A stretch of DNA of 64,000 bases from Bacteroidota bacterium (lineage in GTDB: Bacteria; Bacteroidota; Ignavibacteria; UBA10030), in NCBI GenBank assembly GCA_026416125.1, contig JAOAFT010000002.1, positions 62,001 through 126,000 of the forward strand, in the 5' to 3' direction. Position 1 is the first letter of the stretch; every line of letters starts with the position of its first letter. Positions 1 to 64,000 of the stretch are shown in pieces. A program made the translations under genes and the position numbers. Below the pieces are notes generated by a model, which was not told the origin of the DNA, made no database searches, and was given only the letters and a program-made list of their open reading frames with translations.

Positions 1-111
1 AAATTGACCTGCCTTTGCAGAACGTGTAATCGCTGGGCACTCAAGCATAAGAATGTATAGAGTTTCTGAAATTTTATTTTTCCCTATAATGTGTGCTGTT
101 GTGGAGAGCAT
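1..111 (-). CDS. Partial gene, N-terminus of a PyrK/ferredoxin-NADP reductase-like flavoprotein subunit
   Basis: Only the first 37 codons are in the window; the gene continues past the left edge. The reading frame is open to base 1 and ends in the pattern Y-I-L-x-L-E-C-P-A-I followed by A-K-A-G-Q-F. That resembles the opening strand and the (K/R)PGQF motif of the FAD-binding domain in the dihydroorotate dehydrogenase electron-transfer subunit PyrK and in the related NfnA/SudB reductases. The ATG lies 6 bases after the stop of the lipoprotein gene upstream, so the two are probably co-transcribed. PyrK and an NfnA-like subunit cannot be told apart from 37 residues. Confidence 0.55.
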   Translation of the reverse strand, partial: MLSTTAHIIGKNKISETLYILMLECPAITRSAKAGQF

Positions 112-117
112 TAGCTA

Positions 118-2178
118 TTATTCTTCTTTATTCACCGTCGTATTCTCAACATCATCCTCTAATGGTGTCTGAACCGGAGTTCTATTACGGGATTCCTGTT
201 TTTCAGGTTGTTGTGATCCCTCTATAAAATTCGTAGTTCTTTGCTTTTCTTGGTCGAGTTTCTTTTCTTCATGAGATGATGGTAATTGTGATTTTTGGTG
301 ACGATTCAGATCACCCTGTTGTACATTAATTTCTGAGCTATCAAGCATCATCTTCTCAACATGTGCAGCATAGATTGTTGTCGGATAACGACTCCGAACA
401 CTCCTGTAGAGGAATCTTGCACTGTCGATTTTTTGAAAAACAGTTTCATATACCCACGCTCTTGCAAAAGCACTTTTTGCTGCCAGAGGTGAGAGTGGAT
501 ACTCTCGTTCAATTGTTGAAAATAAGTCTACTGCACGTGTGTACTCTTTAGAATCAAGAAACTTTTCAGCCTGTACGTAAAGTTCCTTTGCAGGATCATG
601 TTCAACCATCACGTACCCGAGTTCTTTACGTGCGATCTTTGCGTATGGCGATGTAGGAAATGTTGCTGCAATATACTGGTAGTACTCCTGTGCGGTTTTT
701 GAAGTCGTCACTACTCCTGTTTGTGCGAGCATAGCAAGCATGTAGTAAAGACGAGGTAAAAATGTACTATCACGACATTCATCTATTGCTTTCGTGTAAT
801 ATACCACAGCAGAATCTAGTATAGTTAATTCACTACTAAACAGGTCACCAAGTTCTTGGTAAGCAACGAAGCGAAGTCTATGTAATGAATCGAGCTGCAT
901 ACCCAGCACTGTATTATTAGACTTTGCGATTGAAAGAGCAACAGAATCGTTCATGACCGTGTCAGGTTTTGATGTGAAAAGGAAGTACAGACTGTCTGTC
1001 TTTGTGAGTTGTGTTCGAACGTCAAAGTAGCGAGCAAGCGTTTTGACTTTTTTTCGAGCACTATCAGCAACCCAAGGATCAGAACTTCTCGTTGCTTTGG
1101 TGTATGATTGCAGTGCTCCAGTGAAATCCTTACGGAGACGTTCATAAATTTTTCCTAACTCATATGCTGCCAACGGTGACCACGGTGTCGAGACATATCC
1201 TGTATCAACTAACATAAGGTCTTCAATAGCTTCAGTTGTGTCTTGGAGAGCGAGAAATGTTTTTCCTCGTTCAAGATAAAGGCCAGCTCGATAATCTTTC
1301 ATACGAAAATCTTGTAGTGCGTTGTTCACAATGGTGAGTGCCTGGTCATAGAGCGTAGCGTTACGAAGAGAACGAACTGTATTTATTCTATTTCTATACA
1401 ATAATGAAAAATCATCTTTTAGTACATCACATGCCTTTCGATACCACTGGGAAGCTAATTCATACTTCCCCTCGGTAAACGCAATATCACCTAACTTCAT
1501 GAATGCATACACAAGATCATCCCCAGTTGCACTCTCAATTACAGCACCAAAGTACTCTATAGCAGTACGAAAGTCCTTTTGGTTTTCATACAATTCCGCA
1601 AGTAACAAATTTATTTGTGAATACAATGATCGATCTTTTTTTGACTCTGGTGCACGGAGAAATACCTTTCCAACTTCAATTGCTTCTATTATTTTCCCTT
1701 GCTGTTTAAGTGATCGAGCATACCACACTTTTGTTTCGGAGAGCAATTCGCTTTCAGGGAACTGTGTTAATAATTCTTTAAACTTTCTTTCTGCACGCTC
1801 ATACTGACTTTGGTAGTAAAAGGATTTACCAATCAGCAAAAGAACATCATCAACTAATGAACTTTTTTGATGGAAAGCTAAAATGTAGGAACATTTATCA
1901 ATTACTTTCGTTAACTTTTGCGAAGCAGCTGGCGGTACTTTACTCATTGATGATTGAGTTTCTTCTTGCCCGCGTTTCCGATGTATATCGTTGAGTATTT
2001 CTTCTTCTGCCTCATCGAACAACTTCTTTGCATTGTAGTAAACATTAAAGTATGCTACAAAATTATCATACCCTGATGAGATGACATTACTAATAGGCTG
2101 AAAAATACTACACCCACAGAGAAAGACACCGAGAAATAGAACAGGGAAAGATTGTACGTATAGGTTCTTTTTTTTCAT
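118..2178 (-). CDS. TPR-repeat lipoprotein, PorW/SprE-like (type IX secretion/gliding family)
   Basis: This 686-residue protein has a basic N-terminus, a hydrophobic segment and a lipobox L20-C21-G22-C23, so it should be a lipoprotein. A Y-F-N-x-Y-Y-N-A-K-K-L-F-D-E-A-E segment follows (about residues 43-58). This resembles the start of PorW/SprE, a TPR lipoprotein needed for type IX secretion and gliding in Bacteroidota. Tetratricopeptide-like helices run from about residue 110 to 600, and the last 60 residues are rich in Q, E and K. No other type IX gene is in the window, so the family assignment rests on the N-terminal pattern and architecture. A plain BamD-like or unrelated TPR lipoprotein is the alternative. 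Confidence 0.6.
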   Translation of the reverse strand: MKKKNLYVQSFPVLFLGVFLCGCSIFQPISNVISSGYDNFVAYFNVYYNAKKLFDEAEEEILNDIHRKRGQEETQSSMSKVPPAASQKLTKVIDKCSYILAFHQKSSLVDDVLLLIGKSFYYQSQYERAERKFKELLTQFPESELLSETKVWYARSLKQQGKIIEAIEVGKVFLRAPESKKDRSLYSQINLLLAELYENQKDFRTAIEYFGAVIESATGDDLVYAFMKLGDIAFTEGKYELASQWYRKACDVLKDDFSLLYRNRINTVRSLRNATLYDQALTIVNNALQDFRMKDYRAGLYLERGKTFLALQDTTEAIEDLMLVDTGYVSTPWSPLAAYELGKIYERLRKDFTGALQSYTKATRSSDPWVADSARKKVKTLARYFDVRTQLTKTDSLYFLFTSKPDTVMNDSVALSIAKSNNTVLGMQLDSLHRLRFVAYQELGDLFSSELTILDSAVVYYTKAIDECRDSTFLPRLYYMLAMLAQTGVVTTSKTAQEYYQYIAATFPTSPYAKIARKELGYVMVEHDPAKELYVQAEKFLDSKEYTRAVDLFSTIEREYPLSPLAAKSAFARAWVYETVFQKIDSARFLYRSVRSRYPTTIYAAHVEKMMLDSSEINVQQGDLNRHQKSQLPSSHEEKKLDQEKQRTTNFIEGSQQPEKQESRNRTPVQTPLEDDVENTTVNKEE

Positions 2179-2288
2179 TATCTAGTACTTAGGGTATACC
2201 TCTTCACTGGACAGGTGTTGAACGCATAGAGTTAAACTGCTTCGGCACACACACCTTCCACAGGCTTGCTGATGTGTAATTGCCCCTG

Positions 2289-2918
2289 CTACACAGCCTC
2301 TTTTTTTTGTTGCGGTCGTTTTGCTAAGTGTTCTTCAATATACTTCAGTAATTCGTTCTTACCCATCCCATTGATAATTGAAAATGGTACAATTCCCCGA
2401 CAGCACCCTTCCTTCAACTGCTTTTCAAATCGCTCCTTGTATTCATCGAGGTGACGACCAAGTTTGCTGACTGGGAGTTTGTCAGCTTTTGTTAAAACTA
2501 ACAAGTATGGTACTTCGTAGTACTCAAGCCAATCCATCATCATAAGGTCAAGGGGGGTTGGTTCTTGCCGTGAATCGACCAACTGCACAGCAAGGGCAAT
2601 GTGTTCTTCGCGTTTGAGGAAATCCTCGATCAAGCGTTTCCAACCTGCTTTCATTTGCTCAGGTACCTTTGCGTACCCATAGCCGGGAAGATCCACGAAG
2701 TAAAACTCATTATTAATAATATAGTAATTAATCTCTCGCGTTTTACCAGGTGTTGAACTTGATCGGGCTAAATTTTTTTTATTACACATCTTGTTGAGGA
2801 GTGATGACTTCCCTACGTTCGAGCGGCCTATGAACACTATCTCACGAAGCTCATTTTTCGGTAGTTGGCGTAAATCCGTTACCCCTTGTAGAAATTCAGC
2901 AGAAGTGATTTTAAGCAT
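2289..2918 (-). CDS. engB: Ribosome biogenesis GTPase EngB (YihA/YsxC)
   Basis: EngB is a small GTPase that acts in late assembly of the large ribosomal subunit. At 209 residues it has normal family length. The G1 loop G-R-S-N-V-G-K-S lies at about residues 31-38. It is followed by the STPGKTR switch I segment, the G3 motif D-L-P-G-Y-G-Y, the G4 motif T-K-A-D and a C-terminal basic tail. It lies directly after the ribosomal superoperon on the same strand but beyond the terminator hairpin, so it depends on read-through or on a promoter inside rplQ. A 110-base gap separates it from the lipoprotein gene downstream. Confidence 0.95.
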   Translation of the reverse strand: MLKITSAEFLQGVTDLRQLPKNELREIVFIGRSNVGKSSLLNKMCNKKNLARSSSTPGKTREINYYIINNEFYFVDLPGYGYAKVPEQMKAGWKRLIEDFLKREEHIALAVQLVDSRQEPTPLDLMMMDWLEYYEVPYLLVLTKADKLPVSKLGRHLDEYKERFEKQLKEGCCRGIVPFSIINGMGKNELLKYIEEHLAKRPQQKKEAV

Positions 2919-2950
2919 ACCTTCATATCTCCCATGTGGAACAAAAGTAT

Positions 2951-2977
2951 AAAAGGATAGCTATGTGCTATCCTTTT
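2951..2977 (-). terminator. Rho-independent terminator overlapping the rplQ stop codon
   Basis: A perfect 10-base inverted repeat (AAAAGGATAG / CTATCCTTTT) with a 7-base loop is followed on the minus strand by ATACTTTT. The rplQ stop codon TAG (2961-2963) lies in the loop, so the last rplQ codons form one arm of the stem. It marks the end of the 31.5-kb translation/transcription superoperon. Confidence 0.75.
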
Positions 2978-3518
2978 GTTGTATTTCGTCGCTAGATATA
3001 CTTTGATCGCCCTGGGCTTGTTGTTCTTGACGTTTCACCTCTTGCTTCGTTTGCTGCGATTCTTTAGTACCTGTTTCAGCTTTGTTTCCGGTTGCTGGTT
3101 TCGTTTTTTTCTTCGTCTCCGTTGCTCCAACACTAAAGTCGACAAGTTCTAAAACTGCAAGTTCAGCACCATCACCAAGACGTCTTCCAAGTTTCACAAC
3201 TCGTGTGTACCCACCTGGTCGTGATAACACTTTTGGTGCAATTTCATTAAAGAGTTCTTTAACAGCTGCCCGACTCCGAAGTGCAGCAAAGACAAGACGC
3301 CGTGCAGCAACGTTCTTTGCTCCACCCTCTTTCTCTTTCGATACCGCACGTTTAGCACGAGTAATGAGAGGTTCAACAACACGTCGTGCTTCTTTTGCTT
3401 TTGCAACTGTTGTCTTTATCCTTTTGTGAACGATAAGTGCAGTACATAACGACGAAAGTGTTGCTTTCCGATGGCTTGCCGTTCGTTTTAACTTTCTACC
3501 TTCCTTTAAGTGACGCAT
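2961..3518 (-). CDS. rplQ: 50S ribosomal protein L17 with C-terminal extension
   Basis: L17 lies near the peptide exit tunnel of the large subunit. The conserved core begins M-R-H-L-K-E-G-R-K-L-K-R-T and includes G-G-Y-T-R-V-V-K-L at about residues 103-111. The protein is 185 residues against about 120 in E. coli. The extra 60 residues from about residue 125 are a low-complexity tail rich in K, T, E and Q. Such tails are common on L17 of Bacteroidota and relatives. It is the last gene of the alpha operon, 28 bases after rpoA. Confidence 0.97.
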   Translation of the reverse strand: MRHLKEGRKLKRTASHRKATLSSLCTALIVHKRIKTTVAKAKEARRVVEPLITRAKRAVSKEKEGGAKNVAARRLVFAALRSRAAVKELFNEIAPKVLSRPGGYTRVVKLGRRLGDGAELAVLELVDFSVGATETKKKTKPATGNKAETGTKESQQTKQEVKRQEQQAQGDQSISSDEIQQKDST

Positions 3519-3546
3519 AGTTCATCTATCCTTTTCAACACGATGT

Positions 3547-4521
3547 TCAGTCTTTCAAGTACTTGTCAACATCCATTCCGAATTTCAACCCATGTTGCTC
3601 TACAATTTCTGAGAGCTCTGCTAATGACTTTCGGCCAAAATTACGGAATTTCAACAATTCCGACTCGCTTTTTCGAACAAGATCAGCCATTGTTTTAATA
3701 TTTGCCGATCGTAAACAGTTGTGGGAACGAACAGAGAGTTCTAACTCATCAACTGGCATCATGAGTACTTTGCGAATGCGTGCAATTTCCGCCTCTTGTT
3801 CTGATTCTTGTTTTTCCGTTTCAGGTTCTGCACCTAGACTAATGAAGAGTTGAATATGATCGCGGAGAATTTTCGCTGCCATTATAACCGCATCTTGAGG
3901 TGTTATTGAACCATCTGTCTCTAACTCGAGAATGAGCTTTTCAAAATCTGTTTGACCACCAACACGAGTTGGTTCTACAACGAAAGTAACATTCTTGATT
4001 GGCGTAAAAATTGAATCAATAGCTATCGTGCCCATCGGATGGTCCGGTGACTTATTTTCCTCAGCTGGGACATATCCTTTTCCTCTACCAAAGCGCAACT
4101 CGAGTTCAAAATCAGCTTCTTCGTTCAATGTTGCTAAATGGCACGCTGGATTGAGAATTTCCACCTCATCAGTGAATTTAGCAATATCTCCTGCAACAAA
4201 TTCACCGGGGCCTTTAACGTGAATTGTTGCTCGTGTTGCACGTTTGTTGATCGGTTTCATACGAACCTGTTTCAGATTTAAAATAAAATCTGCGACATCT
4301 TCAACCATCCCTTTGATTGTCGAAAATTCGTGTTGTATTCCCTCAATCCGGATTGCAGTAATTGCTGTTCCAGGAAGCGATGAGAGAAGTACACGGCGCA
4401 TCGAATTCCCGATCGTAACTCCAAATCCCTTTTCTAATGGCTGAACAATAAACCGACCAAAGGTTGTGGTAGCTGTTGCTTGTTCTAACTCTACATGTTC
4501 TGGCATTTGTACAGTACTCAT
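3547..4521 (-). CDS. rpoA: RNA polymerase alpha subunit
   Basis: RpoA forms the dimer that seeds RNA polymerase assembly, and its C-terminal domain contacts UP elements and activators. It has the usual length of 324 residues. The N-terminal dimerisation domain covers about residues 1-230 and includes G-N-S-M-R-R-V-L-L-S-S. An acidic linker follows, then the C-terminal domain at about residues 255-320 with helix-hairpin-helix features (R-S-H-N-C-L-R and F-R-N-F-G-R-K-S-L). It lies between rpsD and rplQ, as in most bacterial alpha operons. Confidence 0.98.
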   Translation of the reverse strand: MSTVQMPEHVELEQATATTTFGRFIVQPLEKGFGVTIGNSMRRVLLSSLPGTAITAIRIEGIQHEFSTIKGMVEDVADFILNLKQVRMKPINKRATRATIHVKGPGEFVAGDIAKFTDEVEILNPACHLATLNEEADFELELRFGRGKGYVPAEENKSPDHPMGTIAIDSIFTPIKNVTFVVEPTRVGGQTDFEKLILELETDGSITPQDAVIMAAKILRDHIQLFISLGAEPETEKQESEQEAEIARIRKVLMMPVDELELSVRSHNCLRSANIKTMADLVRKSESELLKFRNFGRKSLAELSEIVEQHGLKFGMDVDKYLKD

Positions 4522-4563
4522 AATACTCTTTCCCTCGTAAATGTGCGAGGATACATTTTGTTA

Positions 4564-5193
4564 TTACTTCGAATACAACTCTACAATTAATTGTTCATTA
4601 GCGTTCAACGGAATATCAGCACGTTCTGGAATATTAAGGAAAACACCTGTTAACGCACCTTTGTCGAGACTTAACCATGGTAGCATTGCAGAGTCTTTCA
4701 CTCGCTTCATTGAATCATGGATAATAGCAAGCTTCTTACTCTTTTCGCGTACTTGGACAACATCACCAGGCTTTAAGAGATACGATGGTATGTCGACAAT
4801 ACGATTGTTAATTGTGAAATGACGATGTAAAATTAGCTGACGCGCGGCCTTTCGTGATGGAGCAAATCCTAACCGATAAACAACGTTGTCAAAACGTCGT
4901 TCCAGCAGCTTTATAAGTGCATCACCGGTACGACCTGTTTGCTTCAGAGCACGCTCGAAGTAATTTCTAAATTGTGCTTCGAGAATACCGTACATTCGAC
5001 GAACCTTTTGCTTCTCACGAAGTTGAAGGCCGTACTCTGAAATACGTGCTCGTTTCGTTAGCCCATGTTGCCCCGGAGGGTAATTCCGTTTCTCAAGTGG
5101 GCACTTTTCGGTCAAGCACTTTACACCTTTGAGAAACAACTTTTGTCGTTCTCTTCTACATAATTTGCAATTGGCATTAATATATCGTGCCAT
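4564..5193 (-). CDS. rpsD: 30S ribosomal protein S4, zinc-binding form
   Basis: S4 starts assembly of the 16S rRNA 5' domain and often represses the alpha operon. This 209-residue protein carries four N-terminal cysteines, C9, C12, C26 and C31, in the arrangement of the zinc-binding (C+) form of S4. The S4 RNA-binding domain is at about residues 98-160 (R-R-F-D-N-V-V-Y-R-L-G). Position between rpsK and rpoA is standard. Confidence 0.98.
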   Translation of the reverse strand: MARYINANCKLCRRERQKLFLKGVKCLTEKCPLEKRNYPPGQHGLTKRARISEYGLQLREKQKVRRMYGILEAQFRNYFERALKQTGRTGDALIKLLERRFDNVVYRLGFAPSRKAARQLILHRHFTINNRIVDIPSYLLKPGDVVQVREKSKKLAIIHDSMKRVKDSAMLPWLSLDKGALTGVFLNIPERADIPLNANEQLIVELYSK

Positions 5194-5250
5194 AATTCTC
5201 CTGCTATAAGTTCATATGCATTTTCTTTGTCATCCCGTTGTGCCACACAC

Positions 5251-5649
5251 TTATACACGTCGTCGCTTTGGAGGACGACACCCATTGTGTGGAATGGGGG
5301 TGACATCACGAATAATTGTTATTTCAAGTCCTGCAGTTTGAAGCGATCGAATTGCTGCTTCACGTCCACCGCCAGGACCTTTCACATAGACTTCAACACG
5401 ACGGAGACCAAGATCGTATGCTTCTTTTGCAGCTGCTTCTGCTGCTACTTGTGCTGCAAATGGTGTGCTCTTTCTTGAACCACGGAAACCATTCTTACCA
5501 GCAGAAGACCACGCGATGACATTGCCATATGTATCTGTCAATGTCACGATCGTGTTATTAAATGTTGCTTTAATATATGCACGCCCATTCGAATCAACAT
5601 GCACTTTTTTCTTCTTCTTCGTCGTCTGTGAAGTACTTTGCTTTGCCAC
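5251..5649 (-). CDS. rpsK: 30S ribosomal protein S11
   Basis: S11 is part of the 30S platform near the mRNA exit. This 132-residue protein has the conserved segments [26 protein letters not shown] and the C-terminal [12 protein letters not shown]. The N-terminal 20 residues are lysine-rich, as usual in this group. It sits between rpsM and rpsD in the alpha operon. Confidence 0.98.
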
Positions 5650-5688
5650 AGTTCACTTCCTTCTTACATTAGTGAAAAACCTAAATTA

Positions 5689-6072
5689 TTACTTCTTCTC
5701 GGTTGCTTTCTTCTTTCCAGCGACTGTCTTTCGTTTCCCTTTTCGTGTACGCGCATTTGTTCGAGTTCGTTGACCGCGTACTGGGAGTCCTTTTCGGTGT
5801 CGCAAACCTCGGTAACACCCAATATCCATCAAACGCTTAATGTTGAGCTGTACCTCACTTCGTAGCGCACCTTCAACCTTATAGTCAGATTGAATTACAG
5901 AACGAATTGCAGCTACTTCTTCATCGCTCAACTCTGAAACACGCTTTGTGTACGGTACGTTGGCCTTATCCAGAATTTCTTTCGACGTTGAACGACCTAT
6001 TCCGTAAATGTACGTCAATGCAACTTCTATGTGCTTATTTTTAGGTAAATCAATTCCTGCTATACGAGCCAC
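5689..6072 (-). CDS. rpsM: 30S ribosomal protein S13
   Basis: S13 sits in the head of the small subunit and contacts the P-site tRNA and the bridge to the 50S subunit. This 127-residue protein begins [13 protein letters not shown] and has Y-I-Y-G-I-G-R-S and the C-terminal [15 protein letters not shown] motif followed by a basic tail. It is the first gene of the alpha operon, after rpmJ. Confidence 0.98.
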
Positions 6073-6083
6073 AGAGATACTCC

Positions 6084-6197
6084 TTATCCTTGTCGTTGCT
6101 TATGTTTTGGATTTTTACAAATAACCCGGACAACTCCTTTCCGGCGAATGATTTTGCAGTGCTCACAAATTTTCTTTACCGACGATCGTACTTTCAT
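6084..6197 (-). CDS. rpmJ: 50S ribosomal protein L36, zinc-binding form
   Basis: This is a short gene of 37 codons that translates to a complete L36: [14 protein letters not shown] and so on, ending N-P-K-H-K-Q-R-Q-G. The zinc ligands C11, C14, C27 and H32 are all present, so it is the zinc-dependent form rather than the Zur-regulated cysteine-free paralogue. It lies between infA and rpsM, its usual place. Confidence 0.96.
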
Positions 6198-6225
6198 GCG
6201 TTGTCACTCCTAAATCCGTGTTCAA

Positions 6226-6444
6226 TCACTTATATCGATATGTAATGCGACCCTTTGTTAAATCGTACGGAGAAAGCTCAACAGTTACGCGATCTCCTAC
6301 AAGAATTTTGATATAGTGCATGCGCATTTTCCCCGAGATATGCGCAAGAATTTCAACACCATTGTCGAGACGAACACGAAACGTAGCATTGGGTAACGTC
6401 TCGGTTATAACTCCATCCATTTTAATAGGACCTTGTTTTGCCAT
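6226..6444 (-). CDS. infA: Translation initiation factor IF-1
   Basis: IF-1 blocks the ribosomal A site during initiation and helps IF-2 and IF-3. It is 72 residues, the standard length, and is a single OB-fold (S1-like) domain. Recognisable segments are [22 protein letters not shown] and the C-terminal [10 protein letters not shown]. It starts directly after the map stop codon, with no gap. Confidence 0.98.
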
Positions 6445-7209
6445 CTAATCCGTACGAGTTAGTATTTCAGCATTCCCGTTTATAATTGCAATAGTATGTT
6501 CGAAGTGCGCCGATGGTCGTCGATCAGCGGTGTAAACCGTCCATCCATCTGACGCTACAGAGACTTTCCATGTTCCACTGTTAACCATCGGTTCTATAGC
6601 GAGTGTCATACCATTTTCCAAAGCGATACCCGTTCCTGCTTTTCCAAAATTTGGTACGGATGGCTCTTCGTGAAGCATTCTTCCTATTCCGTGTCCAACG
6701 AGATCACGTACAACCGAGAACCCATGCAACTCAACGTGCTTCTGAATAGCGGCTGAAATATCGTGCAACTTATTTCCTACTCGTGCTTGCTCAATACCTT
6801 TCATAAGTGCTTCGCGTGTTACTCGTAGCAACCGATCTTTTTCATCAGAAACACGACCGATAGCAAATGACCATGCTCCGTCGCCATAGTAACCATTTTT
6901 TCTCACCCCAACATCGATCGAAAGCAAATCACCATCGCGAAGTTCCCGGCTGCTTGGTATCCCGTGAACAACTTCTTCATTGATCGATGTGCAAAGGGTT
7001 GCAGGAAACAAATTTTTTTTATCCCACCCATACCCTTTGAATGCTGGTTCAGCATCGTTGGAACGTATGTACTCTTCAGCAATTCTGTCAAGTTCTGCTG
7101 TTGTTACACCTGGTTGCGCAAGTGACCCTACAAGCTTCAATACTTCCGCGACAATTCTACTACTCTCACGTATTCGCTCAATTTCCTCAGGTGTTTTGAG
7201 CAAAACCAT
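6445..7209 (-). CDS. map: Methionine aminopeptidase, type I
   Basis: This enzyme removes the initiator methionine from nascent proteins using two metal ions. About 254 residues from the ATG at 7209; a TTG three codons upstream also opens the frame, but ATG is preferred. The metal ligands are visible: the aspartates in I-D-V-G and Y-Y-G-D-G-A-W, the histidine in V-G-H-G-I-G, and the glutamates in A-I-E-P-M and F-E-H-T. It lies between secY and infA. Many bacteria have adk in this interval; here it is absent. Confidence 0.96.
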   Translation of the reverse strand: MVLLKTPEEIERIRESSRIVAEVLKLVGSLAQPGVTTAELDRIAEEYIRSNDAEPAFKGYGWDKKNLFPATLCTSINEEVVHGIPSSRELRDGDLLSIDVGVRKNGYYGDGAWSFAIGRVSDEKDRLLRVTREALMKGIEQARVGNKLHDISAAIQKHVELHGFSVVRDLVGHGIGRMLHEEPSVPNFGKAGTGIALENGMTLAIEPMVNSGTWKVSVASDGWTVYTADRRPSAHFEHTIAIINGNAEILTRTD

Positions 7210-7221
7210 CGTATTCAACCG

Positions 7222-8562
7222 TTAGTAGCGGCGACCTCGAATTCGACCGCTCTTCATAAAGCCATCGTAATGCCTCATGAGCAGGTGTGTCTCTATTTGC
7301 TGAAGTGTATCGAGTGCTACACCAACGACGATGAGCAAACTTGTACCGCCAAAGAACGATGCAAAGCTCGGAGTAACTCCAAGCCTCATCATGATAGTAG
7401 GCAAAATTGCCACCACCGCTAGAAATATAGAACCTGGTAACGTTATTTTTGTCAAAATGTTATCGATGTATTCTGCTGTGTGCCCACCCGGACGAATACC
7501 GGGGATAAACCCACCTTGTTTCTTCATGTTATCTGCAACATCCTTAGGATTGAACGCCACAGCTGTATAAAAGTACGTAAAGAAAACAATCATCAATGCA
7601 TAAACAATAGAGTATGGCCACGACGTGTAGCTAAACCAATCCGTAGCGAGAGTTTGCATAAACTCACTTTCTGGAAAAAATGAGAAAACAATTTGTGGCA
7701 CAAACATAATTGCTTGTGCAAAAATTATTGGCATTACACCAGCTGTATTGACTCGTAAAGGGATATATTGCGTTACTCCACCATATACCTTACGACCAAC
7801 AACACGCTTCGCATATTGGACTGGTATCCGTCGTGTACCCTGCGTTACGAGCACTACACCAGCAACAATAAAGCCCATCGCTATAAAAATAACAAGCTCA
7901 ACAATAAGGTTTCGAGCACCGCCGGAGACTAATTGAAACTCGTCGAGCACAGCGTGAGGGAACCGTGCAACAATACCAATAAAAATGATGAGAGAAATCC
8001 CATTACCAATTCCACGTTCTGTTATTTGTTCGCCTAACCACATTACAAAAATTGTCCCTGCTGTAAGAATAATCATTGTTGAAACATAGAAACCAACCCC
8101 CTGAACCTCTACTGGTACAATTGGTACCCCTCCAGAGGTTGTATGGACCAGTTTTACTGCAACCCCCCAACCTTGGAGCATTGAAATGAACACAGTACCA
8201 TAGCGTGTATATTGTGTAATTTTCTTACGTCCTTCCTCGCCTTCACGTTGGAGTTTTGCAATGTAAGGCCATACAGCACCAAGGAGCTGAATAACAATTG
8301 ACGAACTAATGTATGGCATAATCCCCAGTGCAAAAATAGCCGCATTACTAAATGCTCCACCAACGAATAAATCGTATAAACCAAATAGAGTATTCTCTGA
8401 GGATCGTCGGATTGTGTCAGCAAGAAGAACAGCATCAACCCCTGGCAAGGTAATATGTGAACCTATCCGTACAATGATCAAAAGAACTGCTGTAAAAAGC
8501 AAACGCTCTCGGAGTTCTTGAATTTTGAAGATATTTGTAAAAGTTTCTGTCAGCTTACTCAT
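7222..8562 (-). CDS. secY: Protein translocase subunit SecY
   Basis: SecY forms the protein-conducting channel of the Sec translocon in the inner membrane together with SecE (at 33527-33709) and SecG (not in the window). The 446-residue protein has about ten hydrophobic segments. Typical motifs are R-I-G-S-H-I-T-L-P-G-V-D near the N-terminus, G-E-Q-I-T-E-R-G-I-G-N-G-I-S-L-I at about residues 178-193, and a cytoplasmic loop with F-N-P-K-D-V-A-D-N-M-K-K-Q-G-G. It follows rplO in the spc operon. Confidence 0.98.
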   Translation of the reverse strand: MSKLTETFTNIFKIQELRERLLFTAVLLIIVRIGSHITLPGVDAVLLADTIRRSSENTLFGLYDLFVGGAFSNAAIFALGIMPYISSSIVIQLLGAVWPYIAKLQREGEEGRKKITQYTRYGTVFISMLQGWGVAVKLVHTTSGGVPIVPVEVQGVGFYVSTMIILTAGTIFVMWLGEQITERGIGNGISLIIFIGIVARFPHAVLDEFQLVSGGARNLIVELVIFIAMGFIVAGVVLVTQGTRRIPVQYAKRVVGRKVYGGVTQYIPLRVNTAGVMPIIFAQAIMFVPQIVFSFFPESEFMQTLATDWFSYTSWPYSIVYALMIVFFTYFYTAVAFNPKDVADNMKKQGGFIPGIRPGGHTAEYIDNILTKITLPGSIFLAVVAILPTIMMRLGVTPSFASFFGGTSLLIVVGVALDTLQQIETHLLMRHYDGFMKSGRIRGRRY

Positions 8563-8576
8563 AGATCTTTTAGCCG

Positions 8577-9047
8577 TTATGATGGGAGAACAGTAACTGA
8601 ACCACCTGCTGATTCTATTTTTTGAACAGCTGCTTTACTAAATGCATGAGCTTTTACATACAATTGTATAGTGAGCTCACCTTCGCCGAGAATTTTTACT
8701 GGCTCATTCTTCTTTGAAATGACACCGAGATTGTAGAGAACTTCAGGTGTAATAACACCATCAACGACTTTCTTTTCTTCTACAAGCTTTGCTAAGCGAT
8801 TTACATTGACAATCTGCATTTCGACTCTATTCCTACTCTTAAAACCAAATTTTGGAATACGTCGTGTGAGTGGCATTTGGCCACCTTCGAACCATAGTTT
8901 AAACTTGTGCCCCGATCGCGATTTTGCACCCTTATGACCACGGGTAGCAGTCCCACCATGCCCCGAGCCCTGACCGCGCCCAACACGTTTTTCTTTTTTC
9001 CGCGACCCTGCAGCGGGCGTTAACCGACTGAGAATATCCTTTGCCAT
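8577..9047 (-). CDS. rplO: 50S ribosomal protein L15
   Basis: L15 is a late-assembling protein of the large subunit. This 156-residue protein shows the glycine-rich N-terminal stretch G-R-G-Q-G-S-G-H-G-G-T, then K-S-R-S-G and G-G-Q-M-P-L-T-R-R-I-P-K-F-G-F. The C-terminal half ends with the L15/L18e motif A-H-A-F-S-K-A-A. Its start shares one base with the rpmD stop, indicating coupled translation. Confidence 0.98.
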   Translation of the reverse strand: MAKDILSRLTPAAGSRKKEKRVGRGQGSGHGGTATRGHKGAKSRSGHKFKLWFEGGQMPLTRRIPKFGFKSRNRVEMQIVNVNRLAKLVEEKKVVDGVITPEVLYNLGVISKKNEPVKILGEGELTIQLYVKAHAFSKAAVQKIESAGGSVTVLPS

Positions 9048-9238
9048 TATTGGACCTCTTCGACTTTCACAAGATGTTGAACCTTTCGAATCATCCCACG
9101 TATCTGTGGAGTATCATTCTTAATCACAGTGTAATGAGGCCTTCCAAGGCCTAAAGCTTCAATTGTTCGTTTTGCATTCTTGTTTTGCTCAATCACACTT
9201 CTTATCTGAGTAATTTTCAATTTTCTTCGCTCTTCCAT
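9047..9238 (-). CDS. rpmD: 50S ribosomal protein L30
   Basis: L30 is a small 50S protein. This one is 63 residues, close to the usual 58-60, with the characteristic L-K-I-T-Q-I-R-S-V-I near the start and A-L-G-L-G-R-P-H-Y-T-V in the middle. It lies between rpsE and rplO, as in most spc operons. Confidence 0.96.
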   Translation of the reverse strand: MEERRKLKITQIRSVIEQNKNAKRTIEALGLGRPHYTVIKNDTPQIRGMIRKVQHLVKVEEVQ

Positions 9239-9256
9239 AAAACTTTCTCACAACGA

Positions 9257-9760
9257 TTACTGATTAAACAATTCTTTCAATGTCATTCCACGCCGCTCCG
9301 CAGTCATTTTTGCATCTGAGAGGCTAAGTAAGGCTTTCATTGTTGCTTTTACAACGTTATGAGCATTTGAAGAACCAAGCTGTTTAGTAAGCACATCTTT
9401 CACACCTGCCATTTCGAGTACTGCACGTACACCTCCTCCGGCAATCAATCCTGTACCGGGTGAAGCAGGTTTTAAAAGTACCTTTGCCGCACCAAACTTA
9501 CCAATAATTTCGTGCGGGATTGTACCATTCACAACAGGAACTTTGTAAACGTTCTTTTTTGCATCGTCAGTTCCTTTTGCAATTGCATCAGCAACTTCGT
9601 TTGCTTTCCCCAATCCAATGCCGACGTGACCATTTCCATCACCAACGACCACAATAGCATTGAAACTAAATCGCCGTCCACCTTTTACCACTTTGGCTAC
9701 GCGGTTAACAGTTACCAGACGTTCCTTTAATTCCAATTCACTTGCTTTAATTTTTCCCAT
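9257..9760 (-). CDS. rpsE: 30S ribosomal protein S5
   Basis: S5 helps keep decoding accurate and contacts S4 and S8. This 167-residue protein has the double-stranded-RNA-binding-like N-terminal domain with [17 protein letters not shown], and the C-terminal domain with [15 protein letters not shown]. The spectinomycin-site loop V-V-K-G-G-R-R at about residues 23-29 is intact. Confidence 0.98.
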
Positions 9761-9775
9761 AAAAGTTTTTCCGTA

Positions 9776-10141
9776 TTAAAATTTCAAACCACCTTCACGA
9801 GCTCCCTCTGCGAGTGCTTTTACTCGACCATGATAGAGGTAGCCATTTCGATCGAAGACAACCTTTGTAATATTTTGTGCAAGGGCTTTCTTTGCAATCG
9901 CTAATCCAACAAGCTTGAATTTCTCAATGGGCGATGCTGCCTTCGCAATGTCATCTTTAATAGTTTTCTCGAGCGTTGATGCAGCTACAAGTGTTCGCCC
10001 ATTAATATCATCAACAATCTGTGCATATGCGTGCTTTGCACTTCGGAAAACAACCAGTCGTGGCCTTTCTGGAGTGCCGCGCACTTTTTTTCGAATGCGC
10101 ATTTTCTTTTTCAATCGACTATTAATGTTTTTCCGTATCAT
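9776..10141 (-). CDS. rplR: 50S ribosomal protein L18
   Basis: L18 binds 5S rRNA with L5. The 121-residue protein begins with a basic arm and continues [18 protein letters not shown]. It ends in [22 protein letters not shown], the usual L18 C-terminus. It is placed between rplF and rpsE. Confidence 0.98.
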
Positions 10142-10176
10142 ACTATTTTACCTCGAGTGACCATTCGCTCTTAATT

Positions 10177-10725
10177 TTACTTCGAACCAGTCGCAGCAGC
10201 TTTACCAGCTTTCCTGCGAATGAATTCACCTTCGTACTTAATTCCTTTCCCTTTGTATGGCTCTGGTGGACGAAATGAACGAATCTTCGCTGCAACCAAG
10301 CCAACAAGCTGCTTATGAATACCACTCACAACAATACTTGTTTGTGTTGGTGCTTCCACCTTTACATCTGCTGGTGGAGAAAACAGTATGGGGTGGCTAT
10401 AACCGAGTAAGAGTTGTAGTTTATTGCCTTTCATTTCAGCCCGGTACCCAACTCCAACAATTTCAAGTTTTTTCGTATACCCTGATGTTACACCAACAAT
10501 CATATTGTTGATGTTAGCACGCCACAAACCATGGAGTGACTTGTGTTTCTTCTCATCCGACGGTCGTGTAACGATAATTGTTCCATTTTTGATCTCAACA
10601 CCAATATCTGGATGGACTGTGTCCTTAAGTTCACCTTTTGGTCCCTTCACAGTAATAACATGGTCAACAAAAGTTACAGTAACACCCTTCGGAATTTCTA
10701 TCGGTTTACGTCCAATTCGTGACAC
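10177..10725 (-). CDS. rplF: 50S ribosomal protein L6
   Basis: L6 lies near the GTPase-associated centre of the 50S subunit. This 182-residue protein has the duplicated L6 fold. It begins M-S-R-I-G-R-K-P-I-E-I-P-K-G-V, and the second repeat contains R-S-F-R-P-P-E-P-Y-K-G-K-G-I-K-Y, the family signature. It lies between rpsH and rplR. Confidence 0.98.
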   Translation of the reverse strand: MSRIGRKPIEIPKGVTVTFVDHVITVKGPKGELKDTVHPDIGVEIKNGTIIVTRPSDEKKHKSLHGLWRANINNMIVGVTSGYTKKLEIVGVGYRAEMKGNKLQLLLGYSHPILFSPPADVKVEAPTQTSIVVSGIHKQLVGLVAAKIRSFRPPEPYKGKGIKYEGEFIRRKAGKAAATGSK

Positions 10726-10745
10726 GTTTCACTCTCCTTTACAAG

Positions 10746-11141
10746 CTACCAAATATAGGCAAGTACTTCGCCACCTACGTTTTCTTTTCTGGCCTGTGCA
10801 TCTGTCATTACACCCTTTGATGTTGAGACGATTGCAATACCTAAGCCATTCCGTACCCGTGGTAATTCGCTCGCGGGTTTATAGTAACGAATTCCAGGTC
10901 GACTTACCCGACGCAATCCCTGAATAACAGGTTTACCATTATGGTACTTCAGTAAAATACGTATAATGTTTTGCTTATTATCTTCTAAAACTGTATAGTT
11001 CGCAATAAACTTCTGTTCAAGAAGTATTTGCGTTATCGCTCTTTTCAGCTTCGAAGCTGGTATATCGACTCGCCGTTGACGAGCTTTTACAGCGTTGCGA
11101 ATACGAGTTAAGTAATCTGCAATAGGATCAGTTTTAGACAT
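10746..11141 (-). CDS. rpsH: 30S ribosomal protein S8
   Basis: S8 binds the central domain of 16S rRNA and represses spc operons in several bacteria. I place the start at the ATG at 11141 ([11 protein letters not shown]), giving 131 residues, the usual length. A GGAAAG lies a few bases upstream. The frame is open 10 codons further, into the end of rpsN, but that extension is not conserved. The C-terminal signature S-T-S-K-G-V-M-T-D is present. Confidence 0.97.
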
Positions 11142-11164
11142 TCGAGCACTTTCCTTTTTAAATT

Positions 11165-11350
11165 TTACCAACTTGCTTTACGAACGCCTGGGATTTTCCC
11201 CTCAAGCGCAAGTTTCCGTAAACATATTCTGCAAATGCCAAATTTCCGGTAGTACCCCCGTGGCCTTCCACAAAGGTTACACCGGTTGTGTTGTCGAACC
11301 TTAAACTTAGGCGTCTTCTTCGCCTTTACTCTCATTGCTAACCGTGCCAC
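11165..11350 (-). CDS. rpsN: 30S ribosomal protein S14, zinc-binding (type Z)
   Basis: S14 sits in the head of the small subunit. This is the short form of 61 residues with a zinc ribbon: C24, C27, C40 and C43 within R-C-N-L-C-G-R-P and C-R-I-C. The long zinc-free form has about 100 residues. It lies between rplE and rpsH, its standard place. Confidence 0.97.
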
Positions 11351-11364
11351 ACGAACTCCTTCTC

Positions 11365-12045
11365 TTACTGTTTTTGTTCGGATTTTTGTTGAACTACTTC
11401 CTGTCGTTTCACAAATGGCATGCCCATTTCTTTCAATAATTCGTATGCCTCAATGTCACTCTTTGCTGTTGTCACAAATGTTACATCCATGCCATTGATA
11501 CGAGTAATCTTATCAACATTAATTTCTGGGAATATAATTTGTTCTTTAACACCAACAGTATAGTTACCGTGTCCATCGAATGATTTATCCGAGACACCGC
11601 GAAAATCACGCACCCGTGGAAGAGCAATATTGATAAAACGATCGAAAAATTCATACATCCGCGCTCTTCGAAGTGTAACACGGCACCCGATTGGTACGTT
11701 CTCCCGTAATTTAAAATTCGAAATAGCTTTCTTCGACTTCGTAATTGCTGGTTTTTGTCCAGTAATTGCTTCTAACTCACGTACTGCCACATCAAGAAGC
11801 TTTGGATCTTGTGTCGCATCTCCAACACCAATGTTTATCGATATCTTTTCAAGACGTGGAACCTGCATAACATTCTTATACCCAAAACGCTTCATCAGTG
11901 CAGGAATAACATTCTTCTTGTAATGAACGAACAGGCGTGGTGGCGAGGTTTTTTCTTCGGCACCACGCTCGACTTTCTGTTGTTGAACTTCTGCCGCTTC
12001 AGCTTGTGCTTTCCCTTTTTTCTGTTGTGTTTTCTCTTTTGCCAT
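11365..12045 (-). CDS. rplE: 50S ribosomal protein L5 with N-terminal extension
   Basis: L5 binds 5S rRNA and contacts the P-site tRNA. The core (about residues 38-215) has [18 protein letters not shown] and R-D-F-R-G-V. The protein is 226 residues against about 180 normally. The first 37 residues are a charged, low-complexity extension rich in K, Q, A and E. An ATG at 12045 preceded by AGGAAGTG (minus strand) supports it being translated. Confidence 0.97.
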
Positions 12046-12056
12046 AGGTACACTTC

Positions 12057-12392
12057 CTAGAACATCTCTTTACACTGTTTGCAAACGCGCATTGTCTTCT
12101 TCTTTTTACTCGTTGCATCAACAACGTGTGCATGACCAACACGAGTTGGTTTACCGCATTTTGGACAAACAACCATCACATTTGAGGCATGAATTGATGC
12201 TTCCTTCTGAATTATACCACCTTGAGGGTTTTTCTGTGATGGTCGGGTATGTCGCTTTATGATATTAACGTTCTCAACAATCACGCGTTCAGTTTCAGGG
12301 AATACCTTTAGAATCTTTCCCTGTTTCCCTCGGTAATTTCCCGAGATAACTACAACCGTATCATTTTTATGAACATGGAGATTCTTAGACAT
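12057..12392 (-). CDS. rplX: 50S ribosomal protein L24 with C-terminal zinc ribbon
   Basis: L24 is an assembly initiator of the large subunit. The KOW motif is at about residues 9-36 ([13 protein letters not shown]). The C-terminal part carries two CxxC pairs, C76/C79 and C104/C107, forming a probable zinc ribbon that E. coli L24 lacks but many other bacterial L24 proteins have. It is 111 residues long and lies between rplN and rplE. Confidence 0.97.
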
Positions 12393-12399
12393 AGTTCAC

Positions 12400-12768
12400 T
12401 CAGAGCACTTCCGGTGCCAAGGATATAATTTTCATAAATTGTTTTTCACGTAATTCACGAGCAACGGGCCCAAAGATACGCGTGCCACGAGGTTCTCCTT
12501 GATTATTCAAGAGAACAGCGGCATTTTCATCGAAGCGTATGTACGAACCATCTTTTCTTCGTACTTCCTTTTTTGTACGAACAACTACTGCGCGCGACAC
12601 GTCACCTTTCTTCACTGGTGCTCCTGGAATAGCACTCTTCACAGACACCACAATAACATCACCTACTGTTGCATACCGTTTGTCGTGTCCGCCGAGTACT
12701 CGAATACACCGCACCTTCTTCGCGCCAGAGTTGTCTGCTACCACTAAATTCGTTTCTTCCTGTATCAT
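12400..12768 (-). CDS. rplN: 50S ribosomal protein L14
   Basis: L14 lies at the subunit interface, where it also binds the silencing factor RsfS. It has the standard length of 122 residues. The N-terminus [17 protein letters not shown] and the C-terminal [13 protein letters not shown] are clear family signatures. It is the first gene of the spc group here, following rpsQ. Confidence 0.98.
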
Positions 12769-12790
12769 TGTCGTTACCTACATTAATGAA

Positions 12791-13075
12791 CTACTTTGCC
12801 TTCTCAATAATTTCAACTAAACGCCATCGTTTACGTTTACTCAATGGCCGAACTTCCATTATTTTCACAATGTCACCGACACCAGCTTCTTGTTTTTCAT
12901 CGTGTGCCATAAGCTTTGTCGTCTGTTTATAATACTTCTTATAAATTGGGTGAGCAACCTGCCGTTCAATTGCTACTACAATACTCTTTTGCATTTTATT
13001 GCTCACAACTTTACCAATACGGACTTTCCGTTGACCTCGTTTTTGTTCAGCTATAACTGTCGTTGATTCTGTCAT
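12791..13075 (-). CDS. rpsQ: 30S ribosomal protein S17
   Basis: S17 is an OB-fold protein that binds the 5' domain of 16S rRNA. This 94-residue protein has [19 protein letters not shown] and the later [14 protein letters not shown], both typical. The first 13 residues are a short extension. It closes the S10 operon before rplN. Confidence 0.97.
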
Positions 13076-13088
13076 TAGTGTTTACACC

Positions 13089-13319
13089 TTATACTTTTTG
13101 TTCATTTTGTTCTGATGAACTACTACGTTTTTGGAGAGAACGTTCGCGTAAAATCGTGTACATCCGTGCAATATCACGTTTGATTTGACGAATCTTCATT
13201 GGATTTTCTAACTGCCCGATTACTTTTTGAAATCGAAGATTCGCTAAGTTCTCTTCTTCCTCTTGAATTCGTTTTTGTAATTCTGCATCGGATAGTTGGC
13301 GTAACTCGAACGCTTTCAT
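13089..13319 (-). CDS. rpmC: 50S ribosomal protein L29
   Basis: L29 is a two-helix protein near the exit tunnel, where it forms part of the docking site for trigger factor and SRP. This one is 76 residues with E-L-R-Q-L-S-D-A-E-L at the start, N-L-R-F-Q-K in the middle and I-K-R-D-I-A-R-M-Y-T-I-L-R-E-R at the end of the core. A short serine- and glutamine-rich tail follows. It lies between rplP and rpsQ. Confidence 0.96.
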   Translation of the reverse strand: MKAFELRQLSDAELQKRIQEEEENLANLRFQKVIGQLENPMKIRQIKRDIARMYTILRERSLQKRSSSSEQNEQKV

Positions 13320-13330
13320 TCTAACCCTCG

Positions 13331-13753
13331 TTATTTACTCTCGTAATCGAGACGTGTAACAAATTTTGTTTTTATTGGTAACTTATGTGCTGCAAGACGC
13401 ATTGCTTCTTCTGCATCTTTTTTACTAATGCCAGCAATTTCGAACAATACACGACCTGGTTTTACAACTGCAACCCAAAACTCAGGAGCTCCTTTTCCAC
13501 TTCCCATCCGTGTTTCTGCAGGTTTTTTCGTAACAGGTTTGTCGGGAAATATCCGAATCCATACCTTTCCTTCACGCTTCATCATACGAGTGAGCGTTAC
13601 TCGTGACGCCTCAATTTGCCTCTGAGTAATCCACCCAGGTTCCAACGCTTTCAATCCAAAATCACCAAATGCAACAGTATTTCCACGTGTCGCTTTACCT
13701 TTCAAACGCCCACGTTGAGATTTACGAAACTTTACCCGTTTTGGCATTAACAT
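13331..13753 (-). CDS. rplP: 50S ribosomal protein L16
   Basis: L16 contacts the A-site tRNA and helps shape the peptidyl transferase centre. The 140-residue protein has [14 protein letters not shown] at the start, [11 protein letters not shown], and [14 protein letters not shown] keep the first ATG (13753), 11 bases after GGAG; starting two codons later at M-P-K is also possible. Confidence 0.97.
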
Positions 13754-13768
13754 AGCAATCGTCTCTCC

Positions 13769-14404
13769 TTATGAACGACGTCCGAGAACTTCACCGTTGC
13801 AGATCCATACTTTTACACCAATGATACCATAGATTGTTTTTGCTGTTGTGCTTGCATAATCGATATCAGCACGCAGTGTTTGAAGCGGAATGCGACCTTC
13901 TTTGTAATGTTCAGCACGGGCGATTTCCGCACCACCCAAGCGACCCGAACACATTACTTTAATCCCTTCTGCTCCCATTCGCATCGCTGCAGTGATTGCT
14001 TGCTTCATTGCACGACGAAATGAAATACGTCCTTCGATTTGTGTAGCGATCGTCTCTGCAACTAAGTAGGCATCTAGTTCTGGCCGTTTTATTTCATGGA
14101 TTAGAATCTTTATTTCCTTCGATGTCAGTTTCTTCAATTCCTCTTCAAGTTGTGCAATTTCTTTCCCGCTTTTTCCAATAACAATGCCTGGCCGAGATGT
14201 GTGGATCGTTACAACTGCACGTTTTGGCGTTCTGTCAATTTGGATCCGCGAAATTCCTGCTTTCTTCAAGCGATTTCTGATATAATTGCGGATCATGATG
14301 TCTTCTTGAAGTTTTCCAGCAAAACTCTTGTCATCATACCAATTAGCATCCCACTGTCGAACGAAGCCAAGACGAAAACCGATTGGATTTGTTTTTTGAC
14401 CCAA
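13769..14404 (-). CDS. rpsC: 30S ribosomal protein S3
   Basis: S3 forms part of the mRNA entry channel and has helicase-supporting residues. The 211-residue protein starts [13 protein letters not shown]. It has a KH domain with [11 protein letters not shown] (about residues 74-84) and the C-terminal domain with [11 protein letters not shown] and the final V-K-V-W-I. It lacks the long acidic tail found in some species. Confidence 0.98.
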
Positions 14405-14419
14405 GTGAAATTCCTCCGT

Positions 14420-14854
14420 TTAACGTTCTTGTGTTTCTGTCACTTGTTCTTTAGTTTCAGGAAGTGTTTGTGCTTTCTTTACCTTTGACTCTTTCTGCAC
14501 TTGAACTTCTCGTTGTGCAACGACTATCGTTAGGTGATTCGACCGTTTTCGAATCCTATATGCTCTTCCTTGAGGAGCAGGAAGAATTCGCTTTAGACTC
14601 GGTCCACCATCAACATATGCCTCTTTTATGTATAAACTTGAAATATCTACCCGACCCGACTCTGTTTTGTTTTCAAAATTTGAAATTGCTGATCGAAGTA
14701 CTTTCTCTGCAGTACGCGCAGCATGTTTTGGAGTAAAGTGAAGAATGCTCAACGCTTCTTCAACATTTCTCCCGCGAATGAGATCAATAACTAATCTCAT
14801 TTTTCGTGGAGAAGACCCAATGTATTTATTTACCGCTCGTGCTTCCATACTCAT
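14420..14854 (-). CDS. rplV: 50S ribosomal protein L22 with C-terminal tail
   Basis: L22 has a loop lining the peptide exit tunnel. The core of about 110 residues carries I-G-S-S-P-R-K-M-R-L-V-I-D-L-I-R-G and the tunnel loop region P-A-P-Q-G-R-A-Y-R-I-R-K-R. The remaining 30 residues are a lysine-, glutamate- and threonine-rich tail. It lies between rpsS and rpsC. Confidence 0.97.
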   Translation of the reverse strand: MSMEARAVNKYIGSSPRKMRLVIDLIRGRNVEEALSILHFTPKHAARTAEKVLRSAISNFENKTESGRVDISSLYIKEAYVDGGPSLKRILPAPQGRAYRIRKRSNHLTIVVAQREVQVQKESKVKKAQTLPETKEQVTETQER

Positions 14855-14865
14855 TTCTCACTTAG

Positions 14866-15150
14866 TTATGACGATGTCGTCCGCTCCGTTTTCACACCAG
14901 GATGACCACGAAAAATTCGTGTTGGAGCAAATTCACCCAATTTATGCCCCACCATAGCTTCGTGCACATATACAGGAACAAACTTGTTCCCATTGTGCAC
15001 TGCAAATGTGTGCCCAACAAATTCCGGTATTATCGTGCTAGCGCGAGACCATGTTTTAATAATTTTCTTTTGATTGGCTTTGTTGAGCGCTTCCACTTTT
15101 TTCAAAAGCTTTGGATCGACGTACGGTCCCTTTTTAATTGAACGACTCAT
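14866..15150 (-). CDS. rpsS: 30S ribosomal protein S19
   Basis: S19 sits in the 30S head next to S13 and takes part in bridges to the 50S subunit. It is 94 residues and begins [15 protein letters not shown]. It also has T-W-S-R-A-S-T-I and the C-terminal [14 protein letters not shown]. Position between rplB and rplV is standard. Confidence 0.98.
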
Positions 15151-15161
15151 AGCTGTTCCAT

Positions 15162-15995
15162 TTACTTACGACGTTTTACAATGTACTTGTTCGAAGGATT
15201 CTTTCGTTTCCGTGTCTTCAACCCTTTCGCATACTTTCCCCACGGCGATTCTGGATGTTGCCACCCACCACCTGACTTTGACCGCCCTTCGCCACCTCCC
15301 ATCGGATGATCTACAGGATTCATAGCCATTCCTCGAGTTTGTGGTCGAATACCTAACCATCGAGAACGACCGGCTTTTCCTAAACTTATGTTTTCATGAT
15401 CAGCATTCCCAACAACGCCGACTGTTGCATAGCAATCAGCTCTAAATTTTCTGATTTCGCCTGAAGGCATTTTCAACGTAACCCAGTCACCTTCCTTTGC
15501 CATAATTTGGAGAGAATTACCTGCACTTCTTCCAATTTGACCACCTTTCCCAGGAAAGAGCTCAACATTATGAACCATTGTTCCCGCGGGGATACTTCGA
15601 AGCGGTAATGCATTACCAACTTGAACTTCTGCATCTGGACCTGACATTATTTTTGCACCAACTGTTAACCCCTCGGGAGCAAGGATATACCGTTTCTCGC
15701 CATCCGCATAGTGTATCAATGCTATTCTGCACGTACGGTTAGGATCGTATTCAATGGCAGCAACGGTCCCAACAATTCCATGTTTATCTCTATGGAAATC
15801 AACAACTCGGTACATCCGCTTATGCCCACCCCCTCGGTGTCGTGACGTTATCCGCCCTAGATTATTTCTTCCACCGCTTTTCTTTAGGGGCCGTAACAAC
15901 GACTTCTCAGGTTCCGTTTTTGTGATCTCTTCAAACGTCGAAACCGAAAAAAACCGTGTTCCTGGTGTTATTGGCCGTAACTTTCTGATACCCAT
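15162..15995 (-). CDS. rplB: 50S ribosomal protein L2
   Basis: L2 is essential for subunit association and for the peptidyl transferase centre. It has the usual length of 277 residues, with [19 protein letters not shown] and the catalytic-region loop [13 protein letters not shown]. The histidine of that loop, implicated in peptidyl transfer, is intact. It lies between rplW and rpsS. Confidence 0.98.
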
Positions 15996-16013
15996 AGAAC
16001 TCTCATCTCTCTA

Positions 16014-16304
16014 TCAAACATTACCAAAGTAATCGATCTTGTCACCTTCCTTGAGGGTAACAATTGCTTTTTTCCAAGTTTTTGTTCGACCCTCGAATCG
16101 GCCACGTCGTGTTAATTGCGTTTTCCGTTTTCCTTTGACAATCATTGTGCGTACACTTACAACTCTAACATTAAATTTCTTTTCAACAGCTTTTCCGATC
16201 TCTATTTTATTTGCGTCCAAAGGAACTTCAAACGCGTACTGACGTGATTCTCCAAGGATTGTCATTTTCTCTGTAATAATTGGACGTAGTAAAATTCCAG
16301 TCAT
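16014..16304 (-). CDS. rplW: 50S ribosomal protein L23
   Basis: L23 is the main exit-tunnel docking site for trigger factor and SRP. This 96-residue protein has R-P-I-I-T-E-K-M-T near the start, the conserved F-N-V-R-V-V-S-V-R-T and G-R-T-K-T-W-K-K-A-I-V-T-L near the end. It sits between rplD and rplB. Confidence 0.97.
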   Translation of the reverse strand: MTGILLRPIITEKMTILGESRQYAFEVPLDANKIEIGKAVEKKFNVRVVSVRTMIVKGKRKTQLTRRGRFEGRTKTWKKAIVTLKEGDKIDYFGNV

Positions 16305-16314
16305 TGTTACATTC

Positions 16315-16944
16315 CTAGTTCTTTAGTGCACTTTGCAGTACTTCTATGGCACTCTTTTGAATAAGAAGTACATGATTACTGAGAATATCGATAACCGATG
16401 CCTTATGTGCTTCAAGAATTTGGAGATTCTCGATATTACGACCAGACTTAAAGACGATTTCATCTTTATCCTTCGTTAGTAAAAGCGTCTTGGTCTTAGT
16501 CAATGAGAATGCCTTAAGAATTCCCTCAACGTTTTTTGTTTTAATTGAATCGAAACTAAAATCCTCAATTATTTTTATTTCTCCGTCTTTGGCTTTATAA
16601 GCCAAGGCTGACTTCCGTGCAAGTTTTCGTACTTTTAATGGTACATTTACAACGTAGTCGTGTGGATATGGCCCAAATATTGACCCACCACCAACCCAGA
16701 GTGGAGAGCGAATTGTCCCAGCACGAGCGCGACCTGTTTTCTTCTGGCGGTAAGGTTTCTTCCCTCCACCACTAACTTCGTTCCGTGGTTTAACTTTATG
16801 CGTGCCTTGGCGTTGATTTGCCTGAATACTTCGAACAACCATGTAGATTGCGTGATCATTCGGCTCAATTTCAAAAACCATCGGATCGAGTTCAATTTTC
16901 TCACCCGATGGTGTCCCATCGACTTTGTAAACATCAACTAGCAT
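16315..16944 (-). CDS. rplD: 50S ribosomal protein L4
   Basis: L4 is an assembly initiator whose long loop reaches the exit tunnel; in E. coli it also represses the S10 operon. This 209-residue protein has the loop signature G-G-G-K-K-P-Y-R-Q-K-K-T-G-R-A-R-A-G and the following R-S-P-L-W-V-G-G-G. I see no E. coli-type S10 leader here. It lies between rplC and rplW. Confidence 0.97.
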   Translation of the reverse strand: MLVDVYKVDGTPSGEKIELDPMVFEIEPNDHAIYMVVRSIQANQRQGTHKVKPRNEVSGGGKKPYRQKKTGRARAGTIRSPLWVGGGSIFGPYPHDYVVNVPLKVRKLARKSALAYKAKDGEIKIIEDFSFDSIKTKNVEGILKAFSLTKTKTLLLTKDKDEIVFKSGRNIENLQILEAHKASVIDILSNHVLLIQKSAIEVLQSALKN

Positions 16945-16965
16945 TTGTTATTCCTTACAAATTCA

Positions 16966-17592
16966 CTACTCGTGCTTTACAATTTCTAAGTATCCATTAA
17001 TGGCACCTGGAACTGACCCTCGTACTATAAGGAGGTTCGATTCCGGAACAACTTTTATTACTTTCAAATTCTTCACTGTAACACGTTCATACCCCATTCG
17101 TCCAGCCATTCGCATCCCTTTAAATACACGAGATGGAAATGAGCTTGCTCCAATTGAACCAGGTGCACGCACACGGTCCGATGCACCATGCGTTGTCATA
17201 CCAACTCCACCAAAATGATGACGTTTGACAACACCCTGGAATCCACGCCCTTTCGATCGACCGGTTACGTCAACAAGGTCACCCTGAGCAAATATTGAAA
17301 CATCAATTTTATCACCAACTTTCAGCTCTTTATTTCGAAAACATCGGAATTCACGGAGTAATTTCAGCATCTTCGTACCGGCTTTTAAAAAGTGGCCTCT
17401 TAGTGGCTTATTCACGATACGTTCTTTTACTTCATCATAGCCCAACTGCACGGCATCGTACCCGTCTTTTTCCTTCGTTTTTACCTGTGTTACATAGCAT
17501 GGACCAGCTTCGATTACTGTACAGGGAATTGCTTCCCCATTTTCATCGAAGAGGCTTGTCATGCCAACCTTTTTTCCTAATATGCCACTCAC
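16966..17592 (-). CDS. rplC: 50S ribosomal protein L3
   Basis: L3 reaches the peptidyl transferase centre with a central extension. This 208-residue protein begins [12 protein letters not shown] and has the family signature [12 protein letters not shown]. The loop containing [15 protein letters not shown], near the pleuromutilin/linezolid site, looks normal. It lies between rpsJ and rplD. Confidence 0.98.
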
Positions 17593-17671
17593 GTTTATAC
17601 TCCTTTATTCACACTCGAAAATGGCAGCGGAGCCGTTACCATTTTCTCAAAAATTCTCACTTTTTGTTCGA

Positions 17672-17986
17672 CTAAACTTTTATCTCAACTTCAACACCGG
17701 CTGGTAACTCAAGTTTCATTAACGCATCAACAGTCTTGCTGGTCGAATTTAAGATGTCAATCAATCGTTTATGCGCACGTGTTTCGAATTGTTCTCGGGA
17801 CTTTTTATCAACATGTGGAGAACGATTGACAGTATACACTGTACGTTTAGTTGGCAAAGGAATTGGACCTGCAACCACAGCTCCTGTTGAGCGTACAGTT
17901 TTTATAATCTTTTCCGCCGATTTGTCAATCAAATTATGATCGAACGACTTCAATTTAATTCGTATCTTTTGCCCACCCAAGGACAT
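17672..17986 (-). CDS. rpsJ: 30S ribosomal protein S10
   Basis: S10 is a 30S head protein that also acts as NusE in antitermination with NusB and NusG. This 104-residue protein has [10 protein letters not shown] and the signature [19 protein letters not shown]. It follows tuf after a 61-base gap that holds a hairpin (18004-18039). Confidence 0.98.
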
Positions 17987-18003
17987 ACTCTCCTTACACT
18001 GAT

Positions 18004-18039
18004 AGTACCTCCCTTATCTTCACGACTAAAGGAGGTACT
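18004..18039 (-). other. Hairpin in the tuf-rpsJ intergenic region
   Basis: A perfect 9-base inverted repeat (AGTACCTCC / GGAGGTACT) with an 18-base loop fills most of the gap between tuf and rpsJ. No T-run follows, so it is not a standard terminator. A separate AAGGAGA serves rpsJ as ribosome-binding site. A processing site, attenuator or regulatory-protein site are all possible. Confidence 0.5.
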
Positions 18040-18047
18040 TGTGATTC

Positions 18048-19259
18048 TTATTCAAGAATTTTAGTTACAACACCAGCGCCTACAGTGCGACCACCTTCAC
18101 GAACTGCAAATCGCAAACCTTCTTCCATTGCAATAGGTGAAATGAGTTCGATTTCGATTGAATCGAGGTTGTCACCCGGCATAACCATTTCAACACCAGG
18201 TGGCAATTTTACTACACCCGTTACATCTGTAGTTCTGAAGTAGAACTGCGGACGGTACCCAGTCATGAATGGCGTGTGTCGACCACCTTCTTCCTTCTTC
18301 AGAACGTAAATCTGCGCTGTGAACTTAGTATGGGGTGTAATAGATCCGGGCTTCGCAATAACCATTCCACGCTCAAGCTCATTCTTTTCAACGCCACGGA
18401 GCAGAAGACCTGCATTATCACCAGCTACCACTTCATCAAGCTCTTTACGGAACATCTCAGCACCAGTGATGACTGTCTTCTTATGGGCACCAAGTCCAAC
18501 GATTTCAACTTCATCACCAACTTTTGCCCGTCCGCGTTCAACACGACCTGTACCTACCGTACCACGACCAGTAATTGAAAAAACATCTTCTACCGGCATT
18601 AAGAATGGCTTGTCGATATCGCGCTGTGGTAACTTAATATAATTATCCACTGCATCCATCAATTCGTAAATGCATTTGAATGCTGGATCATCTGGCTTCG
18701 AATCCGGACGAAGCGCTGTCTCCATTGCTTTCAACGCTGAACCACGAACAACAGGAATTTCATCTCCTGGGAATTCATACTTCTTTAACAAATCACGGAT
18801 TTCAAGCTCAACAAGATCGAGAAGTTCAGGATCATCAACTGCGTCAACTTTATTCATAAATACAACGATGTAGGGAACGTTAACTTGACGAGCCAAAAGG
18901 ATATGCTCTCGAGTTTGAGGCATTGGACCATCAGTAGCAGCAACAACTAGTATCGCACCATCCATTTGTGCTGCACCAGTGATCATATTCTTGATGTAGT
19001 CTGCGTGACCGGGACAATCAACGTGTGCATAGTGACGCTTTTCAGTTGAATACTCAACGTGCGCAGTATTAATTGTAATACCTCGAGCTTTCTCTTCTGG
19101 TGCATTATCAATAGAATCGAAGGTACGAGGCTGCGATAACCCTTTTTTAGCTAACACCATCGTTATAGCCGCCGTTAACGTTGTTTTACCATGGTCAACG
19201 TGACCGATAGTACCGATATTGACGTGCGGCTTACTGCGGTCAAATTTTTCCTTTGCCAT
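18048..19259 (-). CDS. tuf: Elongation factor Tu
   Basis: EF-Tu delivers aminoacyl-tRNA to the ribosome as the GTP complex. The protein is 403 residues. The P-loop G-H-V-D-H-G-K-T-T is at residues 19-27, followed by switch [10 protein letters not shown] and the G4 motif N-K-V-D. The beta-barrel domains 2 and 3 follow to the C-terminal [10 protein letters not shown]. It is the only tuf in the window and lies after fusA. The position next to the Thr-Tyr-Gly-Thr tRNAs, where many relatives keep tuf, is held by rpmG here. Confidence 0.99.
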
Positions 19260-19304
19260 AGGTTAATCTCCTTTTGTTATATAGTTAGTCCCGATTTTTT
19301 AAAC

Positions 19305-21407
19305 TTATGAAGTTACAAAACTTTTCCCACGTACTTTTTCTATAATAACATCAGCAATTGACTGCGGTACTTGCTCGTAATGTGAGAATTGCATTGTGTA
19401 AATTGCACGACCTTGGGTCATTGAGCGAAGGGATGTTGCATACCCAAACATTTCTGCTAAAGGTACCTGGGCTTTTACAACTTGCGCATCTTTTCGTGGC
19501 ATCATTCCCTCAATTTTCCCACGCCTCGAACTAAGATCACCCATCACATCACCCAAGTACTCTTCTGGTGTGATCACCTCAACAGCCATGATTGGTTCCA
19601 GGAGAACTGGATCGGCTTTCTTTGCTGCTTCTTGAAATGCAATCGAACCAGCAATCTTAAACGCCATTTCTGACGAATCAACAGGATGATACGAACCATC
19701 GAACAGTTTAACTTTCACATCTTCAACTGGGTACCCTGCAAGGACACCATTCTTCATGGCCTCAAGAATACCTTCTTCTACAGGCTTAATATATTCCTTT
19801 GGTACGACACCACCGACAATTGCATTCTCAAATTCAAATCCTTTTCCTTTTTCATTCGGCTCTACCTCAATCCACACATGACCATACTGCCCGCGACCAC
19901 CAGTTTGGCGGATAAACTTCCCTTCAGCTGTTACCTTCTTCGTTATTGTTTCCCGATATGCAACCTGAGGTTTACCAACATTTGCTTCGACTTTGAATTC
20001 ACGCTTCATTCTATCAACAATTATTTCAAGGTGAAGCTCACCCATCCCACTTATAATTGTTTGTCCAGTTTCTTCATTCGTCGAAACGCGGAATGTAGGA
20101 TCTTCATCCGCAAGCCGCTGGAGCGCTTCACCCAACTTTTCCTGATCGGCTTTTGTCTTTGGTTCAATAGCGACATCGATCACCGGATCAGGAAATTCCA
20201 TTTTTTCTAGAACGATAGGGTCCTTTTCTACAGTTAACGTATCACCCGTCCGTGTATACTTCAAACCTATCGCAGCGACTATATCACCTGCATACGCTTC
20301 TGCAACCTCCTCGCGATGATTTGCATGCATGCGAAGTAAACGGCCGATCCGCTCCTTTTTATTAGCAGTAGCATTAAAAACATACGACCCAGCAGTCAGT
20401 GTTCCAGTATATACACGAAAATACGTTAACCGTCCAACAAAAGGATCACTCATTATCTTAAACGCAAGCGCTGTAAAATCTTCCTCATCACTTACTTTTC
20501 GAATAACATCATCGTGTCTATGCGGATGGTGCCCATGAATTACACCGCCATTAATATCGAGCGGTGATGGTAAATAATCGACGACAGCATCGAGTAACTG
20601 TTGTACACCTTTATTCTTAAACGATGAGCCACAGAGAACTGGAACTATACTGACTTTGAGAGTTGCTTTTCGTAAAACGGCTTTAATCTCATCAGGAGAT
20701 ATTTCTTTTCCTTCAAGATACTTTTCAAGAAGCGTATCATCTTCATCTGCAACAGCTTCGAGCATTTTTAGCCTGTACTCATTCGCACTGGCTCTAAGCT
20801 TTTCTGGAATTTCGATCTCATCCCATGTTGCTCCCTGTGTATGATCATGATACATCCGTGCTTTCATCGTAATGAGATCAATCACACCCGAAAACATATC
20901 ACCTTCCCCAACTGGGAGCTGAATTGGGATAGCATTTGCCCTAAGCCGATCACGCATCATCGCCACAACATTGATGAAATCAGCGCCCGCACGATCCATT
21001 TTATTGACAAAGGCAATCCGAGGAACTCCGTACTTATCAGCTTGTCGCCACACTGTTTCTGATTGCGGTTCGACTCCTCCAACAGAACAAAAAAGTGCCA
21101 CTGCTCCATCTAGAACTCGAAGGGAACGTTCAACCTCAATAGTAAAATCTACGTGACCTGGAGTATCAATAATATTAATCCGATGTTGTCGCCAAAAACA
21201 CGTCGTCGCAGCACTCGTGATAGTAATACCTCGTTCCTTCTCTTGCTCCATCCAATCCATCGTTGCTGCACCATCATGAACTTCTCCGACTCGATGCACC
21301 TTACCTGTATAAAACAAAATACGTTCCGTTGTCGTTGTTTTCCCGGCATCGATGTGTGCCATGATACCAATGTTTCTAGTTTTTTCTAATGAATACTCTC
21401 TTGGCAT
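19305..21407 (-). CDS. fusA: Elongation factor G
   Basis: EF-G drives translocation and, with RRF, ribosome recycling. From the ATG at 21407 ([14 protein letters not shown]) it has 700 residues, the usual length; 14 extra codons upstream are open but not conserved. The P-loop [10 protein letters not shown], switch [13 protein letters not shown] and N-K-M-D are all present. Domain IV contains G-G-R-G-Q-Y-G-H-V. It lies between rpsG and tuf in the str operon. Confidence 0.98.
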
Positions 21408-21500
21408 AAACCTCAAACCACTACAATAACCGCTACGCGTCCATTGCAAATGAATCGTAGGGATAAAATTTTGAAATTAAACTATTCTAAAAACTTTACG

Positions 21501-21968
21501 TTACCACTTAAAGTGGGCAAAAGCCTTATTGGCCTCTGCCATTCGATGAACATCGTCTCGCTTTTTAATTGCACCACCCTCACCAACGGCTGCTGCCATT
21601 AACTCGTTAGCGAGCTTTTGTTCCATCGACTTATCCGAGCGTTCTTTGGCATACGCAATAAGCCATCGGATTGCAAGAGCGGTTCGCCGCTCGGGACGAA
21701 CTTCTGTAGGCACCTGATAGGTTGCTCCACCAACACGGCGAGCACGAACTTCAATAAGAGGAGCAGCATTTTCAACCGCCTTTCGAAACACCTCGAGTGG
21801 ATCTTTTCCCGTTTTTTCACGTATTATATCGAGCGCATCATAGAGAATCCGTCGAGCAAGGTGTTTCTTCCCTCGTCGTAAGATGCTATTGATAAATCGC
21901 GCCACCAAAACATCATTATATTTTGGATCTGGTGCAATTCTTCGTCGTATTGCCCGTTTTCTTCTCAT
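21501..21968 (-). CDS. rpsG: 30S ribosomal protein S7
   Basis: S7 starts assembly of the 30S head and contacts E-site tRNA; in E. coli it represses the str operon. The 155-residue protein has the standard length and begins [15 protein letters not shown]. It contains [16 protein letters not shown] and ends [13 protein letters not shown]. It starts 7 bases after the rpsL stop. Confidence 0.98.
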
Positions 21969-21975
21969 GTGTTAC

Positions 21976-22353
21976 TTACGCCTGTTTAGGTTTTTTTGCT
22001 CCGTACTTTGAACGACCTTGTTTTCTATCTTGTACTCCTTGAGTATCAAGAGTACCTCGAATAATATGGTAACGAACACCAGGTAAATCTTTGACACGAC
22101 CACCACGAATCAATACAATCGAGTGCTCTTGTAAATTGTGCCCTTCTCCTGGAATATACGCCGTAACCTCAATCCCATTCGTTAAACGAACACGAGCAAC
22201 TTTTCGCAACGCCGAATTAGGCTTTTTAGGCGTCGTTGTGTATACACGTGTACACACACCTCGTTTCTGTGGGTTCCCGGTTAATGCTGGCGATTTACTT
22301 TTCCACTTAACTTTCTCACGCCCGAATCGTACTAATTGATTAATCGTAGGCAA
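21976..22353 (-). CDS. rpsL: 30S ribosomal protein S12, TTG start
   Basis: S12 is part of the decoding centre and the target site of streptomycin. I place the start at TTG 22353-22351. It gives the conserved N-terminus P-T-I-N-Q-L-V-R, lies 8 bases after a GGAG, and yields the normal 125 residues. The frame is open 18 codons upstream, but that part has no family similarity and overlaps the promoter region. Lysines 43 (T-T-P-K-K-P-N-S) and 88 (G-G-R-V-K-D-L) are wild type, so no classical streptomycin-resistance change is present. Confidence 0.95.
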
Positions 22354-22398
22354 TGATATAACTCCATCTATACGTTTATTAAAATTTTGAAGCTTTTT

Positions 22399-22427
22399 AA
22401 TATACAAATTATTTTACTTCTTGTCAA
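22399..22427 (-). promoter_or_regulatory. Promoter for rpsL and the genes that follow
   Basis: On the minus strand TTGACA (22427-22422), a 17-base spacer and TATATT (22404-22399) lie between rpoC and rpsL. A transcript would begin near 22392, about 39 bases before the rpsL TTG. This is a near-consensus sigma-70 site and would let the str-S10-spc-alpha genes be made independently of rpoBC. Confidence 0.65.
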
Positions 22428-22444
22428 TTATGAATCCAGAAATT

Positions 22445-25400
22445 TTATGGATTGATTTTTGTTTTCCGCTTTACCTTCTTTACAACTCTTTCCTTTTCAA
22501 CCTCTCCGGTCTGCTCTTGAATTTGCTGTGGTTCACTGACAACTACTTCTTCTTTAAGCTCTTGATGCGTTTCAACTGTTGGTTCAACAGTAGTTACTAT
22601 GAGATCTCTATACTTCTTTTGACCAGTACCAGCAGGTATGAGATGTCCCATGATAACGTTTTCTTTTAATCCTCGGAGAAAATCAACCTTTCCTTCAATA
22701 GCTGCATCTGTTAGAACTTTCGTCGTTTCTTGGAACGAGGCAGCAGAAATAAAGCTCTCCGTTGTCAAGGAGGCCTGCGTAATTCCTAATAAGATAGGTT
22801 CTGAGGTTGCCGGTAATGCATCTCTAAATTCGATGAGTTTCTTATTTTTCTTCTTTAATTCAATATTTACTTCCCGTGCAACTTTCCTTGAAATGAGTTG
22901 TCCATTCTTAAACTTCGAATCGCCTTTACTGATAACAACAACCTTATCCATAATCGCTTCGTTTTCATCATTTAATAGATTCTTATCAACATGATCACCC
23001 TCTAAGTACCTTGTATCGCCGGGATCAATGATCCGCACTTTTTGCATCATTTGTCGTACAATAACTTCGATGTGCTTATCATTGATCTTAACACCTTGCA
23101 TGCGATAGACTTCTTGAATCTCGTTTACAAGATATTCTTGGACTGCAACAGTACCTTTAATGCGCAGTATATCATGTGGATCAATAGCACCAGCAGAGAG
23201 TCGTTCACCTGCGCGTACAACATCGCCATCTTGAACAAGGATGTGCTTGCCAAAAGGTACTAGGTACACACGCTTATCTTTTTTATCGTGACTTTCGACA
23301 AAAATTTCACGTGCGCCTCGCTTGGGTTGGCCAACAGTCACAACACCATCGATTTCACTAACAATAGCCGGATCATTTGGATGACGCGCCTCGAAGAGTT
23401 CAGTCACTCGTGGTAATCCACCAGTAATGTCACGAGTCTTTCCAATATCCCGAGGAATTTTTACAAGTATTGTTCCAGCCTCAATTTCTTCCCCATCTTC
23501 AACAATGAGATGGCCACGTGTGGGAACTGCGTACGTTGCGACTTTTTTATCGCCTTTGTAAATAACAAGCGACGGAATTAAATTTCGTTCACGGCTATCA
23601 ATAACAACTTTTTGAATGTGTCCCGTTTGTTCATCTGGCTCTTCGCGATAAGTGACATTTTCTTTGAGATCCACGTATCGAACAACACCGCCATGTTCTG
23701 AAACGATAACAGCGTTATATGGATCCCACTCATAGAGGATCTCACCCTTTGCTACTTTGGTTCCTTCAGTTACCATTAACGTAGCACCGTAGGGAACGTC
23801 GTACTTTGTCAATACACGATTATCTTGATCGACAATGTTAATAACTCCACTTCGTCCTGTTACAACAAGCTTACTATCAGAATCGCGTACTATTGTTTTT
23901 ACACCTTCGAAGGAAACTTTACCCTCAAACTTCGTTGTTATTTGTGATTGAGCAGCAATCAAACTTGCTGTACCTCCGGTATGGAATGTACGCAACGTAA
24001 GCTGTGTACCAGGCTCACCAATCGACTGTGCTGCAATAACACCAACGGCAAGTCCTGGATTTGCAAGATCACCAGTTGTCAAATCCCTTCCATAGCACTT
24101 AGCACACACACCACGTCGTGAATCACAGGTAAGCACAGACCGAATAACGACTGTTTCAATTGATGTTTCAGAGATTTGCTGAGCCTTCTCCTCATCGATC
24201 ATTTCTCCAGCTTGAACAATAACTTCACCGGTAAGTGGATCGATAACATCTTGTGATGCAACACGCCCCAGGATGCGTTCAGCCAATGGTTCTTTTATAT
24301 CTTCAGCTTCTTTCAATGCACTAGTTGCTACTCCCTGAATTGTTCCACAATCATATTCAGAGATAATTGCATCCTGTGCAACATCGATAAGCCGCCGTGT
24401 TAAGTACCCAGCATCTGCCGTCTTCAATGCTGTATCTGCAAGTCCCTTCCGAGCACCATGTGTTGAAATGAAGTACTCCAAAATGGATAATCCCTCACGG
24501 AAGTTCGCAATAATGGGATTTTCAATAAGTTCCCCTGTTGCACCAGAAAGACTTTTTTGTGGCTTTGCCATTAGCCCACGCATTCCTGCAAGCTGGCGTA
24601 CTTGCTCTTTTGAACCACGAGCGCCAGAATCGACCATCATATAGAGAGAGTTGAAACCGTCACGATCTTTTTGGAGAGCATCAAAAAGACGATCCGCAAT
24701 ACGGCTTGTTACACGTGTCCAAATATCGATAACTTTGTTGTAGCGCTCTCCATTAGTGATAAAACCACGGAAGTACTGTGACTCGACATTTTCAACATCA
24801 CGTTGTGCTTTCGCAACAAGCTCGTATTTCTCTTTTGGTATTACTACATCTTCAATGGATACTGAAAGGCCACTTTTTGTCGCATAGTAAAAACCAAGGT
24901 TTTTCAATTTATCTAAAAATTGTGCAGTTACTAAGTTTCCACATCGTCGGAAAACTGTCGCAATAATTTGGACCAAACGTTTTTTATTAAGTAGCTCATT
25001 GACAAATGGGATTTCCGGCGGTAAAATTCGATTGAATATTACACGTCCGGGGGTTGTCTCAACATACTCACCATTAATACGAACTTTTATTCGAGCATGA
25101 AGTCCAACTTGGCCATGGTCATGAGCAATAATAACTTCGTCTGGCGAAGAAAATATCTTTCCTTCACCACGATCTCCAGCTCTCGATTTGGTTAGATAGT
25201 AACATCCCAGTACCTGATCTTGTGTCGGTGTAACGATTGGTGTTCCATTTGCTGGTGAAAGAATGTTGTGACTTGAAAGCATCAACATTCGCGCTTCGAG
25301 CTGTGCTTCGTACGAAAGTGGTACATGTACAGCCATCTGGTCACCATCGAAGTCTGCGTTGAATGCTGTACAAACCATCGGATGAATACGGATAGCTTTC

Positions 25401-26764
25401 CCTTCCACCAGTACTGGTTGGAATGCTTGAATGCCAAGGCGGTGAAGTGTCGGTGCACGATTGAGAAGTACCGGATGTCCATCGATGATATTTTCAAGAA
25501 TATCCCAAACCTCTGGCCCCTTTTTCTCAACAAGTTTCTTTGCGCTCTTTACTGTTTTTGCTAACCCACGTTCAATAATTTTACGAATAATGTGTGGCTT
25601 AAAGAGTTCTACAGCCATATCCTTTGGAAGGCCACACTGATGGAGCTGTAGTTCAGGCCCCACAACAATAACAGAGCGACCTGAGTAGTCAACACGCTTT
25701 CCTAGCAAGTTCTGACGGAAGCGTCCCTGTTTACCTTTTAGCATATCAGAGAGAGATTTCAACGCACGATTATTGTCAGATCGCACTGCATTTACTCGTC
25801 GTGAGTTATCAAACAGTGAATCGACAGCTTCCTGGAGCATTCGTTTTTCGTTCCTTAGAATAACCTCAGGAGCTTTTATTTCAATTAGTCTCTTGAGCCG
25901 ATTATTACGAATAATAACACGTCGGTAGAGGTCGTTTAAATCTGATGTAGCAAAACGTCCACCCTCTAAAGGGACAAGTGGACGGAGCTCAGGAGGAATT
26001 ACCGGAATGACATCCATCACCATCCACTCGGGTTTGTTTTCGACTCCTTCAGGTGGATTTCGAAATGCTTCTACAACACGAAGACGCTTGAGAAGTTCTT
26101 GTTTCTTTTGTACCGATGATTCATTTACGATTTCTGCACGTAAATTCGCTGCAAGCTCTTCAATGTTAACGCGTTTTAAGAGATCCTTAATTGCTTCGCC
26201 ACCCATTTTAGCAACAAACTTACGAGGATCAGTATCTTCTAAGTCCTGATTACCTTCAGGCAACGAAGTAAGTATCTCTAAATACTGATCTTCAGTAATA
26301 AGGTCGAGTTTTTGAAGACCAGTTGGTCCTGGATTTATAACAACATAAGATTCATAGTAAATAATTTTTTCTAACTCTTTGCTCCCAATACCTAGTATCA
26401 TACCGATCTTACTCGGTACAGATCGAAAATACCAGATGTGAACAATAGGAACAGCTAATGAAATATGTCCCATCCGTTCCCGACGTACGCTTTTTTGGGT
26501 TACCTCAACACCACATCGGTCACAGGTAATACCTTTGTATCGAATGCGCTTATACTTTCCACAGTGGCATTCCCAATCCCGTACTGGACCAAATATCTTT
26601 TCACAGAACAGTCCGTCTTTCTCAGGGCGAAATGTTCGATAGTTGATCGTTTCCGGTTTTGTCACTTCGCCATGCGAACGACTTAAAATCATATCGGGTG
26701 AAGCAAGGCTAATTGTAATTTTTGAAAACGCTCTTCTTGTCGAATCTTGCATTGTCAAAGGCAT
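22445..26764 (-). CDS. rpoC: RNA polymerase beta' subunit
   Basis: Beta' carries the active-site magnesium and much of the DNA-binding clamp. The protein is 1439 residues. The N-terminal zinc ribbon uses C66, C68, C81 and C84. The catalytic loop N-A-D-F-D-G-D is at about residue 470, the trigger-loop region follows ([10 protein letters not shown]), and the second zinc site has [11 protein letters not shown]. The C-terminal 50 residues are a charged tail. It follows rpoB after 44 bases. Confidence 0.99.
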
Positions 26765-26808
26765 ATTGGCTCCATAGTAAAATAACGTTGAACACTCATG
26801 TTTTACTG

Positions 26809-29800
26809 TTATTCAATTTTAACTTCTAAACCGAGACCTTGTAACTCTCGAACAAGAACGTTAAAGGACTCTGGTACATTGGGTTCAGGTAGATTATCTC
26901 CTTTAACAATTGCTTCATAAACCTTTGCCCGTCCAATGACATCATCGGATTTTACTGTGAGAATTTCCTGTAAAACGTGTGCAGCACCGTATCCTTCGAG
27001 GGCCCACACTTCCATTTCACCAAATCGTTGCCCACCAAATTGTGCTTTACCACCGAGTGGCTGCTGAGTGATAAGGGAGTATGGACCTATCGATCGAGCA
27101 TGAATTTTATCTTCTACCATGTGCGAAAGCTTCATCATGTAGAGATAGCCAACAGTTACTTCTTGATCGAATGGCTCACCTGTTCTGCCATCTATAAGCT
27201 TTGCCTTTGAGTTCATCGGCAATCCTGCTTTTGCAAGTTGCTCTTGAACATCTTCCCATTTGGCACCATCGAAGATAGGAGATGCATATTTTACACCAAG
27301 TTCATGGCCAGCCCATCCAAGAGCAACTTCGAAAAGCTGTCCAAGGTTCATTCGCGATGGCACGCCCAGTGGATTAAGGATGATATCAACAGGTCTACCA
27401 TCAGGTAAGAACGGCATGTCCTCCACTTTGACAACCGTCGATACAACTCCTTTGTTTCCATGTCGTCCAGCCATTTTGTCACCTACCTGGAGCTTGCGTT
27501 TCTTTGCAACATAGACCTTTGCAAGTTGTACAATTCCGGGAGCAAGCTCATCACCTAACTGGATTTTATTTTTCTCATGCCGATAGAGTTCTTCGATTTC
27601 GCTCTGCTTTTGACGGTAGTTCTCATAAATTTTAACAATAATATTATGCTTTCGTTTATCATCAACCCATTCTTGTTCATAATCCAATGAATCAAGATTT
27701 TCAAGTTGCTGGAATGTATCATCTTTTAAAGTAACACCAGCACGGATAACGATTTCACCATCTTTATTTCGAATTCCAAGAGATTTTTCTCCTGCAAGCA
27801 CTTGGTCGAGTTTTTTTGCTAATTTTTCATGAAGCTCTTTTAGATCTCTTCGCTGAGCTCGTTCGAGTGCCTCGAGTTTTTTCTTATCTTCCTTCTTGCT
27901 TTCTGTGTCTTTCTTTTTCCTGCTAAAGAGTTTTGTTGCAATTACAACCCCCTTCATTCCTGGAGGAGCTTTCAATGACGCATCCTTAACATCACCTGCT
28001 TTGTCTCCAAAGATTGCTTTCAACAATTTTTCTTCAGGCGTTGGGTCAGTTTCTCCTTTCGGAGTAATTTTACCAATCAAAATATCGCCTTCTGAAACAT
28101 CAGCGCCTACTCGGATGATCCCATTTTCATCGAGATCCTTCGTTGCTTCTTCACTCACGTTTGGTATTTCACGTGTCAACTCCTCTTCACCACGCTTAGT
28201 ATCGCGTACTTGGAGTTCAAACTCTTCAATGTGCACAGAAGTAAAAATATCCTCTGCAACAAGGCGCTCACTCACTATAATTGCATCCTCAAAGTTATAC
28301 CCACGCCACGGCATAAAAGCAACAAGGACATTGCGTCCAAGTGCAAGTTCACCATTATCAGTCGCACACCCATCAGCGAGAATATCTCCTTTCTTCACTC
28401 GCTGACCAGCTTTTACAATTGGCTTTTGATTAATGCACGTGTCTTGATTTGTCCTACGGAATTTGATGAGTTTGTATTCAACCCGCTTTTTATCTTCGAA
28501 GCTTACGATTGCTTCAGTACTATTTTCATCAATATCGTATAAAACAACAATGCTATCGCTATCAACCTTTTCAACAATCCCATTTCGTTCTGCAATGATA
28601 AGGGTACGTGAATCGCGTGCAACTTTCGCTTCGAGGCCAGTACCAACGATCGGTGACTCTGGGCGTAGGAGTGGTACGGCTTGTCGTTGCATGTTTGACC
28701 CCATCAATGCACGGTTTGCATCATCATGCTCGAGGAAGGGAATTAGTGCTGCTGCTGCACTCACAATTTGATTCGGTGCGATATCCACGTATTCGACTTT
28801 TTCTGGCTCTACTACAGGATAGTCACTTGTGTACCGAGCTTTAACTCGATCTTCAAGAAACTTTCCTTTTTCATCAATAGGAGTATTTGCCTGCGCTATG
28901 AAGACCTCTTCCTCTTTCTCTGCTGTAAGGAATTCAATTTCTTCAGTTACTTTCCCGTTTTTGACTTTGCGGTATGGTGTTTCGATAAATCCAAAATCAT
29001 TGATGCGAGCGTGAATGCACAACGAAGAGATAAGCCCAATGTTAGGACCTTCAGGTGTTTCAATTGGACAGAGCCTTCCATAATGTGTGTAATGCACATC
29101 GCGTACCTCGAATCCTGCACGTTCTCTCGTTAAGCCACCAGGCCCAAGTGCCGATACACGGCGCTTATGTGTCATTTCCGACAAAGGATTAGTTTGATCA
29201 AGAAACTGAGAGAGTTGGTTTGTACCAAAAAAGGCATTGATAACACTTGTAATAGTACGAGCATTCACCAAGTCTTGTGGGGTCAAGGTTTCGGCGTCTC
29301 GTAAATTCATTCGTTCACGAATGGTTCTGGTCATACGCGAGAGGCCGATGTTGAATTGTTGTGCGAGCTGTTCACCAACTGTTCTGACACGACGATTTCC
29401 AAGATGATCAATATCGTCAACTGCTTTCTTCCCCTGTTGCAAATCAATGAGGTATTTCACAATTGCTATAATATCTTCTTTCGTAAGTGTCGTAACATCT
29501 TCAGGAATCGTGAGCCCAAGCTTGCTGTTCATTCGATGCCGACCGACATCACCCAAATCATATCGTTTTGGATTGAAAAAGAGTCGATCGATGAGATTCT
29601 TTGCAGTATCGAGGTCTGGTGCTTCTCCGGAACGCAACTGTTGGTAAATAGCTTCCAGTGCGTCTTCCGATGATCGTGATGAATCTTTCAGAATAGTGTT
29701 AGCAATAACAGAACTTGTTTCTGGACCTTCAGACTTTAGAAAACGAATTTTCTTTACATTCGCTTTCTTGATTTGCTTGATATGATCTTCAGTGAGTTTT

Positions 29801-30585
29801 GTATCCTTTGTAATGAAAATTTCACCCGTCTTCTTGTCAAATACATCACTGCATACTTTTCGATCGATGTACTCCCTCAAATCAACTTTGGTAACATCCA
29901 CTTCTTCTACAAGATCGAAGAGATCGAGAATTTCATCGTCAGATGAGTAGCCAAGAGCACGGAGTAAGGTGGTAACAGGAAACTTCTTTTTCCTGTCGAT
30001 ATATGCATACATAACATTATTGATATCCGTTGCGAACTCAATCCAAGATCCACGGAATGGAATAATCCGTGCTGAGTACATCATTGTCCCATTCGGGTGC
30101 ATTGTTTCACCAAAAAATACACCTGGTGAACGATGAAGTTGACTTACAATAACACGTTCAGCGCCATTAATAATGAATGTCCCTCTGTACGTCATCGCAG
30201 GAAGATTTCCTAAGTACACTTCCTGTTCGATGGTATCTGTAAACTCCTTTGAACCTTCTTTCTTGGAAGACAACCGAAGTTTTGCCTTTAACGGGACAGC
30301 ATACGTTAAGCCACGCTCCTGACATTCTTCAACTGTGTACTTAGGTTTTTCGACATAGTATTCCACAAACTCCAAAAGAAAGTTTTCACGAGTATCCGTG
30401 ATTGGAAAATTCATTTCAAATACTTGCTGGAGTCCGATTTTTTTCCGTCGATGTGGAGGAACATCGGCTTGTAAAAAGTTATTGTAAGAATCGATCTGAA
30501 CATTGAGGAGATCAGGAATTCCAATGACTGTCGGAATTCGTGCAAACGATATACGTTCACTTCTCTCGTTGGATTGGTTCTTCAA
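26809..30585 (-). CDS. rpoB: RNA polymerase beta subunit, probable TTG start
   Basis: Beta forms the other half of the active-site cleft and binds rifampicin. I prefer the TTG at 30585-30583 as start ([14 protein letters not shown]), 8 bases after GGAG, giving 1258 residues; GTG codons at 30594 and 30591 would overlap the ribosome-binding site. The rifampicin region reads [16 protein letters not shown], then V-S-A-L-G-P-G-G, so the positions equal to E. coli D516, H526 and S531 are wild type. The conserved C-terminal domain is complete. Confidence 0.98.
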
Positions 30586-30652
30586 CGTCACCACTCCTTC
30601 TAAAAAATAATAAAAGTATTCTACTTACATATGTGAATGCTAAAGACAACGG

Positions 30653-30695
30653 AAGCCGATGATTCTCCCCATCGGGTACTGTGAACCATCGGCTT
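30653..30695 (-). other. Hairpin in the rplL-rpoB intergenic region
   Basis: A perfect 9-base inverted repeat (AAGCCGATG / CATCGGCTT) with a 25-base loop lies in the 160-base gap between rplL and rpoB. The loop contains CCCGATGGG, which repeats the stem core and could form a competing structure. No T-run follows. In E. coli the same gap holds an attenuator and an RNase III site; a similar role is inferred here by position. Confidence 0.5.
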
Positions 30696-30745
30696 AATTT
30701 TCATATTGTTTATCGCACTTGGATGATGTGCAATACTGAACTTTT

Positions 30746-31138
30746 TTATTTTAATTCTACTGTTGCGCCAGCTTCTTCGAGTTCTTTCTTAAGCTTCTCT
30801 GCTTCTTCTTTACTCAACCCTTCTTTAACTATTTTCGGAGCACCATCTACGAGGTCTTTTGCCTCTTTCAATCCAAGACCAGTAGCTGCTCGTACAACTT
30901 TGATGACATTGATTTTTTGAGCGCCACCACTCTTTAATTCAACAGCCCACTCAGTTTTTTCCTCGGCTGCCGGTGCTGCAGCACCTGGTGCACCCGCTGC
31001 AGCAGGCATTACTCCACCCATAACAACTGGAGCCGCCGCCGTTACACCAAACTTTTCTTCGAGAGCCTTTTTGAGTTCGACAGCTTCAAGCAATGTAAGC
31101 TTTTCAATTTTTTCAACGATTTCTGCAACAACTGACAT
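30746..31138 (-). CDS. rplL: 50S ribosomal protein L7/L12
   Basis: L7/L12 forms the flexible stalk that recruits and stimulates the translation GTPases. The 130-residue protein has an N-terminal dimerisation domain (about residues 1-35), an alanine- and proline-rich hinge (about 36-60) and the C-terminal domain with K-I-N-V-I-K-V-V-R and [12 protein letters not shown]. It follows rplJ after 39 bases. Confidence 0.98.
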
Positions 31139-31177
31139 TGTACTTCTCCTTCATATTAAATGGTTAAACTTCCTTTC

Positions 31178-31699
31178 TTATGCAGCTTTTTTCTTTTCAA
31201 TTGCATCGAGTACCAACACCAAATCACGCATGACAGCATTAATTGCGTTGACAATGCCTGATGCTGGCGCCTGGATACTCCCAACAATTGATGCCATAAT
31301 TTCTTTCCGCCCCGGCATGCTTGCAAGTTCATCGAGCTTCGACCCATCATATAGTTGTTTTTCAATAACAGCTGCTTTTAATTTAAATTTACCAGTCCTT
31401 TCGGTAAACTTCTTTATTACTTTGGCCGGTGCAGAAGGATCATCGTATGCAAATGCAACCCCTGTTGGACCAACGAACTTATCCAACACATGATCATAGC
31501 CTTGAAGTTGCTCAAGAGCTTTTCGGATAAGTGTATTCTTTACCACCGTGTATTCTACTCCGCTCTTCCTGAATTCACGGCGAAGTTCTGTTTCCTCAGC
31601 AACTGTCAAACCGGTGAAATCAGCAAAATACAACGCCACAGCCCGTGAAGCTCGTTCTGCAACTTCAGCAATGATCGCTTCTTTTTCGGATCGTTTCAT
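31178..31699 (-). CDS. rplJ: 50S ribosomal protein L10
   Basis: L10 anchors the L7/L12 dimers to the ribosome and, in complex with them, represses its own mRNA. The 173-residue protein has the N-terminal rRNA-binding domain with D-F-T-G-L-T-V-A-E and Y-T-V-V-K-N-T-L, and a C-terminal helix for L7/L12 binding. The 99-base upstream gap carries an L10-leader-like fold, consistent with autoregulation. Confidence 0.97.
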   Translation of the reverse strand: MKRSEKEAIIAEVAERASRAVALYFADFTGLTVAEETELRREFRKSGVEYTVVKNTLIRKALEQLQGYDHVLDKFVGPTGVAFAYDDPSAPAKVIKKFTERTGKFKLKAAVIEKQLYDGSKLDELASMPGRKEIMASIVGSIQAPASGIVNAINAVMRDLVLVLDAIEKKKAA

Positions 31700-31718
31700 A
31701 AGTACCCTTCATAGTTGT

Positions 31719-31758
31719 GTTGAATGAGAAGCACCTCACCCACTGGTGAGCATTCAAC
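31719..31758 (-). promoter_or_regulatory. L10 leader-like RNA element before rplJ
   Basis: In the rplA-rplJ gap (31700-31798), GTTGAATG / CATTCAAC form an 8-base outer stem around an inner CTCACC / GGTGAG stem with a 4-base loop. An unpaired bulge separates the two stems on one side. Position and two-stem shape match the L10(L12)4-binding leader known from many bacteria. Its kink-turn was not checked. Confidence 0.5.
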
Positions 31759-31798
31759 GGTTGAACTAATTAAGATTAAGAGTGCGTAAAATCATTCA

Positions 31799-32494
31799 TT
31801 ACACTGCAACTGCTTCCTGCTTATTTATCCGAATACCAGGCCCCATCGTTGTTGAAATGGATATACCTTTTATGTATTGACCCTTTGCAGTTGCAGGTTT
31901 TGCACGAACAATCGTACTCAAAAACGTTTGGATGTTCTCAATGAGTTTTTCTTTCTCAAAAGTCACTTTCCCAACAATCGCGTGCACGTTTCCTTCTTTA
32001 TCAACTCGGAATTCAATTTTACCAGCTTTGATTTCTTTCACTGCTTTAGCAACATCTGGAGTAACGGTACCACTCTTAGGATTAGGCATCAATCCACGGG
32101 GTCCTAAAATTTTACCAAGCTTTCCTAATTCACCCATAACGTCTGGAGTCGCAATGATAACATCAACATCTGCCCATCCCTGTTGAATCTTTTCAAGGTA
32201 CTCTTTGTACCCAACGTGGTCTGCACCTGCTGCTCTGGCCTCTTCGTCTTTTGGAGGCTTTGCTATCACAAGCACCCTCACTTCCTTCCCTATACCATGC
32301 GGAAGTGCTACAGTACCACGAATAGCTTGATCTGCTTTTCGTGGGTCAACACCTAATCGAACTGCAATATCGACTGACTCTGGAAACTTAGCACTTGCTG
32401 TTTGCTTTACTAGTTCCACGGCTTCCGCAATTGAATATTCCTTTTTCTCAACTTTTTTAGCTACAGATGTATATCGCTTGCTTCGCTTTCTCAT
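31799..32494 (-). CDS. rplA: 50S ribosomal protein L1
   Basis: L1 forms the mobile stalk at the E site and is a translational repressor of rplKA in E. coli. From the ATG at 32494 (M-R-K-R-S-K-R-Y) it has 231 residues, the usual length; a GTG six codons upstream, touching the rplK stop, is less likely. Signatures are [15 protein letters not shown] and the C-terminal [12 protein letters not shown]. Confidence 0.97.
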
Positions 32495-32512
32495 ACTACT
32501 ATATCTCCACAC

Positions 32513-32938
32513 TTAATCTTCAACCGTTATTCCCATACTTCGAGCTGTACCAGCTATCATACTCATTGCTGCTTCGATACTTGTTGCATTAAGATCCGGC
32601 ATCTTAAGTTCTGCAATTTCACGAATTTGTTTCTTTGTTACCTTACCAACTTTTTTTCGATTCGGTTCACCAGAACCTTTCTCTACTTTCGCAGCTCTTA
32701 GTAATAATGTGGAAGCTGGCGGTGTTTTTGTAATAAAGGTAAACGACTTATCACTATACACAGTGATAACAACTGGTATTATAAGCCCTTGTTGATCTTT
32801 TGTGCGAGCGTTAAACTGCTTGCAGAACTCCATAATGTTCACGCCCTTTTGACCAAGTGCAGGCCCAACAGGCGGTGCTGGATTAGCTTGACCAGCTGGA
32901 ATTTGTAATTTTATAAAGCCAACAACTTTCTTTGCCAT
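32513..32938 (-). CDS. rplK: 50S ribosomal protein L11
   Basis: L11 forms the base of the GTPase-associated centre and is needed for RelA sensing of uncharged tRNA. It has the standard length of 141 residues. [16 protein letters not shown] at about residues 14-29 is the thiostrepton-site signature, followed by the C-terminal rRNA-binding domain (A-G-T-A-R-S-M-G). It lies between nusG and rplA. Confidence 0.98.
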
Positions 32939-32961
32939 TCTTTACTTCCTTACAATATCAA

Positions 32962-33501
32962 TTATTTTTCTAATTCAACTTGCGAAAAATCTAATTCCAC
33001 CGGCGTTTTTCGACCAAAAATGCTTACCATTACTTTTACTTTTAATCTCTCTGGATTAACCTCTTGAATAAATCCGTTGAAATTGTTGAACGGACCATCT
33101 ATCACCTTAACAGCATCACCAACATGGAATGGGATATCAACAATTTCTTGTACTTCCCCTTTCTGTTGCTCCATTTTTCCAAGGAGACGACGAACTTCAT
33201 CAGGCTGTAAGGGAATTGGGTTATTCTTATCTGGTACAAACCCCATGACTGAGGGCACCTCGAGAATAAGGTGCTTTGTATCTTTATCAAGGATTGCTTC
33301 AACAAGTACGTACCCCGGAAAGAAATTTTTTACCCGTGCTTTTTTCTTTCCATCTTTAATTTCAAACACTTTCTCTGATGGAATCAACACGTTCGTTATT
33401 TTCTCTTGAAGGCCAACTCGTTCAATCTCTGACTCAAGATAGCTTTTTACCTTTGACTCATGGCCTGAATATGTTCGTACTACGTACCAGCGTTTTTCCA
33501 A
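32962..33501 (-). CDS. nusG: Transcription antitermination/elongation factor NusG
   Basis: NusG binds the RNA polymerase clamp and links it to Rho or to ribosomal S10. This 179-residue protein has the NGN domain (K-R-W-Y-V-V-R-T-Y-S-G-H-E at the start and F-F-P-G-Y-V-L-V) and a C-terminal KOW domain (V-K-V-I-D-G-P-F-N-N-F-N-G). It lies between secE and rplK, as usual. Confidence 0.98.
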   Translation of the reverse strand: MEKRWYVVRTYSGHESKVKSYLESEIERVGLQEKITNVLIPSEKVFEIKDGKKKARVKNFFPGYVLVEAILDKDTKHLILEVPSVMGFVPDKNNPIPLQPDEVRRLLGKMEQQKGEVQEIVDIPFHVGDAVKVIDGPFNNFNGFIQEVNPERLKVKVMVSIFGRKTPVELDFSQVELEK

Positions 33502-33526
33502 CGTTGCTTACCTCTTTATCTATAAA

Positions 33527-33709
33527 CTATAGAATTGCTTTAAGTAGCGAACTCACAGCATAATCAACAAGCCATGTAAAAACTGCAAGAATAAGGGTAA
33601 GCACAATAACAATTTTCGTAGACTCCATTAATTCTTCTTTTGTTGGCCAAGTAACTTTTTCCATTTCTTTCCGAACATCGATGAAAAAGTTCAATATTTT
33701 TTCCTTCAT
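33527..33709 (-). CDS. secE: Protein translocase subunit SecE
   Basis: SecE clamps SecY in the Sec translocon. From the ATG at 33709 (M-K-E-K-I-L-N-F-F) it has 60 residues, typical of short SecE proteins. The conserved amphipathic helix with V-T-W-P-T-K-E-E-L is followed by one membrane segment. The frame is open 13 codons upstream, but those do not look like SecE. It lies between tRNA-Trp and nusG. Confidence 0.95.
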   Translation of the reverse strand: MKEKILNFFIDVRKEMEKVTWPTKEELMESTKIVIVLTLILAVFTWLVDYAVSSLLKAIL

Positions 33710-33755
33710 AAGTGTGCTTGCCCTTTCTTGCATTCTATGCGATATCACTTATCTG

Positions 33756-33828
<73 letters not shown>

Positions 33829-33845
33829 ATGTGTTCACAGAATCA

Positions 33846-33995
33846 TTACTTTGTTTCCTTGTGGATAGTTCGCTTATTGCACCATGGACAATATTTTTTG
33901 TACTCTACACGACCGGTTTGCTTCTTCTTGTTCTTCGTTGTTGAGTAATTTCGTCTTTTACAAGCTGTACACTCTAGTATTATTATTTCTCGCAC
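33846..33995 (-). CDS. rpmG: 50S ribosomal protein L33, zinc-binding form, GTG start
   Basis: This 49-residue protein ([13 protein letters not shown]) carries the four zinc ligands C9, C12, C36 and C39 of the zinc-binding L33 form. The start is GTG, with GAGGAG a few bases upstream. It sits between tRNA-Thr(GGT) and tRNA-Trp. Many bacteria, including Bacteroidota, have tuf in or beside this interval, so rpmG here may be what remains of a tuf-rpmG pair. Confidence 0.95.
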
Positions 33996-34054
33996 AGTAC
34001 TCTCCTCTTAAGAACTTCATATTGATTGTACAAAAAAAAATTTCACTGCTCTCG

Positions 34055-34127
<73 letters not shown>

Positions 34128-34150
34128 GCTCGAAATCCCAGGTTCATCCG

Positions 34151-34223
34151 AGCGGGAGACGGGACTCGAACCCGCGACCAACAGCTTGGAAGGCTGTGAC
34201 TCTACCAACTGAGTTACTCCCGC
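34151..34223 (-). tRNA. tRNA-Gly (anticodon TCC)
   Basis: A 73-base cloverleaf with acceptor arms GCGGGAG / CTCCCGC, anticodon loop CTTCCAA and discriminator T, typical of bacterial tRNA-Gly. CCA is not encoded. Confidence 0.97.
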
Positions 34224-34235
34224 AGAGAAGTACTG

Positions 34236-34318
34236 TGGGCAGGGAAGGATTCGAACCTCCGAAGGCATAAGCCGTCAGATTTACAGTCTGATGCGTTTGA
34301 CCGCTTCGCTACCTGCCC
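34236..34318 (-). tRNA. tRNA-Tyr (anticodon GTA)
   Basis: An 83-base type II tRNA with a long variable arm, acceptor arms GGGCAGG / CCTGCCC, anticodon loop CTGTAAA and discriminator A. CCA is not encoded. Confidence 0.97.
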
Positions 34319-34334
34319 AAGCTGTTTACCACCG

Positions 34335-34407
34335 AGCTGGCGATCGGACTTGAACCGATGACCTGCTGATTACAAGTCAGCTGCTCTACCAGCTGAGCTA
34401 CGCCAGC
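34335..34407 (-). tRNA. tRNA-Thr (anticodon TGT)
   Basis: A 73-base cloverleaf with acceptor arms GCTGGCG / CGCCAGC, anticodon loop CTTGTAA and discriminator T. It is the first gene of the 31.5-kb superoperon; CCA is not encoded. Confidence 0.97.
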
Positions 34408-34433
34408 ATCAAAATTTTACAGAACATATCTTT

Positions 34434-34452
34434 ACGATTCATGCTGAATCGT
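34434..34452 (-). other. Hairpin in the leader before the tRNA cluster
   Basis: ACGATTCA and TGAATCGT form a perfect 8-base stem with a 3-base loop, 26 bases before tRNA-Thr(TGT) and downstream of the promoter candidate. It may be a processing or stability element of the primary transcript. Confidence 0.4.
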
Positions 34453-34530
34453 ACTTCGTTCAAACCTCTATTCCTACATCACTCACGAGCAAAACCCCCA
34501 AAAAACGGGTTTACGAAATGGCAGTCTTTA

Positions 34531-34558
34531 AATATAGAAATAATTTCTAAATAGTCAA
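34531..34558 (-). promoter_or_regulatory. Promoter candidate for the tRNA/ribosomal superoperon
   Basis: On the minus strand TTGACT (34558-34553), a 16-base spacer and TATATT (34536-34531) lie 124 bases before tRNA-Thr(TGT). The spacer is AT-rich. The site lies in the gap after the DUF2723 gene and shares its form with the site before rpsL. Confidence 0.5.
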
Positions 34559-34568
34559 CGTAGAAAAG

Positions 34569-34590
34569 AAAAATTCTAGCACTAATTTTT
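34569..34590 (-). terminator. Weak terminator candidate after the DUF2723 gene
   Basis: AAAAATT / AATTTTT form a 7-base A-T stem with an 8-base loop, followed on the minus strand by CTTTTC. It starts 8 bases after the stop codon. A stem without G-C pairs makes it uncertain. Confidence 0.3.
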
Positions 34591-34597
34591 GTCAGAA

Positions 34598-36376
34598 TTA
34601 CTTTTTTGCTGAAGACTTCGCTATCCATTGTTCAGTCCATAGTACCATTGACCGACGGTAGTGGTCTAAATCCCTACTGACAATGTGTTTGCTGCTTTTT
34701 ACACCTTTCAAGTACTGAATTATTCGGTATTGAGATGTAGTGTCTTCAGGTGGAACAAGTCGTATCATCGCTCCCCATGGTATTCGTCTCATTGTTTGCG
34801 GTAGTTCGTTATGAAGCCTTAGATCTACAAAAAATGAACAATTTCGACTACTTTGATCAGCAATACAGTGTAGCATGTTTTCCCACTTCGTTTGAATCTC
34901 CAATGGATTGTATGGTTCGTTGTGTTCGAATTTCGACAACTCGCCTAAGAATGCATCTATGTTAGTCGAACATCGTTCATAGAGCCACGGTGCTAAGTTC
35001 CGGAGTTGGATAAAGTACCATGATCGATTTTTTAAAAGATGATAATCAAGGATAACAACGTCTTTTCGGATTCCTTCAACATGTTGTAAGTACAGAGCCG
35101 GTGAAACTAAGTAATCCCATAATCCCGTAAGTACCACAGCATTTTCTGGTAACGATTGGAGTGTCTCTCTCGCAAACATCTCTGCTTCAAATTGTGAGTT
35201 TTCTCGAACCATGTCTATATTATTCATTACTTGAAGAAAAGCAAATAGCAGCAAGAAACCAACAACATGTATATAAACCGATCCTCGAATATAGCAAGTT
35301 AGAAAAATAAAAAACTTTACCAGACCTATCGAAAGAATAATGGCAATTACATAGTACGACAAGAGGAAGTATGATTCAATGTCAAAAATACTATAGTTAA
35401 TCGCATAAAGTATTGTCGTCAAAAAAAAGAGCAGTAAAATCCAAAAGAGCTTTCGAGAATGTCTCCACAGTACACTGCCACCCCATAGTACAAAAATAAA
35501 AAGTGGAAAAACAAACTCACTGCCAAGAGAAGAAAAGTACCGAACGAGTTGCCGTCGTGCAACATCCCAGCCTTCAAACATCCAAATCCGATATTGTTTC
35601 CCACTAATGTGCCATAGTAATTGTTCAATTGTTGTAGGATCCCCCCACACTAGTGGCGGCGAATGTTGTCCACGAACCGGTAAATAACAATAGACACTTA
35701 CCCCAATTAAAAAAAAGCCTAAGAGAACCACATTCGGTAGAATATAACTTTTCCATGTTTGTTTGGTAGTGAACCAAACAAAAAGTATAGCAGGAAGTGT
35801 AAGTACTGTTGTCATATGATTCCCAAAGCTAAGTCCAAGAGTGTAACTGGTAAAACACATCCATCGATAGGACTGTACATCATCATCTGAAAAGAGTACT
35901 TTAAATACGCTATACAGTAATAGAGCAAGAAACAGGAGGTGTAAGGAGTAAACCTCAATATTGACCGATTGGCTCCATACTGTTGTTGAAAACGCAAGTA
36001 CTACCGTAGTTCCACATGCAATGGTTCTTACCTGAGTTCTAGTAATTTTCTTTGTAATTTCAATTTTCGTTAGTACATACTCTAAAGCACAATAGAACAC
36101 CAGCATGGAGCTGAGCGTCATCACCATAGCAAAAATATTGTACTGAACAATGAGTTTCGTTGAAAGTGGACTCATAGCAACTAATCGACACAGGAGTGTA
36201 AATATGGGGTATCCTGTTGGGTGTGCAATTGAAAGCGTATATGCAACCGCAGCAAGTTCACCACTGTCTGTGAACCCTATCGATCTATTGAGGGTAATAC
36301 TATACACACTCCCAATCGTACAGCTAAGAAAAAGGAAATAGATCCACCCGTATTGATTGTTCTTCATAGGATACAT
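34598..36376 (-). CDS. DUF2723 multi-pass membrane protein, probable GT-C glycosyltransferase
   Basis: This 592-residue protein has about a dozen hydrophobic segments. The N-terminal signature F-T-D-S-G-E-L-A-A-V-A-Y-T-L (D37, E40) followed by A-H-P-T-G-Y-P matches the DUF2723 family, common in Bacteroidota and Chlorobiota. Those proteins resemble GT-C protein O-mannosyltransferases, with the acidic residue in the first periplasmic loop expected to be catalytic. The last 190 residues are soluble. Substrate and sugar cannot be read from sequence. There is no clear ribosome-binding site; ATGs at 36376 and 36367 are both possible. Confidence 0.8.
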   Translation of the reverse strand: MYPMKNNQYGWIYFLFLSCTIGSVYSITLNRSIGFTDSGELAAVAYTLSIAHPTGYPIFTLLCRLVAMSPLSTKLIVQYNIFAMVMTLSSMLVFYCALEYVLTKIEITKKITRTQVRTIACGTTVVLAFSTTVWSQSVNIEVYSLHLLFLALLLYSVFKVLFSDDDVQSYRWMCFTSYTLGLSFGNHMTTVLTLPAILFVWFTTKQTWKSYILPNVVLLGFFLIGVSVYCYLPVRGQHSPPLVWGDPTTIEQLLWHISGKQYRIWMFEGWDVARRQLVRYFSSLGSEFVFPLFIFVLWGGSVLWRHSRKLFWILLLFFLTTILYAINYSIFDIESYFLLSYYVIAIILSIGLVKFFIFLTCYIRGSVYIHVVGFLLLFAFLQVMNNIDMVRENSQFEAEMFARETLQSLPENAVVLTGLWDYLVSPALYLQHVEGIRKDVVILDYHLLKNRSWYFIQLRNLAPWLYERCSTNIDAFLGELSKFEHNEPYNPLEIQTKWENMLHCIADQSSRNCSFFVDLRLHNELPQTMRRIPWGAMIRLVPPEDTTSQYRIIQYLKGVKSSKHIVSRDLDHYRRSMVLWTEQWIAKSSAKK

Positions 36377-36385
36377 ATGTAAAAT
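36357..36385 (+). promoter_or_regulatory. Promoter candidate for the dehydrogenase-like/redox cluster
   Basis: TTGTTC, a 17-base spacer and TAAAAT lie about 65 bases before the ATG at 36451. The site overlaps the first codons of the divergent DUF2723 gene and a possible minus-strand promoter. Confidence 0.35.
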
Positions 36386-36411
36386 AAGTATAGTGATGAG
36401 TACATTGTCAA
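36382..36411 (-). promoter_or_regulatory. Promoter candidate for the DUF2723 gene
   Basis: On the minus strand TTGACA (36411-36406), an 18-base spacer and TTATTT (36387-36382). The -35 is perfect and the -10 weak. Transcription would begin almost at the start codon, giving a leaderless or very short leader. Confidence 0.3.
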
Positions 36412-36450
36412 TATTGTTTTTTCTTGCTCTCTTTTGTACGTTGGAAATGT

Positions 36451-37329
36451 ATGAACACTGATAAGTTGATAAAGACAGTTGCCGTTATTGGAATAGGCCA
36501 CAAAGGGACTGTATTAATTCGCCTTATCGCTACAAAAGGTTTTGACGTTGTTATATACGATGTCAATGAGACTCTCTTAAGACGATCTATTGAGCTCATA
36601 AAGAACGATCTCCGTAAGGCAGTTCAACAACGAATTTTCTCACATGAAGAGATAACTAAAACTTTAGAGCGCATCAAAACGAAAACACATCTTCCCGATA
36701 CCGGTAATTGTGACATTATCATTGAAACTGTACCTGATGATATTAAAATAAAGAAAGACATACTAAAACACCTCGACATCAATGCAAAAAATTCTTCGCT
36801 CCTCGTTACTACGACATCGCTGTATACAGTATCATCTGTTGCATCGTACGCTAAGAACACTGAACGTATTGTAGGTCTTCGTTTTCCACACTCTATTGAC
36901 AATGCACGGTGTGTTGAAGTGACACCCACACTTCAGACGAAAGAAGTAATGGTAGCAAAAGCTTTTACATTTGTTCAATCTCTGGGTAAAATACCGATTC
37001 TTACTAACGATTCCCCAACTTCAATTGCTGAAAGTGCAAACCTTGCATGGTATCGTGAAGCACTTTACATTGCTGAAGAAGGTGTTGCAACGTTTGAACA
37101 AATTGATCGACTTGTCACAATGAATCTCGCAATCCCACAAGGTCCATTTCAGCAGATGGATATTCGCGGTCTCGACCAAATTCACCATGCTCTCACAACA
37201 CACTATCAACAACGATTTTATAATCCTCGATTTGTTCCATCTTCACTCCTCCAACAAATGGTTGATTTAGGACTCCATGGGACAAAAACAGGCCGTGGAT
37301 TCTTTACCTATCCACGGGAGGCGCGATGA
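36451..37329 (+). CDS. 3-hydroxyacyl-CoA dehydrogenase-like protein lacking catalytic residues
   Basis: This 292-residue protein (from ATG 36451; the TTG at 36424 is less likely) has the full architecture of the family. It has an N-terminal Rossmann fold with V-I-G-I-G-H-K-G at residues 12-19 and an aspartate after the second strand (Y-D-V-N), then a helical C-terminal domain with I-P-Q-G-P-F-Q-Q-M-D-I-R-G-L-D. Active enzymes have G-x-H-F-F-N-P with a catalytic histidine. Here the segment is G-L-R-F-P-H, with R144 at that position. The paired glutamate remains (E156 in C-V-E-V). The conserved substrate-site N-R is also missing. NAD binding looks possible, but the classical reaction does not. 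Confidence 0.75.
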   Translation: MNTDKLIKTVAVIGIGHKGTVLIRLIATKGFDVVIYDVNETLLRRSIELIKNDLRKAVQQRIFSHEEITKTLERIKTKTHLPDTGNCDIIIETVPDDIKIKKDILKHLDINAKNSSLLVTTTSLYTVSSVASYAKNTERIVGLRFPHSIDNARCVEVTPTLQTKEVMVAKAFTFVQSLGKIPILTNDSPTSIAESANLAWYREALYIAEEGVATFEQIDRLVTMNLAIPQGPFQQMDIRGLDQIHHALTTHYQQRFYNPRFVPSSLLQQMVDLGLHGTKTGRGFFTYPREAR

Positions 37330-38147
37330 AACAAAAAACTATACAACGCAACAGCACGAAGATGGACTCATCAAAATCAGAACTAACTGTTTTCGTATGC
37401 GGCGAATCTCCACTTGTAGAAGAAATTGCATGCCGCTGTGCAAGTCATGGGTACACTGTTTTCATCTACCTGAATGAATCTCCCCAAAAAACTCAAACGA
37501 ACTTTCTTCATCAACGTATTTCTGAGGTAACATCATTTCCAAGTTCATGTAACGTTGCTATTGAAGTAACAAACACTAACATTGAGCAAAAACGAACTAA
37601 CATTGTAAAACTTAGTACTTCTCTTCCCCACACAGTTCCCCTCCTTTCATCTTCTGTTACTATTACCGCAAGTGAGCAAACACGTTGGATTCAAGGGAAA
37701 CACCGTTTAGTTGGTATCGGAGCATTCCCTACTCTCCTTTCAAAACCACTTATCGAAGTAGCCCCAACTATCTATACTCCCAAAGAAACGTTGACAGCTG
37801 TATCGAACTTCTTTCATACTCTGAATGGTACGATTGAGATTGTAGAGGATCGTGTTGGTATGGTCCTCCCCCGCCTTCTCTGCACGTACATAAACCATGC
37901 TTTCTGGACACTCGATGAAAACATTGCTGCTCCAGATGACATCGATCAAGCAATTACCCTTGGTACCGATTTTCCGAAAGGACCTATCGAATTATCTGAA
38001 AAATTTACATTTCAACAAATCTACGCAGTGCTTTCAGCTCTAAACCGTGAACTGTCGCCTCAACGATACACAATTGCACCACTAATTCGACAACTGGCAC
38101 TCACCGGTGCTTGGTGGCACTCACAGCATAAGGAGAACTTGCTATGA
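37326..38147 (+). CDS. Second, more degenerate 3-hydroxyacyl-CoA dehydrogenase-like protein
   Basis: This 273-residue protein overlaps the stop of the previous gene by 4 bases (ATGA) and has a strong GGGAGG site. It is similar in plan to its neighbour. The Rossmann glycine motif is reduced to G26-E-S-P-L-V. The catalytic histidine position is G132 (V-G-I-G-A-F-P). The dyad glutamate is kept (E144 in P-L-I-E-V), and the substrate-site asparagine is P182 (L-P-R-L-L). The C-terminal domain signature D-D-I-D-Q-A, then F-P-K-G-P-I-E-L, remains. I infer a tandem duplicate that has drifted further, perhaps a structural partner of the first protein. Its function is unknown. Confidence 0.65.
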   Translation: MKQKTIQRNSTKMDSSKSELTVFVCGESPLVEEIACRCASHGYTVFIYLNESPQKTQTNFLHQRISEVTSFPSSCNVAIEVTNTNIEQKRTNIVKLSTSLPHTVPLLSSSVTITASEQTRWIQGKHRLVGIGAFPTLLSKPLIEVAPTIYTPKETLTAVSNFFHTLNGTIEIVEDRVGMVLPRLLCTYINHAFWTLDENIAAPDDIDQAITLGTDFPKGPIELSEKFTFQQIYAVLSALNRELSPQRYTIAPLIRQLALTGAWWHSQHKENLL

Positions 38148-38821
38148 GAATACTCAATATTCTGTTTATAATTACACTTTTGATATTGTTGAATTGTTAT
38201 TCGCAACCTAAACTATCAGTGAATGCGACAGAAATATACTTAGGTAAGATCTACAGTGGTGAAACAATCAAAGGCACTCTCACATTAAAAAACATTGGGA
38301 ATGACACGCTTATCATTCACGATATCCGTCCGTCATGTGGATGTACTACTGTTAAACAACCCAAACGCTTCCTGCTTCCCAAAGAGAGTGATAATGTTGA
38401 AATTGAATTCAAATCTGCTGGATTCCGAGGTCAAGTCGCAAAGTTCGTCAATATTGTTACAAATGATCCTTCTTCCCAAACAATCACAATTAAACTTACA
38501 ATTGATGTCGTTGAAATCCTCACGCCTCACACACCTACACCATGGTTTGGTGAGATAGCATTACACGATACAGCAAGCCGCACACTTACCTATACGAACA
38601 CTTCTGGGAATGCACTAAGAATAACAAACATTATCACATCTACGAGTAACGTCCACGTTCTGTGGGATAAGAAAACTCTCCAACCAAACGAACTCTTCAC
38701 AATAAATGTTACTGTACGAGCAACAAATCCTGGATTTCGGAATGAATACATTTGGATAGAAACAGATCATTCAAAACAAAAACGTTACGAAGTACGAATC
38801 TCATACATTGGAAAGCAATGA
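38144..38821 (+). CDS. DUF1573 secreted or lipid-anchored protein
   Basis: This 225-residue protein has a hydrophobic signal segment ending at C18 (L-L-N-C), an imperfect lipobox, followed by the DUF1573 Ig-like domain. Its hallmark C-G-C-T is here at residues 65-68, after D-I-R-P-S. A second beta-rich repeat fills the C-terminal half. DUF1573 proteins are widespread extracytoplasmic proteins in Bacteroidota and relatives and have no settled function. It overlaps the previous gene by 4 bases and has AAGGAG upstream. Confidence 0.85.
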   Translation: MRILNILFIITLLILLNCYSQPKLSVNATEIYLGKIYSGETIKGTLTLKNIGNDTLIIHDIRPSCGCTTVKQPKRFLLPKESDNVEIEFKSAGFRGQVAKFVNIVTNDPSSQTITIKLTIDVVEILTPHTPTPWFGEIALHDTASRTLTYTNTSGNALRITNIITSTSNVHVLWDKKTLQPNELFTINVTVRATNPGFRNEYIWIETDHSKQKRYEVRISYIGKQ

Positions 38822-39255
38822 AGAAACAACTCTTCATAGAAGTATCACTCTTGCTTGGGCTTTCTACCATTGTAGGTTTTCTATATACATATATCGCTCA
38901 GCAAGGATTCTTTGCACCCAAGAAAGCACCGACTTTCACAGTGCTTAACCTTTCCGATGCGAAAAAGTACTTTGAAGAGAAATCAGCACTATTTCTTGAT
39001 GCGAGGAGTGAGTATGAGTATAAACTGGGACATATTCCAGGAGCTCTCAATGTTCCCCTCTATGAACTCAAGCAATCGTCTTCGATATCCTCAAGTATTC
39101 CCCACAACATTTTTCTGATTGTATACTGCGATGGAAGTGAATGTCATTCCAGCTTCCAAGTAGCAGAATATTTACTCACGCGTGGGTATACAAACGTAGG
39201 TGTATTTTATGGAGGATGGCAGGAATGGACAAATGCAGGATTACCGATCGAATAA
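38818..39255 (+). CDS. Membrane-anchored rhodanese-domain protein
   Basis: From ATG 38818 (overlapping the DUF1573 stop as ATGA, with GGAAAG upstream) the protein has 145 residues. Residues 7-27 form a membrane anchor and residues 40-145 a single rhodanese domain. It shows F-L-D-A-R-S-E-Y-E-Y, H-I-P-G-A-L-N-V-P, and the active-site loop Y-C-D-G-S-E-C-H with catalytic C104. Y-G-G-W-Q-E-W-T-N-A-G is the usual end. It probably carries persulfide sulfur outside the cytoplasmic membrane. Confidence 0.9.
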   Translation: MKKQLFIEVSLLLGLSTIVGFLYTYIAQQGFFAPKKAPTFTVLNLSDAKKYFEEKSALFLDARSEYEYKLGHIPGALNVPLYELKQSSSISSSIPHNIFLIVYCDGSECHSSFQVAEYLLTRGYTNVGVFYGGWQEWTNAGLPIE

Positions 39256-39263
39256 CACTATAC

Positions 39264-39743
39264 ATGACCCACCCTGTGGTTCATTTTATCGTACGGTGTA
39301 TCCTTGGGAGTATTTTTATTATTGCTGCACTTAGTAAAGTGAATGCTGTCGATGAATTTACGCAAACTATTCTAAATTACAGAATTCTCTCCCCCCTTAT
39401 TGCCACAGTTGTTGCAACTGTCCTTCCATGGATTGAACTCTTGTGTGGTGTCTCATTGCTTCTTGGTATTTTTCAACGCTCATCAGCATTTATTCTTTCT
39501 ACATTACTGATTGTCTTCACTATCCTCATTGTGCGAGCACTGTACCTAGGTCTTTCTATTACCTGCGGGTGTTTTTCACAGGATCCATCGAGTAATACTC
39601 TTGGGTGGTGGAAAGTTCTTGAAAATAGCGTGTACATTGCTTTAGCTGTGTACTTGCTACTTTGTCCAGAAGATCAATTTACTATTTTCTCTTTGTTTGA
39701 TAAACGCAATATTCAATTACCACGTGCTAACGACCACTACTAA
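39264..39743 (+). CDS. MauE/DoxX-family redox-associated membrane protein
   Basis: From ATG 39264 (M-T-H-P-V-V-H-F) it has 159 residues with four hydrophobic segments. The motif T-C-G-C-F near the last pair of helices matches the cysteine motif of the MauE/DoxX family, which includes membrane proteins for thiol-disulfide chemistry. An in-frame ATG at 39225 has a GGAGG upstream, but that sequence also codes for the conserved end of the rhodanese, so the match may be chance. It follows the rhodanese gene by 8 bases. Confidence 0.8.
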   Translation: MTHPVVHFIVRCILGSIFIIAALSKVNAVDEFTQTILNYRILSPLIATVVATVLPWIELLCGVSLLLGIFQRSSAFILSTLLIVFTILIVRALYLGLSITCGCFSQDPSSNTLGWWKVLENSVYIALAVYLLLCPEDQFTIFSLFDKRNIQLPRANDHY

Positions 39744-39752
39744 CAATTTCCC

Positions 39753-40307
39753 ATGCTTATTCCTCTTGAACACAATCTCTATTTACGAACTCTCTCTCTC
39801 GAAGATGCACCTGAATTATTTACGCTCATTGAACGAAATAGATCGCATCTCCGCCAATGGTTGCCATGGGTTGATGCTACAAGAACTATCGAGAACACCA
39901 TTGCGTTCATTGAATCGGCGCTCCAGCAAAAACTCTCAAATCATGGGTTTCAATGTGGTATATGGTATCAAAACAAGTTAGTGGGGGTTATTGGATATCA
40001 TACCATCGATTGGAACAACAAGAATGTGGAACTTGGGTACTGGCTTGGGAAAGAGTACGAAGGGAAGGGGATAATGACCAAATCGTGTCGGGCCCTCATC
40101 GACTACGCTTTCACCGAATACAAACTCCACAGAGTTCAAATTCGTTGCGCTGTTGGTAACCATCGCAGCCGTGCCGTCATCGAAAGACTCGGACTTGTCC
40201 AAGAAGGTATTATGCGCGAAGCTGAATTCCTTTACGACCACTACGTTGATCTCTTCATTTACGGAATAACCGAACAAGAATGGAAATCTCGTACAGATAT
40301 TCCATAG
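39753..40307 (+). CDS. GNAT acetyltransferase, RimJ/RimL type
   Basis: This 184-residue N-acetyltransferase resembles ribosomal-protein-serine acetyltransferases. It starts with L-R-T-L-S-L-E-D-A-P-E-L-F and has the acetyl-CoA-binding part L-G-Y-W-L-G-K-E-Y-E-G-K-G at about residues 91-103. The helical segment N-H-R-S-R-A-V-I-E-R-L-G-L-V-Q-E-G follows. The real substrate is unknown; members act on ribosomal proteins, antibiotics or metabolites. It starts 9 bases after the MauE-like gene. Confidence 0.88.
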   Translation: MLIPLEHNLYLRTLSLEDAPELFTLIERNRSHLRQWLPWVDATRTIENTIAFIESALQQKLSNHGFQCGIWYQNKLVGVIGYHTIDWNNKNVELGYWLGKEYEGKGIMTKSCRALIDYAFTEYKLHRVQIRCAVGNHRSRAVIERLGLVQEGIMREAEFLYDHYVDLFIYGITEQEWKSRTDIP

Positions 40308-40370
40308 AAAATACTATAACATGTGGTAACCAAAGTACTTAAAACGAAAAAATAGTTGTGGAGGGATTCA

Positions 40371-40703
40371 ATGAATCATCACATGATAACTACGGCCAAC
40401 AGTCTTGAAGGATACAAAGTAGTTCGAACACTTGGTATTGTTCGTGGTATCGTGGTCCGTTCACGTTCAATTTTAGGTAACCTTGCAGCCGCATTACAAA
40501 TTCTCGTCGGAGGAAATATTACCTTGTATACAGAACTCTGCGAACAAACACGGCAAGATGCCTTTGAACACATGGTGCGCCACGCTGAAGAACTCGGTGC
40601 TAATGCAATCATTGGTTTTCGGTACGACGCTACGGAAATAGCAAGTGGAGTTACAGAGGTTCTCGCATATGGAACAGCTGTTATCGTTGAGAAAAGTTGG
40701 TAA
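40371..40703 (+). CDS. YbjQ family protein (UPF0145, putative heavy-metal-binding)
   Basis: From ATG 40371, with GGAGGG upstream, the protein has 110 residues. It shows the YbjQ pattern: V-R-T-L-G-I-V-R-G-I-V-V-R-S-R early, a helix with R-Q-D-A-F-E-H-M, and G-A-N-A-I-I-G-F-R-Y-D-A-T followed by E-V-L-A-Y-G-T-A-V. The family forms pentamers; its role is not established. It ends 61 bases from the convergent hydrogenase operon. Confidence 0.88.
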   Translation: MNHHMITTANSLEGYKVVRTLGIVRGIVVRSRSILGNLAAALQILVGGNITLYTELCEQTRQDAFEHMVRHAEELGANAIIGFRYDATEIASGVTEVLAYGTAVIVEKSW

Positions 40704-40764
40704 CCTTTTAGTTACGTTAGAGCATTGATGGTACATGTTTTCAACCGATGAGCACTAGCACCGA

Positions 40765-41220
40765 TCATACCTTACCGCTTGTTGTCTCCTCACTGATAAG
40801 CTTTGTAACAAGCAAAACCGCTTCTTCAACGAACTGTTGTGTTTGTGGGGATAGAGTTTCTGAAAACATTACAGAACATGCTGGAATACTAACGATAAAT
40901 GTCTTTCGAGGATATGTACCGTAAAGATGCGCACTCAGTGCAAGAAGGTCATGTGGAGTAGCAACGTGTGAATTGTGTCGGTACTTCCATGGTGGTTCGG
41001 TGATCGGTGTAATTTTCACTGAGTTACTAGTAAAATCAGCATCGAGAAAAAACGCTAACGATACCCTCGATAGTACTTCAGCTATTTCTGGTGTTAGCTG
41101 ATGTACACAGAGGACATTGATTTGTGGGTATTGTTGGGCTATGAATTCCGCTGCCCGTACACCAGCACCATCATCAGCACGGAGTGTGTTCCCATACCCA
41201 ACAACAAGGACTGAACTCAT
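40765..41220 (-). CDS. hoxW: [NiFe]-hydrogenase maturation endopeptidase (HoxW type)
   Basis: This 151-residue protease removes the C-terminal peptide of the hydrogenase large subunit after nickel insertion. The family motif [13 protein letters not shown] lies at residues 8-20, with N11 and D16/D17 in the usual places, followed by a conserved D-A-D-F region at about 74-77. Its ATG overlaps the hoxH stop by 4 bases, so HoxH is the obvious substrate. Confidence 0.92.
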
Positions 41221-42650
41221 CGCACGACTTCATCGAGGAGGATACCATCTGCATCGAAAAGTGTAACACGGAGGGGCATGCTCCCAATCGCATGTGTTGA
41301 ACACGATAAGCATGGATCGTAACATCGGATACCAGCCTCTATTCGATTCAACACACCTTCTGGTATTTTCCCTTTCTTTCCATCAATGAACGCTGCTGCG
41401 ATTTGATGTACAGTACGATTCATTGCCAAGTTATTTTGAGCAGTAGCAATGATGAGATTAGCCCGTTGAATCACACCATCTTTGTTCACGCGGTAGTGGT
41501 GGAAAAGAATTCCCCGTGGCGCCTCAGCACAACCTATTCCTTCGAGACGATTGATGGCGGCTTGTGCGCGAATATGATCACTAAGAATAGCAGGATCATT
41601 GAGCAATTGTTCAATTCTCTCAACAGCAAAGAGCATTTCAATGCATCGTGCATAGTGATAGTAGAAGGAATTGTTCACAACTCCAACGCGACCACCGAGT
41701 TTCTTAAATTCTTTTCGTTCAGCTTCCGCAAGTGGTGTTTCTATGTAATCACAAATATTGACACGAGCTAAAGGGCCTACCCGATACATTCCCTGAGGAT
41801 AATCCAAAGGTTTATAGTATGGGAATTTGAGGTACGACCATGGTTCAACGGCTTCACCGAAATACTCAAAATACTCACGTGGATTAATCTTATCTGCTAT
41901 GAGATTTCCTGTGCCATCCATAATACGAATTACACCGTCGTAGTACTCGAGGCCACCGTCAGGAGTAACAAGACCCACAAAAAGGGAACGAAAATTCCCA
42001 AATTCCGGAATCTCTTTTTGGTACTTCTTGTGGACGCTTTTAATTGTCTCGAGTGCAATCATAACTGTTTCTTTTGCCTCAGGAATCCAGGAAAGTATAT
42101 AGTCACGTTTTTCTGGTTTTAGAGGGTCACGAACACCGCCTGGTACAGTCCACGGTGTATGAATTCTTCGTCCACCAAGAATTTCGATAATTTCTTGTCC
42201 GAACTTTCGGAGTCGAATCCCACGTCTAGCAAGCTCTTTATTCGCTGCAATAACACCGAAAACATTTCGTGAGCCTGGCTCGGAATCGAAACCGAGTAAA
42301 AAATCGGGTGACGAAAGGTGAAAAAAACTAAGCGCATGCGACTGAAGCCATTGTGCCAAGGTTAGAAGGCGACGAAGCTTTTCTGCAGTTTCTGGTATTT
42401 CAACAGCAAGAATGTGATCTCCGGCTTTAGCAGATGTAACCAAGTGACTCGCCGGACAAATTCCACAGATTCGTGACGTAATGCCAGGCATTTCCCATAG
42501 CAAGCGTCCTTCTGCGAACTTTTCAAACCCTCGAAATTCATCAACATGAAAACGTACATCTGCTACATCGCCTTTACTATCAAGTTGGATTGTTATCTTC
42601 GCATGACCTTCAATACGCGTGACAGGTGAAATTGTAATTGTTTTCGACAT
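41217..42650 (-). CDS. hoxH: Bidirectional [NiFe]-hydrogenase large subunit HoxH
   Basis: HoxH holds the nickel-iron site for hydrogen uptake or evolution. From ATG 42650 ([16 protein letters not shown]) it has 477 residues; GAGG precedes this start. The nickel ligands are C62 and C65 ([10 protein letters not shown]) and C447 and C450 (D-P-C-L-S-C). After H453 a 24-residue tail remains for removal by the maturation protease. The sequence fits group 3d (Hox) enzymes, and the gene order agrees. Confidence 0.95.
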
Positions 42651-42689
42651 AGCTAAGCACCTCATATTCGCTTGTATTGAACGAAAATA

Positions 42690-43226
42690 TTATCCGTACC
42701 GTAAATAAGCTGGTGGAAGTACTGGAATTTTACCTTCGAGTAACGATGTCATTGCAAACCATATCTGATCAGCTGTTGGAGGACATCCATGGAGCCATGC
42801 ATCGACTTTGATGACCTCGTGCAATGGTCGTGCTTTTTTGAGTAATTGTGCAAGAGTTGTATAATCATTCGGAATTTGGGGATTTTTCTCAGCCAATTCT
42901 ATATAGGAACGTTTTAGTATTTCATCCGGCGTAAAACGATTTCGCATTGCTGTCACATTCCCTGTTGTGGCACAATCACCAAATGCTACAATAAACTTTG
43001 ACCGCTTACGAATGATATGAGCATACTCCTCATTTTCAGAATTTGTTATTGCACCTTCAACCAATGTTACATCAACATTATGGGGAAATTCCTTTATATC
43101 AGCAATAGGCGAGTAAACGAGTTCCATTTTATCCGCAAGTTCAATCAAACGTTCATCAAGATCCAGGAACGACATGTGGCACCCAGAACATCCACCGAGC
43201 CATACAGTTGCTACTCTTGGTTTCAT
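42690..43226 (-). CDS. hoxY: Bidirectional hydrogenase small subunit HoxY
   Basis: HoxY carries the proximal [4Fe-4S] cluster next to the nickel-iron site. This 178-residue protein is the short form without an export signal. The cluster ligands are C13 and C16 (G-G-C-S-G-C), C84 (F-G-D-C-A-T-T-G) and C148 (H-G-C-P-P). It is preceded by hoxU and followed after 39 bases by hoxH. A soluble cytoplasmic enzyme is expected. Confidence 0.94.
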   Translation of the reverse strand: MKPRVATVWLGGCSGCHMSFLDLDERLIELADKMELVYSPIADIKEFPHNVDVTLVEGAITNSENEEYAHIIRKRSKFIVAFGDCATTGNVTAMRNRFTPDEILKRSYIELAEKNPQIPNDYTTLAQLLKKARPLHEVIKVDAWLHGCPPTADQIWFAMTSLLEGKIPVLPPAYLRYG

Positions 43227-43255
43227 AGTTCACTCTCTCTTCTATTATAACATCT

Positions 43256-43993
43256 TTATTCTTCTTCGTGGTCTTCAACAGTAATCCATTCGTGCTTGCT
43301 TCGAGCTGTGACAATAACTTTCACGAAGCCACGTTCTTTCTTCAATTCACCTACTGTTGCACCTTTTTCGAGCAATGCACCAACAGGACACACACGAACA
43401 CATTTTCCACAGGACGTACAGAGGTCTGATTCACCCCAAGGTGTATTCATATCAGCAATGATTTCACAATTAATACCTCGATTCGCAATATCCCAAACGT
43501 GTGCACCTTCAACTTCATGGCATACACGAACACAGCGCGTACAAAGGACACATCGATTTCGATCGATAACGAACTCTTTGTGCGACGCATCAAGTGTCTT
43601 AGCAGGATACAAGTAAGGAAACCGCACGTGATCGAGTCCAACTTCGTATGCTAAGTCTTGTAGCTCACAATGTCCATTCACCACGCAAACAGCACATTGA
43701 TGATTCCCTTCAGAAGCAAGGAGTTCAACTATCATTTTCCGATACTTTTTCAACCGTTCGGTTTGAGTTCGTACAATCATTCCTTCTGCAGGTTTCGTTG
43801 TGCAAGCAGGGAAAAGTTTTGGAGATCCTTCAATTTCAACTAAACACAGTCGACATGCACCAACTGGTGAAAGACCTTCTAGAAAACACAGTGTAGGTAT
43901 ATGCACACCATTATCGCGTGCAACTTTTAAGATTGTATCCCCTTCATTCGCACTATACTGAACATCATCCATTGTAAATGTTACGACACCCAT
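43256..43993 (-). CDS. hoxU: Hydrogenase diaphorase subunit HoxU
   Basis: HoxU relays electrons between HoxF and HoxY and resembles the N-terminal part of NuoG. From ATG 43993 it has 245 residues. It carries a [2Fe-2S] domain (T-L-C-F-L-E, then G-A-C-R-L-C), a His-Cys [4Fe-4S] site (H-Q-C-A-V-C, then G-H-C-E-L), and a two-cluster ferredoxin-like part (L-C-T-R-C-V-R-V-C and L-C-T-S-C-G-K-C). A GTG two codons upstream is a possible start. Confidence 0.94.
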   Translation of the reverse strand: MGVVTFTMDDVQYSANEGDTILKVARDNGVHIPTLCFLEGLSPVGACRLCLVEIEGSPKLFPACTTKPAEGMIVRTQTERLKKYRKMIVELLASEGNHQCAVCVVNGHCELQDLAYEVGLDHVRFPYLYPAKTLDASHKEFVIDRNRCVLCTRCVRVCHEVEGAHVWDIANRGINCEIIADMNTPWGESDLCTSCGKCVRVCPVGALLEKGATVGELKKERGFVKVIVTARSKHEWITVEDHEEE

Positions 43994-44000
43994 AGGCACC

Positions 44001-45659
44001 TCACTTCTGTTCTCCGTTCGTTTCCGTTATTGTACTTGCATTTCCTTCGTAACACGATGTAGGTTGGAGTTTCTTCGTATACTCTTCCCGGAAGAATCGT
44101 ATTGTTGAAAGCACTGGATTCGGGGCAGATTGTCCGAGACCACACAAACTCGTTTCCTTCACCATCACACAGAGTTCTTGGAGAAGCGCAAAGTCTTCTT
44201 CTGTTCCCTCTTCTTTCACGATTTTATCGAGCATCATGTATATATGTTTTGTACCAACCCTACATGGAATGCACTTCCCACACGATTCATCCATACAGAA
44301 TTCCATGAAAAATTTTGCCACATCGACCATATCCGATGTATTATCCATTACAATCATTCCACCACTTCCCATGATAGAACCAACACTTTGGAGAGATTCA
44401 TAATCAACAGGTAAATCAAGGTGTTGTTCAGGGATACAACCACCCGATGGTCCACCTGTTTGAACTGCCTTGAATGTAGAACCATCTGGTGTACCACCAC
44501 CGATATCAAAGACAACTTTTCGCAAAGAAATTCCCATTGGAACTTCAATGAGACCAGTACGTTTTACCTTTCCAGCGAGAGCAAAGACTTTTGTACCAGG
44601 GCTTTTTTGTGTTCCAATACTAGTAAACCACGACGCCCCATTCCGAATAATGGGTGGTACATTGGCAAACGTTTCGACATTATTAATCACAGTCGGTTTA
44701 TCCCACAAACCTTTCTCAGACGGGAATGGTGGACGAGGACGGGGACGACCTCGACGTCCCATGATTGAACGGATGAGTGCAGTTTCTTCTCCACAAACGA
44801 ATGCACCCGCACCAATTCGAATATCGATGTGGAAATTGAAGTTCGACTCAAGAATTCTATTTCCCAAAATACCCAATCGTTCAGCTTGTTTAATTGCAAG
44901 TCTCAACCGTTCAATTGCGAGTGGATACTCAGCACGAACATAGATATATCCTTGATTGGCACCTACAGCGTATCCAGCAATAGCCATTCCTTCGAGAACA
45001 CGGTGTGGATCGCCTTCCAGTACGCTTCGATCCATAAATGCTCCCGGATCACCTTCATCAGCATTGCAAACAACATACTTTTGATCCGAAGGACTTTTTC
45101 TCACAATGTCCCACTTTAAACCAGTTGGGTACCCGGCACCACCACGTCCGCGGAGGTTCGAACGCCGAATTTCACTAATCACGTCTTCTGGTGTCATCCC
45201 ACTTAAAACTTTTACAAGCGCTGAATAGCCATCGGCTGCAATGTACTCTTCGATACTTTCAGCATTAATTTTACCCATGTTTTCAAGAACAATTTTCTTT
45301 TGCTCAGCAAAAAATGGATCGTTGAGATCGATCGTGTGTTCTCGAACAATGTTTCCTTTGAGAATGTGTTCCTCAACTATTTTCCGAGCTATTGTTGCAT
45401 CAACACGTTGATACAGCGTTTGATCATTGTGTACGAGAACAAGTGGACCTTCGCCACACATCCCAAGGCACCCTGTTCCAACTAACTCACACTGTTTTGC
45501 CACACCATGCTCTTCCAGAGCTTGCTTTAATGCAGTACGGGCAGCTTCGCACCCACTCGATACACAACCAGCGGATGAACAATAGAGAATACGATACTTG
45601 TACTGCGCCTGTCGTTGTCGTTCTTTCTCTGCTAACTCGTGTAAGTCTTCAATTGTCAT
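44001..45659 (-). CDS. hoxF: Hydrogenase diaphorase subunit HoxF (NAD- and FMN-binding)
   Basis: HoxF is the NAD(H)-oxidising or -reducing flavoprotein, related to NuoF. The 552 residues contain an N-terminal thioredoxin-like [2Fe-2S] domain (C27, C32, C64, C68), the FMN-binding [10 protein letters not shown], and the NAD-binding region with C-G-E-E-T-A-L. The [4Fe-4S] ligands follow in E-S-C-G-K-C-I-P-C and S-L-C-G-L-G. It overlaps hoxE by 4 bases and ends just before hoxU. Confidence 0.95.
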
Positions 45660-46174
45660 ACGTTCCTCTCCTTTTCTGTTTCCCGTAACTCACGGACTCG
45701 TTGGAGGGCTTCATCCACCGTCATCTTTCCATAGACTTTGTCATCAATCACTGCAACCGGTGCTAAGCCACACGAACCAACGCACCGCGCTGAAATGAGC
45801 GACACACTCCCATCGCTTGTTGTTTCACCAAATGAACATTTACACTCCTGTTCTAATGCTCGCTGGATCTCATTAGCACCCTTTACGTAGCATGCTGTTC
45901 CTGTACACAGGACAAATGTATGCTTTCCTTGAGGTTTAAGTCGGAAGAAGTGATAAAAGGTCGCTACTCCATACACGCGGCTCGGGGGAAGCTTTAGTGC
46001 ATTCGCAATGTAGTAGAGTAATTCGTTATCGAGGTACCCAAAAATGCCTTGTGCTACGTGGAGAATCTCGATAAGGGCATATCCACTGTTGTGATGCTTT
46101 GTGATTGCGCGATCAAGTAACTTGTACCGATTATCGATTTTCCCTTGGTCCGCTTTTTTTGATTGTGCCACCAT
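45656..46174 (-). CDS. hoxE: Hydrogenase diaphorase subunit HoxE (NuoE-like)
   Basis: HoxE is a thioredoxin-fold [2Fe-2S] protein that may bring in ferredoxin or a membrane contact. This 172-residue protein has cluster ligands C90 and C95 (L-C-T-G-T-A-C) and C131 and C135 (R-C-V-G-S-C-G), with the helical N-terminus typical of NuoE. Its presence makes a five-subunit HoxEFUYH enzyme as in cyanobacteria, rather than the HoxFUYH enzyme of Ralstonia. Confidence 0.93.
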
Positions 46175-46198
46175 AGTTCACTCTTTTCGCTCCATAAA

Positions 46199-46855
46199 TT
46201 AATGATTCACCGATATGTTTTGCCTGAGCCAACTACACCAGGAATCAAGTCCATTTCCCTTGCTACACGATACTTCGAAAATTGTAAGTTGCGGATTAAT
46301 CTTCGTTGCATTCGCCCGAAGAAGTTCGATGTTGGAAGGTACATACGGGAGAAGATCTACTTTATTGATAACAAGTATCGATGCATTGCGAAACATCGCT
46401 GGGTATTTCAATGGTTTATCATCACCTTCAGTTACACTGACAACGACTACTTTCATTGTTTCACCCAAGTCGTATCCAGCAGGACACACTAAATTTCCAA
46501 CATTTTCTATAAAGAGAATATCAATCGTTGACAAATCGATGTGTTGCAAAGCATCGCGAACAAGCATGGCATCGAGATGACAACTTCCATTCGTGACAAG
46601 TTGAACAACAGGAACTCCAAAGCGTGCAATACGTTGAGCATCGATGTCTGTTTGTACATCACCTTCAATGACAGCTGATTTGATTGAGGTACGTAATCGG
46701 TCCAACGTTTGTTCTAGAAGGGTCGTTTTCCCTGCACCTGGGGAACTTACCAAGTTGAGTACAAAAACATTATGGTGCTTGAAAAGTGCTCGATTACTCC
46801 TCGCTATCTCGTCGTTTTTTTCTAAAACCTTTCGTTCAACGGTAATAACGGCCAT
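46199..46855 (-). CDS. hypB: Hydrogenase nickel incorporation GTPase HypB
   Basis: HypB hydrolyses GTP to deliver nickel to the hydrogenase large subunit together with HypA. This 218-residue protein has a P-loop S-P-G-A-G-K-T-T (residues 38-45), then G-D-V-Q-T-D and E-N-V-G-N-L-V-C-P, which holds a metal-binding cysteine. It lacks the N-terminal histidine-rich nickel store and the CxxCGC motif of E. coli HypB. It follows hypA by 9 bases. Confidence 0.94.
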   Translation of the reverse strand: MAVITVERKVLEKNDEIARSNRALFKHHNVFVLNLVSSPGAGKTTLLEQTLDRLRTSIKSAVIEGDVQTDIDAQRIARFGVPVVQLVTNGSCHLDAMLVRDALQHIDLSTIDILFIENVGNLVCPAGYDLGETMKVVVVSVTEGDDKPLKYPAMFRNASILVINKVDLLPYVPSNIELLRANATKINPQLTIFEVSCSKGNGLDSWCSWLRQNISVNH

Positions 46856-46864
46856 ATTACTTTA

Positions 46865-47212
46865 TCAATCATCGGATATTTCAATAGCTGTCACAGTGAG
46901 TTCATTTCCACTTACAACACATGTTTCAAAGGAGTTACAAAGAGGACACTGGACAACTCCATCATCTATTTTAGAAACCCTGCCACACGTTGTGCACTGA
47001 ATTTGAAACGGAACAGCCTCGATTGTTAATTGTGCTTGTTCGAGAGGTGTTCCAACCGTGATTGCTTGAAAGGAAAACTTCAGAGAATCAATCACTACAC
47101 CTACCATTGCCCCAACTTTCATTCGAATTACTAGGACACGGTGGAGGTTTTCTTGTCGCACCGTGTTTGTAACAATTTCAACAACACTTTGGGCAATGGA
47201 TAGCTCATGCAT
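46865..47212 (-). CDS. hypA: Hydrogenase nickel chaperone HypA
   Basis: HypA binds nickel through the N-terminal M-H-E-L and carries a structural zinc site. From ATG 47212 it has 115 residues. The zinc ligands are C73 and C76 (C-T-T-C-G) and C89 and C92 (C-P-L-C). A start 5 codons upstream would bury the nickel-binding M-H-E and is rejected. It is the first gene of the hyp-hox operon. Confidence 0.94.
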   Translation of the reverse strand: MHELSIAQSVVEIVTNTVRQENLHRVLVIRMKVGAMVGVVIDSLKFSFQAITVGTPLEQAQLTIEAVPFQIQCTTCGRVSKIDDGVVQCPLCNSFETCVVSGNELTVTAIEISDD

Positions 47213-47513
47213 AAAATATACTAACACATTGGTGTTCAGGCAACAAAGGAATTACCATATTTATTCGTGCGAATCGTTAGTTGTATATATGGTAGTAAAT
47301 TCTTCAACTTCAAGTTCTGATTATATCGCTTTTCATTCAAGTAAATAGAAGTTTTTTCAATACCTATTGGCTGTATTGTTTGTTGCCTCGTATAAACAAC
47401 ATTATCTCCAATTTCATAACGCTACACACATACAACGCGGAACACCACACTCTAGTAACTCACTAGCTTACAAGCCTACGTAAAGCTGTAATAGACGACT
47501 CTCTTTGCTTTTC
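47213..47513. other. Intergenic region before hypA
   Basis: This 301-base gap holds no convincing gene. It lies between the TPR protein gene and hypA, so it should contain the hyp-hox promoter; a weak candidate is given separately. Confidence 0.6.
47284..47313 (-). promoter_or_regulatory. Weak promoter candidate for the hyp-hox operon
   Basis: On the minus strand TTGAAG (47313-47308), an 18-base spacer and TATATA (47289-47284), about 70 bases before hypA. TTGAAG is repeated directly in tandem. Support is by sequence and position only. Confidence 0.25.
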
Positions 47514-48287
47514 TTACTTTTCAATGCTCTGTAACAACTCTGCAGCCTGAGATCGAAAAAGATCGTCATCCTCATCGAGCTTTGGGAGTGAAGGAATAAT
47601 ACGTAGGTGTTCTTTTGCTTTTTCGTACTCTTTTTGTTCAATGTATGCTCGTGCACAGTCAAGTCGATACATGATGAATTGAGGTCGTATTGTTATTGCC
47701 TTTTCATAGTGCCGTAGTGCATCTTCCATTGTAGCCCAACTCAATCCTAGAGGCCAACGTACAACCTTTGGCTTCTCGCACACTTTGTGGTGTGTACGAG
47801 CAAGAACATAGTATGCTGTTGCATTCTGTTGATCTAGTTCGATGGCTTTCTCACAATCCTTTTTCGTCTGTTTTACAAGATCAACTGCATCCCACACCCC
47901 ACGGAAAAGGGCAATTCGACCGTAAACAATAGCTCGCCGTACATACCCCATTGATCCACGAGGATTCACTACAATGGCACGATTCGCATATTCAAGTGCT
48001 TGTTCGTATGTTTCCAGTTGTTTCCGTCTCTCTACCTCTGTGTGCGCCGGTAAGTGCTCAGCAATGTCTACTAGGGTTCGACTCAATTTCCATAAGACTT
48101 CGTAATTACTCGGGTCGTGTTTCAGTGCTTCTTCATACTTTTGAAGAGCTTTCTCGTTATTAAACTCACGTTCTGCATATTTATCACCTTCTGCAATACA
48201 CTGTGCAAGTGGTGAAGAATTTTGACTGAGAAGTACGGATGAGAGTATTACAGAAACACACGTAACTAGATGTACCACAGTTCTCAT
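47514..48287 (-). CDS. Secreted TPR-repeat protein
   Basis: From ATG 48287 (GGAG 7 bases upstream) the protein has 257 residues. A hydrophobic signal segment covers about residues 4-20, and the mature protein is mostly tetratricopeptide-like helices. Examples are A-L-Q-K-Y-E-E-A-L-K, A-L-E-Y-A-N-R-A-I-V and A-L-R-H-Y-E-K-A-I. The arrangement resembles the RMD1/microtubule-regulator-type TPR family, but I cannot name a function. It follows the nuclease-family gene on the same strand by 61 bases and may be part of the etf transcript. Confidence 0.8.
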   Translation of the reverse strand: MRTVVHLVTCVSVILSSVLLSQNSSPLAQCIAEGDKYAEREFNNEKALQKYEEALKHDPSNYEVLWKLSRTLVDIAEHLPAHTEVERRKQLETYEQALEYANRAIVVNPRGSMGYVRRAIVYGRIALFRGVWDAVDLVKQTKKDCEKAIELDQQNATAYYVLARTHHKVCEKPKVVRWPLGLSWATMEDALRHYEKAITIRPQFIMYRLDCARAYIEQKEYEKAKEHLRIIPSLPKLDEDDDLFRSQAAELLQSIEK

Positions 48288-48348
48288 ATATATTCTCCGA
48301 ATAAAGTGAAGAGAACGAATCAACACTATCGAAGGGTTTTTGAGTTTG

Positions 48349-48936
48349 TCACAAGTTCTGTGAGAGGATTTTTTTTATTTCATCTCTGATTTGTGCTGCG
48401 CGTTCGTAATCCTCTTTTGCAATTGCTTCATCGAGGCTTTTCTGAAGCTGTTCAAGTTTTGACAAAGGAGTTTTAAGAGATTCCTCTGAAGCCTGTTTTG
48501 GTGGCTGTTGTGACTGGATATCTTCATCATTCTCTGGCACAAACGAAGCTTCTTCCATGACTTTTTCAGCTACGTAAATCGGGGCACCGAATCGTACTGC
48601 AAGAGCAATTGCATCGCTTGGACGTGAATCAATTTCCTGTGTGTCGAGATTTAAACGAGCGTAAAATGTACCCTCACGCAACTCTGTAATAGTTACATCT
48701 ATTAAATCCCCACCTAGTGCCTCAATAAGTGTTTTCATAAGATCGTGCGTCAAAGGTCGAGGTGGTTTAATGTTTTCAATTTCTAGAGCTATTGATTGTG
48801 CTTCAAACGCACCAATAATTATTGGAAGGCGGCGTGGACCATTGACTTCTTTGAGTATCAATGCGTACGCACCACCACTCGCTGGATTTGTTGAAAGTCC
48901 TAAAATATCGACTTGTACTCTGTCCTCACCGGACAT
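48349..48936 (-). CDS. Bifunctional nuclease family protein (DUF151) with C-terminal UVR motif
   Basis: This 195-residue protein has the bifunctional-nuclease domain at about residues 1-135, with P-I-I-I-G-A-F-E-A-Q-S-I, L-T-H-D-L and R-P-S-D-A-I-A-L-A-V-R. A spacer follows, then a UvrB/UvrC-like motif at about residues 158-193 (E-D-Y-E-R-A-A-Q-I-R-D-E-I). This two-part layout is common in Bacteroidota and Chlorobiota. Nuclease activity is known for plant members, while the bacterial role is unclear. It starts 1 base after the etfA stop. Confidence 0.88.
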   Translation of the reverse strand: MSGEDRVQVDILGLSTNPASGGAYALILKEVNGPRRLPIIIGAFEAQSIALEIENIKPPRPLTHDLMKTLIEALGGDLIDVTITELREGTFYARLNLDTQEIDSRPSDAIALAVRFGAPIYVAEKVMEEASFVPENDEDIQSQQPPKQASEESLKTPLSKLEQLQKSLDEAIAKEDYERAAQIRDEIKKILSQNL

Positions 48937-48937
48937 G

Positions 48938-49912
48938 TTACTTTCCTAACAGTTTTTTTACCTCTTGCGTCAGTGCGGGAACAATTTCGAACGCATCGCC
49001 CACAATACCATAGTCTGCAATTTGGAAAATTGGTGCATCCTTATCTTTGTTTATAGCTACAATATACTTGGATGAAGACATTCCTGCAACATGCTGAATT
49101 GATCCAGATACTCCTACTGCAATGTACAACGTTGGCGAAACTGTTTTCCCTGTTTGTCCTACTTGATCTCCATGTGGCCGCCACCCAGCATCAACAGCTG
49201 CACGGGATGCGCCAACAGCACCACCTAACACCTCTGCTAGGTCTTCAAGCATCTTGAAGTTCTCCGGACCTTTCAACCCACGACCACCAGTAATTACAAT
49301 ATCAGCTTCTGCTACGTCGAGTTTACCACTTCCTATTGTTACAGCCGTTGTCCTTGCTGTAAAGTCAGCATCTTGTAAACTCACCGAGACAACATCACAC
49401 TGTGGGCGTGTACCATCAATTGATTGAACAGCAAATACATTCGGACGAATTGTAAGTACTTTCACAGGTGTTGTAATTTTCACGTCAGCGAGAACTTTGC
49501 CTCCATACATCGGGCGTGTTGCACGAATGTCACCATCTTGTATATCTACTGCAATACAATCGGCTGCTAATCCAGCATTAAGCTTTACCGCTACACGCGG
49601 TGCACAATCTTTTCCAAGCGCCGTGGCACTCAGAAGTACGACCGTTGCATTTTCTCTTGCTGCCATCTCAACTATAATTCTGGCATACGCTATTGGTGAG
49701 TAAAGTGCTAATTTTGGGTCCTGAACAACAAGTACACGATGTGCTCCATATTCCCCTAATTCCGATGCAATACCATCAATACTATCACCAATAACGAGAG
49801 CAATGACTTCGCCACCTGTCTGTTGTGCTAAAGTATATGCAACACTTACTACTTCAAACGCTGCTTTTTTGAATTTTCCATTTCGTTGTTCGGCAAATGC
49901 AAGAATTTTCAT
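48938..49912 (-). CDS. etfA: Electron transfer flavoprotein alpha subunit
   Basis: EtfA binds the FAD that carries electrons from acyl-CoA dehydrogenases to the quinone pool. From ATG 49912 the protein has 324 residues. The C-terminal FAD domain shows V-I-T-G-G-R-G-L-K-G, S-R-A-A-V-D-A-G, G-Q-T-G-K-T-V and the loop S-G-S-I-Q-H-V-A-G. It is co-transcribed with etfB. No dehydrogenase partner or Etf-quinone oxidoreductase is in the window. Confidence 0.95.
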   Translation of the reverse strand: MKILAFAEQRNGKFKKAAFEVVSVAYTLAQQTGGEVIALVIGDSIDGIASELGEYGAHRVLVVQDPKLALYSPIAYARIIVEMAARENATVVLLSATALGKDCAPRVAVKLNAGLAADCIAVDIQDGDIRATRPMYGGKVLADVKITTPVKVLTIRPNVFAVQSIDGTRPQCDVVSVSLQDADFTARTTAVTIGSGKLDVAEADIVITGGRGLKGPENFKMLEDLAEVLGGAVGASRAAVDAGWRPHGDQVGQTGKTVSPTLYIAVGVSGSIQHVAGMSSSKYIVAINKDKDAPIFQIADYGIVGDAFEIVPALTQEVKKLLGK

Positions 49913-49938
49913 ACGTTCAATATCCTCCTCTTGTTCCA

Positions 49939-50685
49939 TCAAAGTATTTTTGCTTCCTCATGGAGTAATCGTACAAGCTCTGGTACTGCCGATACGTCTG
50001 TACCAACAATTTTTCCAGTACCTTTTGAAGGTGGTCGTCGTATAGCTACGACTTCAACTTTCTGAGCTACCTGACTTGGTATGCGTTCTTCTATCGGCTT
50101 ACTTTTCGCAGCCATAATTCCTTTTAGAGCCGGATACCGTGGTTCATTTAATCCTTTCTGAGCAGTGAAAAGAGCCGGCAGCGTAACTTCAACAGTTTCT
50201 CGCCCACCCTCTATTTCACGTTCAACAATCGCTTGCGCACCCTCAAGTTTCATGCTTACAACCACAGATACAGATGGAATGCCAAGGAGCTCAGCAATCA
50301 TCACCCCAACTGCTGCATTGTCAGCATCAATCGATTGCTTCCCACAGAGGATAACATCAGGAGCAACATCTTTTATGTACTCAGCAAGCGCTGTAGCTAC
50401 ACCAAAAGAGTCACGTGTCGATTCATCTTTCAAAAGCACGGCTTTGTCGACTCCCATTGCTAATGCTTTTCGTAGTGTTTCTTTGTGCGAATCGCCTCCA
50501 AGTGAAACAGCGATAACTTCGCCACCATGTTTCTCTTTTATCCGGAGTGCTTCCTCGATCGCAAACTCATCGTAAGGATTAAGGACAAAAGCAACTCCCG
50601 TTTTGTCAATTGATTTCCCATCAGGTGCAACATTAATTTTTGCTGCCGAATCAGGGACATGGTTAACACAAACAACTACGTTCAT
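49939..50685 (-). CDS. etfB: Electron transfer flavoprotein beta subunit
   Basis: EtfB pairs with EtfA and holds AMP in ordinary Etf. From ATG 50685 (GTAGGAGTT directly upstream) it has 248 residues, the usual length; the longer open frame upstream is not conserved. Signatures are D-E-F-A-I-E-E-A-L-R, G-K-Q-S-I-D-A-D-N-A-A-V-G and the C-terminal A-K-S-K-P-I-E. Whether the pair is bifurcating cannot be judged here. Confidence 0.95.
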   Translation of the reverse strand: MNVVVCVNHVPDSAAKINVAPDGKSIDKTGVAFVLNPYDEFAIEEALRIKEKHGGEVIAVSLGGDSHKETLRKALAMGVDKAVLLKDESTRDSFGVATALAEYIKDVAPDVILCGKQSIDADNAAVGVMIAELLGIPSVSVVVSMKLEGAQAIVEREIEGGRETVEVTLPALFTAQKGLNEPRYPALKGIMAAKSKPIEERIPSQVAQKVEVVAIRRPPSKGTGKIVGTDVSAVPELVRLLHEEAKIL

Positions 50686-50829
50686 AACTCCTACCTTTGT
50701 TATTATACATGCATTGATTGTTACTAACTGTATCAAGGTATAAAAGTTTTCTAATATGGGCAAGTGTTGGAAGTTGTTATATAGTCTGCTCAACTCTCTA
50801 CGAAATCATGCAACTGAATACTCTTTACT

Positions 50830-51957
50830 TTATCGAAGTCGTTTGCGGAAACGAAGAACACTCAATGTAAAAATTGAAATACCAAAAATTAACAGTGCGA
50901 GTACTTGCGGCCAAAGAATAGTAAGACCAACACCTTTTAAGAACAAACCACGTACAATAACAAAGAAGTATCGTAGTGGAAGAAAGTAGGAAACGAATTG
51001 AATTATTCGAGGCATATTTTCAATTGGAAATACAAATCCTGAAAAGAATATCATAGGAAGAATGAAAAAGAATATTGCTGTCATCATCGCTTGCTGTTGA
51101 GTACGTGAAATTGTAGAGATAAACAAGCCTAACCCTAAGGTTGTAAGAAGAAAAATTCCACACAACACAAAGAGGAGAAGGACACCTCCTTTCACTGGTA
51201 AATCGAAGACAAGCGTCGTAAATACAACCACGAGAAACACATCGATCATCCCAATCGTGAGGAACGGGAGAAGTTTCCCTACAATGAGGTGAATTGGCTT
51301 CACCGGTGTTACAATTAACTGTTCTAATGTACCCATTTCCTTCTCACGCACAATCGCCATCGAAGTCAAAATCATTGTCATGATAACCAATAGTAACCCT
51401 AACACCCCAGGAACCATGAAATTTCTACTCTTTAATTCAGGGTTATACCAAATACGTGGTACAGAAATAATTCGCGGTGGGGCTTTGATCGCACCATACT
51501 TTACGAGAGATTCAACGATTGTATTCTGAGCTACATTCTGTACTATAAGCATTGCATAGGAAAAAGCTGTACTTGCAGACGTTGTCTCAGAACCATCAGC
51601 GATGCATTGGACTTGTGTCTGTTGCCCATTAGCAAGTTTTCGTTCATATCCCCGAGGTATAATAAGAGCTATGGATGCCTGACCATTGTCGAGCCACCGA
51701 TCAACCTCAGATTCCCGTCCAACTGCTGCAACAATACGAAAATAACCGCTCGCAACAAAGTTTTCTACAAGGTACCGACTCGATGCTGAGTTATCTCGAT
51801 CGCAAACTACTAACGGAATATCTCGGACATCGAGCGATGCTGCATACCCCAAAACAATTAACTGAATGACGGGAGGAATAAAACTCATAACAAACATCTT
51901 CTTATCATGGATAAACTGTATTAATTCTTTCTTTACTATGTGTAAAACGATTCGCAT
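50830..51957 (-). CDS. ABC-2 type efflux permease, YbhR-like
   Basis: This 375-residue permease has an N-terminal membrane helix, a large extracytoplasmic loop (about residues 45-170) and five membrane helices with R-E-K-E-M-G-T-L-E-Q-L-I-V-T-P before the core. It is the last gene of the TetR-HlyD-ABC operon and corresponds by position to YbhR. It starts 4 bases after its sister permease. The substrate is not predictable. Confidence 0.88.
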   Translation of the reverse strand: MRIVLHIVKKELIQFIHDKKMFVMSFIPPVIQLIVLGYAASLDVRDIPLVVCDRDNSASSRYLVENFVASGYFRIVAAVGRESEVDRWLDNGQASIALIIPRGYERKLANGQQTQVQCIADGSETTSASTAFSYAMLIVQNVAQNTIVESLVKYGAIKAPPRIISVPRIWYNPELKSRNFMVPGVLGLLLVIMTMILTSMAIVREKEMGTLEQLIVTPVKPIHLIVGKLLPFLTIGMIDVFLVVVFTTLVFDLPVKGGVLLLFVLCGIFLLTTLGLGLFISTISRTQQQAMMTAIFFFILPMIFFSGFVFPIENMPRIIQFVSYFLPLRYFFVIVRGLFLKGVGLTILWPQVLALLIFGISIFTLSVLRFRKRLR

Positions 51958-51961
51958 ACTA

Positions 51962-53086
51962 TTACCGTAATGCTTTTTTCATCCGCACGATTGTACCACT
52001 AAGAATAATGACTGTGAAAATTGTAAGATAAAGCACCTGATCCCAAAATGCTTCAATTCCAACACCTTTGAGAATAATTGACCGTAATCCAACGAGGAAG
52101 TACCGCGCTGGTACTAGGTAGGTGATTACTTGAATAATCTCCGGCATATTCCGAATAGGAAACACAAATCCAGAGAGAATAAAAGTTGGTAACAATGTTG
52201 TTACAGCAGCTATCATGAACGCTACTTGTTGTGTTTCAGCAATTGTTGAAATAAATAAACCCATTCCTAATGCCGCAACGAGATAAATTACAGTAACACA
52301 ACTTAGTAAGAGTATACTCCCCTTGATTGTAACATCGAAAAGAGCGAATCCCACTCCAAGAATGATGATCGTCGCAATAATTGAAAGGACAATGTATGGG
52401 ATTGTTTTCCCAATAATTAACTCTGCTGGACTCAGTGGTGCTACGAGCAATTGCTCCATAGTACCTAGTTCCCGTTCACGTACAACAGAGAGTGCCGTTG
52501 ATATAACTGCAGTCACCATCATAATGAACGCAATGAGCCCAGGAACCATGAATTTTGCACTCTTGAGTTCAGGATTATACCACAATCGTGGTCTGTAATC
52601 TATCGGTATTGTCAGTGACGTTTTCCCACTTCGTTGAAATGCATCCATAACAATTTTCAATGAGTATTGTTGAACTATAGAATTTACATACCCCAACACA
52701 ATCGTACCTGCGGTTGAATTTGTTCCATCAATAAGTACCTGTACTTTTGTTTCGATATTCCTCGCTAAATCGTACGAAAACCTTGAAGGAATGACAAGCA
52801 CAACACGTACTTGTTCCCCATCAAGACGCTTATCAATTTGAGATGGATGAGTTAGGTATTCAACAAAGTCGAAGTACTCCGAGGTCGTAAATTGTTCTAT
52901 AAATGATCTACTCATACTCGATCTATCTTCATCATACACAGCAAATCTTGTGTGTTTCACATCAAAATTGAGTGCATAACCGAACATAAAGAGCATAAGT
53001 CCTGGAATGAATAGGAGTACAGTCAGAATACGCTTATCGCGTCGTAACTGGCGAAATTCTTTTACGATAACAGGTACAATATTCAT
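51962..53086 (-). CDS. ABC-2 type efflux permease, YbhS-like
   Basis: This 374-residue permease is similar in plan to the next gene: one N-terminal helix, a large external domain and five C-terminal helices, with R-E-R-E-L-G-T-M-E-Q-L-L-V-A-P. The two probably form a heterodimer. It overlaps the upstream ATPase by 4 bases. By position it corresponds to YbhS. Confidence 0.88.
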   Translation of the reverse strand: MNIVPVIVKEFRQLRRDKRILTVLLFIPGLMLFMFGYALNFDVKHTRFAVYDEDRSSMSRSFIEQFTTSEYFDFVEYLTHPSQIDKRLDGEQVRVVLVIPSRFSYDLARNIETKVQVLIDGTNSTAGTIVLGYVNSIVQQYSLKIVMDAFQRSGKTSLTIPIDYRPRLWYNPELKSAKFMVPGLIAFIMMVTAVISTALSVVRERELGTMEQLLVAPLSPAELIIGKTIPYIVLSIIATIIILGVGFALFDVTIKGSILLLSCVTVIYLVAALGMGLFISTIAETQQVAFMIAAVTTLLPTFILSGFVFPIRNMPEIIQVITYLVPARYFLVGLRSIILKGVGIEAFWDQVLYLTIFTVIILSGTIVRMKKALR

Positions 53087-54045
53087 GATTCAGTATGGAA
53101 TGAGTTTTGTTCTTGGTGTAGTACTGTGTGAATAAAAACGTCTTCCAACGACGGAATAGTCTTTTCAACTTTCCGAATTTCAAAGCCATTCTTTTCGAGT
53201 ATTTTTCGAATTTTAAGCCCTGCACGAGGAACATTCTGAACACTGACGTGAAATGCTGTACCAAACATCGATGTTTCTGCCACCCACTCTTCTGCCTGAA
53301 GAACTTCCATTGCTTCGAGTGGTTGAGTACTCTCTACTTCATACACAGTGTATCCACTGAGCTTCTGCTTCAGTTCTGTTGGTGTTCCAAGAGCAATGAG
53401 TTTACCCCCATACATCAACCCGAGTCTTGTGCAGTGTTCTGCTTCATCCATGTAATGGGTTGTTACAAAAACTGTGGTTCCTTGATTAGAAAGTTCATAG
53501 ATTAAATCCCAAAAAATTCTTCGGGATATAGGATCAACACCGCTCGTTGGTTCATCTAAAAAGAGTATCGGTGGTTCATGGAGTATAGTACAGCCAAGTG
53601 CAAGTCGTTGTTTCCAACCGCTTGGGAGTTCGCCTGTGAGCACTTTTTCTTGACCTCTCAAACCAGCTATATCAAGTGCCCAATGTTTTCGTACTTCAAG
53701 TCGTTCACTTTCCAAACCATATATGCCACCAAAGAATATAAGATTCTGTTCGACAGTTAAATCCTCGTAAAGAGAGAATCGTTGCGACATGTACCCGATG
53801 CACTTCTTTACCTCATCGGGTTCTCTTCGTACATCGAATCCACCAACCCATGCATTTCCATCTGTGGGTTCAAGGATTCCACATAACATTCGGATTGTTG
53901 TTGATTTCCCTGCTCCATTAGGGCCAAGGAATCCGAAAATTTCTCCTTTTTCCACTACGAAGGATACACTATCTACTGCAACAAATAGCCCGAACTTCTT
54001 CGTTAATGAACGAACAACAATAGGATGTTCAAAGTGTCCAATCAT
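53083..54045 (-). CDS. ABC transporter ATP-binding protein, equivalent to YbhF C-terminal half
   Basis: This 320-residue ATPase has Walker A G-P-N-G-A-G-K-S-T, a variant signature L-P-S-G-W-K-Q-R in place of the usual LSGG, and Walker B L-F-L-D-E-P-T-S-G-V-D-P. The LPxGW type of signature is seen in the second ATPase domain of E. coli YbhF. A C-terminal domain of about 90 residues follows. It overlaps the YbhS-like permease by 4 bases. Confidence 0.88.
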   Translation of the reverse strand: MIGHFEHPIVVRSLTKKFGLFVAVDSVSFVVEKGEIFGFLGPNGAGKSTTIRMLCGILEPTDGNAWVGGFDVRREPDEVKKCIGYMSQRFSLYEDLTVEQNLIFFGGIYGLESERLEVRKHWALDIAGLRGQEKVLTGELPSGWKQRLALGCTILHEPPILFLDEPTSGVDPISRRIFWDLIYELSNQGTTVFVTTHYMDEAEHCTRLGLMYGGKLIALGTPTELKQKLSGYTVYEVESTQPLEAMEVLQAEEWVAETSMFGTAFHVSVQNVPRAGLKIRKILEKNGFEIRKVEKTIPSLEDVFIHTVLHQEQNSFHTES

Positions 54046-54379
54046 TACAAAGTTCCCACTACCTTCTTAAACGAGTAAGTATTAAATAATTACCAATTGT
54101 AACGTGTGTAAACCTTAATTTTACCAGAAGAAACTTTGTTTTGGCATTTGTTAACTCAGGTACTTATTACAAGCTCTGCTTTAATTTTTTTCGCTGTTTG
54201 GTACTATTCTTCAGCAGTTGATAGTTCTCCTTGCACATATAAAGAAGGACTACTAACCCTTATACGGGTAAATGTACACAAGCATTTTGATAATTATCAG
54301 AGAAGCATTTGTCGTTCTGAACGCGAATCCAAGATAGTTTTTACACCTAATAGCAATAAATTAATAATTTTACCTGTGA
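54046..54379. other. 334-base gap between the two ATPase genes
   Basis: No convincing gene. A plus-strand frame crossing it is poorly supported. It contains a 12-base palindrome TGATAATTATCA at 54288-54299 of unknown meaning, and it separates two halves of what is one gene (ybhF) in E. coli. Confidence 0.6.
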
Positions 54380-55324
54380 TCACCCATGCCTCATGGATTT
54401 CGATGTCATTTGTGCAACAAATACATCTTCCAACGATGCCGTTGTCAGCCGATAGTCTACTATATCAATTTTATGGCCACGTAAAAGGTTGAGAATAGTT
54501 TTTACCTTCCGCTCCTTCTTTGATACTAGAACATGAACTCGATCACCGTACAATTGGACTTGCTCCTTCCCAAAGTGTTCAACAAGCACTGCGAACGCAG
54601 AACGTGCATGAGAACATACTACTTCGATGACTCCATATGGAAATGTTGTACGTATAGCTTGCGGTGTATCACAAGTCAAAATAGTTCCCTCACTCATTAA
54701 TGCAATTCTACTGCAACGCTCTGCTTCATCGAGGTATGGAGTTGTAACTATTATTGTTAACCCCTCTTTCAAGAAACTCAGGAGAATTTTCCAGAACTCT
54801 CTCCGTGACACTGGGTCTACACCCGTTGTTGGTTCATCGAGAAAAATAATTTCAGGTGAATGAATAAGTGTACAAATGAGTGCAAGCTTCTGTTTCATAC
54901 CACCAGAAAGAGCACCAGCTAAACGGTCACTGTATGGTGCTAATCGAGTAATCTCGAGGAGTTGTTGTTGTCGACGTTCGTAATGTTTAAGACCATGAAT
55001 TTTTGCAAAGAATTCAATGTTCTCATTTACCGTTAAGTCGTGGTACAAACTGAAGCGTTGGGATAAATATCCAAGGCAGCGCTTAATGTGCTCACGTTCA
55101 CGAGTAGTGTCGTATCCTGCCACAGTGATTACTCCAGAGGTTGGCTTGAGGATACCACACATCATCCGAATAATTGTAGTCTTCCCAGCTCCATCTGGAC
55201 CAACCAAGCAAAAGAGCTCCCCACGGTATACAGAAATGGAAATCTCCTTTATCGCTTCAACGGTTCTGTGTTGACCAACATACGAAAATGAGGCCTTCTC
55301 TATTGTAACTATCGGCTCTATCAT
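54380..55324 (-). CDS. ABC transporter ATP-binding protein, equivalent to YbhF N-terminal half
   Basis: This 314-residue ATPase has Walker A G-P-D-G-A-G-K-T-T, the standard signature L-S-G-G-M-K-Q-K, and Walker B I-F-L-D-E-P-T-T-G-V-D-P. The GPDGAGKTT and LSGGMKQK combination is like that of the first ATPase domain of YbhF. It overlaps the adaptor gene by 4 bases and, with the second ATPase, probably makes a heterodimeric motor. Confidence 0.88.
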   Translation of the reverse strand: MIEPIVTIEKASFSYVGQHRTVEAIKEISISVYRGELFCLVGPDGAGKTTIIRMMCGILKPTSGVITVAGYDTTREREHIKRCLGYLSQRFSLYHDLTVNENIEFFAKIHGLKHYERRQQQLLEITRLAPYSDRLAGALSGGMKQKLALICTLIHSPEIIFLDEPTTGVDPVSRREFWKILLSFLKEGLTIIVTTPYLDEAERCSRIALMSEGTILTCDTPQAIRTTFPYGVIEVVCSHARSAFAVLVEHFGKEQVQLYGDRVHVLVSKKERKVKTILNLLRGHKIDIVDYRLTTASLEDVFVAQMTSKSMRHG

Positions 55325-56232
55325 TGAAGAATCACATCAGCGGGAATTCCAGCTTTAAGAATTTTCTCTGGATTCTGAACCTTAATCTTTACAGCAAACA
55401 CCAATTTTGTTCGTTCGTCTTTTGTTTGAACGTTCCTGGGCGTAAACTCAGCTATCGATGCTATATAGGTCACACGTCCAGAAAATACTCGATTCTTAAA
55501 TGCATCGACCCGTACATCCGCACGTTGCCCGTGCGACACATATGGTAATTCCGATTCTGGTACATAGATTCGTACGTACATTTCGTTAATATTTGCAATC
55601 CGGAGTACTGCCATTCCTTGTGTTATCAATTCACCCTGTTCCACATATTTCCGAACAACTACCCCATTCATAGTGGCACGAATGGTACAATCCATAATTT
55701 TCTTTTCAAGTAACTCACTCTGAGCAACAGCTTGTTCCCAACGGGCACGAGCAGTTTGGATTTCTTCGTACCGACTCCCTTTCTTTAATTTTTCAAAGTT
55801 CTGAAACGCAACAATGTATCGAGTTTCAGCATCGTCCAACTGTTTTCTAGAGATACTCTTTGCAGAGTAGAGTTCTTTCATCCGTTCATAATCCTCTTTT
55901 GCACTTCGATAGTTTGCTTCAGCTTGTATAATGTCTTCTTCACGTGTTCCTTTCAACGCTAAACGGTACTGTGCGTAAAGTGCATGTGCATTCGCTTGGG
56001 CTTGCTTCAACTGTAAGGTATATTCAGTTGGATCAATACTAAGGAGTGTATCACCTTGAACAACCTCAGAACCTTCATCTACGTAGATCCGCTGCACTAT
56101 TCCACTAACCTGAGCACTGACAAGTGATTCCGTTGCCTCCAGAGTACCAGTGGCTTCAATAGTAGGTTTTTTATCTCCTCCACATCCCCCTACTATGACG
56201 GCGCTTACTAACGCACATAGTAGCTTTTTCAT
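55321..56232 (-). CDS. HlyD-family periplasmic adaptor lipoprotein, YbhG-like
   Basis: This 303-residue adaptor has a signal with lipobox V-G-G-C (about residues 14-17). Its biotinyl-lipoyl domain is split in the usual way (V-S-A-Q-V-S-G-I-V and G-D-T-L-L-S-I-D), with a coiled-coil hairpin at about residues 75-170 and a C-terminal beta-barrel part. Such adaptors link the inner-membrane pump to an outer-membrane channel, which is not encoded here. It overlaps both neighbours by 4 bases. Confidence 0.9.
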   Translation of the reverse strand: MKKLLCALVSAVIVGGCGGDKKPTIEATGTLEATESLVSAQVSGIVQRIYVDEGSEVVQGDTLLSIDPTEYTLQLKQAQANAHALYAQYRLALKGTREEDIIQAEANYRSAKEDYERMKELYSAKSISRKQLDDAETRYIVAFQNFEKLKKGSRYEEIQTARARWEQAVAQSELLEKKIMDCTIRATMNGVVVRKYVEQGELITQGMAVLRIANINEMYVRIYVPESELPYVSHGQRADVRVDAFKNRVFSGRVTYIASIAEFTPRNVQTKDERTKLVFAVKIKVQNPEKILKAGIPADVILQ

Positions 56233-56864
56233 TGTTCTAACTCCATAAAATGGTGATCGAGAGATTCAAGGAATTTGTGAATATGCCGTTTCGACTTTGA
56301 CGTAACAGCACCTTCAAGGAGAATGCATAACAATCCACGCATAGCATCGACGACGGAGAAAGACTGTTCCATAATCACTTTTGGTGTAAGTACACCTTGT
56401 ACAGCAGAAACAAACACAAGGTAGAAAAGTTCCCCAGAAATGTCTGCTCGGAAAACACCTTCTTTTTGAGCTTGCTGAAAAAGTTTTTTCCAATATAGAA
56501 CAATGATTTCCTGACGATGCCGTTCAATTTCCTTCCAATATGAGGGATAATATTTTTGCAAATCACTGATGAATTGTTGTCGTACCTTTCTCATTTCATG
56601 GCCGAGAATCACAAGAATCAAACTCAATTTCTCTTCAAAGGATTGCTCTTTTGTACATATGGCGTGCAGCTGTGTCCTAACATTTTCCCACATTCTTCGG
56701 ATAACAGCTTCAAGCAATTTATCTTTCCCTTGGAAGTACTTATAGAGCGTCTTTTTGCTAATCCCAACGTCAGCAACAATTTCATCCAATGTGACTTTGG
56801 TTATCCCGTACTCAAAAAAACGCTGTGTTGCGCTTGTGAGAATTCGTTCTTTCACTCTGTCCAT
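56229..56864 (-). CDS. TetR-family transcriptional regulator, CecR-like
   Basis: This 211-residue repressor has a standard N-terminal helix-turn-helix (I-T-K-V-T-L-D-E-I-V-A-D-V-G-I-S-K-K-T-L, continuing Y-K-Y-F, about residues 19-42) and a ligand-binding helical C-terminus. It is the first gene of the efflux operon. The inverted repeat directly before its start points to self-regulation. Confidence 0.9.
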   Translation of the reverse strand: MDRVKERILTSATQRFFEYGITKVTLDEIVADVGISKKTLYKYFQGKDKLLEAVIRRMWENVRTQLHAICTKEQSFEEKLSLILVILGHEMRKVRQQFISDLQKYYPSYWKEIERHRQEIIVLYWKKLFQQAQKEGVFRADISGELFYLVFVSAVQGVLTPKVIMEQSFSVVDAMRGLLCILLEGAVTSKSKRHIHKFLESLDHHFMELEQ

Positions 56865-56869
56865 TGATT

Positions 56870-56907
56870 ACTAATAATCCTTCGGAAACTATAAAAGTAT
56901 TATTAGT
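56870..56907 (-). promoter_or_regulatory. Putative TetR operator and promoter
   Basis: ACTAATAAT (56870-56878) and ATTATTAGT (56899-56907) form a perfect 9-base inverted repeat separated by 20 bases, ending 5 bases before the regulator's ATG. A -10-like TATAGT (minus strand, 56893-56888) lies between the arms, so bound repressor would block transcription. Confidence 0.5.
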
Positions 56908-57029
56908 GTACATAAGATAAAAAGTCTCCTTCTGCACTTCTTGCATATGATTATTTCAAGAAAATGGGAGAAAACCTTGATTTTCGTACACCTTTTTGTG
57001 TCACTCCGGAACGATGTGTTTCTTTTAGC

Positions 57030-57824
57030 TTACTCTGTCTTCTGTGAAGATATTTTTTGCGACTTTACTGTACTCTCCTGATACTTTTCACCCAACCACC
57101 CGCCAAAGAGTGTCAATAAAAACCCCATTATAAGTCCTGTTAATAAATATGATAGAGGTACATGGAGTTGGACAATAAGATCGATGAAAATCCAATCGAG
57201 CAATACAGCAATGATGCCTGCAACAGCAGGTTCTTTAATTGTTTCCCCAGGTGAGTGGAGACCAACTATGAATCCTGTAACAACAAGACTTAATACAAAC
57301 CCAATGAATGCTGTTTTCATAATGTGAGTAACAATGAGAGCTCCAATAACAAAAACAACAAAATTAATTAATGCAAATCCAACAATGACACCAATAATAA
57401 CCCACCTCCATTGAAAACCTTTTGGCCGATGCTCCCCTTCTTCTTCGGTGCTCCCTTGTAACTGTTCACCGACCCAACCACCAATCCACGAAAAACTAAT
57501 ACCCATAAGTAGTAAAAGGAAATCGAGTATGACAGTTTGCTGAATATCTTTCGTTTTGAGGAGGAGAAGAAGGATGAGCATTATAAGGAGTACAATTGCT
57601 CCACCGATCGTTGATTCCTTGATCGTAATACCTGGAGAAAAGTACCCAATAATTGTACCCATGGTGATGAACCCTATGAGCATAACTAGTACCTGAACCT
57701 CCGGACTATGGAGTGTTGGTGCAACAATGAAGTAGGATGCCCCAACAAAGATGAGACCAACCACGATGGATGCAACAATCCACTTCCAATGCAATTGGCG
57801 CTCTTGGTGTCTTGGATTAGTCAT
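57030..57824 (-). CDS. Membrane protein with internal duplication, function unknown
   Basis: From ATG 57824 (GAGGAG upstream) it has 264 residues and about eight hydrophobic segments in two similar halves. Half one has Y-F-S-P-G-I-T-I-K-E-S (about 61-71) and G-G-W-V-G-E-Q-L-Q-G-S (115-125). Half two has L-H-S-P-G-E-T-I-K-E-P (189-199) and G-G-W-L-G-E-K-Y-Q-E-S (241-251). Each half begins with a W-x-W/W-R-W stretch before a helix. I do not recognise the family. The repeated SPGxTIKE loop suggests a shared functional site. Confidence 0.8.
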   Translation of the reverse strand: MTNPRHQERQLHWKWIVASIVVGLIFVGASYFIVAPTLHSPEVQVLVMLIGFITMGTIIGYFSPGITIKESTIGGAIVLLIMLILLLLLKTKDIQQTVILDFLLLLMGISFSWIGGWVGEQLQGSTEEEGEHRPKGFQWRWVIIGVIVGFALINFVVFVIGALIVTHIMKTAFIGFVLSLVVTGFIVGLHSPGETIKEPAVAGIIAVLLDWIFIDLIVQLHVPLSYLLTGLIMGFLLTLFGGWLGEKYQESTVKSQKISSQKTE

Positions 57825-57900
57825 TGTTTTCTCCTCGCATAATGTTTTGTAAGTTCGTCTTAACAAAATATTGTAAAAACGAGTTCAAAATGCAATGCAC

Positions 57901-59082
57901 CTACATCCTTGTTAAATTCAATTGCTCTGGTGAACTTTTTGATGGTAATTGTGCTACTTTAAGCCGTTCAGCTATAGTATTTAACTGTTTATCAGCTTGA
58001 TCGTACTTGTTCTTTGCATTTACAAGGTGCGTACCAAGCGTTTCGAAAATATCAGTAAACTTTTGCAACTCAGTCTGTAACTGTCCTAGAGTTTGTACTA
58101 TCTGACGTGCACTTTGTTCAATCTGCATTCCTTTTAACCCTAGTGCAATAATTCGTAAATGTGCATAAAATGTATTGGGAGAAACAGGAACAACGTGTCG
58201 TTGTGTTGCATACGTGTAAAGACCATCCTCAGTATCGAATGTTTCCTCCCGTATAATTGTTTCATAGTAAATATTCTCAGCCGGTATATACATCATCGCA
58301 AAATCGAACGTACCTTCATCAGGATGTATGTACTTCTCAGCAATTACATCGATATGTTTTCGTACATCTGCACGAAATTGACGAACAGCTGTTTTTTTCT
58401 CCACTTCTGTTTTTGCTTCTACCATCCTTCGAAAATTTTCAAGGGGGAACTTTGCATCAACAGGAACAATACCCCCTGAAGTACGAATAATAGCATCCAC
58501 TTTTTGACCATTTCGAAAGGTATACTGCACCTCGTAAGCATTCGCTGGGAGAACCTGCTTCAATAAATCCTCAAGTAATAACTCCCCAAGTCCACCACGC
58601 AACTTTGGTGCACGAAGCATTTCCTCCAACTTTGAAACGCTCTGTCCCAGTTCCTTTATTTCCTGTGTTGCCTTCCCAAGTTCACCCAGTTTTCCTTGGA
58701 CCTCTTGAATTACTCGTGCTGCTGTATCCAACCGCTGACCAACTTGTCCTGTATTATTCTGTATTTGCTGGGTTACTTGCCCAAGTTGTGTTGTGACAAT
58801 CTGCAATTGTTGATTCACTGTCTCCTTCGTTGAGTTCAGCTGTTGGAAAAGCATGGTAGTTGTATTGTGAAGTGAAGTGGACATAATATCCGTTGTATTC
58901 TTCAATGCTTGTTGCATCTCATTTCTCAACGTATCCAGTTGTTGTTGAAAGAACATAAGTGATTCGGGCGTCTGTTCTTTCTGCCTTGTGATATATCGAA
59001 TTATTACTATAGTAATAACAGCAACGAAAACGCTTACTACGATTAGTATTTCCATAGGAAACATACCTACCATACTCATCAA
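57901..59082 (-). CDS. rmuC: DNA recombination protein RmuC
   Basis: This 393-residue protein has an N-terminal membrane helix, a long glutamine-rich coiled coil (about residues 35-165) and the RmuC domain. That domain has V-P-V-D-A-K-F-P-L-E-N-F (like the VDSKFPL motif) and Y-I-P-A-E-N-I-Y-Y-E. RmuC limits DNA inversions in E. coli and its domain is related to PD-(D/E)XK nucleases. It is divergent from the HerA-like gene across a 288-base gap. Confidence 0.93.
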   Translation of the reverse strand: MMSMVGMFPMEILIVVSVFVAVITIVIIRYITRQKEQTPESLMFFQQQLDTLRNEMQQALKNTTDIMSTSLHNTTTMLFQQLNSTKETVNQQLQIVTTQLGQVTQQIQNNTGQVGQRLDTAARVIQEVQGKLGELGKATQEIKELGQSVSKLEEMLRAPKLRGGLGELLLEDLLKQVLPANAYEVQYTFRNGQKVDAIIRTSGGIVPVDAKFPLENFRRMVEAKTEVEKKTAVRQFRADVRKHIDVIAEKYIHPDEGTFDFAMMYIPAENIYYETIIREETFDTEDGLYTYATQRHVVPVSPNTFYAHLRIIALGLKGMQIEQSARQIVQTLGQLQTELQKFTDIFETLGTHLVNAKNKYDQADKQLNTIAERLKVAQLPSKSSPEQLNLTRM

Positions 59083-59263
59083 ATCGCTTTTTACTCAATA
59101 TACTTATAAAATTTTGAAAAAATCTTTACGTTCTCCTATGAAAACCTTCTCTTGCTAACACTTAATTGGAGACCCAAGCTCACCCCTACTTCATCAATGA
59201 CCTCACCATCTAACCTACTCGTTCTCACACAGTAATATCGAATTATAGTTACTAGTTTCTCAC

Positions 59264-59292
59264 TTGAACATATCAAAGAAATATTGTAATGT
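59264..59292 (+). promoter_or_regulatory. Promoter candidate for the HerA-like gene
   Basis: TTGAAC, a 17-base spacer and TAATGT lie about 80 bases before the ATG at 59371. The rest of the 59083-59370 gap shows no gene. Confidence 0.35.
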
Positions 59293-59370
59293 TAACAGAG
59301 TAACTTTCAATTTTTTGTGTTTTGGTACACAACAGTGGAGTGGTAAACCTAAAACCTTTATAGGCTCTCT

Positions 59371-60975
59371 ATGTGGGAAGAAAAACTCATTGGAACCGTA
59401 AAAGAAGTTACTAGCACAACAGCAACTATCCTTCTCAATCGCTCCATAACCACATTAACCAAAAAGTTAGGTGATAAGACCTATTATATTGGGCAAGTTG
59501 GTTCTTACCTTTTTGTTCCTGTTGGGAATGAGTATACGTTTGGAGTTGTTACTGATTTCCGGAAGGAAGAAATCGCTATTCAGAGCGGCAGCGAGTATCG
59601 TTACCTTATCACGATGACTTTTATTGGGACATTCCGTAATGGAAAATTCGAAACAGGTGTTGCAGTACTTCCTACTGTTGATATGCCTGCATACTTGCTA
59701 GAAGACAAAGACATTCAGGGAGCATTTGCTACTTACATTCAATACAAATTTTCTGTTGGAACACTTTCACAATTTGGAAATCAACGAGCTTTCCTTGATC
59801 CAAACAAGTTTTTTGGGAAACACGTAGCTGTTCTCGGTTCAAGTGGTTCAGGGAAATCCTACACTGTTGCTTCACTCTTACAAAAAGTTTCACAACTTCC
59901 AGAAGCGCACATCGTCATTCTCGACCTGCACAACGAATATAAACAAGCTTTCCCCAATCAGTGCCAGTACTGTGCCATAGGTTCTCTCGAACTTCCCTAT
60001 TGGCTTCTCAATGCAGAAGAAATGATCGAACTCTTCATTGATCCACAGGATGAAAATGCATCCATTCAAAGTTCTGTTCTCCAAGATCTTATCTACAACG
60101 CAAAGAAATCAAAAAATCCAAAACTCTCAGACTCAATAACAATCGATACACCAGTATACTATGATCTACGAGAAATTATATCAAAACTCAGGTTCCTTGA
60201 TACAGAACGCATTTCATCACCAGCTGGATCGAAAGAAGGGCCATACTATGGAAAATTTTCTCGCATGCTTGTCCGACTCGAGAGCAAACTGCACGATCCA
60301 CGCTATGCATTCATGTTTCAACCAAATATCTGTAAAACAACCGAAGACATCATTCCTTTAATGAAAATGATTTTTGGACTCGATAGCAAGTACCGTATTA
60401 CAGTACTTGATCTCAGTGGTGTACCCTTTGATATTGTCAAAACAATTGCTGCTCTCCTAGCACGTATTACATTTGATTTCAACTTTTGGAATCCAAAGCA
60501 CACTGAACTTCCGATCCTTCTTGTTTTTGAGGAAGCTCATAACTATCTCTCATCGACATCAGAAGGTTCAAAGGCCGCCCGGCGTACTGTTGAACGAATA
60601 GCAAAAGAAGGTCGCAAATATGGGGTAAGTTGTATGATCGTTAGTCAACGACCATCTGAAATATCCGAAACTATTCTTTCGCAGTGCAATAACTTTGTTG
60701 TGATGCGACTCGTGAATCCAAAGGATATTACATATATTGAACGCTTAGTTCCTGAATCGTTTGCTGCTCTTAAGAGCGTTATCCCCCTCCTTCGTCAAGG
60801 TGAATGTGTGATTGTTGGCGATTCAATTCCCCTACCACAACGAATTTTTATAGATATGCCTAATCCGACGCCTGAAAGTGTTGATGTACGATTCTTCGAC
60901 AAATGGAAGCAGCCAGGTCAGAAAGCTGATGTGAATGAAATAATGGACCACTGGTGGAACCAAAAACGATCGTAA
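59371..60975 (+). CDS. HerA-like hexameric DNA-translocating ATPase
   Basis: This 534-residue protein has an N-terminal HAS-like beta-barrel (about residues 1-115), a Walker A G-S-S-G-S-G-K-S at 156-163, I-L-D-L-H-N-E-Y, a Walker B L-L-V-F-E-E-A-H, and the sensor-like S-Q-R-P-S-E-I-S. This is the HerA/FtsK layout. In archaea HerA works with the NurA nuclease in end resection; no NurA-like gene is adjacent. The gene is alone on the plus strand and ends 26 bases before the convergent tRNA. Confidence 0.92.
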   Translation: MWEEKLIGTVKEVTSTTATILLNRSITTLTKKLGDKTYYIGQVGSYLFVPVGNEYTFGVVTDFRKEEIAIQSGSEYRYLITMTFIGTFRNGKFETGVAVLPTVDMPAYLLEDKDIQGAFATYIQYKFSVGTLSQFGNQRAFLDPNKFFGKHVAVLGSSGSGKSYTVASLLQKVSQLPEAHIVILDLHNEYKQAFPNQCQYCAIGSLELPYWLLNAEEMIELFIDPQDENASIQSSVLQDLIYNAKKSKNPKLSDSITIDTPVYYDLREIISKLRFLDTERISSPAGSKEGPYYGKFSRMLVRLESKLHDPRYAFMFQPNICKTTEDIIPLMKMIFGLDSKYRITVLDLSGVPFDIVKTIAALLARITFDFNFWNPKHTELPILLVFEEAHNYLSSTSEGSKAARRTVERIAKEGRKYGVSCMIVSQRPSEISETILSQCNNFVVMRLVNPKDITYIERLVPESFAALKSVIPLLRQGECVIVGDSIPLPQRIFIDMPNPTPESVDVRFFDKWKQPGQKADVNEIMDHWWNQKRS

Positions 60976-61001
60976 GCTCTTCCCCACAATCTTAGAAGTC
61001 G

Positions 61002-61075
61002 TGGGCCCTGTAGGGCTCGAACCTACGACCCGCAGATTATGAGTCTGCTGCTCTAACCAACTGAGCTAAGGGCCC
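61002..61075 (-). tRNA. tRNA with CAT anticodon (Met elongator or Ile2)
   Basis: A 74-base cloverleaf with acceptor arms GGGCCCT / AGGGCCC, anticodon loop CTCATAA and discriminator A. The first base pair is a normal G-C, so it is not the initiator. Met and lysidine-modified Ile2 cannot be separated with certainty. CCA is not encoded. Confidence 0.93.
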
Positions 61076-61089
61076 TTTCAACAATACTA

Positions 61090-61118
61090 AAAATATCAAA
61101 ATTGGCTCCTAAAAGCAA
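61090..61118 (-). promoter_or_regulatory. Promoter candidate for the CAT tRNA
   Basis: On the minus strand TTGCTT (61118-61113), a 17-base spacer and TATTTT (61095-61090), about 15 bases before the tRNA 5' end. The rest of the 61076-61304 gap shows nothing. Confidence 0.4.
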
Positions 61119-61304
61119 GAAACACTATACTCTGCACCTTTTTTCTTCTTTTACACTCTAAATTACATGCATATCATGAGGCTAAGTGTCTCCATAACCC
61201 TGTATACCACAGCTAAAGCATTGATAACATTCACAACAGTATACACATGTTGTTAGAACCGAATCACTAGATACAAAGAATTATTTTTCCTCTCTATCAC
61301 TCAA

Positions 61305-63509
61305 TTACGCAATTTTTCCTAACTCAAGAAATTCTTTATATTTCTTTTCAAAGTGGGATCGTACATTTTGGTACTCAGGTTGGCGAAGATGTGGATCATT
61401 TTGTACAAGTTGAAAAGCTTCAGCTCGAGCAATTTCGAGGAGTTCACGATCTTCAATAAGATTTGCTACTCTCAAGGCTGGCATCCCACTTTGACGTGTA
61501 CCGAAAATATCTCCCGGACCACGGAGCTGGAGATCAACTTCAGCAATTTTAAACCCATCTGTCGTTGCAACCATTGTTTCGAGTCTTCTACGAGCATTTT
61601 CCTTTTCATTCCATAGTTCGAGTGCATCTTTCCCTTTTCTATTTTTATCATACCACTCGTAGTTTGCTATGAGAATACAGTATGATTGTTCAGTACCACG
61701 GCCTACTCGACCTCGTAGTTGATGAAGTTGCGATAATCCAAAACGCTCAGCGTTCTCTATGATCATAATCGTTGCATTAGGAACATCAATACCTACTTCT
61801 ATCACCGTTGTGGCAACGAGAATATGGTACTCACCTCGTTTGAATCGCTCCATCACTTCGTCTTTATTGGAGGTTGTCATCCTACCGTGAAGTAGAGCTA
61901 CACGAAATTCAGGGAACACATCTTTTTGGAGTCGTTCGAATTCTCTCGTTGCTGCTTTCAGATCGACCTTCTCAGATTCTTCTATAAGAGGAAAAACTAT
62001 ATATGCTTGTCGTCCCCGGTGAAGCTCCTCTTTTACAAAAGCATACACTCTGGGTTTGTCTTGTTCAGTGCGAATTGCTGTTCGAATTGGTTTTCGATTG
62101 CTTGGAAGTTCATCAATAATCGACACATCGAGATCGCCGTAGAGTGTCATGGCAAGGGTTCGTGGAATGGGAGTTGCAGTCATGACAAGCACATCAGGAG
62201 ATGTACCTTTCTCTTTCAACATTGCCCGGTGAAGCACACCAAAGCGATGTTGTTCATCAATTATGACGAGTCCAAGATTGTGGAACTTAACACCTTCTTC
62301 AATCAAAGCATGGGTACCTACTACGAGATGAGCTGTTCCATTGGAGAGTTCTTCCAAAAGTACTTCCCTCTCCTTTTTTCGTTGACCACCAATTAACAAT
62401 CGGACTGAAACAGGGAGAGAGCTTAAGAATTGTCTTATTGTTTTGTAATGTTGCTCTGCTAATATTTCGGTCGGTGCCATAAACGCCACTTGTAAACCAC
62501 TATCGATAGCCATAAGTGCTACGAGAAGTGCAACAATCGTTTTCCCACTCCCAACATCTCCTTGCAACAATCGATTCATTGGGTGAGGAGAGCGGAGATC
62601 TGCAATAATCTCATGGAGTACTTTTTTCTGAGCAGAGGTCAATGTGAATGGAAGTGATTGAATGAGCAACCGTGGTAACAATGTTTCAGATTTATACTGA
62701 ACTGTACGAAGCTCACGTTGTACAATAGCACGACGATAGGCAAAAAGAAGCTGTAAAAAGAACAATTCTTCGAATTTTAACCGGCGTTTCGCTTGTTCCA
62801 ACTCTTCTAATGAAGAGGGAAAGTGAATTGCCCGAAGTGCGTCTGAACGGGGAATGAGAGAAAGTCGCCTACAGAGTTCATTCGGAAGTGTTTCTTGAAC
62901 ATAGGGGACGTACTGAGCGACGGCAAAACGAATAACCCTCCGAAAACCACGACTATCTAAACCAACACGCTCAAGTTGAGCATTCGAACGGTACTTTGGG
63001 ATGATACCACCTGTGTTAAAAAGTTTTCCCCAATCTGGCTCATCTTCGTCCACGCGCTTCAAACGATCGAATTGTGGATGAACAAACTGCGGACGCCCAT
63101 ATTGATCGAATGTAGGTATAGCTGAGAGTGCTAATATCTCACCGAGTTCGAATGCGTCCTTATACCATTGCCATCCCTCAAACCATACGCATGTGAGGTA
63201 CCCGCTGACATCCTTCACTGTAAGAAAAAAAATCATTCGATTGGTTGTGCGAGCACGACGAGTTTCTGTTCTAAATACTTCAGCTATAACTGTGACTGGT
63301 GTACGATTGTGGATATGAAATGCAAGGTCCACAATTCGTACAATATGACTTCGATCGAGGTAACCTCGAGGATAATATTGAAGAAGATCCTCAAGAGTAG
63401 TAAGCCCCTGAGCTTGTAGCACAGCAGCTCGTTTCGGCCCAATTCCCCTAAGGTACTGGAGCGGTGTTCCCACAACTTCTTTTTGATCGGTCTGAATGGT
63501 TGATTTCAT
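61305..63509 (-). CDS. recG: ATP-dependent DNA helicase RecG
   Basis: RecG reverses stalled replication forks and branch-migrates Holliday junctions. From ATG 63509 (GGAAG directly upstream) it has 734 residues. The N-terminal wedge domain includes an HhH-like L-R-G-I-G-P-K-R-A and an OB fold. The helicase core has G-D-V-G-S-G-K-T, D-E-Q-H, A-T-P-I-P-R-T and R-G-R-V-G-R-G. Length and motifs are complete. Confidence 0.97.
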   Translation of the reverse strand: MKSTIQTDQKEVVGTPLQYLRGIGPKRAAVLQAQGLTTLEDLLQYYPRGYLDRSHIVRIVDLAFHIHNRTPVTVIAEVFRTETRRARTTNRMIFFLTVKDVSGYLTCVWFEGWQWYKDAFELGEILALSAIPTFDQYGRPQFVHPQFDRLKRVDEDEPDWGKLFNTGGIIPKYRSNAQLERVGLDSRGFRRVIRFAVAQYVPYVQETLPNELCRRLSLIPRSDALRAIHFPSSLEELEQAKRRLKFEELFFLQLLFAYRRAIVQRELRTVQYKSETLLPRLLIQSLPFTLTSAQKKVLHEIIADLRSPHPMNRLLQGDVGSGKTIVALLVALMAIDSGLQVAFMAPTEILAEQHYKTIRQFLSSLPVSVRLLIGGQRKKEREVLLEELSNGTAHLVVGTHALIEEGVKFHNLGLVIIDEQHRFGVLHRAMLKEKGTSPDVLVMTATPIPRTLAMTLYGDLDVSIIDELPSNRKPIRTAIRTEQDKPRVYAFVKEELHRGRQAYIVFPLIEESEKVDLKAATREFERLQKDVFPEFRVALLHGRMTTSNKDEVMERFKRGEYHILVATTVIEVGIDVPNATIMIIENAERFGLSQLHQLRGRVGRGTEQSYCILIANYEWYDKNRKGKDALELWNEKENARRRLETMVATTDGFKIAEVDLQLRGPGDIFGTRQSGMPALRVANLIEDRELLEIARAEAFQLVQNDPHLRQPEYQNVRSHFEKKYKEFLELGKIA

Positions 63510-63539
63510 TACTTCCAAGTGCAAAACATAAAAATTGCT

Positions 63540-63568
63540 TTGACTTCGTTGTGAATCTATCCTAAATT
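63540..63568 (+). promoter_or_regulatory. Promoter candidate for the right-edge gene
   Basis: TTGACT, a 17-base spacer and TAAATT lie 31 bases before the ATG at 63600. The form matches the sites before rpsL and the tRNA cluster. Confidence 0.45.
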
Positions 63569-63599
63569 TTTTAGCAACAAGGTGAAAGTATATATTTCA

Positions 63600-64000
63600 A
63601 TGAAAAAGATTCTCCTACACTATACACTCTTAACAACATTTGCAATTATTTGTGTTGGACAAGAACACCAACAAGTTCAAGTTGAAGAAGATACATTACA
63701 CTCTACTTGTAACGAACCACCAATTCCGATTATCTACTTCAACAACACTCTAAACAACACTCTAAAAGACACTCTCAAGGAGTCTCCTCATCTACGACAG
63801 TACCACGATTCGGTATTCCTTTCAGTAGGTCAACGACTTGACTCACTCCAGAACTCTCTTGAATACAAGAATTCTATTTTTATAACGGTTGCACTGGTTG
63901 CTGGGGGACTGGCCTTCCTTTCCATTCTGTTGACACTTATAATGTTCATAAAATTTCGACAACACTTGAACCCAGAAGCTTACGCTTTCACAATATTGAG
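63600..64000 (+). CDS. Partial gene, small secreted or membrane protein of unknown function
   Basis: The frame is open from ATG 63600 to the right edge, 133 codons. It begins with a basic, hydrophobic signal-like segment (M-K-K-I-L-L-H-Y-T-L-L). A polar stretch with repeated N-N-T-L and D-T-L-K follows (about residues 49-60). A strong membrane helix lies at about residues 97-118, followed by F-R-Q-H-L-N-P-E-A-Y. I do not recognise a family. A promoter-like site upstream supports it. Confidence 0.6.
   Translation, partial: MKKILLHYTLLTTFAIICVGQEHQQVQVEEDTLHSTCNEPPIPIIYFNNTLNNTLKDTLKESPHLRQYHDSVFLSVGQRLDSLQNSLEYKNSIFITVALVAGGLAFLSILLTLIMFIKFRQHLNPEAYAFTIL

Follow-up and report, generated by a model that had tools for sequence, protein, structure and literature searches.

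Our analysis suggests that two adjoining genes of an Ignavibacteria genome encode a two-gene dehydrogenase of the PaaH type (3-hydroxyadipyl-CoA / 3-hydroxyacyl-CoA) that has outlived its pathway and has become a pair of pseudoenzymes in this lineage, a reading to which we give a probability of about 0.72. The kind of system is already known, and the two-gene form and its dead version are variants of it. The genes, called here P1 and P2, lie with their downstream neighbours in a stretch of 64,000 nucleotides (the window), as follows.

36451-37329, forward strand: P1, a PaaH-type 3-hydroxyacyl-CoA dehydrogenase half of 292 amino acids with an eroded active site
37326-37329, forward strand: 4-nt overlap (ATGA) between the stop of P1 and the start of P2
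37326-38147, forward strand: P2, a homolog of the PaaH C-terminal half as a separate protein of 273 amino acids
38144-38821, forward strand: DUF1573 protein, the gene after P2, with an ATGA overlap with P2 at 38144-38147
38818-39255, forward strand: rhodanese-domain protein, with an ATGA overlap with the DUF1573 gene
39249-39743, forward strand: MauE/DoxX membrane protein, from a domain match
39753-40307, forward strand: GNAT acetyltransferase, next in line also in the g8 group of relatives

The initial annotation had placed the reading frames of the pair and their overlap correctly. These genes make up a compact operon (36451-40307), the ATGA overlaps of which lie at 37326, 38144, and 38818, and the order P1-P2-DUF1573-rhodanese-MauE-GNAT is repeated in the g8 relatives. 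A DUF1573 gene is found 3' of the pair in most members of the family, and the 4-nt overlap between P1 and P2 is possible in 15 of 49 relatives. Promoter and terminator scans gave results at or below chance.

Half-by-half homology, synteny, a fused form, and the paa setting of relatives with a complete P1 support the reading of the pair as a split PaaH. P1 matches 3HCDH_N (1.2e-37) and 3HCDH (6.4e-19), and covers positions 4-291 of the PRK08268 model; P2 covers positions 287-505. Together they reproduce the two-half layout of PaaH (3HCDH_N and 3HCDH, then a reduced Rossmann domain and 3HCDH). Their separate scores (199 bits for P1 and 89.6 for P2) are below the whole-protein cut-off of 508, which was set for the fused protein, and a Thermomicrobiales genome (L138) in which P1 and P2 are fused in one polypeptide, a 606-aa frame, passes it with 561.9 bits. 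PaaH itself (E. coli 3MOG; TIGR02279; NF006124/PRK08268) likewise consists of two homologous halves with an active site in the N-terminal half only, its C-terminal repeat shares with P2 a motif around DIDxAMxLGxNYPxGP...ERYR, and its paa-operon setting is that of relatives of the window pair. Unlike PaaH, the window pair is encoded by two genes instead of one, has an apparently dead catalytic half as well, and belongs to a genome without the pathway. The HAD parts of FadB/FadJ and MFE1 are similar in that a second 3HCDH domain replaces the dimer partner, but they differ from P1-P2, which lacks a crotonase domain, and the scores are lower. The fusion of the two halves in PaaH/PRK08268 and L138 makes it likely that P1 and P2 form a complex.

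The catalytic emptiness of P2 is not a fresh loss. Its profile has E. coli PaaH (3MOG) as best match (9e-54), scoring higher against the C-terminal repeat (349-470; 111 bits) than against the catalytic half (71 bits). P2 matches 3HCDH (3.6e-14) and, weakly, 3HCDH_N (3.8e-6), the latter only from profile position 64 onward, so that the nucleotide-loop part goes unrecognised; its architecture is a Rossmann domain without the loop and a helical 3HCDH domain, and its predicted structure is confident (pLDDT 91.9). The initial annotation had noted the absent loop and asparagine, the retained glutamate, and G132 at the position of the catalytic histidine. Our alignments agree, with P182 at the position of the asparagine and E144 as the glutamate, but the loop was not lost recently: it is missing, together with His and Asn, in 53 of 53 P2 orthologs, and E. 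coli PaaH lacks it too. This protein has been described as resembling a fusion of two HAD genes, the second Rossmann domain of which has neither catalytic residues nor an NAD cleft (PMC4498308). Because that domain is equally empty, the missing loop, His, and Asn of P2 are ancestral. P2 is thus a conserved, catalytically empty partner. Positions invariant in the P2 alignment (A1) are G26, E80, K89, N92, Q118, G130, P135, E144, D175, G178, R183, C186, N190, D207, A209, G219, R247, and P252. A scan of viral contigs for P2 returned zero relatives. Some Bacteroidota (Pontibacter, Roseivirga, Marivirga; L153-L157) have a P2-like protein of 220-260 aa with no adjoining P1.

The pair is conserved in the Ignavibacteria. 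Of 80 related genomes, about 53 have a P2 ortholog, nearly always with an adjoining P1, and the two genes lie side by side in unchanged order in 49 loci (about 50 genomes). These orthologs rule out the decay of a single genome, an outcome that the initial annotation had proposed to check by seeking the pair elsewhere. Further P1-P2 pairs were found in Chloroflexota (Thermoflexus, Anaerolineae), Methylomirabilota, and one deltaproteobacterium. Hence, PaaH exists in two-gene form throughout the Ignavibacteria and in some of the Chloroflexota. We searched the literature for a split PaaH, the Ignavibacteria pair, or the erosion series presented below, and did not find them described in the papers covered. 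The suggestion that the pair represents undescribed biology thus rested on a correct observation, most of the novelty of which is explained by PaaH; in particular, the seeming loss in P2 is accounted for by the known empty half of this enzyme.

It had also been suggested that both proteins lost catalysis jointly to acquire a new role. This is not supported, P2 being the long-known empty half of a PaaH-type enzyme and P1 an ordinary dehydrogenase in phenylacetate-degrading relatives: the orthologs have the canonical His in 48 of 49 cases, with the full His-Glu dyad, and the Asn in 45 of 48. Only the window lineage and a small number of relatives show the losses in P1, which are recent, and the window copy has the most eroded active site. 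Alignment to 9fbd, 3mog, and 4kug places R144, as noted earlier, at the position of the catalytic histidine and E194 at that of the asparagine, and only the glutamate of the dyad (E156) is kept. The substitutions of the window copy are M18K, which removes the Met of GxGxMG, N121T, H144R, F146P, N147H, P148S, N194E, and R195S, with G190 also altered; the GxGxxG glycines, D37, S123, and E156 are retained. In human HAD, Met26 and Asn208 flank the nicotinamide and the keto group, and His158 accepts the proton (PMC10988713). The window P1 has K, E, and R in place of the corresponding M18, N194, and H144, so that by analogy its hydride and proton transfer should be lost. The fold seems unaffected, with a predicted structure of high confidence (pLDDT 93.6) and close to 3-hydroxybutyryl-CoA dehydrogenases (TM about 0.92, Foldseek). 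P1 resembles these monofunctional enzymes (PRK05808; 9fbd, 4kug, 6aa8) in fold and length, but they are homo-oligomers with an intact Ser-His-Glu-Asn site, whereas P1 is accompanied by a degenerate partner and itself lacks His and Asn.

The erosion of P1 seems to follow the loss of phenylacetate degradation. In many relatives the pair is flanked by genes for enoyl-CoA hydratase (ECH), PaaA/PaaC-family proteins, and thiolase, which gives it a paa setting there. The corresponding genome setting (PaaA/C, thiolase) is present in PaaA/C-bearing relatives and absent from the window genome, where we found no PaaA/C, no Thiolase_C, and a single weak match of the Thiolase_N type. According to genome surveys, PaaA/C and Thiolase_C are both missing in this genome, in G003, and in six g8 genomes, and nine further family members have a thiolase and no PaaA/C. 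A panel of nine active-site positions of P1, chosen after the alignment had been viewed, is intact in all 30 scorable PaaA/C-bearing genomes vs 2 of the 19 pair-bearing genomes without PaaA/C (Fisher p 3e-11, a value that ignores shared descent). On the P2 tree, the two traits undergo about 7 and 6 changes, and the independent-pairs test on well-supported branches, underpowered with three pairs only, gave two for the association, none against, and one equal. H144R reappears in G049, a member of another family that is also devoid of PaaA/C. These genomes form a natural series, from intact with the pathway, to eroding without it, to presumably dead in the genome of the window, and this series offers a way to trace and test how an enzyme turns into a pair of pseudoenzymes.

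The pair might instead be a relic that slowly decays after the loss of paa, with reading frames kept open only by ATGA coupling to the DUF1573, rhodanese, and MauE genes. We regard this as doubtful, even if several observations agree with it. The pathway is missing, the ATGA overlaps at 38144 and 38818, beyond that at 37326, could hold the frames open, and P1 evolves at a strongly elevated rate relative to P2: its end branch to the window, the longest of the tree, is 2.11 vs 1.21 for P2. Near-invariant residues were lost from both window proteins (32 of 71 in P1 and 8 of 32 in P2), which also fits decay, and the window copy may be further advanced toward it. Yet, the pair is retained in 17 of 17 near-complete genomes of the family that lack PaaA/C, and in 15 of the 16 besides that of the window at least 91% of the near-invariant residues of P2 are preserved. 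Pairwise dN/dS is low (0.06-0.24) in measurable relatives, including those without PaaA/C. Selection on the window branch is unmeasurable because the lineage is without close relative and dS is saturated against any relative, which leaves no usable dN/dS. Also against decay, P1 has no stop over 292 codons, despite about 4.8% of amino-acid-altering single changes being expected to be stops, and both proteins have confidently predicted folds.

It is improbable that P1 has stayed an enzyme but changed its chemistry or substrate, with R144 and E156, or H147, doing the proton transfer. The residues retained in its active site are compatible with such a function, and the histidine at 147, three residues past R144, recurs in G028 and G012 and is a conceivable substitute. 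However, this single protein has substitutions at every one of M18, N121, H144, N194, R195, and G190, and three of them (M18, H144, N194) correspond to those that position the nicotinamide and the keto group and take the proton. As for the sensing of acyl-CoA or NADH proposed in the initial annotation, nothing we found points that way and we consider it very unlikely: P1 does keep its NAD-binding glycines and D37, but P2 is incapable of usual NAD binding and the genes next to the pair (DUF1573, rhodanese, MauE, GNAT) include no regulator, DNA-binding, or signalling partner.

If the pair is a PaaH-type dehydrogenase that outlived its pathway, its history might be as follows. P1 and P2 would associate through their helical 3HCDH domains, as do the halves of PaaH, with P2 as the empty half that completes the dimer; fusion, synteny, and homology all point to this arrangement. 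In PaaA/C-bearing relatives, judging from family and operon, P1 would oxidise 3-hydroxyadipyl-CoA. The ancestor of the window lineage presumably lost phenylacetate degradation and beta-oxidation steps, since the window genome lacks PaaA/C, thiolase, and a second 3-hydroxyacyl-CoA dehydrogenase (no strong 3HCDH_N match besides the pair), and has a single crotonase. P1 would afterwards have lost M18, H144, and N194, on which the sandwiching of the nicotinamide and the proton abstraction depend, while keeping the fold, GxGxxG, and D37. The present pair would then most likely be a catalytically dead, folded, and possibly NAD-binding pseudoenzyme complex, retained by residual selection, either because it serves a function other than dehydrogenation or because it is part of the coupled DUF1573-rhodanese-MauE operon. 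More tentatively, and with somewhat less than even odds, one family of Ignavibacteria may have kept the PaaH-type heterodimer after repeated losses of the pathway by co-opting it as a non-catalytic complex linked to DUF1573-rhodanese-MauE, of which the window lineage would hold the fully dead form.

Some additional observations concern these genomes. A role of P1-P2 in regulating a second 3-hydroxyacyl-CoA dehydrogenase or a thiolase was considered and rejected, neither having been found in the window genome. The sole crotonase (L077:1501-2166; G000:C11:26787) is diverged and, with the 25 listed models, does not reach any curated cut-off. The window also carries genes for ETF alpha and beta (48938-50793), in a genome that has a single match for acyl-CoA dehydrogenase and lacks a thiolase. 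P1 of G026 is divided between two frames that overlap, next to a stretch of undetermined bases (L026:5471-6293), which can be due to an assembly gap or a broken gene. Finally, an M1-type peptidase gene lies between P1 and P2 in four genomes (L044, L048, L053, L054); the inserted peptidase has about 550-600 aa, with an 800-aa frame in L053, and occurs in one family of the order.
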